A stretch of DNA of 42,438 nt from a virus, in the IMG/VR virus record IMGVR_UViG_3300022221_000003, positions 1 to 42,438 of that record; one strand, written 5' to 3'. How positions within the stretch are numbered: position 1 is the first letter of the stretch; the number at the start of each line of letters is the position of its first letter. This document shows positions 1 to 42,438 of this stretch, piece after piece. The translations under genes were made by a program, and so were the position numbers. The notes under the pieces are model-generated. The model ran no database searches and was not told the origin of the DNA. It worked only from the letters and a program-made list of their open reading frames with translations.

Positions 1-127
1 CCAGTACCTGCTATTGCAGTTACTTCATACCTGTATCCATTCAATGTTATTGGCTCAACAAAATCACCAACTGAATAAGCAGTACTTGCTACCCATGCTG
101 CATCTGCATCCAGATAAAAATGCCACG
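1..127. repeat. Terminal direct repeat, left copy (circular-assembly overlap)
   Basis: The first 127 bases are identical to the last 127 bases of the window. They lie inside a continuous reading frame (the gp10-like tail gene) that is intact only when the two ends are merged. A repeat of exactly 127 nt is a common assembler k-mer length, so the simplest reading is a circular contig and not physical terminal repeats on the virion DNA. Confidence 0.95.
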
Positions 128-494
128 TGGTTCCATCACTGAATTTAACCGACACATAAAGGTACCCGCTAAATACATCACCCATTAACACATCAGTAAT
201 TGTTACTCCTGATGTAACGGTAGGATGTTCTATCCGGTTTGCTAAAAAAGTTGTGTCAGAATGAACAATGGCTGTGCCACTAAAAAACGTATTGAGATAA
301 CCACCGCCTGAGATAAGTCCAAAGGTACCAGTCTCCAGCGTTCCCAGCTTGATTAAGCCGGGTCTTTTCTCGATCACGCGGCCAGAGTTAACAAAAGCAT
401 TTTGTAGCTCTTGTAGTCTGTTTGCTTCTGACACTGAGGCACCTTTGCGCCTGTCTAATCCAATGTCGAATTTGCTGTAAGTGATACTCGGCAT
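1..494 (-). CDS. P22 gp10-like packaged-DNA stabilization/tail hub protein, N-terminal part (split by the window ends)
   Basis: This is the first ~164 codons of a 539-residue protein whose rest is at 41186..42438. The ATG at 494 starts MPSITYSKF and follows a GGGAT ribosome site. The frame then runs without a stop to position 1 and continues in the same frame from 42311. The N-terminus has the pattern of P22 gp10-type proteins: FDIGLDRRKG, a helix with NRLQELQNAFV, then EKRPGLIKLG. Proteins of this family cap the portal/gp4 stack and hold DNA in the head; here that role is inferred from this pattern and from the neighbours. It starts 12 nt after the 111-residue gene. The break is an artefact of where the circle was cut, not a mutation. 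Confidence 0.75.
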   Translation of the reverse strand, partial: MPSITYSKFDIGLDRRKGASVSEANRLQELQNAFVNSGRVIEKRPGLIKLGTLETGTFGLISGGGYLNTFFSGTAIVHSDTTFLANRIEHPTVTSGVTITDVLMGDVFSGYLYVSVKFSDGTTWHFYLDADAAWVASTAYSVGDFVEPITLNGYRYEVTAIAGT

Positions 495-506
495 TTTTTA
501 TCCCAA

Positions 507-842
507 TTACAAAGGTAATATATTTCTAACAACACCATCACGATCAATATCGTCCAGACTTTTATTTAGTCTTGGATTGCTTTTATAGTAATCCTGTTTG
601 GTTGTACCTATATCAGCCTGCTGCTGAGTATTTAATGTGCTGATCTGGTTCACAACCTGCTGCGGTAAATTATCTATATAATCTTGAGCAAGATCCGGGC
701 TAACTTCCGTATCTAAAAAACTAGCCTTTGCTTTCCATGAGTAAGTAACACCATCATTATCTGGTGAGTAAACTGCATACATAGCAACACCATCAGGATA
801 CCGAACAATAAGGCGCGACCATGGGAATTGGTATGATCTCAT
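507..842 (-). CDS. Hypothetical virion-associated protein (111 aa)
   Basis: The product is not recognised. It begins MRSYQFPWSRLIVRYPDG and has a Gln/Asn-rich predicted helical C-terminal half with TLNTQQQADIGTTKQDYY. Its ATG overlaps the stop of the upstream 186-residue gene as ATGA, so it is probably translationally coupled. It sits between the small structural proteins and the gp10-like tail gene, which suggests a neck, tail or assembly role. That is inferred from position only. Confidence 0.7.
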   Translation of the reverse strand: MRSYQFPWSRLIVRYPDGVAMYAVYSPDNDGVTYSWKAKASFLDTEVSPDLAQDYIDNLPQQVVNQISTLNTQQQADIGTTKQDYYKSNPRLNKSLDDIDRDGVVRNILPL

Positions 843-1399
843 GTGTAATAAATCCTCACCTGTATATGATCTAGAAATAATGTTCCAAAAGCGGTTGTGC
901 TTGTAAAATGCAGCAACACCCCAAAATCCACCGCATTAATATCACCAGCATTTAACCCGGCACTCCATAAATCGGTAATGCCTACACCGTAAAGCGTATA
1001 GGTATCTGTATCTAGACTACCCCAAAAAGTAACCGTATCTGCTTTGTTATCACCTGTTGGGGTGCCTGCTTTTATTAACCGCACTATTAGATCTGTTGCA
1101 ACACCTGCTGCAGATGAGTATTTATCAAGCTCTACCTTTATCCCTGTAATAGTTGCTGACGGTGGTATTTTTTGAAGTAAATTAGTGCACTCTAATTGAT
1201 CGGTATTACTAGCTGGGCTTATAAATGATCCTGTATAGGAATCGTCTTGGTTTTGAGCGTTATCTGGGGAAGTCCATACATTATCATCGGTCGGTACACT
1301 TACAAAAGAAGTTAAATTAATAGGATCGCCAGATGCCGCATAGTTTGCCGCTGGCTCTTTCTTTATAAAACCTAAACCATGGCCGTGACCAAAAAGCAT
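839..1399 (-). CDS. Hypothetical structural protein, beta-rich (186 aa)
   Basis: The start is placed at the ATG that overlaps the stop of the preceding gene as TAATG (1399), giving MLFGHGHGLGF. A longer in-frame start at 1414 lies inside the upstream gene and is not needed. After residue ~30 the sequence is Ser/Thr/Asp-rich with alternating hydrophobics (for example ATITGIKVELDKYSS and LFLDHIQVRIYYT), typical of a beta-sandwich virion protein. No family was recognised with confidence. A decoration or tail-appendage role would fit its place between head-tail connector genes. Confidence 0.7.
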   Translation of the reverse strand: MLFGHGHGLGFIKKEPAANYAASGDPINLTSFVSVPTDDNVWTSPDNAQNQDDSYTGSFISPASNTDQLECTNLLQKIPPSATITGIKVELDKYSSAAGVATDLIVRLIKAGTPTGDNKADTVTFWGSLDTDTYTLYGVGITDLWSAGLNAGDINAVDFGVLLHFTSTTAFGTLFLDHIQVRIYYT

Positions 1400-1641
1400 T
1401 AGGCATCCATCCACTTCATACCGGTGAAATCATCTGCGCTTGTACCGGTTGAAAATACTTTAGTGATGCTCCCGGTAATTGTTTCACCTGCCAGTACACC
1501 AACAATAGTTAAAGTTTCACCATCTGAAACAATCTTTACATCACCTGCTGTACCCACTCTTAAACCAATCAATGGAGGGGTATATTCGGTGGCATCTGAT
1601 TTTGTTACCGCTGTTAGTGCTGGGATTGCGTCTGCGTGCAT
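1399..1641 (-). CDS. Small hypothetical structural protein (80 aa)
   Basis: The ATG follows AGGAGATAGTC, a good ribosome site. The protein is short, mildly acidic and beta-prone (VGTAGDVKIVSDGETLTIVGVLAGETI), with a C-terminal KWMDA. It ends in TAATG, coupling it to the next gene. Composition and position, directly after the gp4-like connector gene, suggest a small head or tail component. It resembles proteins described as stating a default value over a bundle-like beta domain, but I do not recognise a named family. Confidence 0.65.
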   Translation of the reverse strand: MHADAIPALTAVTKSDATEYTPPLIGLRVGTAGDVKIVSDGETLTIVGVLAGETITGSITKVFSTGTSADDFTGMKWMDA

Positions 1642-1650
1642 GACTATCTC

Positions 1651-2340
1651 CTAAACTGTTTTTGGTCTTGGTTCTGGTGCTGATGCTCCACCACCACGCT
1701 TGTAAACACCATTATTTTTATGCTGCTTACCTTTCATCCGTTTTAATAAAATATTCAATGCGTCCATTACTTCTTTTGCATCTGGTTTTTTCAGATGTGC
1801 TTTTCCGTATGCCGTGCAGTACTGGATGATTAAACGATGATGCACACTTGGTATATCTGCATCCCCGGTAAAAACTGACAATCGCATGATCGCCTCAAAT
1901 CGCATGGTATAAACACCATCAGGGATCCGGTACACCTCGATCATGGTTGCATCGTTTGCACCATCGTTATTGTATTTAATGTCATATCGTTGTGGGTAAT
2001 GCTCATCACCTAAATCAGAATTGGAATCATGGTGCATATCGATCCCCTCTGTCATAGGGATCCATTGACCAGAATATTTTACCTGTGCAGATGAGATACG
2101 TTTATGGTCCATGGTGTCTGGTATGTCATACCACTGCTGGCTCTCCACGGTTTCTATATCCCAAAATGTTTGCTTGTCCTTCTCATTCATTAACTCCCAA
2201 AAAACCTCATGGGCTTCATCAAGCAAATCATTAAGCCAAGGTACAGCATTAGAGGCCGCAGCACCCATACCACCCATACCAATACGGGCTAGTACGGCAC
2301 TGCGGATTTCACCTCTTGTTTTGTAAACTGGTACCGGCAT
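1651..2340 (-). CDS. P22 gp4-like head-to-tail connector/adaptor protein
   Basis: This 229-residue protein starts MPVPVYKTRGEIRSAVLARIG. It has an early helix containing AVPWLNDLLDEAHEVFWELMN, then a beta-rich region with WYDIPDTMDHKRISSAQVKY, EVYRIPDGVYTMRFEAIMRL, and a helix around LIIQYCTAYGKAHLKKPDAKE. That order (helical arm, beta core with an interface to tail, helix) is typical of gp4-like tail accessory factors that bind the portal in podoviruses. The C-terminus is basic and disordered-looking (KGKQHKNNGVYKRGGGASAP). It is located between the capsid genes and the gp10-like gene, as expected for a neck protein. The family call rests on pattern recognition, so an equivalent adaptor of another family is possible. 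Confidence 0.6.
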   Translation of the reverse strand: MPVPVYKTRGEIRSAVLARIGMGGMGAAASNAVPWLNDLLDEAHEVFWELMNEKDKQTFWDIETVESQQWYDIPDTMDHKRISSAQVKYSGQWIPMTEGIDMHHDSNSDLGDEHYPQRYDIKYNNDGANDATMIEVYRIPDGVYTMRFEAIMRLSVFTGDADIPSVHHRLIIQYCTAYGKAHLKKPDAKEVMDALNILLKRMKGKQHKNNGVYKRGGGASAPEPRPKTV

Positions 2341-2351
2341 CTAGTTACCTT

Positions 2352-2879
2352 TTAAGCAACTGCCTTTAAATCAGTGATACGTTTGGCCAGTGTTGCCCGG
2401 TTATCGGTTTTGTTATATTCAATGCTTTGATCATCACACATTTCACGTAACTCACCGATCTCACGTTCCGCTAATGGCACGGCATCAGTATCTGGTGGTG
2501 GATCAGCCAATACTTTAGGCTGCTTAGTTTCTACACCATCCTCATCATCAGGGTTTAACCTTTTGAGATCGATTGGAATATCTTTTGTTTTTTCCTGCAC
2601 CAAGTCCTCAGTAGTAACAAGGCCCCGGCCTGACATACCATACACACGCTCTACAAATGACATTTTTGATTCGGTATCCTCACCGTATTTATTGGCAAGA
2701 CGATCAAACTCCTCTTGTGTATCCATTTCAAACTGATCACCGTAGTCCTGTGGCTGTACTGCAGCATCACCATGGATCATTTGTAAGATAGGTATTTCAT
2801 GGATACAGATGCCTTTGACAAATTTTGTCATTACATCTTTTTCAATTTCAACGATTACGGCCTGTGTTGTGAATTTCAT
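2352..2879 (-). CDS. Hypothetical head-associated protein with C-terminal HeH/SAP-like helix-extension-helix
   Basis: The ATG follows GGGAGGAAATT. The N-terminal ~100 residues are not recognised. A Pro/Asp-rich linker (ADPPPDTDAVPL) follows, and the last ~40 residues form two helices around LREMCDDQSIEYNKTDN and ATLAKRITDLKA. This is the usual HeH/SAP-like pattern found at the ends of phage head and tail-completion proteins, and it often binds nucleic acid or packs on other subunits. It lies immediately downstream of the major capsid gene in transcription order, after a 112-nt gap with a hairpin. Confidence 0.65.
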   Translation of the reverse strand: MKFTTQAVIVEIEKDVMTKFVKGICIHEIPILQMIHGDAAVQPQDYGDQFEMDTQEEFDRLANKYGEDTESKMSFVERVYGMSGRGLVTTEDLVQEKTKDIPIDLKRLNPDDEDGVETKQPKVLADPPPDTDAVPLAEREIGELREMCDDQSIEYNKTDNRATLAKRITDLKAVA

Positions 2880-2909
2880 AATAATTTCCTCCCATTGGAA
2901 AATTTGAAT

Positions 2910-2948
2910 CCCGTGGTACTACTCGGCAATCTCATCCTTGGCCACGGG
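2910..2948 (-). promoter_or_regulatory. Hairpin downstream of the major capsid gene
   Basis: CCCGTGG (2910..2916) and CCACGGG (2942..2948) form a perfect 7-bp stem enclosing a 25-nt loop, in the 112-nt gap after the capsid stop. There is no U-run after it, so it is not a standard Rho-independent terminator. An mRNA-processing or 3'-end-protecting hairpin that keeps capsid mRNA abundant is a possible role. Confidence 0.45.
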
Positions 2949-2991
2949 AAAACGACCAGATCAGAGTGGGAGGATCCCTTGTCCGTGCTAC

Positions 2992-4077
2992 TTAAGCTAT
3001 TGACAGAGCCGCGTGTGCGTTACGTCTGTTGGTTGTAACACCACCGCGCCAAGTCAGGCCCCAATAGTACTCGTACTTATCATAAGTACGTGGTGGTTTA
3101 CGCACGATCATATCGTGACCATCCATTGGACGCAGCTTGAGGTGGCGCGTATTTATAAAGTAACAACGCTTTTCCCATGCTGGCCTTGAGGCTACTGGCT
3201 CACCGGATAATGCATCGAGATCCGCGAATGATGGTACCCAGATGATAGGCACTTTATTAAAGCGCATACCTGTATCCAAACCATCAGCACCGTTACCCAT
3301 TTCACCACTACCAACGTAATCAACACTGGAATAGTTTAAACGGCCATAGGTTCTCATCATAAAGTCCTGCAAACCATCCACAAAATCTGAGCCTGCATAG
3401 ATCTTGTCTGGACGACCACCATTACGCACACACGCACGCCATGCAGATCGCATACTGGACCAGATGGTGCCCACGGTTGTAGTGGTAGTAAGGCCAGTAG
3501 CCTTATGGTTGCGCCAGTATTCATTACCGGCTGTTGCTGAATTGATGCCGCCTACTGTATTCCAAGTAGCATCAATATTGATCAATGCATCAATACCATC
3601 AATGGCATCGGCATCTGTTGATCCATCTTGCCAGAGTGCTTGATCAAACTTTTCTTCAAAACCAAGGCGTAGCACCTCGTTTTCTTCATCAAGCAAATTG
3701 GTAAGCTGCATTACTTCCGCACGGCTGGCTGTCTTGGTTTTACCTTCAATCATGGTAATACCATTCTGGGCCAAACGATCTTCATCCAATGCAAAACCAT
3801 CATGTGCACTACGCCATGGGAATTTTGCTTGCTGCACTGTCTTACGCTTGTTGTACGTAACAGTCTTGGAGCCGTTAAACCATTGGAAATTGGATTGGTA
3901 CTGGTTGCGGATCTGCTCCACAACATACTCTTTAGCACCGGGGAATGACTTTTTACCCTTGTTCAGATCCTTGAGTAACGCTCTCTCAATGGCGACCTGA
4001 TCTACCGGGTTATTCTTGACGTAAAAATCAAGTGAAGTCATACCGGCAGTGGATATCTCATCTGCTGTAAATGGCAT
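2992..4077 (-). CDS. Major capsid protein (HK97-like fold expected)
   Basis: This 361-residue product starts at the ATG at 4077 (MPFTADEISTAG) with an AAGGAAA ribosome site. An upstream in-frame codon at 4098 would add seven residues but has a poorer site. The protein has the look of a capsid subunit: an N-terminal helix-rich arm, a long central region with KYAGSDF-like RPDKIYAGSDFVDGLQDFM, YGRLNYSSVDYVGSGEMGN, and a C-terminal beta strand run (YYWGLTWRGGVTTNRRNAHA). Order and size fit, lying directly after the scaffold gene with portal and terminase upstream. The 133-nt leader before it contains the four-hairpin array, so its expression is probably regulated separately from the scaffold. Confidence 0.85.
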   Translation of the reverse strand: MPFTADEISTAGMTSLDFYVKNNPVDQVAIERALLKDLNKGKKSFPGAKEYVVEQIRNQYQSNFQWFNGSKTVTYNKRKTVQQAKFPWRSAHDGFALDEDRLAQNGITMIEGKTKTASRAEVMQLTNLLDEENEVLRLGFEEKFDQALWQDGSTDADAIDGIDALINIDATWNTVGGINSATAGNEYWRNHKATGLTTTTTVGTIWSSMRSAWRACVRNGGRPDKIYAGSDFVDGLQDFMMRTYGRLNYSSVDYVGSGEMGNGADGLDTGMRFNKVPIIWVPSFADLDALSGEPVASRPAWEKRCYFINTRHLKLRPMDGHDMIVRKPPRTYDKYEYYWGLTWRGGVTTNRRNAHAALSIA

Positions 4078-4107
4078 GATTATGTTTCCTTCTGTCAAAT
4101 TAACCGT

Positions 4108-4201
4108 GGATGATGAGTCCGTTTACAATCGGTTAGGTGACGAGCCTAGAAACAGTCATGCCATGACGAGTAGCGATCCAGTCTGCCGGTGATGAGGCGG
4201 C
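4108..4201 (-). ncRNA. Tandem four-hairpin RNA array in the capsid leader (unrecognised)
   Basis: In the minus-strand transcript the heptamer CTCRTCA occurs four times, at 4196-4190, 4170-4164, 4144-4138 and 4117-4111, so 26, 26 and 27 nt apart. Each copy is flanked by an inverted repeat of different sequence. In transcription order the stems are GCCG/CGGC (with one unpaired C on each side of the loop), GCTA/TGGC, TAGG/CCTA and GGA/TCC. Pairing is thus kept while the stem bases change, and the second stem needs a G-U pair that exists only in the minus-strand RNA. Linkers share GAYTG in three units. I do not know this motif. The array starts 10 nt after the scaffold stop and ends 30 nt before the capsid ATG, so control of capsid translation or of mRNA stability is the natural guess. 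Confidence 0.6.
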
Positions 4202-4210
4202 TTACATCAG

Positions 4211-5323
4211 TTACAAACCGAGGGCTGCTGTAATAGCTTCCTCTGATGATTGGGGTTCACCTTTACCGCCAGTGCCTCCCGATCTCAAGGGTCTTTTCTT
4301 ACCCTTGTTTGTAGTATCAGTTTTTGTACTCAACTTAATTAAATCATCAAGTGACTCATACTGGTTATTTATATAAGCGATCCATTGGCTGGGGTCAAGG
4401 TTATCCCTTGCATAAGCAGCTGCCTTGGCCAGATGTGGTGCTTTCTTCTCCCAGTCAAGATCATTTTTCTGCCATGTAGAAAGTTGGTTGAAGATCGTAT
4501 CTGCTGCAGTTTTCAGGCTTGTATTAAATTCCTGCTGCTTTTTATCTGCATTAACAGTAAATTCCTTGCGATCTGTTTCGTTCTGGCGGCGTATGCGTGA
4601 CCGTGCAGTTTCCATGGCAATCTCTTTGGTGATTCTAAGATCATCCACCTGCTGCTGTAGCTCTGGAAATTCGGACAGAATATCGTAGCCCGGTAACTCT
4701 GTGCCTGTGGCCTTGGCCAGCTGCTGGGCCATGCCATACAAATGCATGACCGCTTTCTCAGGCTCAAGATTGATCATGGTCAGGGTATCCAGTGCTGCTG
4801 CTATCTGGTCCGGGCTGCCCTTGGTATCTTGAAACTGCTGAGTAATGCCTTGTAGTGCATCCTGTAAGCCCTCAATGGTTGAGTCCTTTTCCTTGCTGAT
4901 AGTTACCAGTTTCTGGAAACGCACACTACCTTTTTCACTCAGATCATCAGGTACCTTGTAGGGATCATCATCTTTCTCAGGATCTTTTTCCGGGTCCTTC
5001 TCTGGATCTTTTTCTGGATCCTTCTCAGGGTCCTTGTCTGGATCTACTTCCGGGTCTTTCTCTGGATCCTTCTCAGGATCGGCATCGGGATCTACTTCCG
5101 GGTCTTTTTCTGGATCAGGGTCAGTCTCTGGGTCTGGATCATCCAAAGGCACATCACCATTTTCATTATGCTTGATACCCAGAGAATCTGCGATCACATC
5201 AGCTGATGCAGTAGTAGGGTTATCATCATCGGTGTCAGTGCCTGAGCCTCCACCCTGCGATCCTTCTGCGCCTGCTTCATTCTGGTACCCACTAAACCAT
5301 GGATATATAAATCTTATATTCAT
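4211..5323 (-). CDS. Scaffolding protein (capsid assembly), acidic with DPEK repeats
   Basis: This 370-residue product starts at an ATG with a GGGAG site. Residues 62-120 are a low-complexity acidic tract of repeated DPEK/DPEVDPD units. A long helical, coiled-coil-prone region follows (about 130-300, Glu/Lys/Gln-rich, with TARSRIRRQNETDRKEF), and the C-terminus is basic and glycine-rich with KGKKRPLRSGGTGGKG. Acidic N-part, long helices and a short basic tail match scaffolding proteins, whose basic C-terminus binds the coat. The position between the portal-side genes and the major capsid gene supports this. The repeat-coding DNA is a tandem of near-identical 12-bp units and may vary in number between relatives. 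Confidence 0.8.
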   Translation of the reverse strand: MNIRFIYPWFSGYQNEAGAEGSQGGGSGTDTDDDNPTTASADVIADSLGIKHNENGDVPLDDPDPETDPDPEKDPEVDPDADPEKDPEKDPEVDPDKDPEKDPEKDPEKDPEKDPEKDDDPYKVPDDLSEKGSVRFQKLVTISKEKDSTIEGLQDALQGITQQFQDTKGSPDQIAAALDTLTMINLEPEKAVMHLYGMAQQLAKATGTELPGYDILSEFPELQQQVDDLRITKEIAMETARSRIRRQNETDRKEFTVNADKKQQEFNTSLKTAADTIFNQLSTWQKNDLDWEKKAPHLAKAAAYARDNLDPSQWIAYINNQYESLDDLIKLSTKTDTTNKGKKRPLRSGGTGGKGEPQSSEEAITAALGL

Positions 5324-5355
5324 TACTATTATCTCCCGTGCCGTTTAATTATTAT

Positions 5356-5634
5356 TCAGTGCTTTACTGCTTCTGCCTGTATTCGCCTTATGCAGCCATG
5401 AGGACTATCCCCGGTTACTGGTCTGATCTCCAGCTGGTGGTATGAAAGCATCCCAACAATCACATCTTGTATGGGTGCCTGCACAATATTACCCTCATTT
5501 GTGTGACTAAAAATTAACATGGTTGTAGTTAACTGGTTCAATGCATCGGTGGTTTTTGCAAGCTGCTCACGTAGCAGTTTGATCTCCTGCTCGTTCTTGG
5601 TGCTTTTCAACATCAACCACTTTGGCCACTTCAA
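5356..5634 (-). CDS. Small coiled-coil protein next to the scaffold (about 92 aa)
   Basis: No family was recognised. After a short N-terminus it has a heptad-like helix (NEQEIKLLREQLAKTTDALNQLTTTM), then a mixed C-terminal half. The start is uncertain. A TTG at 5634 overlaps the upstream stop and has GGAAGG at a good distance, while the ATG at 5613 gives an 85-residue protein with a poor ribosome site. It lies between the portal-side 101-residue protein and the scaffold, so a role in procapsid assembly is possible. The coiled coil suggests oligomerisation. Confidence 0.6.
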   Translation of the reverse strand: MKWPKWLMLKSTKNEQEIKLLREQLAKTTDALNQLTTTMLIFSHTNEGNIVQAPIQDVIVGMLSYHQLEIRPVTGDSPHGCIRRIQAEAVKH

Positions 5635-5936
5635 ATTACACCTTCCAGAGTGGAGCATAGTGTCTCAATGTTGTCTAAATCAGCATGAGCATTATTTTGT
5701 GCATGGCGTAATTCTTCCATAAGCGTACCGGTTTCACTTACTGCTGAATCCTGTAAAGGAATCGGGCCGATCAATCGTGAAACTATACCTGACAACCTAT
5801 TTAATACTGCTGCCGTACGCTTGCTAAGATGATCGGCTGATGATATCTGCCGGTTCATTTCAGTTTCAACTGCTGCTAATGCTGGTGCATCTTTTGCGAC
5901 TAATGCATCTTTTGCGACTAATGTATCTTTATACAT
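5631..5936 (-). CDS. Hypothetical protein with N-terminal LVAKDA repeat (101 aa)
   Basis: The N-terminus contains two tandem copies of LVAKDA (part of an 18-bp direct repeat in the DNA, seen as two copies of GCATCTTTTGCGACTAAT on the plus strand). The rest is helical (AAVLNRLSGIVSRLIGPIPL and EELRHAQNNAHADLDNIETL). No family was recognised. It directly follows the portal gene and overlaps the next gene's possible TTG start. Confidence 0.6.
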   Translation of the reverse strand: MYKDTLVAKDALVAKDAPALAAVETEMNRQISSADHLSKRTAAVLNRLSGIVSRLIGPIPLQDSAVSETGTLMEELRHAQNNAHADLDNIETLCSTLEGVI

Positions 5937-5951
5937 AAAATCCTCCCACTC

Positions 5952-8117
5952 TTACTGTAGAGTTTGTAATTGTTGCCCCGGTAATTGGGGCTGCTGTTGT
6001 TCCATGGGGAGCATCTGCCGTAAACGCTCCACCATAGTCATATACATATCAAACTGCTGGCCCATTTCATTAGCCTCTGCCTCTGATAACACCTTGATGG
6101 TGTCGGCTTTCAGCTTTCTAATCTGGGCATCCATCATTTCTGCTTGCTGGGCTGCCTGCTTCTGTGCTTCCTGCATCTTGGCCATTTCTGCTGGGTCTGG
6201 GCCTTTATTCTCGTTCTCGTCCTCAGAATCCACCTCGAGCAGTTTGGTTACATCCATACGCTCATCAAATCGCTCCATGGTTTCTTGCAGTATGTTCATC
6301 ATGGCCTTGATCATGCGTTCATCACCACCTGCTGCTTTTACTTCTGCCATGGCTTGCAAGGTTTCACGGATGATAGGTAAGAATTTCAGCCACCGTTCCT
6401 GCTCTTGCACCTTGTCTGGTTTACCAGTGGATCCTGCTCTAATGCTAATCTGCACCATATCAAAAATCTCATCTCTGGTAAGTTCTGGCCACGTTGCACC
6501 CGGCCCTGCAATTTTCAGTGCCTGATCCTGATTGATTTCCTGTAAAAGTATTTGGGCTGCGTAGTTTGCAATCTCCTCCACAAAGTCCTCAATAACATCA
6601 ATACGCTCATTGGATCGTGATTGCTGGCCACGTTCCAGTATTTCAGCCTCTCCCAGTGTCTTTGGTTTGGCTACTACACCACGGGATGCATCACCTTGGC
6701 CTGAGATCAACTCCCAATCCACCCGGATGTGCTGGGTGTCATAAACCTTGGGATCAATTCTTGGTGGGCTAAATTCCTTGATGTAGTTGTCAATCGTCAT
6801 ACCTTCCTCACCGTCAATCAAAATAAGGTCAAACGGTTTGGGGTTCTGGATCTTGGTGGCATCACTCTCAGATAGCGCACTCTTGAGTCCAAAAAAGAAA
6901 GGTATTGAGTTCTGTCGGTGCTCTCTGAAATTGGTCCGGGTTTCGTTGTACTCGTCCTGCAATTCAATCAGCATTTCAACATCAGACAGTGGGAATAGGA
7001 TCCCATCCAGATCGTTAAAGTGCAGGCCAAAGTACGGGTACCATCTTTCCCCGGTATCTGGTGAGTAGGGATCTCTCATGTAGCCCTCGTAGCCCTCACA
7101 CAATGTATAAACTCGGTTGCCACGTGCATCCCATACCTCATGGATCAGGTATTCACATTCTTTGTTCTCAGTGTTGGATTCTTGTGCTGTGCTCTGCTGC
7201 CCGGTAGTTTTCTTATCAGCATCCTCCCGGTTGTAATACTTGGTGGCCTTTTTCGGGATGAATCCAAAATTAGCTTTCATATCATCCTCATCCATGAATA
7301 TGCGCTCACTCATCCAGTGGCATCTGCGGTACTGGCAGATCTCCCTGATGTTTGCTGACAGAGTAATATCCTCAGATGCAGGCGTATCAATGATCAGACC
7401 TTCCTGCCTGACTACTTCTGCTTTTTCTGCCAAGGCAAGCAGCTGATTACGTAAAAATTCACGCTGCTCACTTAACTCATCCTCTGACAATGGATCTTCC
7501 TGCTGATCGATCTCCTCAATCGTAGCGTCAATAACGTTGATGTTTTCCTGTATGTCTTTCATCCGGTTGATGATCACCGGGTCCTCATCCATATCTTTCT
7601 GGTACAAAACCTTTACCCATCCAATAGCTACGGCCTGTGCTGCTCGTAATGTGCGCTTCACGTGGCTCTTGAGTCCAGCGTTACGATCAGAAAATTGGTT
7701 ATTCAGGATAATGGAAAGGGTTTTGCAAAACTTCTCGACAACTTCATAACGTGCAGGCTCCACTGACTCACTAGGATCCACATCAATCTCTGGATTCTTT
7801 GCATAGGTTCTGGGTACTGCATTGGATAGAGTGGCGTAAATCAAATTGGCACGTACCAGACTGGCCCCGGTATCGTTATCAACCTCTGAGGCTGATCCTG
7901 TCAATTCTTCTGTGCCGACATTACCAGATAAATACCTACGCCATTTTTTAATATGGTTCAGGTAATTCTTGTAAGCCTGACTGCCTCTGCGCTTCTCGAT
8001 ACGTCCGATCCACGCTTTGACAGTACTCTTTTCATTCTCAGGGATCACCTCCTGCTCAGTGCCGCGTACTTTGGCACGAGCAGTAGGGTCCTGATCACCA
8101 CTCTCAGGGTTATCCAT
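5952..8117 (-). CDS. Portal protein (P22-type/podovirus)
   Basis: This 721-residue protein is close to the length of P22-type portals. Diagnostic stretches include an N-terminal helical clip region (KWRRYLSGN, LVRANLIYATLSNAVPRTYAKNPEIDVDP), the early beta core (AAQAVAIGWVKVLYQKD), WYPYFGLHFNDLDGILFPLSDVEMLIELQDEYN, and a long helical C-terminus rich in Gln/Met (AEMAKMQEAQKQAAQQAEMM) ending in a Gln-rich tail. Twelve copies would form the ring for DNA entry and exit. Its neighbours, terminase upstream and scaffold/capsid downstream, agree. The long helical C-terminal barrel is like that of P22 portals. Confidence 0.85.
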   Translation of the reverse strand: MDNPESGDQDPTARAKVRGTEQEVIPENEKSTVKAWIGRIEKRRGSQAYKNYLNHIKKWRRYLSGNVGTEELTGSASEVDNDTGASLVRANLIYATLSNAVPRTYAKNPEIDVDPSESVEPARYEVVEKFCKTLSIILNNQFSDRNAGLKSHVKRTLRAAQAVAIGWVKVLYQKDMDEDPVIINRMKDIQENINVIDATIEEIDQQEDPLSEDELSEQREFLRNQLLALAEKAEVVRQEGLIIDTPASEDITLSANIREICQYRRCHWMSERIFMDEDDMKANFGFIPKKATKYYNREDADKKTTGQQSTAQESNTENKECEYLIHEVWDARGNRVYTLCEGYEGYMRDPYSPDTGERWYPYFGLHFNDLDGILFPLSDVEMLIELQDEYNETRTNFREHRQNSIPFFFGLKSALSESDATKIQNPKPFDLILIDGEEGMTIDNYIKEFSPPRIDPKVYDTQHIRVDWELISGQGDASRGVVAKPKTLGEAEILERGQQSRSNERIDVIEDFVEEIANYAAQILLQEINQDQALKIAGPGATWPELTRDEIFDMVQISIRAGSTGKPDKVQEQERWLKFLPIIRETLQAMAEVKAAGGDERMIKAMMNILQETMERFDERMDVTKLLEVDSEDENENKGPDPAEMAKMQEAQKQAAQQAEMMDAQIRKLKADTIKVLSEAEANEMGQQFDMYMTMVERLRQMLPMEQQQPQLPGQQLQTLQ

Positions 8118-8127
8118 GCTTAGCTAC

Positions 8128-8460
8128 TTAGTTGCTTAACAGGATTGCTGTAACACTACCGGCTGACCGGGATGCTTGCAGCATGTTATGGATTTCGTGA
8201 AATTCAATTTCAAAAATCAAGGTGTCCAGTGTGCCAGCTGCTGTGATTTTAACATCATCACCATCAACATCTGTAAGAGTCACATCTGTAGTTCCACCAT
8301 CATCTGAATACTGCACGGTAGCTGTGCCGCCTGCATAATCAGATGTTTTCTGTATAATACAAATGCCGTTCATCTTTGGTATGAATGGTGTTGCATCCAG
8401 TGTTACATCTGCAGATTGATCGTTTGTTGCGTGTGCTGCTGCGAGTACTAACTTTTTCAT
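8128..8460 (-). CDS. Hypothetical structural protein between terminase and portal (110 aa)
   Basis: The ATG overlaps the terminase stop as ATGA. The protein is beta-rich with a Ser/Thr/Asp-rich middle (YAGGTATVQYSDDGGTTDVTLTDVDGDDV) and a C-terminal IHNMLQASRSAGSVTAILLSN. This looks like a small virion or decoration protein domain, but I do not assign a family. The N-terminus MKKLVLAAAH has some signal-peptide flavour but lacks a long hydrophobic core. Confidence 0.65.
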   Translation of the reverse strand: MKKLVLAAAHATNDQSADVTLDATPFIPKMNGICIIQKTSDYAGGTATVQYSDDGGTTDVTLTDVDGDDVKITAAGTLDTLIFEIEFHEIHNMLQASRSAGSVTAILLSN

Positions 8461-9950
8461 CGGTGTTTCCCCTTCTTTAGTGAGTATGGATTAGCCATTT
8501 TGCGGCCACCTGTGACTTTAATCAAGTGATCATAAGTGCCCGGTAGTGGTTCTTTTTTCCCGTTGCCTGCCGGGTTATCTGCCCGGTGTCTCGATACCAT
8601 GGAATATCTTAACTCATCCCATGCATGATCCTCCATATCTGTATCAACATCATCCCAATCATCCTCATCAGGCATCAGCACTGGTACAGTCCTGATGAAG
8701 TGCTTGCACGTATTAAACACTTTTAGCGTGTCGTTCTTCAAGTGATTAATTACAATCTGTGCACCTGACTTTCTGCTACCCGGCCCTTTAATTGCCGGGG
8801 TCCATCTAATCTTGTTCTGGGAAAACAGTTTGGCAATAGTGATCTCTTTGCCTGCTTTCTTGATTCCCATGTTACCCCAGATCTGTGTATCTGCCGGGTT
8901 CTTCCTAAATTCTAAGCCTGCCTTGAGTTCCTTGTTTTCCTTTTCATGTATCAGTTTCGATACTTCGTCTGGTCCTTCTCTGGTACCTACATTGGCTTTA
9001 CCACCATACCCATACAATTCCCGGTACCGATATGTGATGCCTGTGTCTGGATCCTTAGCGTACCAGCCTATGGCGTATGGTTTCGCAAATCCCCAATCCA
9101 TGCACCTCCACCGTGGCCAATGTTCAGGAATATTAAACGGCTCAACCACATGCCGTTTGGGATCCCAGATGCCCTGCAAGAATCCACCGACTACAATATC
9201 CCAGTTACCGTGCAGCCATGCTTCCTTTAAATTCGCATTACCCAGACTGCCTAATCGTTTTATATACAATGGATCGGATTCCATCAAGTGGATATTGTCA
9301 ATTAGTTCCATGTGGATCCTGACTCTGGTTAGGCCCAGATCATCCTGAATCACTGTACCGGGAGGCCCGATATCAATAAATCGCTCCTTAACCCAACCAT
9401 GGCCCACTCCATACGGATTGCCACTACTCATGTAATAGTTTGGTATTCCCGGTGTTGAGCACCGGTTACAGGATTTCATCACCTCGTAACAATCATCACC
9501 TGCCCAGTTAGTCAGTTCCTCCCATCCGATGAATGGATACTCATGGCCATGGTAGTTCCAGTAATCATCTGGATTTTTCATTGTCCTGAGCAGTAATTCC
9601 TCACCATCAGGGAAAACCCATTTGTAATCAGACTTGCTGCTCAACCATCTGGCACCGGGAAACATCTGAGGGATCCACTTCTTACACTTAGTTACCACAT
9701 CATCTAAATGCTTGTACTCCTTTCGGAAAATCAAACCACGCCACGCTGCACCATAACCCTGACCGACTTGGGCCAGAAACTTCATGATCAGAGTGTCGGT
9801 TTTACCACCACCACGATTGCCCTCAAGAAAGATCTCCCAGACTGGTGATGATAACGCTGCATACTGGGCATTTGAGTTAGGTGCCCAGACTATGCGCGTA
9901 TCGTCACCTAATGTTTTGTCGTCTGTTTTGGAAAGTGCGTTTTTTGCCAT
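8457..9950 (-). CDS. Terminase large subunit (packaging ATPase and nuclease)
   Basis: This 497-residue motor protein has Walker A GNRGGGKT at residues 44-51, a Walker B-like FIGWEE at about 140-145 with catalytic glutamate, and a C-terminal RNase H-type nuclease with MDWGFAKPYAIGWY (first Asp) and a late DHAWDELRY (Asp). It cuts concatemers and pumps DNA through the portal. The ATG overlaps the small-subunit gene by 43 nt. Large-subunit type cannot be read from sequence by eye, so headful versus cohesive-end packaging stays open. Confidence 0.92.
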   Translation of the reverse strand: MAKNALSKTDDKTLGDDTRIVWAPNSNAQYAALSSPVWEIFLEGNRGGGKTDTLIMKFLAQVGQGYGAAWRGLIFRKEYKHLDDVVTKCKKWIPQMFPGARWLSSKSDYKWVFPDGEELLLRTMKNPDDYWNYHGHEYPFIGWEELTNWAGDDCYEVMKSCNRCSTPGIPNYYMSSGNPYGVGHGWVKERFIDIGPPGTVIQDDLGLTRVRIHMELIDNIHLMESDPLYIKRLGSLGNANLKEAWLHGNWDIVVGGFLQGIWDPKRHVVEPFNIPEHWPRWRCMDWGFAKPYAIGWYAKDPDTGITYRYRELYGYGGKANVGTREGPDEVSKLIHEKENKELKAGLEFRKNPADTQIWGNMGIKKAGKEITIAKLFSQNKIRWTPAIKGPGSRKSGAQIVINHLKNDTLKVFNTCKHFIRTVPVLMPDEDDWDDVDTDMEDHAWDELRYSMVSRHRADNPAGNGKKEPLPGTYDHLIKVTGGRKMANPYSLKKGKHR

Positions 9951-10474
9951 TCTTCCAGAGTCCCCGCCATTGGTACAACCAGAGCACCACCCTCAACCTT
10001 GCCACTCAGATTTACATTGTGTTTCAGGCCGCCAAAGGACTCGGCTAACAGTTTCAGTGCTTCTTTTGCTCCTGCCGGGTTAAATATCAGCATTTCCTCT
10101 TTCACTACTTTGTGGGTATCGCCCGTCTTTTTGGTTTCCTCTGCCGTGCACTTCACTTTCTTGGTCCGGGTTATCAGCTCGTCACCCATGCATTTGTTTT
10201 TCAGTCGGATTAAATCACCCACTACATCCTGCATAGTGTAGTTCTGCTCCTCCTGTACCAGTGCTGCCATTTCATCTATACGCCTGTCCACGTATTTAAT
10301 CACATCAGGAATACTCAGGATTCTCAACCCTTCCACCTGTGCTGTACGGTCTGATGCCTTGGGCCTTACTGCCCGGTATGCTTCTGTGGGGTTCCTGTCC
10401 TCAAGGGGCAAGAGTAGGTAGGTATCTGCTACTGCCTGCTGCAACTCTGTGAGATTATTCTTGTTCTTGGCCAT
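9908..10474 (-). CDS. Terminase small subunit
   Basis: The 188-residue product starts at the ATG at 10474 (MAKNKNNLT) after GAGAGGATAT. A start at 10495 is also in frame but less well placed. The N-terminal half contains an HTH-like segment (LQQAVADTYLLLPLEDRNPTEAYRAVRPKASDRTAQVEG) that should recognise the packaging site. The middle is helical (YVDRRIDEMAALVQEEQNYTMQDVVGDLIRLKN), and the C-terminal part ends in EWQKTHFPKQTTKH. Position just before the large subunit is the main support. Confidence 0.8.
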   Translation of the reverse strand: MAKNKNNLTELQQAVADTYLLLPLEDRNPTEAYRAVRPKASDRTAQVEGLRILSIPDVIKYVDRRIDEMAALVQEEQNYTMQDVVGDLIRLKNKCMGDELITRTKKVKCTAEETKKTGDTHKVVKEEMLIFNPAGAKEALKLLAESFGGLKHNVNLSGKVEGGALVVPMAGTLEEWQKTHFPKQTTKH

Positions 10475-10649
10475 TGGTATATATCCTCTCTCCATTTACC
10501 GGCTTCTCTACAATCATACCGTATATTGAGCATCTGGCAATTGTGGTATTAGGGTTATTCAGGGTGTGCTGTCTCAGTACTCGCTCCATGGATGCCGATT
10601 TACCTTGTTGTCTGCCTGTTGACTTACCTGAGTGCATCTGGGTTTTCAT
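10455..10649 (-). CDS. Hypothetical small basic protein (about 64 aa)
   Basis: Start chosen at the ATG at 10649 (MKTQMHSGKSTGRQQG). It is short and basic in its N-terminal half, then IARCSIYGMIVEKPVNGERIY. It overlaps the YopX-like gene end by 26 nt and the small terminase start by 20 nt, a density typical of this block. No family was recognised. It could be a fortuitous frame, although the overlaps and reading length make expression plausible. Confidence 0.45.
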   Translation of the reverse strand: MKTQMHSGKSTGRQQGKSASMERVLRQHTLNNPNTTIARCSIYGMIVEKPVNGERIYTNGQEQE

Positions 10650-11010
10650 ATATATTTCCAATTACTTCACTCTTGCTAAAGGAATCAGCATCCATATAAG
10701 TCATTTTACTTGAGGTCTTGAATCTTGCCTCATCATCATCCCATATCACTTGGTAGGTGATAGAGGTTTGTAGGGATCTTATTAAATCACCCTCATAAAT
10801 ATCTACACCGTTCCTATCCTTTAACCCAGTGTATTGCATTAATTCAATGCTTGGATTATTGAACATACGGTAAAAGAGAGGTGAATATATGCTCGTGGCA
10901 TTATGTTGTTCCGCTATGGACTGCGTATTGAAAGCTGTTTGCCTCATGCAAGACCAGTCAATCATCGTATTACTTGATGCCTCCCATCCTCTAAATTTAA
11001 TATTTCTCAT
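10624..11010 (-). CDS. YopX-family protein
   Basis: This is the standard YopX pattern over 128 residues. It begins MRNIKFRGWEASSNTMIDW, has a central LMQYTGLKDRNGVDIYEGDLI and ends in SEVIGNIYENPDALR. YopX proteins are common phage and prophage accessory proteins of unknown function. The ribosome site GAGGTAAGCC sits right before the ATG. Confidence 0.85.
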   Translation of the reverse strand: MRNIKFRGWEASSNTMIDWSCMRQTAFNTQSIAEQHNATSIYSPLFYRMFNNPSIELMQYTGLKDRNGVDIYEGDLIRSLQTSITYQVIWDDDEARFKTSSKMTYMDADSFSKSEVIGNIYENPDALR

Positions 11011-11013
11011 GGC

Positions 11014-11211
11014 TTACCTCGCTGCATCCTGACTCTCCCAGTGTTTCCTGCATTTATTGAAATACCACTGGGCATCATCAAGACTATTCGTATGGTGGAT
11101 AGGGGAAATGCCCTGCTTATCCATTACCCGGTACTTATAATCACCATGATATCCAAAATAACATCCCTCCTCTGAGGTTTGGATATGATCCTGTTCAGTG
11201 TACTTACTCAT
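11014..11211 (-). CDS. Hypothetical small protein (65 aa)
   Basis: Begins MSKYTEQDHIQTSEEGCYFGYHG. It is rich in Tyr, His and Asp, with IHHTNSLDDAQWYFNKCRKHWES near the end. The ATG overlaps the stop of the Lar-like gene as ATGA. No family was recognised; size and location suggest a small accessory regulator or host-takeover protein. Confidence 0.6.
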   Translation of the reverse strand: MSKYTEQDHIQTSEEGCYFGYHGDYKYRVMDKQGISPIHHTNSLDDAQWYFNKCRKHWESQDAAR

Positions 11212-11456
11212 CCTGTAGTCTCACTCTCAATATTTTTGGCTGCTTGGTTATCGTTCCATGCATTTATTCCTAACTCAGTGAGTTTGCCCGGTATATGCAT
11301 ATCATCGTAACTGGCTCTAAAGCTGGTCACTTCGCCGCAACTATCGCAGCACACTATGTAGATATCCTTACCTCTGGCACCGATCCATATTTTCTGGATG
11401 AACATAGTCAGGCTTATGTCTGCACCACAATCACATGGATTTATTTGATCAGTCAT
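11208..11456 (-). CDS. Lar-like (restriction alleviation-type) zinc-ribbon protein
   Basis: Two pairs of cysteines, CDCG near the N-terminus and CDSC around residue 35, form a zinc ribbon. The C-terminal LGINAWNDNQAA matches the closing motif (AI..WN) of the Lar restriction alleviation family. Lar of the Rac prophage moderates type I restriction, and many phage relatives are annotated so without proof. Length (82) and motif order fit. Whether this one counters restriction is inference. Confidence 0.65.
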   Translation of the reverse strand: MTDQINPCDCGADISLTMFIQKIWIGARGKDIYIVCCDSCGEVTSFRASYDDMHIPGKLTELGINAWNDNQAAKNIESETTG

Positions 11457-11647
11457 ATATCACGCTTACCATCAAAGAGTTTATTGAATTGTGCTACTGC
11501 TTCTGGCTCATCCTTCATGGCACATTCAAAACAAACCCATGCACCATCTTTACCATAAGGCCGTAATTCTGCTGTTTTATGGCAGGCCGTACACTCAGCT
11601 GGATCTGTTGATTCTATTACAACCACATTTCCTACTCGTTTGGTCAT
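11453..11647 (-). CDS. Small zinc-finger protein (64 aa)
   Basis: The four cysteines occur as CTAC and CFEC separated by about 18 residues, suggesting one zinc site (ECTACHKTAELRPYGKDG and WVCFECAMKDE). The protein has a short helix-like C-terminus. Start ATG overlaps the preceding stop as ATGA. No named family; small zinc fingers like this are often transcription or host-takeover factors, which is only a guess here. Confidence 0.65.
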   Translation of the reverse strand: MTKRVGNVVVIESTDPAECTACHKTAELRPYGKDGAWVCFECAMKDEPEAVAQFNKLFDGKRDI

Positions 11648-11862
11648 TCTTCATCACCAAAATATGCTTCTTCCAGAGTCTCCATACCTTCCATCACTTT
11701 CTTGATGGTTGCCTGTGGTAGTCCAGTATGGTGTGCAAGCAATACCAGTACGGTTTTTTCCTTCATACCAGAGGTGCGGATCTGCTTAATAGATGCCTGC
11801 ACCTTCTGCACATCATCACGTAACTTGTCCACCTGCTGCTGCAATATTGTTTTTTTACCCAT
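11644..11862 (-). CDS. Hypothetical small helical protein (72 aa)
   Basis: Begins MGKKTILQQQVDKLRDDVQKVQ, a coiled-coil-like N-terminus, followed by TVLVLLAHHTGLPQATIKKVMEG, which could be an HTH-like pair. The ATG is inside the end of the upstream gene (8-nt overlap) and follows AGGTGAG. Possible small DNA-binding protein; no family recognised. Confidence 0.6.
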   Translation of the reverse strand: MGKKTILQQQVDKLRDDVQKVQASIKQIRTSGMKEKTVLVLLAHHTGLPQATIKKVMEGMETLEEAYFGDEE

Positions 11863-12295
11863 TACTCACCTTTTTAAATAATTCAGTAGGAATATGTATC
11901 ATCGGCTCAATATCACCCAGATCATTTTCGTTCCTGTCAGTTCTGCCACCTCTGGCTATTTCAAACTTCTTGGTCTGCTCTATATCACCTTTATACCAAA
12001 ACAAGCTATTATCCCACTCTACATAAAACACAAAAGGTACACCGGTTTTATCAGATAGCTCCATGCCCTTCATCCATTTAGCCAGTGATAAGAATATGGT
12101 TTTGTACTTGCTTTGATCACAAAACCTACGCTTGTACTCACCCCATCCAACCAAACTACCACGATAAAACGCCCAATCCACCTTGTAGTTATTTTCATTC
12201 AGCTTGGTAAAGGTGCATCTATTAACACCACAAATAATCGTGGCTGCTCTACTCTCCCTGTCTAGATCCTCTTGGGTTTCGTGTCGCTTCCTCAC
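11855..12295 (-). CDS. Predicted PD-(D/E)XK-like nuclease fold protein
   Basis: The start is placed at the GTG at 12295, which overlaps the upstream stop as GTGA and follows GGGGGCAGG. The GTG at 12316 would add seven residues. The 146-residue protein contains VDWAFYRGS then GWGEYKRR, which gives an Asp and an E-x-K pair as in PD-(D/E)XK nucleases. A strand-rich VPFVFYVEWDNSLFWYKG and a late acidic region follow. Such small nuclease-like proteins are frequent in phage accessory blocks. The catalytic assignment is from motif shape alone. Confidence 0.55.
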   Translation of the reverse strand: MRKRHETQEDLDRESRAATIICGVNRCTFTKLNENNYKVDWAFYRGSLVGWGEYKRRFCDQSKYKTIFLSLAKWMKGMELSDKTGVPFVFYVEWDNSLFWYKGDIEQTKKFEIARGGRTDRNENDLGDIEPMIHIPTELFKKVSNG

Positions 12296-12546
12296 CCTGC
12301 CCCCTGACCGTTCCACGGCTCCACCTCTGGAAATTCAAAATCATTTCGTTCAAAGGCTTCATCATATTGCTTGCTTGGCATTTTTATCACCACGGCCCCT
12401 GATGAGCATCCTGTATTCATGTATTCCGGGTTCTCGCTTTTCCACTTCTCAAAAACCCTGTTGATATACTCTGCTGTGTGATTACCTATCCATAGAGTTT
12501 TACCATCAGGTAATGCTATGCAAGCGACTGTCACTAAATCATCCAT
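12292..12546 (-). CDS. Hypothetical protein (84 aa)
   Basis: Begins MDDLVTVACIALPDGKTLWIGN. Its ATG overlaps the stop of the upstream gene by one base (TAATG). Short beta-rich start, then an amphipathic EYINRVFEKWKSENPEYM helix, and an acidic end. No family recognised. Confidence 0.6.
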   Translation of the reverse strand: MDDLVTVACIALPDGKTLWIGNHTAEYINRVFEKWKSENPEYMNTGCSSGAVVIKMPSKQYDEAFERNDFEFPEVEPWNGQGAG

Positions 12547-12743
12547 TATAATTTATCCTCTCTGTTTGCATCGTTGATCCGTGTTTTTATTGAATCAAAA
12601 GGATCAACCACAAGAAAGTTAACGTGCCCCTCTGTATGGATAACCTTTTCCTTGTTGATTGCACTGATTGAAACACCATGCACTTTACTGGACTCCACTA
12701 AAACTGGATTACCATCTGAATCATCAAACTCTACAAGACTCAT
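12546..12743 (-). CDS. Hypothetical small beta-rich protein (65 aa)
   Basis: Begins MSLVEFDDSDGNPVLVESSKV, with SISAINKEKVIHTEGHVNFLVV and a C-terminal DSIKTRINDAN. Size and pattern (a short beta barrel with one helix, value then binding edge) recall FlbD-like small proteins, but no proof. It lies 6 nt downstream of the 73-residue gene and overlaps the next by TAATG. Confidence 0.55.
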   Translation of the reverse strand: MSLVEFDDSDGNPVLVESSKVHGVSISAINKEKVIHTEGHVNFLVVDPFDSIKTRINDANREDKL

Positions 12744-12749
12744 AATTAT

Positions 12750-12971
12750 TCAATCCTCTACCGAGGCTGCAAGCCTGTTTTTCATGATCCTGTGATCCTC
12801 TGTCACATAAAAACCATTCTCACCACCATCAGCACTATCTGCCCCAGTACAAACAAAACACTTACCCCATGCTTTATGCTTTTCCTCTGGCAAACCAATA
12901 ATCCCGGTAATTAGTTTTGCCGGGATACTGATAGGCATCCCATTAACTCCAGTGCAATCAATTAAAATCAT
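12750..12971 (-). CDS. Hypothetical small protein (73 aa)
   Basis: Begins MILIDCTGVNGMPISIPAKLITGI, has KCFVCTGADSADGGENGFYV, and ends in basic helix-like IMKNRLAASVED. The ATG follows GGGAGGATTTAAT. It is not recognised. The two cysteines in KCFVC may be a metal site or chance. Confidence 0.55.
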   Translation of the reverse strand: MILIDCTGVNGMPISIPAKLITGIIGLPEEKHKAWGKCFVCTGADSADGGENGFYVTEDHRIMKNRLAASVED

Positions 12972-12994
12972 TATTAAATCCTCCCACGGATTAT

Positions 12995-13186
12995 TTATAA
13001 ACTGTCTATCAACTTAGTTGCTTTATCACGCATATCAGCCACGCTGGTTTTGGCTCTGCTAATAACATTCTTTAACTTTTCAATTTCTTTTCTTGCATTG
13101 AAAAGATCAGTATTCAAATTGGTGACTCTGTTGATTAAAAGCTGATTTTCTTCTTTTAGTAATTGAACGTCTGCCTCTATGCTCAT
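12995..13186 (-). CDS. Small coiled-coil protein (63 aa)
   Basis: Almost the whole chain is a predicted helix with heptad repeats: SIEADVQLLKEENQLLINRV and FNARKEIEKLKNVI. Probably forms a dimeric coiled coil. The ATG overlaps the upstream gene's stop as ATGA. Function unknown. Confidence 0.6.
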   Translation of the reverse strand: MSIEADVQLLKEENQLLINRVTNLNTDLFNARKEIEKLKNVISRAKTSVADMRDKATKLIDSL

Positions 13187-13398
13187 GATCTGCCGCTCCT
13201 GCGTGATTGCTGCTTTCTACGTGCACGTTCTTTTTGGTGCTTTCTACGCGCACGTTCTTTTTCACCTTGGTGCGGCTTATACACTGCGCGTTTTTGTTTT
13301 TGCTGATCCACCGGTAAAGGTGTGCGATCAAATAATTCAGGTACTGTTCCACAAGCAACTGCTAATGCCATGACTAACTTAGTAGGTCTGATTGTCAT
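13183..13398 (-). CDS. Small arginine-rich protein with KERARRK repeat (71 aa)
   Basis: The N-terminal third (MTIRPTKLVMALAVACGTVPELF) is followed by a strongly basic tail with two copies of KERARRK and a final RRSGRS. The corresponding DNA holds a direct repeat around GTTCTTTTT. A basic tail of this kind binds nucleic acid. Its gene overlaps the downstream coiled-coil gene by 4 nt (ATGA), which makes this frame more likely than the competing one at 13107..13358. Confidence 0.55.
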   Translation of the reverse strand: MTIRPTKLVMALAVACGTVPELFDRTPLPVDQQKQKRAVYKPHQGEKERARRKHQKERARRKQQSRRSGRS

Positions 13399-13657
13399 TT
13401 ATTCCCCCGGCTTTGATTATGTTCTCAACGTATTTTTTAATGTCTGGTAGTGTCGAGTGTGTTTTTACTAAATCCAGTGACTCACTGCCCGCTACTTTGC
13501 CCGGTATTATTACTTTTGCCTTGTAATTATTGTGCAGGCTTGTAGGGATTCTGCTTATTTTAAAAGCTCTGAATTTAACCCCAGATGGTAAGAGGAGGGT
13601 AGATCCCCCTCCTCTAATATCATCAACCCAATTAATGTGTCTATTCGATTTCGCCAC
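13379..13657 (-). CDS. Hypothetical protein (92 aa)
   Basis: Starts at a GTG (13657; AKSNRHINWVDD), inside the end of the upstream gene (17-nt overlap). Contains STLLLPSGVKFRAFKISRIP and then NNYKAKVIIPGKVAGSESLD, a beta-rich middle, and a helical C-terminus (DIKKYVENIIKAGG). No family recognised. The start is the only in-frame choice upstream of ~residue 20. Confidence 0.55.
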   Translation of the reverse strand: MAKSNRHINWVDDIRGGGSTLLLPSGVKFRAFKISRIPTSLHNNYKAKVIIPGKVAGSESLDLVKTHSTLPDIKKYVENIIKAGGINDNQTY

Positions 13658-13946
13658 TTAACTCAGCTTCACGATTAGACATTAAGGTATGGGTGTGCTC
13701 CATAGAACAAAAACGCATTTCAATTACACCCATAATCTGAGCCATGGATTTTTCCCACATAGGACCATAACTTTTACCTTTCGATGCATGAGTTTGGATA
13801 GAGTTTTTAATATCCAAAAGATTTTTTTGTTCTGCATCGATCTCATTACGGGTATTTGCGATTGCCTTTAGTTCGTCCTGCACCACTTCTGGCAAGGTTT
13901 GATCTTGTCCACCTTCCTGCTTACCTTCTGCTACTGTCTCTTTCAT
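13641..13946 (-). CDS. Hypothetical helical protein (101 aa)
   Basis: Begins MKETVAEGKQEGGQDQTLPEVVQDELK after GAGGATATACGA. A helical middle (ANTRNEIDAEQKNLLDIKNSIQ) leads into MAQIMGVIEMRFCSMEHTHTL and an acidic end. Could be a small oligomeric protein; no family recognised. Confidence 0.6.
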   Translation of the reverse strand: MKETVAEGKQEGGQDQTLPEVVQDELKAIANTRNEIDAEQKNLLDIKNSIQTHASKGKSYGPMWEKSMAQIMGVIEMRFCSMEHTHTLMSNREAELSGEIE

Positions 13947-13961
13947 TCGTATATCCTCCAG

Positions 13962-14210
13962 TTAAAATAATGATGCCCACTTACTGGCTTGATTGGTGAT
14001 CATAATATTAAGCTCTGCTTTCAATTCATCCTCATCCAAACCAAAACGTGTGCCCTTTAATGATAAGCCACCGGGTCCAGTTACTTCATATTTACAAACC
14101 CGATCACCTGTTGATGGATCAGGCGTTACGTTAACGCGCACCTGCTCCAAAAATTCTGCTTGTTTTTTGAGATCTACTCTCCGAGGTTTCATTGGAGGTA
14201 GCGCACTCAT
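13962..14210 (-). CDS. Hypothetical protein (82 aa)
   Basis: Begins MSALPPMKPRRVDLKKQAEF and contains PSTGDRVCKYEVTGPGGL followed by a helical tail ending ITNQASKWASLF. The ATG overlaps the preceding stop as ATGA. It could be nucleic-acid binding because of its basic N-terminus; this is weak. Confidence 0.55.
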   Translation of the reverse strand: MSALPPMKPRRVDLKKQAEFLEQVRVNVTPDPSTGDRVCKYEVTGPGGLSLKGTRFGLDEDELKAELNIMITNQASKWASLF

Positions 14211-14479
14211 TGTTGCGGTTTCCCAGTTCTACCCCTGCGATCATTTCTTTTTGCAGGAGTAGATATTTTAATAGTTTCAGATCCTTCAACATCAGATCTG
14301 TATTGGTACCCGGTAAAATGAGGTAATGAATCTGCTGGTTTTAATTCATTATTTACAGGGATGTAACCTACTGGTTTGCCGGTGTCATTCAATGCCCAAA
14401 AAGCCAATTTAATATAGGTGGCTGTTTTCTCCTGTATAAATTCAGCGCACCACTTATCAGCGTATGTGATCGATTTCAA
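14207..14479 (-). CDS. Hypothetical protein (90 aa), TTG start
   Basis: The start is a TTG that overlaps the upstream stop as TTGA (14479), with GGCGGGATG in front. The protein has SITYADKWCAEFIQEKTATYI and LAFWALNDTGKPVGYIPVNNE, and a basic C-terminus with PAKRNDRRGRTGKPQQ. A basic tail of this kind often binds DNA. No family was recognised. Confidence 0.55.
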   Translation of the reverse strand: MKSITYADKWCAEFIQEKTATYIKLAFWALNDTGKPVGYIPVNNELKPADSLPHFTGYQYRSDVEGSETIKISTPAKRNDRRGRTGKPQQ

Positions 14480-14745
14480 TTGAACATCCCGCCAAAACCA
14501 CCGTAATCATCTGGTGTGATAATTGTTGGATGATCATCTTGAGGTGTTTTCTCATTTAAGACTGTGGTTTGCAGGTAGGTGAGCAATACAGCTGCTATTT
14601 CTTCTGCCGGGGTTTGTGGGCCGCGCTCGATATTGAGTCTGGTGTGTGCGTCAACATGGATTTCTACCTGAGAGGTAGCTATATCCTTGTCCTCAATAGT
14701 GATCTTAATCTGGTTGCCTCTGGCACCCTCTGCTGCTTTTTCCAC
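14476..14745 (-). CDS. Hypothetical protein (89 aa), GTG start
   Basis: A GTG start (14745) with GGGAGGGGATC just upstream. Contains ITIEDKDIATSQVEIHVDAHT then a helix PAEEIAAVLLTYLQTTVL and an acidic, glycine-rich end DDYGGFGGMFN. An acidic Gly-rich C-terminus is common in small single-stranded-DNA-binding or regulatory phage proteins; that is inference only. Confidence 0.6.
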   Translation of the reverse strand: MEKAAEGARGNQIKITIEDKDIATSQVEIHVDAHTRLNIERGPQTPAEEIAAVLLTYLQTTVLNEKTPQDDHPTIITPDDYGGFGGMFN

Positions 14746-14757
14746 GATCCCCTCCCG

Positions 14758-14853
14758 TTACCCCATGATAGCCATGAACATTTTGAAAAATCCGTTAAAA
14801 AACGGGTACATAGCCATGGTAAAGAATATTATTGGTATTATTTCTCGCCACAT
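14758..14853 (-). CDS. Possible 31-residue membrane peptide
   Basis: An ATG at 14853 opens MWREIIPIIFFTMAMYPFFN, a strongly hydrophobic stretch continuing to MFMAIMG, enough to span a membrane once. It ends just before the ribosome site of the 89-residue gene. No clear Shine-Dalgarno is seen, and a competing 29-residue frame overlaps it, so this is only a candidate. Confidence 0.35.
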   Translation of the reverse strand: MWREIIPIIFFTMAMYPFFNGFFKMFMAIMG

Positions 14854-14879
14854 AAATATAGTTGTTTTTATTAGCTTTA

Positions 14880-14907
14880 ATCATACCATACACCCCTGAT
14901 TTTTCCA
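14880..14907 (-). promoter_or_regulatory. Possible leftward promoter upstream of the 89-aa gene
   Basis: On the minus strand, TGGAAA (14907-14902) and TATGAT (14885-14880) are 16 nt apart, and the -10 hexamer is preceded by TGG, an extended -10. The gap after the methyltransferase gene is one of the few in the leftward arm. The pattern resembles the left promoter at 20844..20871 (TGGACA, N16, TATGAT), but lacks its operator. Confidence 0.3.
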
Positions 14908-14911
14908 GTTT

Positions 14912-15562
14912 TTACGCCTTATTTAAACCGGGTAAAACCTCATCACCCCATGGCTCCCAACCATCGACTGGCTCACGTGCAAACAACTCTATTTTCTTTG
15001 CTTTCGGGTACAGGAGTTCAATGCGTTTATGAATTTCCACTGGCTTTGCTGAGTGCTTGCCCCTTGGTGCCCTGATCACCTGACTGATACTTTTATCTGC
15101 TACCGGCATGGATCCCTGTATTCCGAGTAGGCATGGTTCAGTATTTGCTCTGGTGTAGTGGCCCATACCTATTGCTGGTTTTTTGTCATTCTCCAGCTTG
15201 CGGATCGCTTTCTTTAATATGTTTGCAGGCACTGTAATCTCTTTATTGCCAGAAATTAACAACCCTTTTAACTTATCCAATAAATCAGGATCTTTTTCCT
15301 GCACAATTTTTTCCCAGACAAAACCAAAAGTAACATATCTAAAACCCCACGCTCTCAGTACGCGCAAACCATCATCAATAGTTGGTGGTGTGGACCACAA
15401 AAACAACGCGCAATTTTTATTAGCTATCTCCTGCACCCACTCACCCATGCCGCAGATCTCATCTACCGTCATAGTTTTGTAATGTGCATCTGCTGTACGT
15501 GATTTCTTTTTGCTCCACGCTTTATATTCCCACGGTGGATCTGCCAGTATTACGTCATACAT
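14912..15562 (-). CDS. MT-A70-like DNA N6-adenine methyltransferase
   Basis: This 216-residue enzyme has the catalytic DPPW at residues 8-11 (MYDVILADPPWEYKAW), then FLWSTPPT and FVWEKI, typical of MT-A70 family enzymes that transfer a methyl group from S-adenosylmethionine to the N6 of adenine in DNA. The C-terminal part has VIRAPRGKHSAKPVEIHKRIELLYP and ELFAREPVDGWEPWGDE, the usual motif IV-to-end pattern. Phage copies usually protect against restriction or set epigenetic marks. The target site cannot be read here. Confidence 0.85.
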   Translation of the reverse strand: MYDVILADPPWEYKAWSKKKSRTADAHYKTMTVDEICGMGEWVQEIANKNCALFLWSTPPTIDDGLRVLRAWGFRYVTFGFVWEKIVQEKDPDLLDKLKGLLISGNKEITVPANILKKAIRKLENDKKPAIGMGHYTRANTEPCLLGIQGSMPVADKSISQVIRAPRGKHSAKPVEIHKRIELLYPKAKKIELFAREPVDGWEPWGDEVLPGLNKA

Positions 15563-15908
15563 TTTTATTTAACCTCGCTATTAAGTTTACAGCATCTTTT
15601 ATGGTTGCCATGTTGCAAGTAACTGTTTTGTTTTTATTGCCTGCGGTTGTAGCACCTAACTCATACAGTTTTTTTAATTCATTAATCAGTAAATCTGCTT
15701 TCACTACTTCTGGCGTTTTACCTCTTAGCAAGGCATGGCAAATTTTACGTGTTTCTTTTTCTGTATGGATCCCATCACTACCTGCAATTATTGTGTAGTA
15801 CATATTAGGATATCTGCATATCTTACTATTAACCTGCTGCTCTAAATCAGACTCATTTTTTACAAACTTAAAAGTATCCAGATTTAAAAAAAGATTGCTA
15901 TGTTTCAA
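15555..15908 (-). CDS. Hypothetical protein (117 aa), TTG start
   Basis: The TTG at 15908 is preceded by the strong ribosome site GAGGGGAGAGGG. The protein begins MKHSNLFLNLDTFKFV and has a conserved-looking ALLRGKTPEVVKADLLINELKKLYEL helix region. It overlaps the small Cys-rich gene by 11 nt and the methyltransferase by 8 nt. No family recognised. Confidence 0.6.
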   Translation of the reverse strand: MKHSNLFLNLDTFKFVKNESDLEQQVNSKICRYPNMYYTIIAGSDGIHTEKETRKICHALLRGKTPEVVKADLLINELKKLYELGATTAGNKNKTVTCNMATIKDAVNLIARLNKNV

Positions 15909-16071
15909 AACCCTCTCCCCTCATTTCTTTATGGAATGTACGGCTACAACCATAACTACAAAATTCATTAGTCCAATACTTATCGCCAACTACTTTTTTT
16001 ACAAAGTCAGGATCATACTCATCCCTGCAGTTTTCGCATTTTCTAACGCTGTCCTTTCTTTTCTCAGTCAT
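15898..16071 (-). CDS. Small Cys-rich protein (57 aa)
   Basis: An ATG at 16071 opens MTEKRKDSVRKCENCRDEYD, followed by KYWTNEFCSYGCSRTFHKEM and ending at 15898. The CxxC and CxxxC pairs make a zinc-binding site, as in small phage zinc fingers. It overlaps the RusA-like gene end by 8 nt and the next gene's start by 11 nt, which fits the dense layout around it. It is shorter than the usual cut-off for automatic gene calling. Confidence 0.6.
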   Translation of the reverse strand: MTEKRKDSVRKCENCRDEYDPDFVKKVVGDKYWTNEFCSYGCSRTFHKEMRGEGFET

Positions 16072-16483
16072 TTAACACCTCGTAAATTGATATCGTGATC
16101 CCTTCTTCTTTTTTTGTGCTGACTTTTGTTTGCACTGCTGACAGATGCCTAACAATAGTCGGGTTATCATCAATAATAATACCTAAACCACTTGGGCTTG
16201 TTTTTGTCGGTACCACTAAGCAATCAAGTATAGGTTTCAAACCACCGTAGCAATTATCCCAATCCATTAACTGGATCAATCTCGACTCAACCATAATCAC
16301 ACATGCGCCTATAGGTTTCTTTGGGATCTTTTTAATGGCTGCTCTTATCAACCATGACCACTCATCACGCAATTTTTTATACTTCTGGTGATGCATTTTT
16401 TTAATTGTATTATTTGACGGTGCTTTTTTAAGCACAATAATCTCAAACGGCTTATCAGCTAGTTTGCCTTTTTCACTACACAC
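16064..16483 (-). CDS. RusA-like Holliday junction resolvase
   Basis: A GTG start (16483) after AAGGAGGGG gives 139 residues. The catalytic core matches RusA: MDWDNCYGGLKPILDCL at about residues 78-94 (acidic Asp and conserved Asn/Lys/Asp) and IIIDDNPTIV near 108-117 (paired Asp). The enzyme cuts four-way DNA junctions in recombination and packaging. Its placement with an HNH protein and a helicase upstream suits DNA metabolism. Confidence 0.75.
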   Translation of the reverse strand: MCSEKGKLADKPFEIIVLKKAPSNNTIKKMHHQKYKKLRDEWSWLIRAAIKKIPKKPIGACVIMVESRLIQLMDWDNCYGGLKPILDCLVVPTKTSPSGLGIIIDDNPTIVRHLSAVQTKVSTKKEEGITISIYEVLND

Positions 16484-16767
16484 AAAACCCCCTCCTTAAT
16501 CGCTTGCCATAACATCTTTGTTACCATTTCCCATTGTTCGGGCCATATAAACGGCTCATCATGTAGTTTGTTGTGGCACTCTCTACATAATGGCATTAAC
16601 GCATACCATGGGGCCTTTGATCCTACTGCTCCATTTTTATCAATCCCGATCAAGTGATGAGGATCTACTGGATGATTTCTACAAATAGCGCACGGTTGTT
16701 TTTTTATCCACTTCTCGTACTCAACCTCATTCTGACCATCTGATAAAATCTGACTTGATTGAATCAT
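16459..16767 (-). CDS. HNH-type nuclease-like protein
   Basis: The start is the ATG at 16767 (MIQSSQIL), with AAAGGAGTTGT just before it; a longer frame to 16842 would run back over the upstream gene. The 102 residues hold CAICRNHPVDPHHLIG (zinc ligands and a His pair) and LCRECHNKLHDE, an HNH/treble-clef nuclease pattern. It may cut branched or damaged DNA; small phage HNH proteins can also be homing or packaging nucleases. It overlaps the RusA start by 25 nt. Confidence 0.7.
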   Translation of the reverse strand: MIQSSQILSDGQNEVEYEKWIKKQPCAICRNHPVDPHHLIGIDKNGAVGSKAPWYALMPLCRECHNKLHDEPFIWPEQWEMVTKMLWQAIKEGVLCVVKKAN

Positions 16768-17254
16768 ACAACTCCTTTGCTTTCGGTTCGTGATCAAGTT
16801 CTGCGCGTGATTCGATACCACATAATGATCTAATATACTCACCCGCCAATACTGGTGTAATTACTTTACCCTCAAAGAATCGCTTATGCTTCTTTGTTGC
16901 AACTGCACCAAGATATCTCAGGAATAAAGGATCATTACATAATGCTGCTGCATTTTTAGATACCGGACCACCTTTTATTGCCTCGGCATGTTCACGCTGC
17001 TCAGTATTTACCGGGGTATCATCATCGGCAATTTCAACCAGCATCAGCACATAACGCTGGCCCTGTTTGTTTTTAGCTACGCGGTTCTTACCTCTAAACA
17101 CATCCAACTGATCAGGATCTGTAATTCTTAATTTTACAAACGGGCCACCTGCTGCCGTTTCCCCGTAATCGGCTAACTGCGCCTCCTCACAAAATGCAAG
17201 GTACGGTTTAAGATCTTCCAGTTTTTCCATTACCTCTGCTGCTTCATTACTCAT
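16727..17254 (-). CDS. Hypothetical phage protein (175 aa), ancillary DNA metabolism
   Basis: A helix-rich N-terminus (MSNEAAEVMEKLEDLKPYL) leads into AAGGPFVKLRITDPDQLDVF, KNKQGQRYVLMLVEIADDD, then a helical NAAALCNDPLFLRYLGAVA. I have seen proteins with this pattern next to HNH and RusA genes in phages, but the function is unknown. The ATG overlaps the stop of the upstream gene (ATGA) after AAAGGTGATGT. Confidence 0.65.
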   Translation of the reverse strand: MSNEAAEVMEKLEDLKPYLAFCEEAQLADYGETAAGGPFVKLRITDPDQLDVFRGKNRVAKNKQGQRYVLMLVEIADDDTPVNTEQREHAEAIKGGPVSKNAAALCNDPLFLRYLGAVATKKHKRFFEGKVITPVLAGEYIRSLCGIESRAELDHEPKAKELYDSIKSDFIRWSE

Positions 17255-17481
17255 ACATCACCTTTTAATTTATAACCACAATACGCACCAAAAATTGCAC
17301 CGCACTCACAACGCTTTCCACCACCACACAATGACCACACATAAGCCTTAACCTCGTTACCGCACCACGGACAATCAAACCATATAACCCTGCTTGACGG
17401 GCTTTCTAAGCCTCTACGGTGCACTTTATACTTCAACCTCTCGCAATTAGGCTTATTCTGATCTTCAAATTTTGTTTTCAT
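17251..17481 (-). CDS. Zinc-ribbon protein (76 aa)
   Basis: Cysteines CPWCG and then CECG about 20 residues later mark a zinc ribbon: IWFDCPWCGNEVKAYV and GGGKRCECGAIFGAYCGYKL. It may bind RNA or DNA, or recruit a host factor; no family recognised. ATGA overlap on both sides. Confidence 0.65.
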   Translation of the reverse strand: MKTKFEDQNKPNCERLKYKVHRRGLESPSSRVIWFDCPWCGNEVKAYVWSLCGGGKRCECGAIFGAYCGYKLKGDV

Positions 17482-17738
17482 CCTACCCCCCCAGTATTAA
17501 CAACACCTACGCGACCCATTACTAATTTAAAAGTATCTGGATGCATAGCTAATCTTTTTTCTATCCCTGTGTTTATTAAAAATATATTTAACTCCTCACC
17601 AAAAAACTCACGCAACCATTGATCGTATCCTGCCCGAAAAGGCTTTGATACTGGAGCAGAATTTGATAACTGTTGCCTCGGTCTTGTTTTCGACAATGCC
17701 ACCGATGTTGTTACCGGCACCCCTAGAATAGATCGCAT
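17478..17738 (-). CDS. Hypothetical protein (86 aa) largely overlapping the upstream frame
   Basis: The ATG at 17738 follows the strong site AAGGGGGAG, which sits inside the upstream gene's coding region. The protein begins MRSILGVPVTTSVALSKTRP and ends with a plausible helix-strand sequence FEELNIFLINTGIEKRL-like part (WLREFFGEELNIFLINTG). It overlaps the 98-residue gene by 131 nt in a different frame. Both have good ribosome sites, so I list both; a frameshift joining them is the alternative. Confidence 0.5.
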   Translation of the reverse strand: MRSILGVPVTTSVALSKTRPRQQLSNSAPVSKPFRAGYDQWLREFFGEELNIFLINTGIEKRLAMHPDTFKLVMGRVGVVNTGGVG

Positions 17739-17904
17739 TTTGCTCCCCCTTATGTAGCCATAAATTGAAAATTGTTTTTGCTTCTTCCGATGTTAAATCT
17801 GGAAACTCGGACACTAAACCCAACCACTGTCTAGGTATGTTCAATTTATTATCTCTGTTTTGCCGATCCAGAAATAAAAAATAATCATCAGGTTTTGTTA
17901 CCAT
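17608..17904 (-). CDS. Hypothetical protein (98 aa), start with strong ribosome site
   Basis: The ATG at 17904 has GAGGAGG in front. The protein begins MVTKPDDYFLFLDRQNRDNK, then RQWLGLVSEFPDLTSEEAKT and FNLWLHKGEQNAI. Its last ~40 residues overlap another frame. No family recognised. The overlap suggests either two overlapping genes or one gene broken by a frameshift. Confidence 0.5.
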   Translation of the reverse strand: MVTKPDDYFLFLDRQNRDNKLNIPRQWLGLVSEFPDLTSEEAKTIFNLWLHKGEQNAIYSRGAGNNIGGIVENKTEATVIKFCSSIKAFSGRIRSMVA

Positions 17905-18007
17905 TTTTTACATCCTCCTCTTTAATGTATGGCCGCAAGTTTATATGATAATCACTTAACAAACCCTGCGGCCAATGTCTCCTCTCACCCGTCTTGCTGT
18001 TTCTCAT
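17888..18007 (-). CDS. Possible 39-residue protein
   Basis: An ATG at 18007 opens MRNSKTGERRHWPQGL, then SDYHINLRPYIKEEDVKN to a TGA at 17888. It overlaps the end of the upstream gene by 23 nt and the next start by 17 nt, filling an otherwise empty gap. No good ribosome site is seen, so it is only a candidate. Confidence 0.3.
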   Translation of the reverse strand: MRNSKTGERRHWPQGLLSDYHINLRPYIKEEDVKNGNKT

Positions 18008-18458
18008 TGTGAAAGGTTTGCCTAATATTATCCGTAGGTCTGGGCAATCGTTTTCGTTTTCCATTTAAAATATCCAATAGTAAATTAATATCTTTGTGCT
18101 CATAAAATTTACTCATCCAATATTTACTATTACCTGCTGACTCAGCACATACATACTCTGCTCCATCCATTAGTAATTTAATTAATAATTGAACAGTGTA
18201 TTTTTTATGTCCACCCGAAACAATCAACACACTCACATTACACCCAGCTACTGGCCAATCAATCTCAAATGGATGTTTGCTTTTTGGCAAATAAATATCT
18301 GCGTCACAATGTTGGTAACTATTACCTGTAGCAATAACTACATTACGTTTTCTTTTTAATCCTACGTTTAATGCAGTACTCAATAATCCTATTGGATAAT
18401 CTGGATTATTCCCCACATAAAAATCAAGTAACTCTCTGTGGTATTGTTTATAACTCAC
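17985..18458 (-). CDS. Hypothetical protein (157 aa)
   Basis: Starts at a GTG (18458) that overlaps the helicase stop as GTGA. The protein has RNVVIATGNSYQHCDADIYL, WPVAGCNVSVLIVSGGHKKY, and LLIKLLMDGAEYVCAESAG, alternating hydrophobic strands and loops. It resembles small nucleotide-binding or Rossmann-type folds in shape, but no family was recognised. Confidence 0.6.
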   Translation of the reverse strand: MSYKQYHRELLDFYVGNNPDYPIGLLSTALNVGLKRKRNVVIATGNSYQHCDADIYLPKSKHPFEIDWPVAGCNVSVLIVSGGHKKYTVQLLIKLLMDGAEYVCAESAGNSKYWMSKFYEHKDINLLLDILNGKRKRLPRPTDNIRQTFHNEKQQDG

Positions 18459-19930
18459 CTGCCGACTCCTGTTAGTTCTGATGCCTTACGTTTCCAACCA
18501 TCTTTATCTGGTAGGTTATCTAGTTCTCTGGGCCACACTCCAAACTTTTTCTTAAACATATGTGCTGCTGCGCCAACTGGTGCACCTCTATGTGAGCATT
18601 GATACAAACATTTATTCCAGAATCGCTGCTCTGCTGATATCACCTTTTTTTCTTTTACTTTTAAAACCGCACCTAGCCTACCTTCTTTGGTGTTTAACTT
18701 CGTGGCTTGTGGTGCTGGCTTCTGTCCACACTCTGGGCAATAAGCATGGCCCACAAAAACGTGCCAACAAAAACGGCATGTAATTTCTACCGGGTCCTTT
18801 CGTTCTGCTTTTTTCTCCAGTCTGCGGGTAGATATTTTTTCATTCGGATCTAGTGACCACTCGGCAGGATCCTCTGGGAATCCGTGCTCATATACAGCAC
18901 CACCATGATCCATTACCAAACAATCTTTTTTACCGTCCTCTGCTCTCATGCCTCGACCAACCATTTGCAGCCACAACCTGAATGATTTAACTAATCGGGC
19001 AAGCACTACGCAGCTAATGGACGGACAATCATATCCCTCTGTCAATACCTGACAGTTTGTAACTACATCCAATAACCCATCCTCAAGATCCGCAATAATC
19101 TGATCGCGTTTTTTATTTGGTGTTTCACCGTCAAGGTGTGCCACCCTGACACCGGCCATTTCAAACTGCTCTGCTAAATAAACCGACTCACCAACTGTAC
19201 GAGTAAAGACAATCGTTTTTCTGCCTTTTGCATATTTCAACCAGTCCTCAACGATATCCCCGATAATCGGACTCATGCGATCTACTGCTTGCTGTTCGTC
19301 ATATTCACCACTGCTGTTTATTTTTACGCCCGTGATATCAGGAATACTGGGAGCAATAACTTTAGTCGGTACCAGATAACCCAGATCCACCAACTCCTGT
19401 ACGGTTGCAACTTCGATCATCACATCCCAGATATTACCTAAGCCACTACCATCACCTAAACATGGTGTGGCAGTTAGGCCAACAATGATCGCGTCCGGGT
19501 ATTCATCACGTATTTTTTGATATGAATCACAACCGGCATGATGAGCCTCGTCAATTTCGATCAAGGCTGCCTGTGGGTTCATAACCCGATCATCTTTAAT
19601 CACGCGAGAAAGGAAACTTTGGATGCTGGCTACTTGAGTACGAGCCATGAGGCTCTGTTTTTCACCGGCCAGTATTAAACCATGTGGCACCCCACACTGA
19701 TCCAGCTTTTCACTCGACTGGTGTATAAGCTCTCTACGGTGAGCAAAAAACAGTGAGTTATTAAGTTTGTCGTGTGCACTGATAATCAGATGAGATCCGA
19801 TTACCGTTTTCCCTGAGCCTGTCGGTGATACGAGCAATATATTTTTGTGGCCAGCACGTACTGCATCACGCACCTGCTCCACCGCACCACTCTGGAAAGG
19901 CCAGAGATCATATTTGTTATTGTTATACAT
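18455..19930 (-). CDS. Superfamily 2 DNA helicase (RadD/UvsW-type)
   Basis: The 491 residues carry Walker A SPTGSGKT (residues 35-42), the DEAH box in EIDEAHHAG (about 126-131), TATP of motif III, and the C-terminal helicase part with TRTVGESVYLAEQF, an HLDGET motif, and QMVGRGMRAEDG (motif VI). A four-Cys zinc insert (CRFCWHVF and CPECGQ) follows. The order matches RadD-like helicases used by many phages to remodel replication or recombination intermediates. The ATG has TAAGGG in front, 134 nt after the small Cys-rich gene. Confidence 0.9.
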   Translation of the reverse strand: MYNNNKYDLWPFQSGAVEQVRDAVRAGHKNILLVSPTGSGKTVIGSHLIISAHDKLNNSLFFAHRRELIHQSSEKLDQCGVPHGLILAGEKQSLMARTQVASIQSFLSRVIKDDRVMNPQAALIEIDEAHHAGCDSYQKIRDEYPDAIIVGLTATPCLGDGSGLGNIWDVMIEVATVQELVDLGYLVPTKVIAPSIPDITGVKINSSGEYDEQQAVDRMSPIIGDIVEDWLKYAKGRKTIVFTRTVGESVYLAEQFEMAGVRVAHLDGETPNKKRDQIIADLEDGLLDVVTNCQVLTEGYDCPSISCVVLARLVKSFRLWLQMVGRGMRAEDGKKDCLVMDHGGAVYEHGFPEDPAEWSLDPNEKISTRRLEKKAERKDPVEITCRFCWHVFVGHAYCPECGQKPAPQATKLNTKEGRLGAVLKVKEKKVISAEQRFWNKCLYQCSHRGAPVGAAAHMFKKKFGVWPRELDNLPDKDGWKRKASELTGVGR

Positions 19931-19983
19931 ATAACCCTTACTTGGTTAACTAGGTTTTAATTATGGTGGTTCATTGATGATTA

Positions 19984-20045
19984 GGGTGTCAGGGCTGTCA
20001 CCCCTCCCCCGTCAACGCTGTCACCCCTGACAACTTGACACCCCT
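19984..20045. repeat. Repeat cluster between helicase and Cys-rich gene (candidate iterons/operator)
   Basis: The sequence TGWCACCCCT appears three times in the same direction, at 19996-20005, 20019-20028 and 20036-20045. A fourth, inverted half (GGGTGTCA) starts at 19984 and forms an 18-bp imperfect inverted repeat with the first copy (GGGTGTCAG, GG, CTGTCACCC; arms 19984-19992 and 19995-20003, 8 of 9 pairing). The 130-nt gap has no coding capacity of note. Candidate roles are binding sites for the phage replication initiator or a regulator, or an origin. Confidence 0.5.
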
Positions 20046-20063
20046 CTTATTAATTACCACCTG

Positions 20064-20183
20064 CTATTTTTTATGAGCCTTTTTACACTCCGGGCTGCAA
20101 AATCCCTCTTTCCTTTCTGGGATATTGTTTATCCTGATGTAAACTACCCCGCACTCTTTGCAAGCTCTTGATGTTTCTAACAT
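20064..20183 (-). CDS. Small Cys-rich protein (39 aa)
   Basis: The ATG at 20183 overlaps the upstream stop (7 nt). The product MLETSRACKECGVVYIR then GFCSPECKKAHKK holds two CxxC-type pairs, a zinc finger in only 39 residues. It lies inside a gap usually left empty by gene callers. The Cys pattern and coupled start make it likely real. Confidence 0.6.
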   Translation of the reverse strand: MLETSRACKECGVVYIRINNIPERKEGFCSPECKKAHKK

Positions 20184-20446
20184 TTATCTTTCTCTGTTGG
20201 TAAGATTAAATGGTACAAGTTTGTACGTCCGATCCGTTCCTCAGATCTTAAATAGCCTGCCTCCTGTAATTCAACCAGCCTACGCTGAATAGTACGCTCT
20301 GACTGACTGGTTTTTTTTGCTAACCCGGTCACTCCCGGCCAACAAATACCATCATCATCTGCATGATCTGCTAATGCTAAAAGTGTTAACTTTGGTGATG
20401 CTGCTAATTCTTGAGAAAATGCCCAGTTTAAAGCCTTTATACTCAT
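20177..20446 (-). CDS. HTH (helix_turn_helix_36-type) protein, likely replication factor N-domain
   Basis: The 89 residues begin MSIKALNWAFSQELAASPKLTLLALADHADDDG, then GLAKKTSQSERTIQRRLVELQEAGYLRSEERIGRTNLYHL, a typical winged-helix region as found at the N-terminus of phage replication initiators of the DnaT/O type. It stops where a longer initiator would continue, so it may be the whole protein or a truncated one. It is next to the repeat cluster at 19984..20045. Confidence 0.7.
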   Translation of the reverse strand: MSIKALNWAFSQELAASPKLTLLALADHADDDGICWPGVTGLAKKTSQSERTIQRRLVELQEAGYLRSEERIGRTNLYHLILPTEKDKC

Positions 20447-20709
20447 GCTGCCCCCTGTGAATCCTCCACAATCAACGGTCCGTATATCTCATCAAAAGAG
20501 GTAACGCTGCCGATTGGATGATCCCTTGTTATTATTATGATTTCTTTTGCCTCAGTGCGCGTGGGGTATCTAGCACCCAAACGCCATGACTGCATTGTTC
20601 TTGGTTTTTTACCAAACAATTCTGATGCTTTCTCATCAGTAAGTAACTCAACAAATCTACGTAAATGCACTGATAACTCCTTGATTTTATTATTAAACCT
20701 GCCGCCCAT
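20443..20709 (-). CDS. Helix-turn-helix protein, candidate master regulator
   Basis: It is the first gene of the left arm (88 residues). An HTH-like stretch runs LLTDEKASELFGKKPRTMQSW then RLGARYPTRTEAKEII, typical of short phage Cro-like or replication-control proteins. It overlaps the next gene as ATGA. Located directly after the left promoter and operator, it is the best candidate to bind those operators. No peptidase domain, so it is not a CI-type repressor. Confidence 0.6.
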   Translation of the reverse strand: MGGRFNNKIKELSVHLRRFVELLTDEKASELFGKKPRTMQSWRLGARYPTRTEAKEIIIITRDHPIGSVTSFDEIYGPLIVEDSQGAA

Positions 20710-20843
20710 GCTCTGATGGTGAGTTTGTTTGGGTTTAAGGAGGGGTAGCTGTACGCCTGCCCCCGCTTGCCACCAATGTTACCGGTCCTTACCCGGTACG
20801 CGAATTTTATAGTGTTGCTCATCCACTTAACGGCATTACAGTA

Positions 20844-20871
20844 ATCATACACAATTCTGTGTAGGTGTCCA
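20844..20871 (-). promoter_or_regulatory. Leftward promoter
   Basis: On the minus strand TGGACA (20871-20866) and TATGAT (20849-20844) are 16 nt apart. The start would be near 20836, leaving a ~130-nt leader before the first gene. Its spacer contains the operator at 20848..20863. Over 28 positions it matches the right promoter except at six. Confidence 0.7.
20848..20863. promoter_or_regulatory. Left operator
   Basis: A palindrome with arms TACACA/TGTGTA and a 4-nt spacer (16 bp), located inside the spacer and touching the -10 of the left promoter. It shares the TACAC-N6-GTGTA pattern with the right operator. Confidence 0.6.
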
Positions 20872-20983
20872 GCTTTACCATGGACAAATTCAATTTATTT
20901 TCCGGGTCATAAAAAGGTGCTGCTGTCTACCCCGGCTACGTGCAGACGGGTAACTTTATTTTAAACTAATTCACTCTGGAGTG

Positions 20984-21011
20984 TTGACACATACACCGCA
21001 GTGTGTATAAT
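20984..21011 (+). promoter_or_regulatory. Rightward promoter
   Basis: A perfect consensus pair: TTGACA (20984-20989), 16 nt, TATAAT (21006-21011). The mRNA would start near 21018, 52 nt before the DUF932 ATG. Its spacer carries the right operator. It should be strong when unrepressed. Confidence 0.85.
20992..21007. promoter_or_regulatory. Right operator
   Basis: TACACCGCAGTGTGTA, a 16-bp site with 5-bp arms TACAC/GTGTA (6 bp with the flanking A and T), lying in the promoter spacer and over the start of the -10. It matches the left operator in the arms, and one regulator bound here would block RNA polymerase at both promoters. Confidence 0.6.
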
Positions 21012-21022
21012 CGCTGCATGTT

Positions 21023-21037
21023 CTGAGATTGTCTCAG
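21023..21037 (+). promoter_or_regulatory. 5' leader hairpin of the right transcript
   Basis: CTGAGA (21023-21028), TTG, TCTCAG (21032-21037) forms a tight stem-loop about 5 nt from the predicted mRNA start. A 5'-end hairpin of this type can shield mRNA from RNase E. It ends well before the AAGGGG ribosome site (21056-21061). Confidence 0.4.
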
Positions 21038-21069
21038 GCAATAAATCCTACTCTCAAGGGGAAAATATT

Positions 21070-22263
21070 ATGAATCAGGTAGCAAACATTGAAAATCAAG
21101 GGGATGTGATACAGGCACCATTCGGTGTGGACGTTTCACGTGGAACATTAAACTCTACCGTATCATCTGAGTGGTTTAGTCGGCCAGATGATCAAAAATT
21201 CCTGAATCTGTCCGATCTGCATGACTTCACAAAGAGCCATGCCGATAACTCACAAGCTGATGTGGTTGATGTTAAAACCATTGAGGTACGGGCAGATAGA
21301 GCAGATCCAGATCATTTGGGTTTGATTCTTCCTAATCAGGAAATTGAAGTGAAGCCTACAAATTGGTCATTTGGCCAGCTGTGTTCACTGTCTAAAGCAC
21401 CTGCCGGGTACCTTCGTAAGTTACCGGGTCAGATTGCAGCTATTAACTTGCAATACTCAGTCCAAAATCTGCGCTCTGAATTGGTGAAAACCTACGTGAC
21501 AGATCAGGGTGAGTTACGTGCTGCCACTGGTCCAGACTATGGCCGTATCCATGACTATGAAGTGGTCGAGGCTGTACGCAAGATCGCGGGTAATGGTACC
21601 GGTGATGCACGTTGGAAAGTGCCGGGTCAGATTGACTGGGCCACAAGCCAATACAATCCTAATGTGGATATTACCAAAGACACCACCACGCTCTACGCTT
21701 CTGATCGTGATGTGTTCTTGTTCTTGGTTGATGATCGCAACCCGATTGAAATAGGCAAACTGGCCAATGGCGATCCTGATTACGTATTCCGTGGATTCTA
21801 CATCTGGAATAGTGAGGTGGGTTCTAAGTCATTTGGTGTTGCCTGCTTCTATCTGCGTGGGGTTTGTCAGAATCGCTGCCTGTGGGGTGTTGAGGGCTTT
21901 CAGGAGTTAAGTTTCCGTCACTCCAAAAACGCACCTGATCGCTTCCTTCGTGAGATTGCACCTGCTCTGCGTTCATTCTCAGATGGTTCAAGTAATAAAC
22001 TGCTTGAAGGTGTAACGGCTGCCAAGGCTGCTGTAGTGGCCAAGGATGATGATGATAGGTCTAAGTTCCTCAAGGATCGCGGATTCTCTGCCAAGGCTGC
22101 TCAGAACGTCCTGACACGTGTGTTACAGGAGGAGCATAAACCGGCTGAGTCTGTCTGGGATTTCGTGCAGGGCATTACTGCTGTAGCACGTGATGAAAAG
22201 CATCAGGACACCCGTATTGCTCTGGAAAGGCAAGCAGGCAAGCTACTGGATAAAGTGGCTTAA
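21070..22263 (+). CDS. DUF932-family protein
   Basis: The start is the ATG at 21070 after AAGGGG; a longer frame from 21001 overlaps the promoter and is not used. The 397 residues hold the DUF932 pattern: NWSFGQLCSLSKAPAGYLRK then YGRIHDYEVVEAVRKIA, FLVDDRNPIEIG and FRGFYIWNSEVGSKSFGVAC. DUF932 proteins occur in phages and plasmids, often near recombination genes, and are of unknown function. Here it is the first and probably the most expressed gene of the right arm, followed by a terminator-like hairpin. Confidence 0.85.
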   Translation: MNQVANIENQGDVIQAPFGVDVSRGTLNSTVSSEWFSRPDDQKFLNLSDLHDFTKSHADNSQADVVDVKTIEVRADRADPDHLGLILPNQEIEVKPTNWSFGQLCSLSKAPAGYLRKLPGQIAAINLQYSVQNLRSELVKTYVTDQGELRAATGPDYGRIHDYEVVEAVRKIAGNGTGDARWKVPGQIDWATSQYNPNVDITKDTTTLYASDRDVFLFLVDDRNPIEIGKLANGDPDYVFRGFYIWNSEVGSKSFGVACFYLRGVCQNRCLWGVEGFQELSFRHSKNAPDRFLREIAPALRSFSDGSSNKLLEGVTAAKAAVVAKDDDDRSKFLKDRGFSAKAAQNVLTRVLQEEHKPAESVWDFVQGITAVARDEKHQDTRIALERQAGKLLDKVA

Positions 22264-22275
22264 ACCAAAGGGAGT

Positions 22276-22299
22276 GGACCGGGGAAACCCGGTCCTTTT
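22276..22299 (+). terminator. Rho-independent terminator/attenuator after the DUF932 gene
   Basis: GGACCGGG (22276-22283), GAAA loop, CCCGGTCC (22288-22295), then TTTT. An 8-bp GC-rich stem with a stable tetraloop and a short U-run. It lies 12 nt after the DUF932 stop and only 5 nt before the next ATG. It should give much DUF932 mRNA and less of the recombination genes, unless antitermination occurs. Confidence 0.65.
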
Positions 22300-22304
22300 C
22301 AATA

Positions 22305-22574
22305 ATGAGAAAGCCAAAAGGCAAGGTGTATGAATTATTTTTCAACCTGATCTCATCTACTGAAAAAATCTCTACTGAGGTTTTTACGGTGACTGATCTT
22401 GAATGGGCAGATGCATTAGCTGCCAGAGAAAAACAAACCACGGGGTACGATCATCATAATAAAGAAAGGGATGATCTTGACTCTTTGGAGGACTTGGAAA
22501 TAGTTGGTGGTCAATTAGTAACTACTCCGAGGAATAAAACAAAACGCTTGCTGTTATACAGGCAACGATCGTAA
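22305..22574 (+). CDS. Hypothetical protein (89 aa)
   Basis: Begins MRKPKGKVYELFFNLISSTE, 5 nt past the terminator, without a clear ribosome site. The middle is acidic (ERDDLDSLEDLEIVGG) and the end basic (PRNKTKRLLLYRQRS). No family recognised. Expression level depends on readthrough. Confidence 0.55.
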   Translation: MRKPKGKVYELFFNLISSTEKISTEVFTVTDLEWADALAAREKQTTGYDHHNKERDDLDSLEDLEIVGGQLVTTPRNKTKRLLLYRQRS

Positions 22575-22673
22575 CAAATTAGAGGTTCATCGGTTTTGAG
22601 TAGGGTGTCTGACGCTGCCCTCTCGCTGTTGATAACTTGGCCGGTGGATCTCTTTCTTAATCTGGAGGATGTT

Positions 22674-23093
22674 ATGAGTATTGAAAATGAAAAACTGATC
22701 GCGGCTGCCCCTGCTTTATTAAGCGCCTGCAAAAAAGCTATTGACGTTCTTGATATTAATGGTGGCGGCACTACTAACGAGGTTTGGGCAGAAGATTTAT
22801 TGCAAATACTGAGAGATGCTATCAATAAAGCAGAATGTGATGATCAAGATAATGTTGTCAGGTACGTGCTCACTCATTTAAGTGATGATGGTGAGGACAG
22901 GGTTTTGATTGGTCCAGCACAAGGCAGGTTTACATATAGGACTGAGAAATTGGCACAAGCTGCTGTAACACAAGTCCATAAAAACAATCCACCGGGTTTA
23001 GTAGAGGAAACTTTTAATTTACCTATTGAGGTGCGTCCTTGTAATTGCTGGACGGTGAGTTTTGATCCTAAACAAGTGAGGTTTGATAAATGA
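22674..23093 (+). CDS. Hypothetical protein (139 aa)
   Basis: The ATG at 22674 follows GGAGG; the longer frame from 22596 adds an unlikely N-terminus. Begins MSIENEKLIAAAPALLSACK, a pattern common in small phage proteins of right-arm operons. Its second half (VRYVLTHLSDDGEDRVLIGP and EKLAQAAVTQVHKNN) is mixed alpha/beta. No function known. Confidence 0.6.
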   Translation: MSIENEKLIAAAPALLSACKKAIDVLDINGGGTTNEVWAEDLLQILRDAINKAECDDQDNVVRYVLTHLSDDGEDRVLIGPAQGRFTYRTEKLAQAAVTQVHKNNPPGLVEETFNLPIEVRPCNCWTVSFDPKQVRFDK

Positions 23094-23467
23094 AAAAAAT
23101 AATCGTAACGGATTGTGGGTGCTGCCCTTATGTTTCTCATGGTGGGGGCTTTGGGAATATTGCATACATTCCAAACTGTGGGAAAAGCAACGGTAAAAAA
23201 TTGCCTTATACAGAACATGCATCAAACGGCAGGATTACAGCACATGGTACCGGTGTTATACCAGAATGGTGTCCACTGGATGATGATAGTGAAACATCGG
23301 ATCTGCGTGATGTATTAAAACCTTTTGCTGAATTAAGCAAAGAGTATCACGTTCATTCTGGTGTCAAGGAAAACGGTGATCCTATTTATCAATTTAATGG
23401 CGCAAAAATAACGCTCGGTGATATACGAAAAGCCGAGAAACTTCTGGAGGGAGATCATGGGAAATAA
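23090..23467 (+). CDS. Hypothetical Cys-rich protein (125 aa)
   Basis: Overlaps the preceding gene as ATGA. Has a Cys-rich N-terminus (TDCGCCPYVSHGGGFG, IPNCGKSNGK, EWCPLDD), possibly a metal site, then a helical C-terminus (DLRDVLKPFAELSKEYHV). The end overlaps the RecT gene by 11 nt. No family recognised. Confidence 0.6.
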   Translation: MKKIIVTDCGCCPYVSHGGGFGNIAYIPNCGKSNGKKLPYTEHASNGRITAHGTGVIPEWCPLDDDSETSDLRDVLKPFAELSKEYHVHSGVKENGDPIYQFNGAKITLGDIRKAEKLLEGDHGK

Positions 23468-24431
23468 AAAGAAACAAGTAGCAGTAGCCAATGACTGGGA
23501 AAGCGGCATATTAAGTGCATCTACCCGGTACGCGCATATCGGTAAACAGTTTGATTTGAAGTGGGCACAAGAAAAGTTTTTTGCTCTAGCTCTGGTCCGT
23601 CAAGGCACTGATGAGCTAAGAGCCTGTACGCCTGAGTCTTTAGGTGATGCAGTGTTACAGGCTGCGGCTGCCGGGTTAACTTTGAATCCTACACTTGGTT
23701 ACTGTTATTTGGTGCCATACAAAAACCAGTATAACAATTATGCGCTGGAGGCAAAAGCCACCCCGTCATACAAGGGTTTAATTAACAGTGCTATAGAGTC
23801 TGGTGCTGTTCTCTGGGCCGTAGCAGATGTAATACGTGCTAATGATGGTTTTAAGTTTAAAGGGCCACACGAGAAAGCAGAGCATGATGTAAATGTATTC
23901 GCTGATCGTGGTGATATTGTCGGTGCGTACACTGTGGCAAAAACAACATCTGGTGATTATCTGAGTTCATTTATTACGATCATAGATATCAATCAGGCAA
24001 GAGATCAGAGCAAGGCAAAAAATTCTCTGATGTGGTCCAAGTTCTTTGATGAAGCCTGCAAAAAGGTAGCACTCAGAAAAGCATACAAGCAGTGGCCAAA
24101 GAAAACTGGATCACTTACTGCATTGATTGATCTGTATGATAACTCTGAGGGTATTGATTTTCAGGCTGAAAAAGAAATTGAAGGTGAAACGATCAGGGAG
24201 GAGGATTACTTAACTGATGAGCACATACAAGAGATCAATCAAGTAATTATTGACTCTGGTATCAATAATGATAATGCATTGAAGGTGTTGAGAAAAATAT
24301 GCAAGGCATATGGTTCTGATGATTTTACTAAAGTGCGTGATCGTTTCTTTGATGAGATTGTGCCACGTGTAAAAGCTGCATGTGATGCCTACAAGAAAAC
24401 AGAGGAGGCTACCAGTGGAGCAGGGCAGTAA
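23457..24431 (+). CDS. RecT-family single-strand annealing protein
   Basis: The ATG at 23457 follows GGAGGGAGATC. The 324 residues show a RecT pattern: ESLGDAVLQAAAAGLTLNPTLGYCYLVPYKN, PSYKGLINSAIESGAVLWA, and the C-terminal part of the core FFDEACKKVALRKAYKQWP. RecT coats 3' single-stranded ends and anneals them to homologous DNA. Next to the YqaJ exonuclease, it forms a standard phage recombination pair. Confidence 0.9.
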   Translation: MGNKKKQVAVANDWESGILSASTRYAHIGKQFDLKWAQEKFFALALVRQGTDELRACTPESLGDAVLQAAAAGLTLNPTLGYCYLVPYKNQYNNYALEAKATPSYKGLINSAIESGAVLWAVADVIRANDGFKFKGPHEKAEHDVNVFADRGDIVGAYTVAKTTSGDYLSSFITIIDINQARDQSKAKNSLMWSKFFDEACKKVALRKAYKQWPKKTGSLTALIDLYDNSEGIDFQAEKEIEGETIREEDYLTDEHIQEINQVIIDSGINNDNALKVLRKICKAYGSDDFTKVRDRFFDEIVPRVKAACDAYKKTEEATSGAGQ

Positions 24432-25053
24432 AGAGTGGCTTGAGGCTCGTAGGTGTAAATTAACTGCGTCTGAGTTTCACATTGTTACATCAGGCACCAC
24501 GGCTGCAAAAGAAAGGCTTGTGGATCGTATCTTAAAAGAATTATCAGGGTATGTATTCCCTGAAATAAACGCACGATCTTTGTCTCATGGTAAAGAGTAC
24601 GAGGATCATGCTATCGGTGCATATGAACTACACCAACTTGAGAGAGGTAAGGATATCGAGGTGGACAAGTGCGGTTTACTTGTTCACCCCGACTATTCTT
24701 TTATCGGTGGATCTCCTGATGGTTTAGTGGGTGTTGATGGTCTTATTGAAGTAAAAAACCCATACAACAACGAAAATCACCGGGTAACTTTAATCACCGG
24801 GATGCCCGCAAAACATAGGCCCCAATGTGTAGGTAACATCTGGGTATCTGGCCGTGAGTGGTGTGATTTTATTAGCCACGATCCACATGAGCCACATATA
24901 CCTAACAGGCTTTACGTACAACGTATCTATAGGGATGATGATGAGATCGCTTTACTTGCTGATCAGGTTCTGAATTTCTGGGATAAACATATTAGCAGGC
25001 TTGAGCCTGTAAAATCAGAGGATCTGTTAACTACTCAGATCCCAACTTTTTAA
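24415..25053 (+). CDS. YqaJ-type viral recombinase exonuclease
   Basis: The start is a GTG at 24415 with AGAGGAGG in front, overlapping the RecT end by 17 nt; an ATG at 24382 is less well placed. The 212 residues include [19 protein letters not shown], then [14 protein letters not shown] followed by LIEVKNP, the Asp/Glu-x-Lys catalytic core of the PD-(D/E)XK lambda-exonuclease-like family. It resects 5' ends to give RecT its substrate. Confidence 0.85.
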
Positions 25054-25066
25054 CTTGGAGGAAATT

Positions 25067-25726
25067 ATGACAACTGAAAATTTAACTTTATCTACTAACG
25101 TAGAAATAGCAACACAAGGCCGGTGCGATCAATTGACTGCTGCTGCTGGTAATTGTTTAGGTGTAGCAGTAGATGATCGTGATGATGATTGGTTTGGTAA
25201 GACTGGAGATCTGATTAAACTGATAAAAACGGCTGATAAAAAACTGGATGATGAACGTGATGGTTTTGTGCGTCCATTGAATACCCACGTTAAATTTATC
25301 AATGCAAAATTTAAGCTGATCAGCGGTCCATTAAAGGCAACTGAAACACAATTACGTAACGCAGCCAACCAGTACGCCACGGAAAAGAAACGTATTGAGG
25401 ATGCCAAAATAGCAGCTGACAAACAAAAACTGGAGGATGCTGCTCTGGAGGAGGCTGCTGCTGCTGAGACTCCAGAGGAGGCAGATAAGATCATTGAGTC
25501 CACTACTAACGTGGTGAGCACTGAGGTTAAATCAGGCCCTGTACGTGGCAATCTCGCCAGCACTTCCACCCAGACAGTATGGAAATTCGAGTTACAGGAT
25601 ATCAATAAGGTGCCTGCTGAATATCTATTACTGGATGAGAAAAAGGTCAGGGCTGCTGTTAAAGCCGGTACCCGTGAGATATCCGGGATCCGTATCTATG
25701 ATGAGCAGGCTATCTCTGTAAGGTAA
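25067..25726 (+). CDS. Coiled-coil phage protein of the recombination module (219 aa)
   Basis: The ATG at 25067 follows GGAGG. A helix-rich middle ([39 protein letters not shown], Ala/Glu-rich) precedes a conserved-looking end [20 protein letters not shown] then [20 protein letters not shown]. This end is frequent in phage proteins next to RecT/exonuclease genes; function unknown, possibly a single-stranded DNA or recombination accessory. It is the last right-arm gene, with its stop in the opposing terminator. Confidence 0.7.
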
Positions 25727-25755
25727 AAAAAATGGCCACCGGGGGAGGTGGCCAT
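25725..25755 (-). terminator. Leftward Rho-independent terminator
   Basis: On the minus strand ATGGCCACC (25755-25747), a 6-nt loop, GGTGGCCAT (25740-25732), then seven T. This ends the late left-arm transcript after the spanin genes. The T-run overlaps the stop codon of the right-arm gene. For rightward transcripts there is no U-run, so it should act mainly on the left arm. Confidence 0.8.
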
Positions 25756-25781
25756 AAAAGTTGTGATATATAAGTAAGGGT

Positions 25782-25837
25782 CATAAATCAACGGTATTCA
25801 TTATAATCCGTTACCATTGATTGTCCACCGATTTATG
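25782..25837. repeat. Inverted repeat in the convergent gap
   Basis: CATAAATC (25782-25789) pairs with GATTTATG (25830-25837), and inside it AATCAA-C-GGTA pairs with TACC-A-TTGATT with one mismatch. A large cruciform or stem in the gap where the two arms meet. It may act as an extra weak terminator; I see no other feature in this 100-nt gap. Confidence 0.4.
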
Positions 25838-26093
25838 GTTTTGCCCGGATGTAATCAGTCAGGCACTTTTGCCTGACTGAGCAAACGGCATAATCCTCCA
25901 TATCGTTTGCGTGTTCTCTTACCGCTTTATTAAATACTACCCGGCAATCATTACTTGTTACTTTCAATTCTCCCGGTGATCGGCACTCTGTCATGCACTC
26001 CACTGGCAAGGCCCTGACCGGCCCGGTTACTGGCTGCGTTCCACAACTTGATAAGATTAGGATTGACAGTGCAATCATCACGTACATTTTCAT
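25833..26093 (-). CDS. Rz1-like outer-membrane spanin lipoprotein
   Basis: MKMYVMIALSILILSSC gives a signal peptide with lipobox LSSC (Cys17), so the mature protein would be lipid-anchored in the outer membrane. The mature part is 70 residues with five more Cys and GTQPVTGPVRALP at its start. The gene begins inside the Rz gene in another frame (143-nt overlap), as in lambda Rz/Rz1. It fuses outer and inner membranes with Rz at the end of lysis. The high Cys count is unusual. Confidence 0.75.
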   Translation of the reverse strand: MKMYVMIALSILILSSCGTQPVTGPVRALPVECMTECRSPGELKVTSNDCRVVFNKAVREHANDMEDYAVCSVRQKCLTDYIRAKP

Positions 26094-26316
26094 CAGCGAT
26101 CTCCTCTCTTAAATCTCTAAATTCACCACGTATTACATCAGTATCATCAGCTGCTTTCTCAATCGTTTTCTCATCCTTGACGGTGAGATCTTTATGGTCC
26201 TCGATTGCCTGATCCTGTGCATCCTTTACTTGCGCGTCATTGTACCAACCACGGACCGTCCACCCGGTACCAAAAGCAATTACGGCAACAATTATCATTA
26301 TTTTAAACTGTGTCAT
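25951..26316 (-). CDS. Rz-like inner-membrane spanin
   Basis: The N-terminus MTQFKIMIIVAVIAFGTGWT is one membrane anchor, followed by a long periplasmic helix (VRGWYNDAQVKDAQDQAIED and IRGEFRDLREEIADEN), the usual i-spanin shape. It overlaps the holin gene as ATGA and the Rz1 gene in another frame. Rz1 and Rz act together after holin opening. Confidence 0.8.
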   Translation of the reverse strand: MTQFKIMIIVAVIAFGTGWTVRGWYNDAQVKDAQDQAIEDHKDLTVKDEKTIEKAADDTDVIRGEFRDLREEIADENVRDDCTVNPNLIKLWNAASNRAGQGLASGVHDRVPITGRIESNK

Positions 26317-26666
26317 TTGTAGCCTGCCTTTATATGTTTAGTTAAGTTTGGCCAGCGTTCCTGAATTAAGAATACAGTAAACCAGTAAACGGTAGGATTC
26401 CATAAACCAAAAACCAATGCCGCGATCAATGTATCGATCCTGCTCTGCATTGGCCACAACAAAAAACAAAAACCTACGCCAACAAAAAAAGCAACTGTCC
26501 TGATTGATATGTTTCTACGGTTCTGTATTCTGCAATACTTATGGACCACCAAACGCTTAATGGCATTAGTAAAACCCCATGATAAAACCAAGATCAGTAT
26601 TGTTGCTATCGCCTCATCAATACTAAACCATGGGCCTTGCTCTATTATTTGTTGCTGCATACTCAT
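26313..26666 (-). CDS. Holin-like protein, three membrane segments
   Basis: The start is the ATG at 26666 after AAGGA, overlapping the previous stop as TGATG. The 117 residues have three hydrophobic segments: AIATILILVLSWGFTNAI, TVAFFVGVGFCFLLWP and TLIAALVFGLWNP with VYWFTVFLI. The shape, size and place just upstream of the spanins make a holin the best call. It would open the inner membrane at a set time. Confidence 0.7.
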   Translation of the reverse strand: MSMQQQIIEQGPWFSIDEAIATILILVLSWGFTNAIKRLVVHKYCRIQNRRNISIRTVAFFVGVGFCFLLWPMQSRIDTLIAALVFGLWNPTVYWFTVFLIQERWPNLTKHIKAGYK

Positions 26667-27106
26667 CACTCATTCCTTATGATTATTTTTGTTTCCCCTG
26701 ACTGTCTAACTGCTTCCAGTACTGCCTCACAAGTATCTTTTGTGTTGGTGACTCCGTAAACCTCACCCATTACATCATCTTTTGTCATATAGCTATTGCC
26801 TGTACCTATACACCCCTCAAAATTACGCGGGTAGTTTCCTTTGTGGACAAACAGACAAGCATATCTTTGATCGTTATTTTCACGATCATCAGGGTAATGA
26901 AACACATCAAGATCAGGATTGTATAAGGCAAAAACATCACCGTATTTTGTTGATTGGTGTTGAATTAAATCATAAGTACCTACTGGCACACACGACACAA
27001 AAGGCTTGTTATCGTTCCATGGCTGCTCAACTGTGTACGCAAGATGTTCACCATTAAGCAGTAACTCACCAAAACCATTTTTACTTCTGATTAATTCCAG
27101 CATCAT
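26666..27106 (-). CDS. DUF5675-family protein, candidate cell-wall enzyme in the lysis block
   Basis: The start is placed at the ATG pair at 27106/27103; the frame to 27247 runs back through the upstream gene. The 146 residues begin MMLELIRSKNGFGELLLNG and hold QPWNDNKPFVSCVPVGTYDL, CLFVHKGNYPRNFEGCIGTG, and a C-terminal EAVLEAVRQSGETKIIIRN, the DUF5675 pattern. Its function is unproven. It sits where an endolysin is expected and no classical endolysin was found anywhere else in the genome, so it may be the lytic enzyme or a helper. Confidence 0.75.
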   Translation of the reverse strand: MMLELIRSKNGFGELLLNGEHLAYTVEQPWNDNKPFVSCVPVGTYDLIQHQSTKYGDVFALYNPDLDVFHYPDDRENNDQRYACLFVHKGNYPRNFEGCIGTGNSYMTKDDVMGEVYGVTNTKDTCEAVLEAVRQSGETKIIIRNE

Positions 27107-27108
27107 TA

Positions 27109-27372
27109 TCACCCCGTTAAATTTTTCCAGATCTGCTTCATAATTTCCCTGCCCGCTGTGCCGGTTGAAGCAAGAACACCAACGACAAAAGTAATTCCAA
27201 CACCACCCAAAATAGTATCTATAATTTTTTGCCTTCTTGCCGAGCATACTTTTTCCTTTTCCATTTTATCTACAACCCAATCAAAGATGATCCGCACCTC
27301 TGATGGTGTTTTGCCATATCGTTCTTCCAGCACTTCATGGAAAGCTGCTTTTATTTGTTCAAACTTCGGCAT
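27109..27372 (-). CDS. Small membrane protein (87 aa), possible second holin or anti-holin
   Basis: The ATG at 27372 overlaps the upstream stop by one base (TAATG). The product begins MPKFEQIKAAFHEVLEERYG and has a single hydrophobic segment around ILGGVGITFVVGVLASTG and a basic C-terminus. One-span proteins directly before the lysis enzyme are often holins or holin inhibitors. It is located 2 nt from the DUF5675 gene. Confidence 0.6.
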   Translation of the reverse strand: MPKFEQIKAAFHEVLEERYGKTPSEVRIIFDWVVDKMEKEKVCSARRQKIIDTILGGVGITFVVGVLASTGTAGREIMKQIWKNLTG

Positions 27373-28193
27373 TAAATCGCACCCCTTGCTGTCAGATAAG
27401 TTGTAACCCTGTTGTATAAATATGTAAGTTCTGAGTGAGACATACCACCACCGACACCCCACGCACTGTATTGATCTTGCGCTCCAAGTCCTGCTGACTC
27501 CAAAACAGAATCACCGTAATAATTTACATAACCACCAACCCAAACAGGATGAGTAACAAGATCAGTAACATATACGCGAGGTGCCGGATAAACATCGTCT
27601 GATGAAACTGAATAAGGGGTGCTGAATCCATCTTTAAACACTCTTACATCAGAGGATGATGTTCTCGATGATGCGGTAAAGCCTATATACGTACTTGCTG
27701 ATTTCACTACTGCCGATCCACCATGGTAAATAGTGTGTTCTGTTGCTGTGGCGTAGAATTGATAAATCATCTGCTTATCATCCCAATTGTAATCAAATGC
27801 CCCCATGATGTTCCGAGTATTGCCTGTATCAGCTTGTGTTCTACGGTAAAAAAACAGTGAGTTATCATCATCCTGATAAACTCCAGTAAAACTATCTATC
27901 CCGGTCTTGATAGCTTTGCCTGCTGCTGTTGTGAAACCCCTGTCTGCTACAAAAGCAGGGGTGCTGTATTTTGAGCTGTCGTGCGCGTTCCCGGTGATAT
28001 CAAGTAATGAATCTGCCTCATTATCATGGACCACATTTAACATTTCGATCAGATCCCAAACCCCATCCTCTTTAAGTCCGAGAATTAAATTTGAAATATC
28101 ATTTTTCTGATCTGTATCCGTGCTCGTCATTCTGCCCCAATGTGCTGCCACATCAGAATCAATACCGCCAAACATTCCGCAAGATAAAAACAT
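27372..28193 (-). CDS. Lectin-like (concanavalin/LamG-fold) tail tip protein
   Basis: The ATG at 28193 overlaps the fibre stop by one base. The 273 residues show a jellyroll lectin pattern: LLDITGNAHDSS, FTTAAGKAIKTGIDSFTGVY, SSDVRVFKDGF, and a closing GMSHSELTYLYNRVTTYLTARG. Such domains at the end of the fibre operon bind host surface sugars. It is probably the receptor-binding tip. No catalytic residues recognised. Confidence 0.65.
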   Translation of the reverse strand: MFLSCGMFGGIDSDVAAHWGRMTSTDTDQKNDISNLILGLKEDGVWDLIEMLNVVHDNEADSLLDITGNAHDSSKYSTPAFVADRGFTTAAGKAIKTGIDSFTGVYQDDDNSLFFYRRTQADTGNTRNIMGAFDYNWDDKQMIYQFYATATEHTIYHGGSAVVKSASTYIGFTASSRTSSSDVRVFKDGFSTPYSVSSDDVYPAPRVYVTDLVTHPVWVGGYVNYYGDSVLESAGLGAQDQYSAWGVGGGMSHSELTYLYNRVTTYLTARGAI

Positions 28194-29293
28194 TATGGCT
28201 GCACCACCATCATAGCGATCACATCTGTTTCTGCTGCGCCATAACAACGTAAACCCAACATTGATTTTTTGTTTGCTGTTATAGAGGCAGGCTTGTCTGT
28301 TAACCATACCCAGTTTGCAGGCCATGCTACGGTCACATCTGCACTATGCCCGGTGATCATTAAATCAATGGCCCTACCTTCTGCAAACCCGGTGGATGTA
28401 AAAGTGGTATTAGCTGTCAGTGATTTTGTCTGCATCAGTGCCCCGGCTAAATTGATCACGGTGCCGGTGCTCATATCAGCTACATTACCCTCTACGGCTG
28501 TTACTTCCAGCACCCCGGACAAGTTCATGTTTTCTGCTGTTGCATTACCTGTCAATGCTGGTGCGGCCAGTGGTGCAAGTGTGGGTGCCTGAGTGGTTGT
28601 TACATAACCCCACACTCTGGATGATGGTGCACCTTTAGATATCAATACACGCTCATCAGATGAGCCTGATTCTGTAGGTAATGTACTGGTACCATCAGTG
28701 CCTTGTGATGCCATTAACTCCCAGTACGCAGCATCAGTGGCAAATGTGGATGAGTCAGATGTGTGATCGGTTATACATATGTATGTGGATCCTGATTCCT
28801 CCACTACATCATTCACATAAAAATTAGTATCTACTACCCAAGATCCTTGCCACGTAAAAGCGGTACCGTCTGTGCCTTTCTGGGAAAGTTTTAGCCAATT
28901 AGTAGCATCATCTGCTGGCACTGTTGCGCCTGATGTGTGATCAGTAATACTTAAAAAAGACTCACCACCATTGGTTGCAACATCATTTACATTGTAATCA
29001 GTGCCGCTTGCTGACCATGCACCACGTAACACCCACACATTACTGCCGTTCAATGCACTGATTGCAGATATACACTCACCGGTCAATGCAGAGTAAGGCA
29101 CCACCCCGGCATTAATTAATGTATCAGCCCTTTGGATCAAGTTTAGGTTTGTAGTAATTTCACTGATCACTCTTTCGATATCATCAAACTCTGCATCTAG
29201 TTGTGCAGAGTCTTGTGTAACTCGACCACCTTTATTGGTGTTCTCATCATCAGTAAAATCACCTTGTCTTGCATAATCTGTTGGTGCTGTCAT
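28193..29293 (-). CDS. Tail fibre protein with two carbohydrate-binding-like repeats
   Basis: This 366-residue product begins MTAPTDYARQGDFTDDENTN, a likely virion-anchoring domain followed by a coiled-coil stretch (TQDSAQLDAEFDDIERVIS). Residues ~85-185 hold two repeats of a WXGXW..YXVNDVV..G..Y..ITDHTS pattern (first AWSASGTDYNVNDVA, second SWVVDTNFYVNDVV), like a carbohydrate-binding module. The C-terminus is beta-rich. The ATG overlaps the giant gene's stop as ATGA. Confidence 0.75.
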   Translation of the reverse strand: MTAPTDYARQGDFTDDENTNKGGRVTQDSAQLDAEFDDIERVISEITTNLNLIQRADTLINAGVVPYSALTGECISAISALNGSNVWVLRGAWSASGTDYNVNDVATNGGESFLSITDHTSGATVPADDATNWLKLSQKGTDGTAFTWQGSWVVDTNFYVNDVVEESGSTYICITDHTSDSSTFATDAAYWELMASQGTDGTSTLPTESGSSDERVLISKGAPSSRVWGYVTTTQAPTLAPLAAPALTGNATAENMNLSGVLEVTAVEGNVADMSTGTVINLAGALMQTKSLTANTTFTSTGFAEGRAIDLMITGHSADVTVAWPANWVWLTDKPASITANKKSMLGLRCYGAAETDVIAMMVVQP

Positions 29294-32200
29294 GGCTTAC
29301 TCCCTAAATTCATGTTGTAAATTTTCACCGCTTCTTTCATGCCTTTCTTATTGGCATCAATCAGCTTTTGTTTTATGGCTGGCGTTAACCTCTTATCATT
29401 ACGTATGCGCTTATTGTCCTTTCTGTACTCTGACAATATTTTAGCACCTGCCTCTGCCACTGGTTTTTCAAATGAGGTTAGATCATCAAGCCCATCCAGA
29501 TAATCCATATCATAATCTAAAAACTTCCACGTGTTTTGCTCGGTCCTCATCTTGTCCAGTTTTTCATAAAACTCTGTCATGTGCCTTGTGCTGCTACGAT
29601 GTGGATCAGACACAAACCTTTTAATGACTGGCATCTGGTACCAATGCCGTGATGGTAACTGCGCCTCATCAGCCAACCATGTAAACGGCTGCTCTGATGC
29701 CATTAACCCATACGTGGCCAATGTACCAAACAAACCACGGACAGAGTGATCCAGTTTGTATGGTGACATACCAGTAGCCTCTCCCAGCTTACGTGAAAAC
29801 ATAGAGGTACCAGATCCATATTGGTACCGTGACTCTATATTTTCCATGCTCTCTGGCACAATATTCCTCTCAGTAAAGGTGCTGTGGTTTGACCATAATT
29901 CAATCGGTAGTATTGCTACTGTAGGGGTCATTCTTAAACCGAAAACATCCTCTAATGTTGATGTAAATCGTTTCATGGCTTTCCTGCCTGCATCATCAGC
30001 ATCTTTTAATGAGTCCTCCACGTACTCAAAAAACGCCTCAAAGAATGATCCAAACACTGCACCATACTCAAATGGTTTAGGGATCCTTACCGGGATAACA
30101 TCATCCTTGTCAGTCCTGAGTCCAATATCAAAATGCCAATATGTATTTTTCTCCCAGTCCTCTATATCTTTGTACCACTCTTTATCACGGTTCTGCAGCC
30201 ATAATAAAAGTGTAAGGGCAGTTAAGGCACTACCACGCGCTAATGTAAGAGCACCTTGATCACCAAAAGTACGAGTCATTTTATACAGCCCCTGTTTTGC
30301 AGGGTTAAGGAATGGCGTGATCCTTTCCAGTATGCGAATAGTTTTTGATGCGCCATGCATACCAAAGTCCACGGATATCTCACGGCCCTCAAGTGTTGAT
30401 AAGATCGCGTTATCCACATCCTCATCAAATGTGTTTTCCATGGCTTTCAATCTGGTACCAGACTCTGAGATAGTGCCTAATTTTCTCAACCACCGGCCCA
30501 CGTTCAACGGATTTAATACAGTGCCCGGTCTAAACTTACCAATAGTCTCCAGTCTTTCAAGCGTGGCTTTTTCTTCTTTGGATCCACTATGCCAAAAATC
30601 AGCATTAGCACCACCCAATGCACGATACATTTTATAAGACTCTGATGTAGTGGCTGCCTGTTTCATTCCCTGCGCGGTTGATAGCACCGGGATCATGGTG
30701 TTGCCTTTCTTGGCCTGAACAAACCCAGAGAATGTATCACGCATAAAATTGGCAGCCATAAAGTCTGGTGATAACACGATCCCAGTCCTTAATGTGCCTG
30801 CCGGGATTGCTGCAATATCAGTAACCAAACCTAACTCCATGGGAGCAAATGCGTGTAATGACTTCCAAAAATCCGCATTGTTTATTTTAATAGCAGCGTT
30901 TTTACCATCTACTTTTATAATAACAATCTTATTTTTCTCATCACCTATCGGCTTGTTCTGGAAATAAGTTTGCATGATCGCAATATCGCCAGCTGATGAT
31001 GGATCAATCTTTACACCCTGCTCTGATAACCCCTCGATCACCCTGTCGCTTGATACCTTTAACATTTGCATAGGCATCTTAACTTTTTCTACCCATGCTT
31101 TACCGTCCTCATGCAATTCTGATAATTGGTATGCTTTTATAAGTACAGCATTACGGTTAACCGCGTGAATTATATTGGCTGTGTTTTCCATGATGTTCAG
31201 AATAGGATCCTTAATATTCTGTTTACCACCTGTGAGCCTTTTGAATACTCCACCTTTACGCTTGCCGCCTACATCACCCTCATGCTCTGCCTCACGGAAA
31301 AATGGAACGTAATATGAATAGCGTTTTAATTGTTCTGCTGTTTCAGTAGATAAAAATCCACCGTCCACTGCGTACTGCATCAGGCTGTCATTATATTTGT
31401 AAAGTTCTGATGCAGCCTTTGTAAAGGTTTCATTTTCAAAACCTAACCCCTCGGCAATATCCTCATCATTAAATAGATTTTCCTTGCCAACCTCTTTCAA
31501 TTCCTGCGCGTGTTTTGCAATAACGTAAGCCTTAAACTCATCAAACGTCTGGGTATCAACCATTACAGGTTCAAGTATTGCCCTGAGTGATTTACCCCAT
31601 TTCTTTTGGATACGGTCCTCCAGCTTATAAGGCACGGTACCCTCTGTGCCTTTACCGCCTAACCCGATCCAGTCCTCTATTGCCGCAGAGTCACCAGATA
31701 AAAGCCTCCATGCAAAATATGGATTTTCAGATGCAGGCATATCAGGAGCCACGTTATCAACCATGTTTCTCAATGGTAGGCCAGCATCCAGAATTTCATG
31801 CACAAACATTTCCTGTAATCTACGGTAAGTTTTTACAGGCTGCTTGAGTGCTTTCTTAACATCAGACAGTGGGCCGGTTTCCTTGCCAACCTTTTTCATT
31901 ATCTTTGGTTTTCTCTTACGTTTAAACATTGGCTGGCCTTCCAATGCTGCATCACGCATTTGATCGGTCACATCAATGGAGTGCACCTTTGATCCGATCA
32001 GTTTTTTCATTTCATCATGGATATATTTACTAGCATCCTTGTGTGAGTCAAAAGGTATGGATTCTCCAGTGAGTTCATTTTCTACTGAAACACTATCATC
32101 AAGATCTATAAGTGTAGAGAATGGGATCCCTTCAAGTCCGTTTTCTCTTAACTCTCCCATGGTGAATGAGTTAACACCTTCCTCCTGTGTAGATATCTTT

Positions 32201-35200
32201 GTCTCACCAACTTTACCACCCCATTTTTTAATATACTTGTTAACGCTCTTGACAAGTTTGTTATCGTAAAAACCTTTCATACCGGATCCACCGATCTCCA
32301 AACCATCACCTTTTAATACTCTTGGATCGTTTTCTGGTGATAGATCTGTGTACTCAATGTTTCCATTTTCCATAACTCTTGTTGCGGTTTCTTTGTCTGG
32401 AAAAGATCCGTGTGCAGAGCCATTTTGATAATACACATACCAACCACTGCTCTCTTTTTTCCATGATTCCATAAATTCCTTTTCTCTTTGTTCGCCAATA
32501 ACTGCATCCTTGTAAACGAGATCATACCGGTTTCCAATATTCTTACTCTGCACCACCTCTGCATCTGCTGTATTAAATACCTCTACGCCAAAACCTCTTT
32601 TTCTAATAAAAGCAGTATGGCTATCAGGATCGATCTCACCTTCACGATTGATAATTTTCTCGGCCATTTCTTTACCGACAAGCTCTATAAGATTATCCTT
32701 AGTTAAATTAGTTTTGCTAATGGTGTCCATCCCTTCTTTGGGGGCCACTCTGAGATCGTAAGTTCCATCACTATTTTTTTTGTGATTGATAGACTCTACT
32801 TGGGTGCTTAAGCTCCATCTTTCGTTTTGCTGTTTTCCGGTTGTCCATGCAATACGATCAAACCCGTTCTCTGTTGCGTAGCGGATCATGCGTTTCATGG
32901 CTGGCATGTGCCATGTTTGTTTAAATACGGTGTCTTGCACCTTTCCATCTTTGTTATAAGCGTACTTTGCGACTACTTCTAAATACTTGTTTATGTATTC
33001 AACCTCACCCGGCATAAAATCTGTTGTATCCCATGTCTCACTCCACGGCACACTATTCCTTTCATTGTGATGTTTTATTGTTTGTAACGCTTGGTATGAT
33101 GAGTCAAAACCTAGATCGTTATACCTGCTTAAAATACGTTTTGATTCGTTATGTAATTTTTTCCTTTCTGCATTAGAAATTCCACCCTCATCATTTTTAT
33201 AACCTCTAGATCTTCCTTCTTGATGCCAGTCAGATTGAATCTCCTCAATGAATAAAACGCTCTTACCTTCGTTATCGGTACGCTCATTAAACCGTACCCA
33301 TACCTGAATATCTGCATCAGGGTAGTGAGCATCATGGCCGTAAAACTTATTGGCATCAGCGTTGCTGGGCTTCTTCTTTTCAATGATATATTGTTTTGCT
33401 GACTCCTGAGTAGAGTAATCTGACTTTAATATCTGATATACATTATCATCGGTTTTAAAATACCAAAACCTTTCAGGCGAGCTGTAACCACTGTGATCAT
33501 CCAAACTATTTATTGGGATCACGTTATCCTCATTGTAAGGAGGCACCGCTTCCTTTGATGGTGTTATCAATAACAACTCTTTGTAATTTTCACTCTCACC
33601 ACCAAGAACATACCTACCATGCTTAGGTGATTCTGTTGAAGCATAATCAGCTTCATCAAGACTACCAACATCAATACCTAAGTATTCCAGCCTTTGTGCA
33701 TGGGTGAGTTCATCTGCCAAACGTATTGATTTATTTTGTATTCTGTTTTCTGTAAAACCCATTTCAGACTCGTAAATTTTATCGCCATTAATATCTTTTA
33801 GATATTCACCGTTCTCATCTTTAATCAAATAATAACCATCATCATCACGCTCAATATTAAAAGATTTCATTTTCTGTTTAACATATTGTCGTCTTGACCA
33901 CTTCCTACCGTACTTAGGAGTTTCTAATATTTTTTCCTCGATCTTGATATCGTTCTGATCAATAAACTCAAGCACATCCTGTTTGGTTACTTTTCCATCC
34001 TGTTCATTTAACCAGTCTGCAATACCAACCCACTCCAGCTGCTCATTACTCAGTCCGGGTTTTGGTGATAGATCGCCTGTCTTTTTATGACGGTTAAATA
34101 TCTGGGATATCCAGTCTCTGGGCAATAATGCTTTTGCATTAATGTTCTGCACGTGCTTTTTAAGGTTTGAGAAAAACACATCTTTTTTACGTTGTAACAT
34201 TGTACTGTGTGCTACTTCACTCACAACATCCTGATCGGTTTGCGCCTTACTGGTTTTGCCTTTATCCACCACCTCACGCGCAGCCTTGGCCAGCATGGTG
34301 CGGATCTCCTGTTCGTTGACAGTATTGATCCATGATCCTTTGAAATTGTTTTTACGTAACCACTGCTTAAACCAAACAATAAAGCGATCAAGTAAACCGG
34401 ATTTCTCGCCTGACTCAATAACCTCTACAAGTCGCTCCTCGATTGCCAACTTACGATCACCGGGTTTTGTTAAATCAAAACCATAGTTCTCGGCAATATC
34501 AGTAAATTCATTTTTACCATATGCTGACCATGCATCTTGTAGAAAATCATTAAAGTCTGTACCAAAGAATTGACGTAAGGCCCAATGGCCACGCACCTCA
34601 TGGATGATCGCGGCATAGGCTTCACTTTCAGAATGAATATTATTGGCAATAAGATAAACGGTACCATCGGCACCATTGGTATCTTTTTTGGGATCGAATA
34701 TTGCAGCTACATCTGACTCATCATTGTTATCAACTAAACGCTGATACAGATGTGGTGGTAGGTCCTCAATGGATTGAACGATCTTTGTTTCAGGTAAGGC
34801 TTTCCACTTATTAATTACCGGGTCAATTACCCGGTGCACATCAGTTAGTGACAGGCTGCCTGTTTTTGCTTTCTTGGTTTTCTTATAGAGAATCTTTTGC
34901 AGGCTCTCCTGATCTGCAAAGGTGCCCATAAGATCAGGGTCCATAGCAAGCCTCTGGCCGCCTCCTTCCAGTATCTTCTCACGGATCCTTGTAGGCTGTT
35001 CGGTCTGCTCCAGTATAAATTTTTCCAGCCCTTCGGTGTTGTCCTGTTGTAAAATGGATCGGGTAATAATCGCCCTTTTAGCCGTAGTATTCCCCACGCC
35101 ACGCTCAAAGAGTCCGTGATCCTTAACAACCTTTCCGAGATCAATTTCTTTATTCTGTTCATTTAAAAATTTACCGTTTTCATATCGGTATTGTTTTAAT

Positions 35201-38181
35201 ACCGGTGCCCTTCTCATTGTCAGGTTTGCAGCACTCAGCAACAAACCAGTTAAATTTATTTCACCATACTTTTCCTGTGAAGCACTGGGCATCTTTTCAA
35301 TACCCGGTATCCATAATGCTTTTTGTATTCCTTCCAGCTTGCTCATTACTGCAGCATTTGGATCTGCTGGCATTACATTCTCATCACCCAGTCTGGTGTA
35401 ATCATCCTCAGACAGTAACCCGGTGTACTGGGTAGGCTCTGGCATCACGTGCTTATCGGTACCATGACGCAAAATACTTGAGATCATGGCCTCTGTTCTA
35501 CGCAGCCTGTTTACTGTAGTCAGGCCACGGGAATCAGGCTTTAATGTCTTGCCGTTGTTATAGGCATATGTCATGGCCATTTGATAGGCCACCGCCCCAC
35601 CTATTCCAGAGTCAACATCAGGGGTAATACTTACCCATGGATGCTCTGTATTGTGATCGTAGATTTTTGCTACATGGATCCACGACTCACCTAAATCATC
35701 ATTAAAATCATGCTGCTTTCTGATTTCAATATACTGACCACGATCATCTGTTTGGTCAGGTACGGCCTCCCAGTCTTTGCCGCCAATGTCCTGAGCAATC
35801 TGTGCCGGGTCACTTGCTGATGAGGTTTTGTTCTGGAAATTGTCAGGATTGCTGCCAATTTCTTTATAGGCATTTACTAATGAAGCACCCCTGCGCTTAT
35901 AGGCAGGGGTATCATCATCTACCCGGCTTTGCGGTGATCCGTGGTCATTATCAGGCCCTGACCGTTCATTGGGTCCTCCTGTTCCACTGCGATCCCCTTG
36001 AGGTGATCCCTTGATAGGTGAATTTCGTCCAGACCGTCCGGGGATCTCAGGATTCTGCCCTCGATAAGCTGCCAACCCTTCTGCCCTAGTTGCTCCACCA
36101 ATAAAGTCTCCGCGCCCTTCGACTGTTTGTAACCTGCCATTGTGCTTTCTCCTGACACTTAATATCTGCTCAGATACCGCGCCATAGTTCTCATGATCGT
36201 CATTATAGACGAAAACCCGTACACCGTCCTGTGTTTTCTTAATGGTCCTATAAATGACTCCTGACTCATCTAATGAGGCCCTGATTTCCTTGGTGGTAAC
36301 ACCCGGCACATCCAATACAAACAGGGCCTTATCTCCATTATCGGCACGGTTAAACCATATAATAGCTTTTTGATGCATTGATGCACCCATTTCAGATGCG
36401 GCATTTTTCAGAGTCTCCTCATCAGCCTTGGGCATCCACACTGCAAAGGTGTCCTCTGCACCATCCTCCCAGTCACCCACGGCACTTTCAATGACTGGCT
36501 CCACCCCATATTTCCGGGCAATATCCCTGACAACCTCCCGACCGCGCACGTGCTCATCAGATCGTACTGCTTTTTCAGCATCATCTAAGTTGGTGTTTTC
36601 CTTGATGTTTGGGCTTACAAAAGCTGCCGGGATATCAGACACATCATCTGGGCCGGTATCATCTTTACGGCCCTGCATTTCATCCAGTAGATCAATCGCC
36701 TGATCAGTGATTGGCGGTTTCTGTTGCTCAGGCTGCTCTGTAGCCTGTTCTGGCGGCACAAATCCAGCCTCTGTCAGTTTGTCGTGGATATCCTGCGGCA
36801 CGCTGTCGGGCTTACTCACGGGTTTCTGTTGCCCGGTAGTAGCCTGTGCTGCTGGTGGGCCAACCTGCTCACCGTGCACCGTATCCTGTGGATCTACTGT
36901 GTTGGCATCATAATTCTCAGGGGTAAATAGAGCCGCTATATCCTCTGCTGTTTTCGGCGCAAAATCTTTTCCAGATAATTCATCCCCCATAGCCCCGCCC
37001 ATTTTTTGGCCTTTCGTAAATCGTGGTGGGTTTGTAAATGGGTAAGTGGCTGCTTTAATGCTTCCGCCTGATACACCACCAACTGTACCGGCAAAAGCTA
37101 CTCTGTCTACTATTTCTGAGGTGGTAGGTTTCTTACCCTCTACCAGATACTCACGGGTAATATCAGCTATCTCAACTGTCATTTCCTGTACTGCTTCTGC
37201 TCCAGTGGATTTAAGTAAATCTATAAGCAGCCCCCCTCCTTCTCTGGTTAAAATACCTAAAGGGGTTAGTTCGGTAATCGCCTCCATAAAAGCACCAAAA
37301 TCAGCCTTCTCTGCTGCTTGGTGCTCATTCATTCCTTCTCGTATTGACTCGTCATATATCCGCCCCCTGATTGTTGCCGCTATAGTTGCGGCACCGACCA
37401 TAGGATCTTTTTTGATCATTGACATTATGACAGAGGGACCAAAAGATGATCCGACACCTTCTATCGTTGCATTGGCAATATGCTTACCACTCCACGGCTC
37501 CAGATTGAGCCTGTTTTGTTGGTACTTGCCATGCCAGTGATCGGATACGGTTTTACCCATATCACCAACCATGTTACGGACAATAGATAAAGGATCGTTT
37601 TCATTTACAGGCATATCATGTGTTTTGTTTTTTAGCCCGTGGTATGCGCCTGCATAATCTTTATTCCTGATCATTTTAGCTATTGCTGGTGATACGCTGC
37701 CGTTCATGGTTGCGTCTGTTAGTTTTCCAAAAGCATCACCCTGATCATAAATAGATATTATCTTTTGCATTACTCCGTGATCAGAGAAAGTGGTATCCAT
37801 CTGCATAGAGTTCAATGCTTCGATCAATTCATTTCTTTCAATCTCACGGGCATCACCAAACCTATTCATTTCGCCACCAATGTTTTGTCCAACAAGATAC
37901 CCAATATTCTGAGTAGATTTTCCTAATAGCTCAGGGATGCCGGGATTGTCATACATTGGCTGTTTAGTTGGATCAGGCATACCTGCCGATATGTCTTGCA
38001 GCATTTTCATTTCGTTCTGGATGTTTGGCTGTGCTTGGATGCCTTGCAACATTCCATCGGTAGCCTTGTTAGTAAGTTGTGGGGCTATTTCAGTTTCAAT
38101 AGCCTGAGTGATTTCATCCGGTGACATATCATCCGGGAAATCAATCTCCTCACCAAACTCCTCAAGGTAAACACTCGGCAT
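29290..38181 (-). CDS. Giant virion polyvalent protein (2963 aa), ejected with DNA
   Basis: One continuous frame of 8.9 kb. The N-terminus (VYLEEFGEEIDFPDDMSPDEI) is a motif of large phage virion proteins. Residues ~240-345 hold hydrophobic, glycine-rich segments that could cross a membrane. About 425-500 and 710-755 are Pro/Gln/Gly-rich linkers. Near 1193-1198 is HEVRGH followed by an acidic helix, a zinc-metallopeptidase motif (MPTase-polyVal type). At about 1643-1660 is EEIQSDWHQEGRSRGY, a conserved block of large polyvalent proteins. At 2110-2300 another helical domain, and about 2665-2720 an LPD38-like region (NTYWHFDIGL, RIPKPFEYG). It probably enters the host with the DNA, as in Bcep22-like podoviruses. 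It starts by TAATG overlap with the 365-residue gene. Confidence 0.8.
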   Translation of the reverse strand: MPSVYLEEFGEEIDFPDDMSPDEITQAIETEIAPQLTNKATDGMLQGIQAQPNIQNEMKMLQDISAGMPDPTKQPMYDNPGIPELLGKSTQNIGYLVGQNIGGEMNRFGDAREIERNELIEALNSMQMDTTFSDHGVMQKIISIYDQGDAFGKLTDATMNGSVSPAIAKMIRNKDYAGAYHGLKNKTHDMPVNENDPLSIVRNMVGDMGKTVSDHWHGKYQQNRLNLEPWSGKHIANATIEGVGSSFGPSVIMSMIKKDPMVGAATIAATIRGRIYDESIREGMNEHQAAEKADFGAFMEAITELTPLGILTREGGGLLIDLLKSTGAEAVQEMTVEIADITREYLVEGKKPTTSEIVDRVAFAGTVGGVSGGSIKAATYPFTNPPRFTKGQKMGGAMGDELSGKDFAPKTAEDIAALFTPENYDANTVDPQDTVHGEQVGPPAAQATTGQQKPVSKPDSVPQDIHDKLTEAGFVPPEQATEQPEQQKPPITDQAIDLLDEMQGRKDDTGPDDVSDIPAAFVSPNIKENTNLDDAEKAVRSDEHVRGREVVRDIARKYGVEPVIESAVGDWEDGAEDTFAVWMPKADEETLKNAASEMGASMHQKAIIWFNRADNGDKALFVLDVPGVTTKEIRASLDESGVIYRTIKKTQDGVRVFVYNDDHENYGAVSEQILSVRRKHNGRLQTVEGRGDFIGGATRAEGLAAYRGQNPEIPGRSGRNSPIKGSPQGDRSGTGGPNERSGPDNDHGSPQSRVDDDTPAYKRRGASLVNAYKEIGSNPDNFQNKTSSASDPAQIAQDIGGKDWEAVPDQTDDRGQYIEIRKQHDFNDDLGESWIHVAKIYDHNTEHPWVSITPDVDSGIGGAVAYQMAMTYAYNNGKTLKPDSRGLTTVNRLRRTEAMISSILRHGTDKHVMPEPTQYTGLLSEDDYTRLGDENVMPADPNAAVMSKLEGIQKALWIPGIEKMPSASQEKYGEINLTGLLLSAANLTMRRAPVLKQYRYENGKFLNEQNKEIDLGKVVKDHGLFERGVGNTTAKRAIITRSILQQDNTEGLEKFILEQTEQPTRIREKILEGGGQRLAMDPDLMGTFADQESLQKILYKKTKKAKTGSLSLTDVHRVIDPVINKWKALPETKIVQSIEDLPPHLYQRLVDNNDESDVAAIFDPKKDTNGADGTVYLIANNIHSESEAYAAIIHEVRGHWALRQFFGTDFNDFLQDAWSAYGKNEFTDIAENYGFDLTKPGDRKLAIEERLVEVIESGEKSGLLDRFIVWFKQWLRKNNFKGSWINTVNEQEIRTMLAKAAREVVDKGKTSKAQTDQDVVSEVAHSTMLQRKKDVFFSNLKKHVQNINAKALLPRDWISQIFNRHKKTGDLSPKPGLSNEQLEWVGIADWLNEQDGKVTKQDVLEFIDQNDIKIEEKILETPKYGRKWSRRQYVKQKMKSFNIERDDDGYYLIKDENGEYLKDINGDKIYESEMGFTENRIQNKSIRLADELTHAQRLEYLGIDVGSLDEADYASTESPKHGRYVLGGESENYKELLLITPSKEAVPPYNEDNVIPINSLDDHSGYSSPERFWYFKTDDNVYQILKSDYSTQESAKQYIIEKKKPSNADANKFYGHDAHYPDADIQVWVRFNERTDNEGKSVLFIEEIQSDWHQEGRSRGYKNDEGGISNAERKKLHNESKRILSRYNDLGFDSSYQALQTIKHHNERNSVPWSETWDTTDFMPGEVEYINKYLEVVAKYAYNKDGKVQDTVFKQTWHMPAMKRMIRYATENGFDRIAWTTGKQQNERWSLSTQVESINHKKNSDGTYDLRVAPKEGMDTISKTNLTKDNLIELVGKEMAEKIINREGEIDPDSHTAFIRKRGFGVEVFNTADAEVVQSKNIGNRYDLVYKDAVIGEQREKEFMESWKKESSGWYVYYQNGSAHGSFPDKETATRVMENGNIEYTDLSPENDPRVLKGDGLEIGGSGMKGFYDNKLVKSVNKYIKKWGGKVGETKISTQEEGVNSFTMGELRENGLEGIPFSTLIDLDDSVSVENELTGESIPFDSHKDASKYIHDEMKKLIGSKVHSIDVTDQMRDAALEGQPMFKRKRKPKIMKKVGKETGPLSDVKKALKQPVKTYRRLQEMFVHEILDAGLPLRNMVDNVAPDMPASENPYFAWRLLSGDSAAIEDWIGLGGKGTEGTVPYKLEDRIQKKWGKSLRAILEPVMVDTQTFDEFKAYVIAKHAQELKEVGKENLFNDEDIAEGLGFENETFTKAASELYKYNDSLMQYAVDGGFLSTETAEQLKRYSYYVPFFREAEHEGDVGGKRKGGVFKRLTGGKQNIKDPILNIMENTANIIHAVNRNAVLIKAYQLSELHEDGKAWVEKVKMPMQMLKVSSDRVIEGLSEQGVKIDPSSAGDIAIMQTYFQNKPIGDEKNKIVIIKVDGKNAAIKINNADFWKSLHAFAPMELGLVTDIAAIPAGTLRTGIVLSPDFMAANFMRDTFSGFVQAKKGNTMIPVLSTAQGMKQAATTSESYKMYRALGGANADFWHSGSKEEKATLERLETIGKFRPGTVLNPLNVGRWLRKLGTISESGTRLKAMENTFDEDVDNAILSTLEGREISVDFGMHGASKTIRILERITPFLNPAKQGLYKMTRTFGDQGALTLARGSALTALTLLLWLQNRDKEWYKDIEDWEKNTYWHFDIGLRTDKDDVIPVRIPKPFEYGAVFGSFFEAFFEYVEDSLKDADDAGRKAMKRFTSTLEDVFGLRMTPTVAILPIELWSNHSTFTERNIVPESMENIESRYQYGSGTSMFSRKLGEATGMSPYKLDHSVRGLFGTLATYGLMASEQPFTWLADEAQLPSRHWYQMPVIKRFVSDPHRSSTRHMTEFYEKLDKMRTEQNTWKFLDYDMDYLDGLDDLTSFEKPVAEAGAKILSEYRKDNKRIRNDKRLTPAIKQKLIDANKKGMKEAVKIYNMNLGSKP

Positions 38182-39278
38182 TATTGGCCCCTTGGTTTCA
38201 GGCCACCATCACGGCTATAGGAGTAACCACCGGATCCACCTGATCTGGGATCAGGTAATTTGGCACCATTGGCTTTTAACATATCTGCCAGATAACCCGG
38301 TGACTGTTGCAGGCTATTTCTACCTGCATCGATCACACTACGGATTGACTGGGCTGCCAATTCTGGATCAATCTTTCCATCAGCACCGCGAGACTCACTC
38401 ATGATCTTTGTCATAAACATTGGGTTTTGATTAAGTGCCTTAAAGATCTCACTCATTGATGGTTGTAATGAGTGGTGTCTTAATATTGGCAATATTGATC
38501 CAACATCAAAACCGGACTTCATCATTTCGCCTGCCATGTTTTGTTCCATGGAATCTAACTTGGCCCATGATCCTTTACCCATGTAACCCTCAAACATTCC
38601 AGCTGGTGAATTAGGATCTAAAGTTTCACCTCTTGACTTGCCAGCTGCTGCATTGTTCTTTTCAACCACTGATCTTGATGTGGCAGTAGGTTTTACGTTA
38701 CCCATGAAAACATCCATGATTCCACTTGGGCCATCTGAGTACTGCGCCTTACCTTCCATGGCAGCCATGGCCTGTGCTGCTGCGTTTGCATCTTGGGATC
38801 CGTTCATCACGTTATCACCCACTGACATTTTTTGTGCACCAAGTAATGAATTCATTATCTGCTGCACATTACCACCACCCATATCAAAGGCGGTCTTAGT
38901 AGTGTTTGCCCGGTTGATCATGTTCTGGTTGTTCTTCAAAACCTCTGGCATATCCATGATCGGATTGTATTCAGCCTCTACCAGATTCCCATCGGTACCA
39001 GTAGGCATGGCTGTCTCACCATAGTTACCTTGCTGTTTAAACATCTGCTGCAGATCAAGTGCTTCCTGTGGAACACCTAATGACTTGGCAATATCACCGG
39101 CTGAGATCCCCATGCTGCGTTCAAGCTGATCGGCTTCAAGGTTTGTTTTTCTGGCATTAGCTAAATTAGATCGTCCTTTGAGAGCATCATTCATTCCTTT
39201 CTGCTCATAAGAATCACCCAGACCAAAAGCCTGCATTAAACTATTCGCACCTGCACCAAGTTTTGTACGTGATTTCAT
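38181..39278 (-). CDS. Internal virion protein (365 aa)
   Basis: Begins MKSRTKLGAGANSLMQAFGLG, Gln/Asn/Ala/Met-rich with helices such as DANAAAQAMAAMEGKAQYSDG and MDSMEQ-like segments; a Ser/Gly-rich C-terminus (GGSGGYSYSRDGGLKPRG). Composition resembles internal core proteins ejected by podoviruses. It precedes the giant gene and ends in TAATG with it. Confidence 0.65.
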   Translation of the reverse strand: MKSRTKLGAGANSLMQAFGLGDSYEQKGMNDALKGRSNLANARKTNLEADQLERSMGISAGDIAKSLGVPQEALDLQQMFKQQGNYGETAMPTGTDGNLVEAEYNPIMDMPEVLKNNQNMINRANTTKTAFDMGGGNVQQIMNSLLGAQKMSVGDNVMNGSQDANAAAQAMAAMEGKAQYSDGPSGIMDVFMGNVKPTATSRSVVEKNNAAAGKSRGETLDPNSPAGMFEGYMGKGSWAKLDSMEQNMAGEMMKSGFDVGSILPILRHHSLQPSMSEIFKALNQNPMFMTKIMSESRGADGKIDPELAAQSIRSVIDAGRNSLQQSPGYLADMLKANGAKLPDPRSGGSGGYSYSRDGGLKPRGQ

Positions 39279-39279
39279 A

Positions 39280-39972
39280 TTAAGATCCTAAAGGTTTCAT
39301 TCCTGCGAATGAGTCTGCTGACATAAATTTATTAGCACCACCGGCACCTACATTACTAGCACCACCGTCACTACCGGCTGAGCCTGCACCCATGGCTTTA
39401 TAACCGCCGTATGATTTCATTAAATCACCAGCCAACATCATTTCAGCGTTTGGTATTTTTGCCATATTGATCCGGCCCTGATCAGTGGTCCATCGGCTTT
39501 TCATTAACGATCCAATGATTGCCGATTTTGATTGGGAATCAGAATTTGCTAAACCTTCTTCAAAACGCAGATCGCCCGGTGCTCTAATCTTACCCATCAG
39601 TTTTGCAATATTGGACGCTTTCTTAATTCTGGTGTTTTGCGCTTTAGCAAAATCAGTATCATATGCATTTGAAACTCTACCCTGTGTTGCATCAATATTG
39701 CCGCCACCGTTTTCTTTAGCTGCTATAACTTCACTGATCAATCCTTCACTGGCTGTATTGGCTGCCAGATCTTTATTTTCTTGACGTTTCTCAGGATCGT
39801 ATTGTTCCATCAACCCCAGTACTTGCTTACGATTACGCTTGGATAGATCGTCCTGTCTATCCTCTGCATCATCAATAGCGCGTCTGGTTTTTTTCTGTGC
39901 GGTCTTATTGGCCTTGTACTGGAGTGCAGCACCTATGGCCATAATGATATATGCAATTGTAGCTGGGTTCAT
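39280..39972 (-). CDS. Internal virion protein with N-terminal membrane segment (230 aa)
   Basis: The N-terminus MNPATIAYIIMAIGAALQYKANK is one hydrophobic span, followed by a basic, helical region (ARRAIDDAEDRQDDLSKRN, in part) and a Gly/Ala/Ser-rich end. It resembles ejection-apparatus proteins that insert into the host membrane. It is between two other putative core proteins. Confidence 0.6.
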   Translation of the reverse strand: MNPATIAYIIMAIGAALQYKANKTAQKKTRRAIDDAEDRQDDLSKRNRKQVLGLMEQYDPEKRQENKDLAANTASEGLISEVIAAKENGGGNIDATQGRVSNAYDTDFAKAQNTRIKKASNIAKLMGKIRAPGDLRFEEGLANSDSQSKSAIIGSLMKSRWTTDQGRINMAKIPNAEMMLAGDLMKSYGGYKAMGAGSAGSDGGASNVGAGGANKFMSADSFAGMKPLGS

Positions 39973-39979
39973 AAATCAC

Positions 39980-40717
39980 CTATGAGTTATAAGTAGTGCC
40001 AGAATCGCCACGGTGTTTTACTGTCGCACCAGAATTACGTTTGTACGGCAACATATTCCCTTTCTCTTTACCTTCGTTGTATCGCTGGTATCCATACACA
40101 TCAGCTACACCACCCATGTAATCACCAACACCATCAGAGAGGGCTGTCTGTTGAGCCTGTGCTGTGCTGTTTGTCATTTGATTGATCGCGCCTGCAATTG
40201 CACTTTGAGAATCCATACCACCACGGATCCGGTCAATCAATGACAATCTTGATTTCTCATCTGATGCCCTGATGCCTGTTACATCTGCATCTGCACGGTT
40301 ACGCAGTGAGAAAACACCTTTATCATATTTATCTGCAATCTCAGCCTGTGCATCAATATCAACCGAGCTACCTAACTGACCATTCCTTGCCAAGTTTTGT
40401 TTTAGCAATCTTTCTTCATCAATTTTCTGATCGTCAAGTTCGGTCATAAAGTATTTCATTATGTCGTCTTTGGTTGTGGCAAGGTTTGCATCAATCGCGG
40501 TTTTATTTTCCTGCCACTTAGGTATAGGGCTGCTACCTTCTACAACCGAGTTATCTTGGGGAGCTACTGCACCATCTGCTGGGCTATGCGCTGCTGTACC
40601 ATTATTTGGATCTACACCAAACAGTACATTGATTTTGCTAATAGCATCAGACATAGCAGCCTCTCGCTGCGCTTCACGTTCCGATGCACCACCATCACCA
40701 CCACCACCACCACACAT
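39980..40717 (-). CDS. Internal virion protein beginning MCGGGGG (245 aa)
   Basis: The ATG at 40717 follows GAGGAGATAGG. The N-terminus MCGGGGGDGG is a known oddity of podovirus internal or tail proteins; the glycine run comes from a (CCA)n-like tract in the DNA. Helical middle (SDAISKINVLFG, EERLLKQNLARNGQL). Role in the ejected core inferred from position. Confidence 0.65.
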   Translation of the reverse strand: MCGGGGGDGGASEREAQREAAMSDAISKINVLFGVDPNNGTAAHSPADGAVAPQDNSVVEGSSPIPKWQENKTAIDANLATTKDDIMKYFMTELDDQKIDEERLLKQNLARNGQLGSSVDIDAQAEIADKYDKGVFSLRNRADADVTGIRASDEKSRLSLIDRIRGGMDSQSAIAGAINQMTNSTAQAQQTALSDGVGDYMGGVADVYGYQRYNEGKEKGNMLPYKRNSGATVKHRGDSGTTYNS

Positions 40718-40721
40718 AAGC

Positions 40722-41186
40722 CTATCTCCTCAATCTGTAATACATGACAAAATCCTCACCATTTTTGCCATATGAGTGTATTTTACTTTCCAACCGCATA
40801 TCTAAAGATTTTTCATACCACTTGTGCGCTATATGGTGCTCCGCTAAAGATCGTACTTGTATTCTTTTAACGCTTTCATTTAAAACCTGATCCATCACCT
40901 GTCTTGTTGCTTTGGTTACTTCCTTGTAAACCTCGCACCATTTATCAGTACCAAACATCTGCGCCTGCGCTACTGACGGGGTAATAAAATTCAAACCACC
41001 AACCACCACCGGCTCACCACTATCACTTAATGCACAATATGATAATCCGTTGGTGTATTTTATAAAGCCACTGGCTATGGATTCGTTGTTAACCTCCCAG
41101 TGTGTTGCTTCAATCGCTTTTCTTTCTATGGCCTGCATGTTTTCTACTACATGCATCACGTTTTCCATGGTTGCTTTTACAATCAT
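40722..41186 (-). CDS. GNAT-like/DUF2833 internal virion protein
   Basis: The 154 residues resemble phage T7 gp13-type (DUF2833) proteins with a GNAT fold: MIVKATMENVMHVVENMQAI, YCALSDSGEPVVVGGLNFI, RIQVRSLAEHHIAHKWYEKS, and MRLESKIHSYGKNGEDFVMY. The acetyl-CoA loop (Q/RxxGxG/A) is not clear, so it may be structural only. It overlaps the gp10-like gene by one base (TAATG). Confidence 0.6.
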   Translation of the reverse strand: MIVKATMENVMHVVENMQAIERKAIEATHWEVNNESIASGFIKYTNGLSYCALSDSGEPVVVGGLNFITPSVAQAQMFGTDKWCEVYKEVTKATRQVMDQVLNESVKRIQVRSLAEHHIAHKWYEKSLDMRLESKIHSYGKNGEDFVMYYRLRR

Positions 41187-42438
41187 TACACAACCCCCAG
41201 AGGTTCATAGTGGAAAGTGATCGAGTCAATTCTCACTTTCTCTGTTGATGTGCTTTTAAAAACTGGCGCAATAGAGGTGAGTGTCATTTCCATTGGGATT
41301 GATTGCTCTACTCTGGTATCACCTTTCAATATTAACGATGTGCTTTGGTATTCCTGCTGATCACCGTTCTCATCTTTTAGCAGGTAGTTAAAATAAACCT
41401 CTACCTCACCCTCTACCACACAATCAAACGATGATATGTATTTAGTGATACCCGGCAATTTAAAATCAAGGTACGGAAACTTAACAAGCATTTCATAGGA
41501 CTCACCATCATCTGAGTAAATAGCTCCTGACTCATCCACCTTGTAAACATCGTCACCTGATCGCAAACACAAATGTCCATCGTGCACTGTTACATCGGTA
41601 AACTCTTTACCGTAAAGATATTCGGACCATGCCGCGATCTTTTCAGTACGGCTGAATGAATAAGGATAAACAGTGGTGATGCCATTACCGGGATTAACAA
41701 GCCAATACTGACCGGCACCATTAAAGTACGCAGCCATTGGGTTATCAGCATCTGTGATTCCTGCTTTGATAATTGAATCAATCGGGCTACCTACATCAAC
41801 CTCTTGCAGATTATCCTGTACCGCATACTGAGTGGTGATTGATCTTACGCCTGCCTTTGCAAGATATAGAATATCACCGGAAAATTCTCTAATACTTCTG
41901 GACCATAATGTGCCAGCACCTTCTACCTGATTATCAAATACAATATTTGCTACCGCTGTATCAAGTGACCACAACTGCATACCGTCTTGCATGAACACTG
42001 CCATTTTACCGCCATAGGTTCCGATCCCTATTGCGTTCTCGGATCCTTTGGCCTTTAACCCTGTTGCCATAAACCCGGCATCAGATGATGTGGTCCAGTC
42101 TCTGGGTTCGTTCAATGCACAATAACGGACTACATCACCATCAGGCGCAAACATTCTGGATTCCTGTTTAGAGAAAACATCAGAGTGAGGGCAATTTTCA
42201 TCTGCAATACTTTTGGATCTGCAAGTCCATGTGATCTGATTGGCTCCGGGGTTATCTACCACGGTATCACCAACAACTGTGGGCCAAGTTGGTTCAGCTG
42301 CATCAGATGTGCCAGTACCTGCTATTGCAGTTACTTCATACCTGTATCCATTCAATGTTATTGGCTCAACAAAATCACCAACTGAATAAGCAGTACTTGC
42401 TACCCATGCTGCATCTGCATCCAGATAAAAATGCCACG
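41186..42438 (-). CDS. P22 gp10-like packaged-DNA stabilization/tail hub protein, C-terminal part
   Basis: This is the continuation of the frame that starts at 494 and passes position 1; in this window its start is missing because the circle was cut here. The visible part holds GSENAIGIGTYGGKMAVFMQDGMQLWSLDT, AVQDNLQEVDVGSPIDS, and a beta-propeller-like repeated pattern through SFSRTEKIAAWSEYLYGKEF and DGHLCLRSGDDVYKVDES. The C-terminal domain (YISSFDCVVEGEVEVYFNYL) is beta-sandwich-like. Together the two parts are 539 residues. A TTG at 42355 would give a shorter apparent start and should be ignored. Confidence 0.75.
   Translation of the reverse strand, partial: WHFYLDADAAWVASTAYSVGDFVEPITLNGYRYEVTAIAGTGTSDAAEPTWPTVVGDTVVDNPGANQITWTCRSKSIADENCPHSDVFSKQESRMFAPDGDVVRYCALNEPRDWTTSSDAGFMATGLKAKGSENAIGIGTYGGKMAVFMQDGMQLWSLDTAVANIVFDNQVEGAGTLWSRSIREFSGDILYLAKAGVRSITTQYAVQDNLQEVDVGSPIDSIIKAGITDADNPMAAYFNGAGQYWLVNPGNGITTVYPYSFSRTEKIAAWSEYLYGKEFTDVTVHDGHLCLRSGDDVYKVDESGAIYSDDGESYEMLVKFPYLDFKLPGITKYISSFDCVVEGEVEVYFNYLLKDENGDQQEYQSTSLILKGDTRVEQSIPMEMTLTSIAPVFKSTSTEKVRIDSITFHYEPLGVV
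42312..42438. repeat. Terminal direct repeat, right copy (circular-assembly overlap)
   Basis: This is an exact second copy of positions 1..127. Merging the copies gives a unit of about 42,311 bp. The merged molecule may reflect a headful-packaged, circularly permuted phage genome or an intracellular circle; the sequence alone does not separate these. Confidence 0.95.

Follow-up and report, generated by a model that had tools for sequence, protein, structure and literature searches.

How tailed DNA phages set their large and balanced capsid output after transcription is largely unknown, and the locus described here raises the question of whether an RNA element in front of the capsid gene takes part in it. 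The window analyzed is a whole IMG/VR virus record of 42,438 bases. On its minus strand, an array of four similar loops lies between a putative scaffold gene and the gene for the major capsid protein (MCP). An earlier note, made from the letters of the window, had read the array as stem-loops that share one heptaloop and bind a protein or a small RNA. It recognized no known family, which agrees with our search of Rfam 15, where the window and 17 related loci had no match above the gathering threshold. The genes at the locus are as follows.

2992..4077, minus strand: MCP gene, putatively controlled by the array; 361 amino acids, ATG start at 4077
4087..4091, minus strand: Shine-Dalgarno sequence AAGGA of the MCP gene, read from the sequence
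4211..5323, minus strand: putative scaffold gene, assigned by position and acidic composition

The MCP gene product matches the major head protein family PHROG 9953 (3.3e-36), and homologues of the scaffold gene were present in 34 of 34 records. The scaffold stop codon lies 2 nt ahead of the first unit of the array. About 50 residues of the putative scaffold protein (window 4970-5130) form a series of (D/E)(K)DP(E) repeats, and elsewhere in the window (29290-38181) there is a polyvalent protein of 2963 residues with LPD37 and LPD38 domains.

Four loops in the window

The motif CTCRTCA occurs on the minus strand at 4190-4196, 4164-4170, 4138-4144 and 4111-4117, with the 26-, 26- and 27-nt spacing that had been described, and each copy is closed by a different stem, as the earlier note had also stated.

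4201-4198 / 4188-4185, minus strand: unit 1 hairpin stem, GCCG/CGGC
4174-4171 / 4163-4160, minus strand: unit 2 hairpin stem, GCTA/TGGC
4148-4145 / 4137-4134, minus strand: unit 3 hairpin stem, TAGG/CCTA
4120-4118 / 4110-4108, minus strand: unit 4 hairpin stem, GGA/TCC, which lies inside the closed helix described below

Copy 1 differs in loop size: its loop has 9 nt (CCTCATCAC), which the stem closes across a C-C mismatch, and a counterpart of this unit (GATGTAAGCCGG..CATCA..CGGC) is present in the leaders of L047 and L015. The 7-mer CTCATCA/CTCGTCA is common in the window, with 43 copies on both strands versus 11 expected, a fourfold excess that falls mostly in genes. This excess is mostly antisense to coding sequence and probably reflects codon usage (GATGAG). 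Folding of the minus strand, which the earlier note had looked to as a check, gave a structure over 4078-4230 that was no better than those of shuffled sequences (z = -0.19), and hairpin 3 was missing from the minimum-energy fold. Because the 7-mer is common and the simple fold is ordinary, the case had to rest on comparison.

Hairpins are retained in related phages

MCP relatives were drawn from 52 IMG/VR loci and from up to 80 more with an alignment, among which most contigs recur. A total of seven bacterial contigs were added, from MAGs labelled Alpha-, Beta- and Gammaproteobacteria and Mariprofundus and from Roseateles depolymerans, whose culturable strain DSM 11813 carries the prophage L058. 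Pairing tests used a set of 65 non-redundant leaders with MCPs about 48 to 69% identical.

In most relatives the MCP leader carries one to four hairpins with the loop YTCRYCW, in units of 23 to 29 nt that lie 25 to 34 nt apart. Of 52 cores of the form YTCRYCH before related MCP genes, 40 had a closing stem of 4 bp or more, compared with 8.1±2.5 when flanks were re-dealt, a test that makes no selection for pairing. At other places in these loci the core showed no excess (39 of 457 stem-closed versus 32). Stem sequences vary freely among units yet stay paired. Two expectations of the earlier note, that the loop would recur before the capsid genes of relatives and that stems would change while still pairing, were thereby borne out. 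Its argument for the mRNA strand, drawn from a single G-U pair, did not hold up, with G-U and A-C cells about equally rare (9 versus 5 and 5 versus 6) and neither strand singled out by the counts; its reading of an RNA element on the mRNA strand, in a position suited to capsid control, is supported. A covariance model of single units was set aside: MAFFT placed loops of 7, 8 and 9 nt out of register, so permutation tests were used in its place.

The array is missing in AT-rich relatives such as L105, L122, L131 and L133. In the array-free loci L105, L117, L122 and L123, the last 45 nt before the MCP start contain a single hairpin whose loop includes GGA (AGGAT, ACGGAA), located just ahead of the Shine-Dalgarno sequence; the stems differ, and the hairpins resemble a CsrA site. 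No GGA-loop hairpin was found before the MCP gene in the other array-free relatives.

Loops pair with the linker upstream

The loop letters CRYC are complementary to a GRY(U)G linker immediately upstream of the same unit. Across the 65 leaders, 127 of 138 units carried an exact linker complement, compared with 51.8±5.2 when loops were permuted, and the downstream linker gave no pairing signal with the loop (21 versus 29). Permutation within leaders only, which takes out relatedness, left the result standing, with the own loop matched in 101 of 108 units versus 53.6±6.1. A linker matched the loop of another unit of its own leader in just 9 of 138 units. Loop variants CGTC, CGCC, CACC and CATC occur with linkers that change along with them (GAC(N)G or GACG, GGC, GGT and GAT, respectively), and a letter-free search added the pairing types CGCG/CGCG, AGCG/CGCT, GCCG/CGGC, GTCG/CGAC, GCTG/CAGC, GGAG/CTCC and AACG/CGTT. 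A bracketed count that included the crossing helices gave 99.1% paired cells (73.2±2.7 shuffled) and 28 double-change cells (versus 8.6), in a set that was picked for its geometry; the loop-permutation and within-leader tests are the neutral ones.

Since the order is 5' linker, stem, loop partner and stem, the arrangement is that of an H-type pseudoknot. Comparison of the leaders shows each unit as a small predicted pseudoknot of this type, in which the four 5'-edge nucleotides of NNN(U)G would pair with the loop letters CNNN of the next hairpin. All four units of the window fit the rule (GATG/CATC, GACTG/CGTC, GACTG/CGTC and GATTG/CATC); they are 23 to 24 nt long and spaced by 26 to 27 nt, with stems unrelated in sequence.

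4185..4208, minus strand: pseudoknot unit 1; GATG 4208-4205 pairs with loop CATC 4194-4191
4160..4183, minus strand: pseudoknot unit 2; GAC(T)G 4183-4179 pairs with loop CGTC 4168-4165
4134..4157, minus strand: pseudoknot unit 3 (penultimate, switching unit); GAC(T)G 4157-4153 pairs with loop CGTC 4142-4139
4108..4130, minus strand: pseudoknot unit 4 (last); GAT(T)G 4130-4126 pairs with loop CATC 4115-4112

The GAYTG shared by linkers, which the earlier note had pointed out, is thus real and corresponds to the pseudoknot partners of the loops. Conservation of the loop would then be due largely to pairing with its own upstream linker, and the covariation of the two is at odds with bare hairpins that present a protein site. 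A U before the paired loop letters is nearly constant (129 of 165) and would be compatible with a U-turn like that of an anticodon loop. The bridge from loop to 3' arm is 0 to 2 nt, which is short for a classical H-type pseudoknot. Among other candidates that we rejected, mimicry of a tRNA T-arm was judged by eye and the loop has no purine at the T-loop position, and a conserved DNA operator has no shared half-site because stems differ between all copies.

A predicted competing helix over the capsid initiation region

Within one leader, the array region and the Shine-Dalgarno region are complementary to a degree well above that of permuted pairs (19.1 versus 15.67±0.32 and 18.4 versus 15.04±0.34). 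Duplex energy gave z = -11.0 for the penultimate-unit region with positions -26 to -5 and z = -15.5 for the whole array with positions -30 to +14; complementarity to the start codon itself was weakly above chance (z = -2.6). A strong duplex between array and Shine-Dalgarno region was found in 43 of 65 leaders, and in the other 22 it was under the threshold, weak or absent. Examples are GCCTCCGTGGT::ACCACGGAGGC in L040, GTCTCCTGTG::CACAGGAGAT in L042, CCTTAATTGG::TCAATTAAGG in L002, TCCTCGAT::ATCGAGGA in L064 and GCAAACGTG::CACGTTTGC in L098, and in one leader set RNAalifold returned, unprompted, a helix CCTCCG::CGGAGG that closes around the last hairpin. The 3' arm of a hairpin is used by 34 of the 43 strong duplexes, compared with 10.2 expected by random placement.

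In the window, the closing helix can be laid out in two strands.

4130..4164, minus strand: closed helix, 5' strand; ATGGCATGA 4164-4156, TGTTTCT 4154-4148, CT 4144-4143, GTCA 4141-4138 and TAACCG 4135-4130
4071..4106, minus strand: closed helix, 3' strand; CGGTTA 4106-4101, TGAC 4097-4094, AG 4093-4092, GGAAACA 4089-4083 (over the Shine-Dalgarno sequence) and TCATGCCAT 4079-4071 (over the start codon)

Folded together with 17 nt of the MCP gene, the window leader reached a minimum energy of -41.2 kcal/mol (z = -2.39; 1 of 200 shuffles). The predicted closed fold is a long imperfect helix that uses the loop, 3' arm and following linker of unit 3, dismantles units 2 and 3, hides AAGGA and AUG, and leaves unit 4 in place at the tip. 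Across leaders the folding models, which leave pseudoknots out, gave a mean closing-helix probability of 0.82 where such a helix exists and a penultimate-hairpin probability of 0.15 where there are at least two hairpins. In leaders with at least three units, Shine-Dalgarno accessibility was 0.40 with the penultimate unit enforced versus 0.28 with either neighbor, a modest gain.

Comparison shows that in many relatives the predicted penultimate unit and the helix that closes the initiation region exclude each other. The Shine-Dalgarno sequence is covered in 23 of 65 leaders, and in others the helix ends just 5' of it. In about 12 leaders the helix ends upstream of the Shine-Dalgarno sequence and shares only about 2 nt with the penultimate stem, so exclusion is not strict everywhere. 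The helix from array to Shine-Dalgarno sequence and start (z = -15.5) had been overlooked by the earlier note.

The array is found almost exclusively before the capsid gene

We scanned both strands of the window and of 27 complete, near-complete or partial related genomes (2.1 Mb). Hairpin clusters were located at the MCP leader in 16 genomes, and the remainder were about as frequent as clusters in the reversed control. Clusters of at least three units by pseudoknot criteria lay in MCP leaders, apart from two inside scaffold genes (G005 and G032; control, 2). Judged from these genome sequences, the array would occur essentially only before the MCP gene. Scans of IMG/VR for the pattern at other genes or capsid families returned just known members or chance coding matches. 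An archaeal C/D-box RNA, another rejected candidate, was sub-threshold and, in the window, antisense (plus strand) only, and relatives are without the box letters.

The two scaffold-gene clusters consist of array-consensus units in the 5' coding part, at 14121-14220 in G032 (L193) and 16692-16784 in G005 (L149). The MCP leader of G032 is without an array, so the array may have moved; the control level is similar and chance is possible. In two other genomes, an inserted HNH endonuclease gene separates the array and its Shine-Dalgarno sequence from the MCP start (G001 [L140], 33972-34660; G006 [L151], 13711-14400). The array there now precedes the HNH gene, and the MCP start has its own ribosome-binding site. 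From one locus survey only, the insertion appears to be alike in L020, L023, L028 and L051.

Comparison with known leader elements

A pseudoknot in a phage mRNA, tens of nucleotides 5' of a start codon and acting on translation, is known from the gene 32 operator of T4, T2 and RB69 (PMC3014915, PMC535899). As of a 2010 review, it was perhaps the sole viral pseudoknot in translational autoregulation (PMC3014915). The window resembles it in having predicted pseudoknots of the H type in a phage gene leader. The gene 32 operator is a single pseudoknot before the gene of a replication protein (a single-stranded DNA-binding protein), confined to T4 relatives and with no competing Shine-Dalgarno helix reported, whereas here one to four tandem covarying units precede the MCP gene. 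The A+U-rich UUAA(A) repeats that lead from the gene 32 pseudoknot to the start have no counterpart here beyond one TTAA between unit 4 and the start.

Other systems share single aspects of the array. The lambda cIII mRNA can adopt two alternative leader structures that exclude each other, and in one of them the initiation region is hidden (Altuvia 1989, cited in PMC11182007). It resembles the array in these folds and differs in having no known tandem pseudoknots and in serving an early regulatory gene of a single phage group. Leaders of rpsO (S15) and the alpha operon (S4) also use pseudoknots to set translation initiation in Proteobacteria (PMC10931766). In those leaders a single complex pseudoknot takes in the ribosome-binding site, the genes are cellular, and repression is autogenous, by a known r-protein. 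In the present array, conserved and predicted exclusive helices of the riboswitch kind are found, one of them over the Shine-Dalgarno sequence in the 23 leaders above and partially overlapping in others.

The guanidine-II (mini-ykkC) riboswitch consists of tandem small hairpins with one shared loop sequence that control Shine-Dalgarno access; it has ACGR tetraloops, no known pseudoknot with an upstream linker, and a metabolite ligand. The array differs from it in its linker-paired loops and in having no Rfam match. In the open-access literature we found no pseudoknot in a phage capsid leader, and an earlier description elsewhere is possible.

A candidate translational switch and its alternatives

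Conservation of two helices that cannot form together, with one of the two covering the ribosome-binding site, makes the element look like an undescribed RNA switch for capsid production. We consider it probable (roughly 0.68) that the array is a cis-acting translational switch in the MCP mRNA leader. In the pseudoknot state the ribosome-binding site would be accessible (ON), and the closed helix would hide it (OFF); unaided, the closed helix would be the more stable, and the array would hold the open state either by forming first on nascent RNA or by being bound. The binder that we judge likeliest is the 30S subunit by way of protein S1, a lead taken from a review: S1 binds leaders 5' of the Shine-Dalgarno sequence, and pseudoknots are among its high-affinity targets (PMC10931766). 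Its generality in Proteobacteria adds to its appeal. The main alternative binder would be a capsid or scaffold protein that regulates capsid synthesis by feedback. Gene content in 22 array-bearing and 4 array-free genomes yielded no non-structural phage gene that tracks the array, so a phage factor is no likelier than a host factor or none at all. The sole window gene that does track it (28193-29293; 22 of 22 versus 0 of 4) is a predicted tail fibre with a carbohydrate-binding module 5/12 (Pfam PF02839); no candidate for a phage RNA-binding protein emerged from gene content.

Two rival explanations come next in likelihood. A kinetic switch without a ligand, in which pseudoknots on nascent RNA keep the site open and the finished mRNA refolds closed, so that only fresh transcripts are translated, is conceivable but rather unlikely. 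It fits a closing helix that requires the last-transcribed segment and is more stable than the units, and it accounts for conserved exclusive helices without a conserved binder, but it leaves the retention of several units further upstream unexplained, and the penultimate hairpin reached just 0.32 in the truncated transcript (nested folds only). We regard as unlikely an autogenous repressor site, at which the capsid or scaffold protein or the prohead would stop capsid synthesis when unassembled protein accumulates. The position directly before the MCP gene and essentially nowhere else is in its favor, the genes widely common to array-bearing genomes are, tail fibre aside, the head and tail module, and the T4 gene 32 leader pseudoknot bound by gp32 is a precedent (PMC3014915). 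Against this, homologous MCP and scaffold genes occur without the array in the four AT-rich relatives named above, neither protein has a visible RNA-binding domain, and binding to the penultimate unit should open the start site, not close it.

Three further explanations are less likely still. That plain hairpins offer one shared heptaloop to a protein or small RNA, as the earlier note proposed, is improbable: loop letters are kept across distant relatives, but they change with the upstream linker and are thus not a free invariant binding site, and the complement of the loop at the MCP start of the window (GATGAG), whose pairing with the loop we rejected, is lost in relatives. Tandem pseudoknots stop exonucleases elsewhere, as flavivirus xrRNA does, and by this likeness the array could be a 5'-end stabilizer or a processing site of the capsid mRNA (a nuclease block) with no role in initiation; we think this very improbable, as it leaves the covarying complementarity to the Shine-Dalgarno region unexplained. 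Least credible is a decoy that mimics a ToxI-like antitoxin and titrates a host type III toxin. Type III antitoxin RNAs (ToxI, antiQ) are indeed tandem H-type pseudoknots located ahead of a gene, and phages can amplify pseudo-ToxI (PMC5086642). Their repeats are near-identical 34- to 36-mers cut by the toxin, whereas units here differ within one array and measure 23 to 29 nt (23 to 24 nt with unrelated stems in the window); the array always lies ahead of one capsid gene, and the next gene in the window encodes the MCP instead of a ToxN-family endoribonuclease.

Returning to the translational switch, we advance one extension of it tentatively, with the odds somewhat against it as a whole. Tandem U-turn-like pseudoknots, with a loop NU-CNNN-W read by its own 5' linker in codon/anticodon style, could form a new family that acts as a multi-site sensor. 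The capsid start would be open only when the array is bound, and in a wide range of Proteobacteria phages capsid synthesis would thereby be coupled either to free 30S/S1 or to the amount of head protein not yet assembled.

The array is common to dozens of phages whose genomes otherwise share only structural genes. It is a compact RNA element, statistically solid, that ties pseudoknot arrays to access to the capsid start site. It may represent a modular part for translational control, and letter swaps between linker and loop make direct test mutants.
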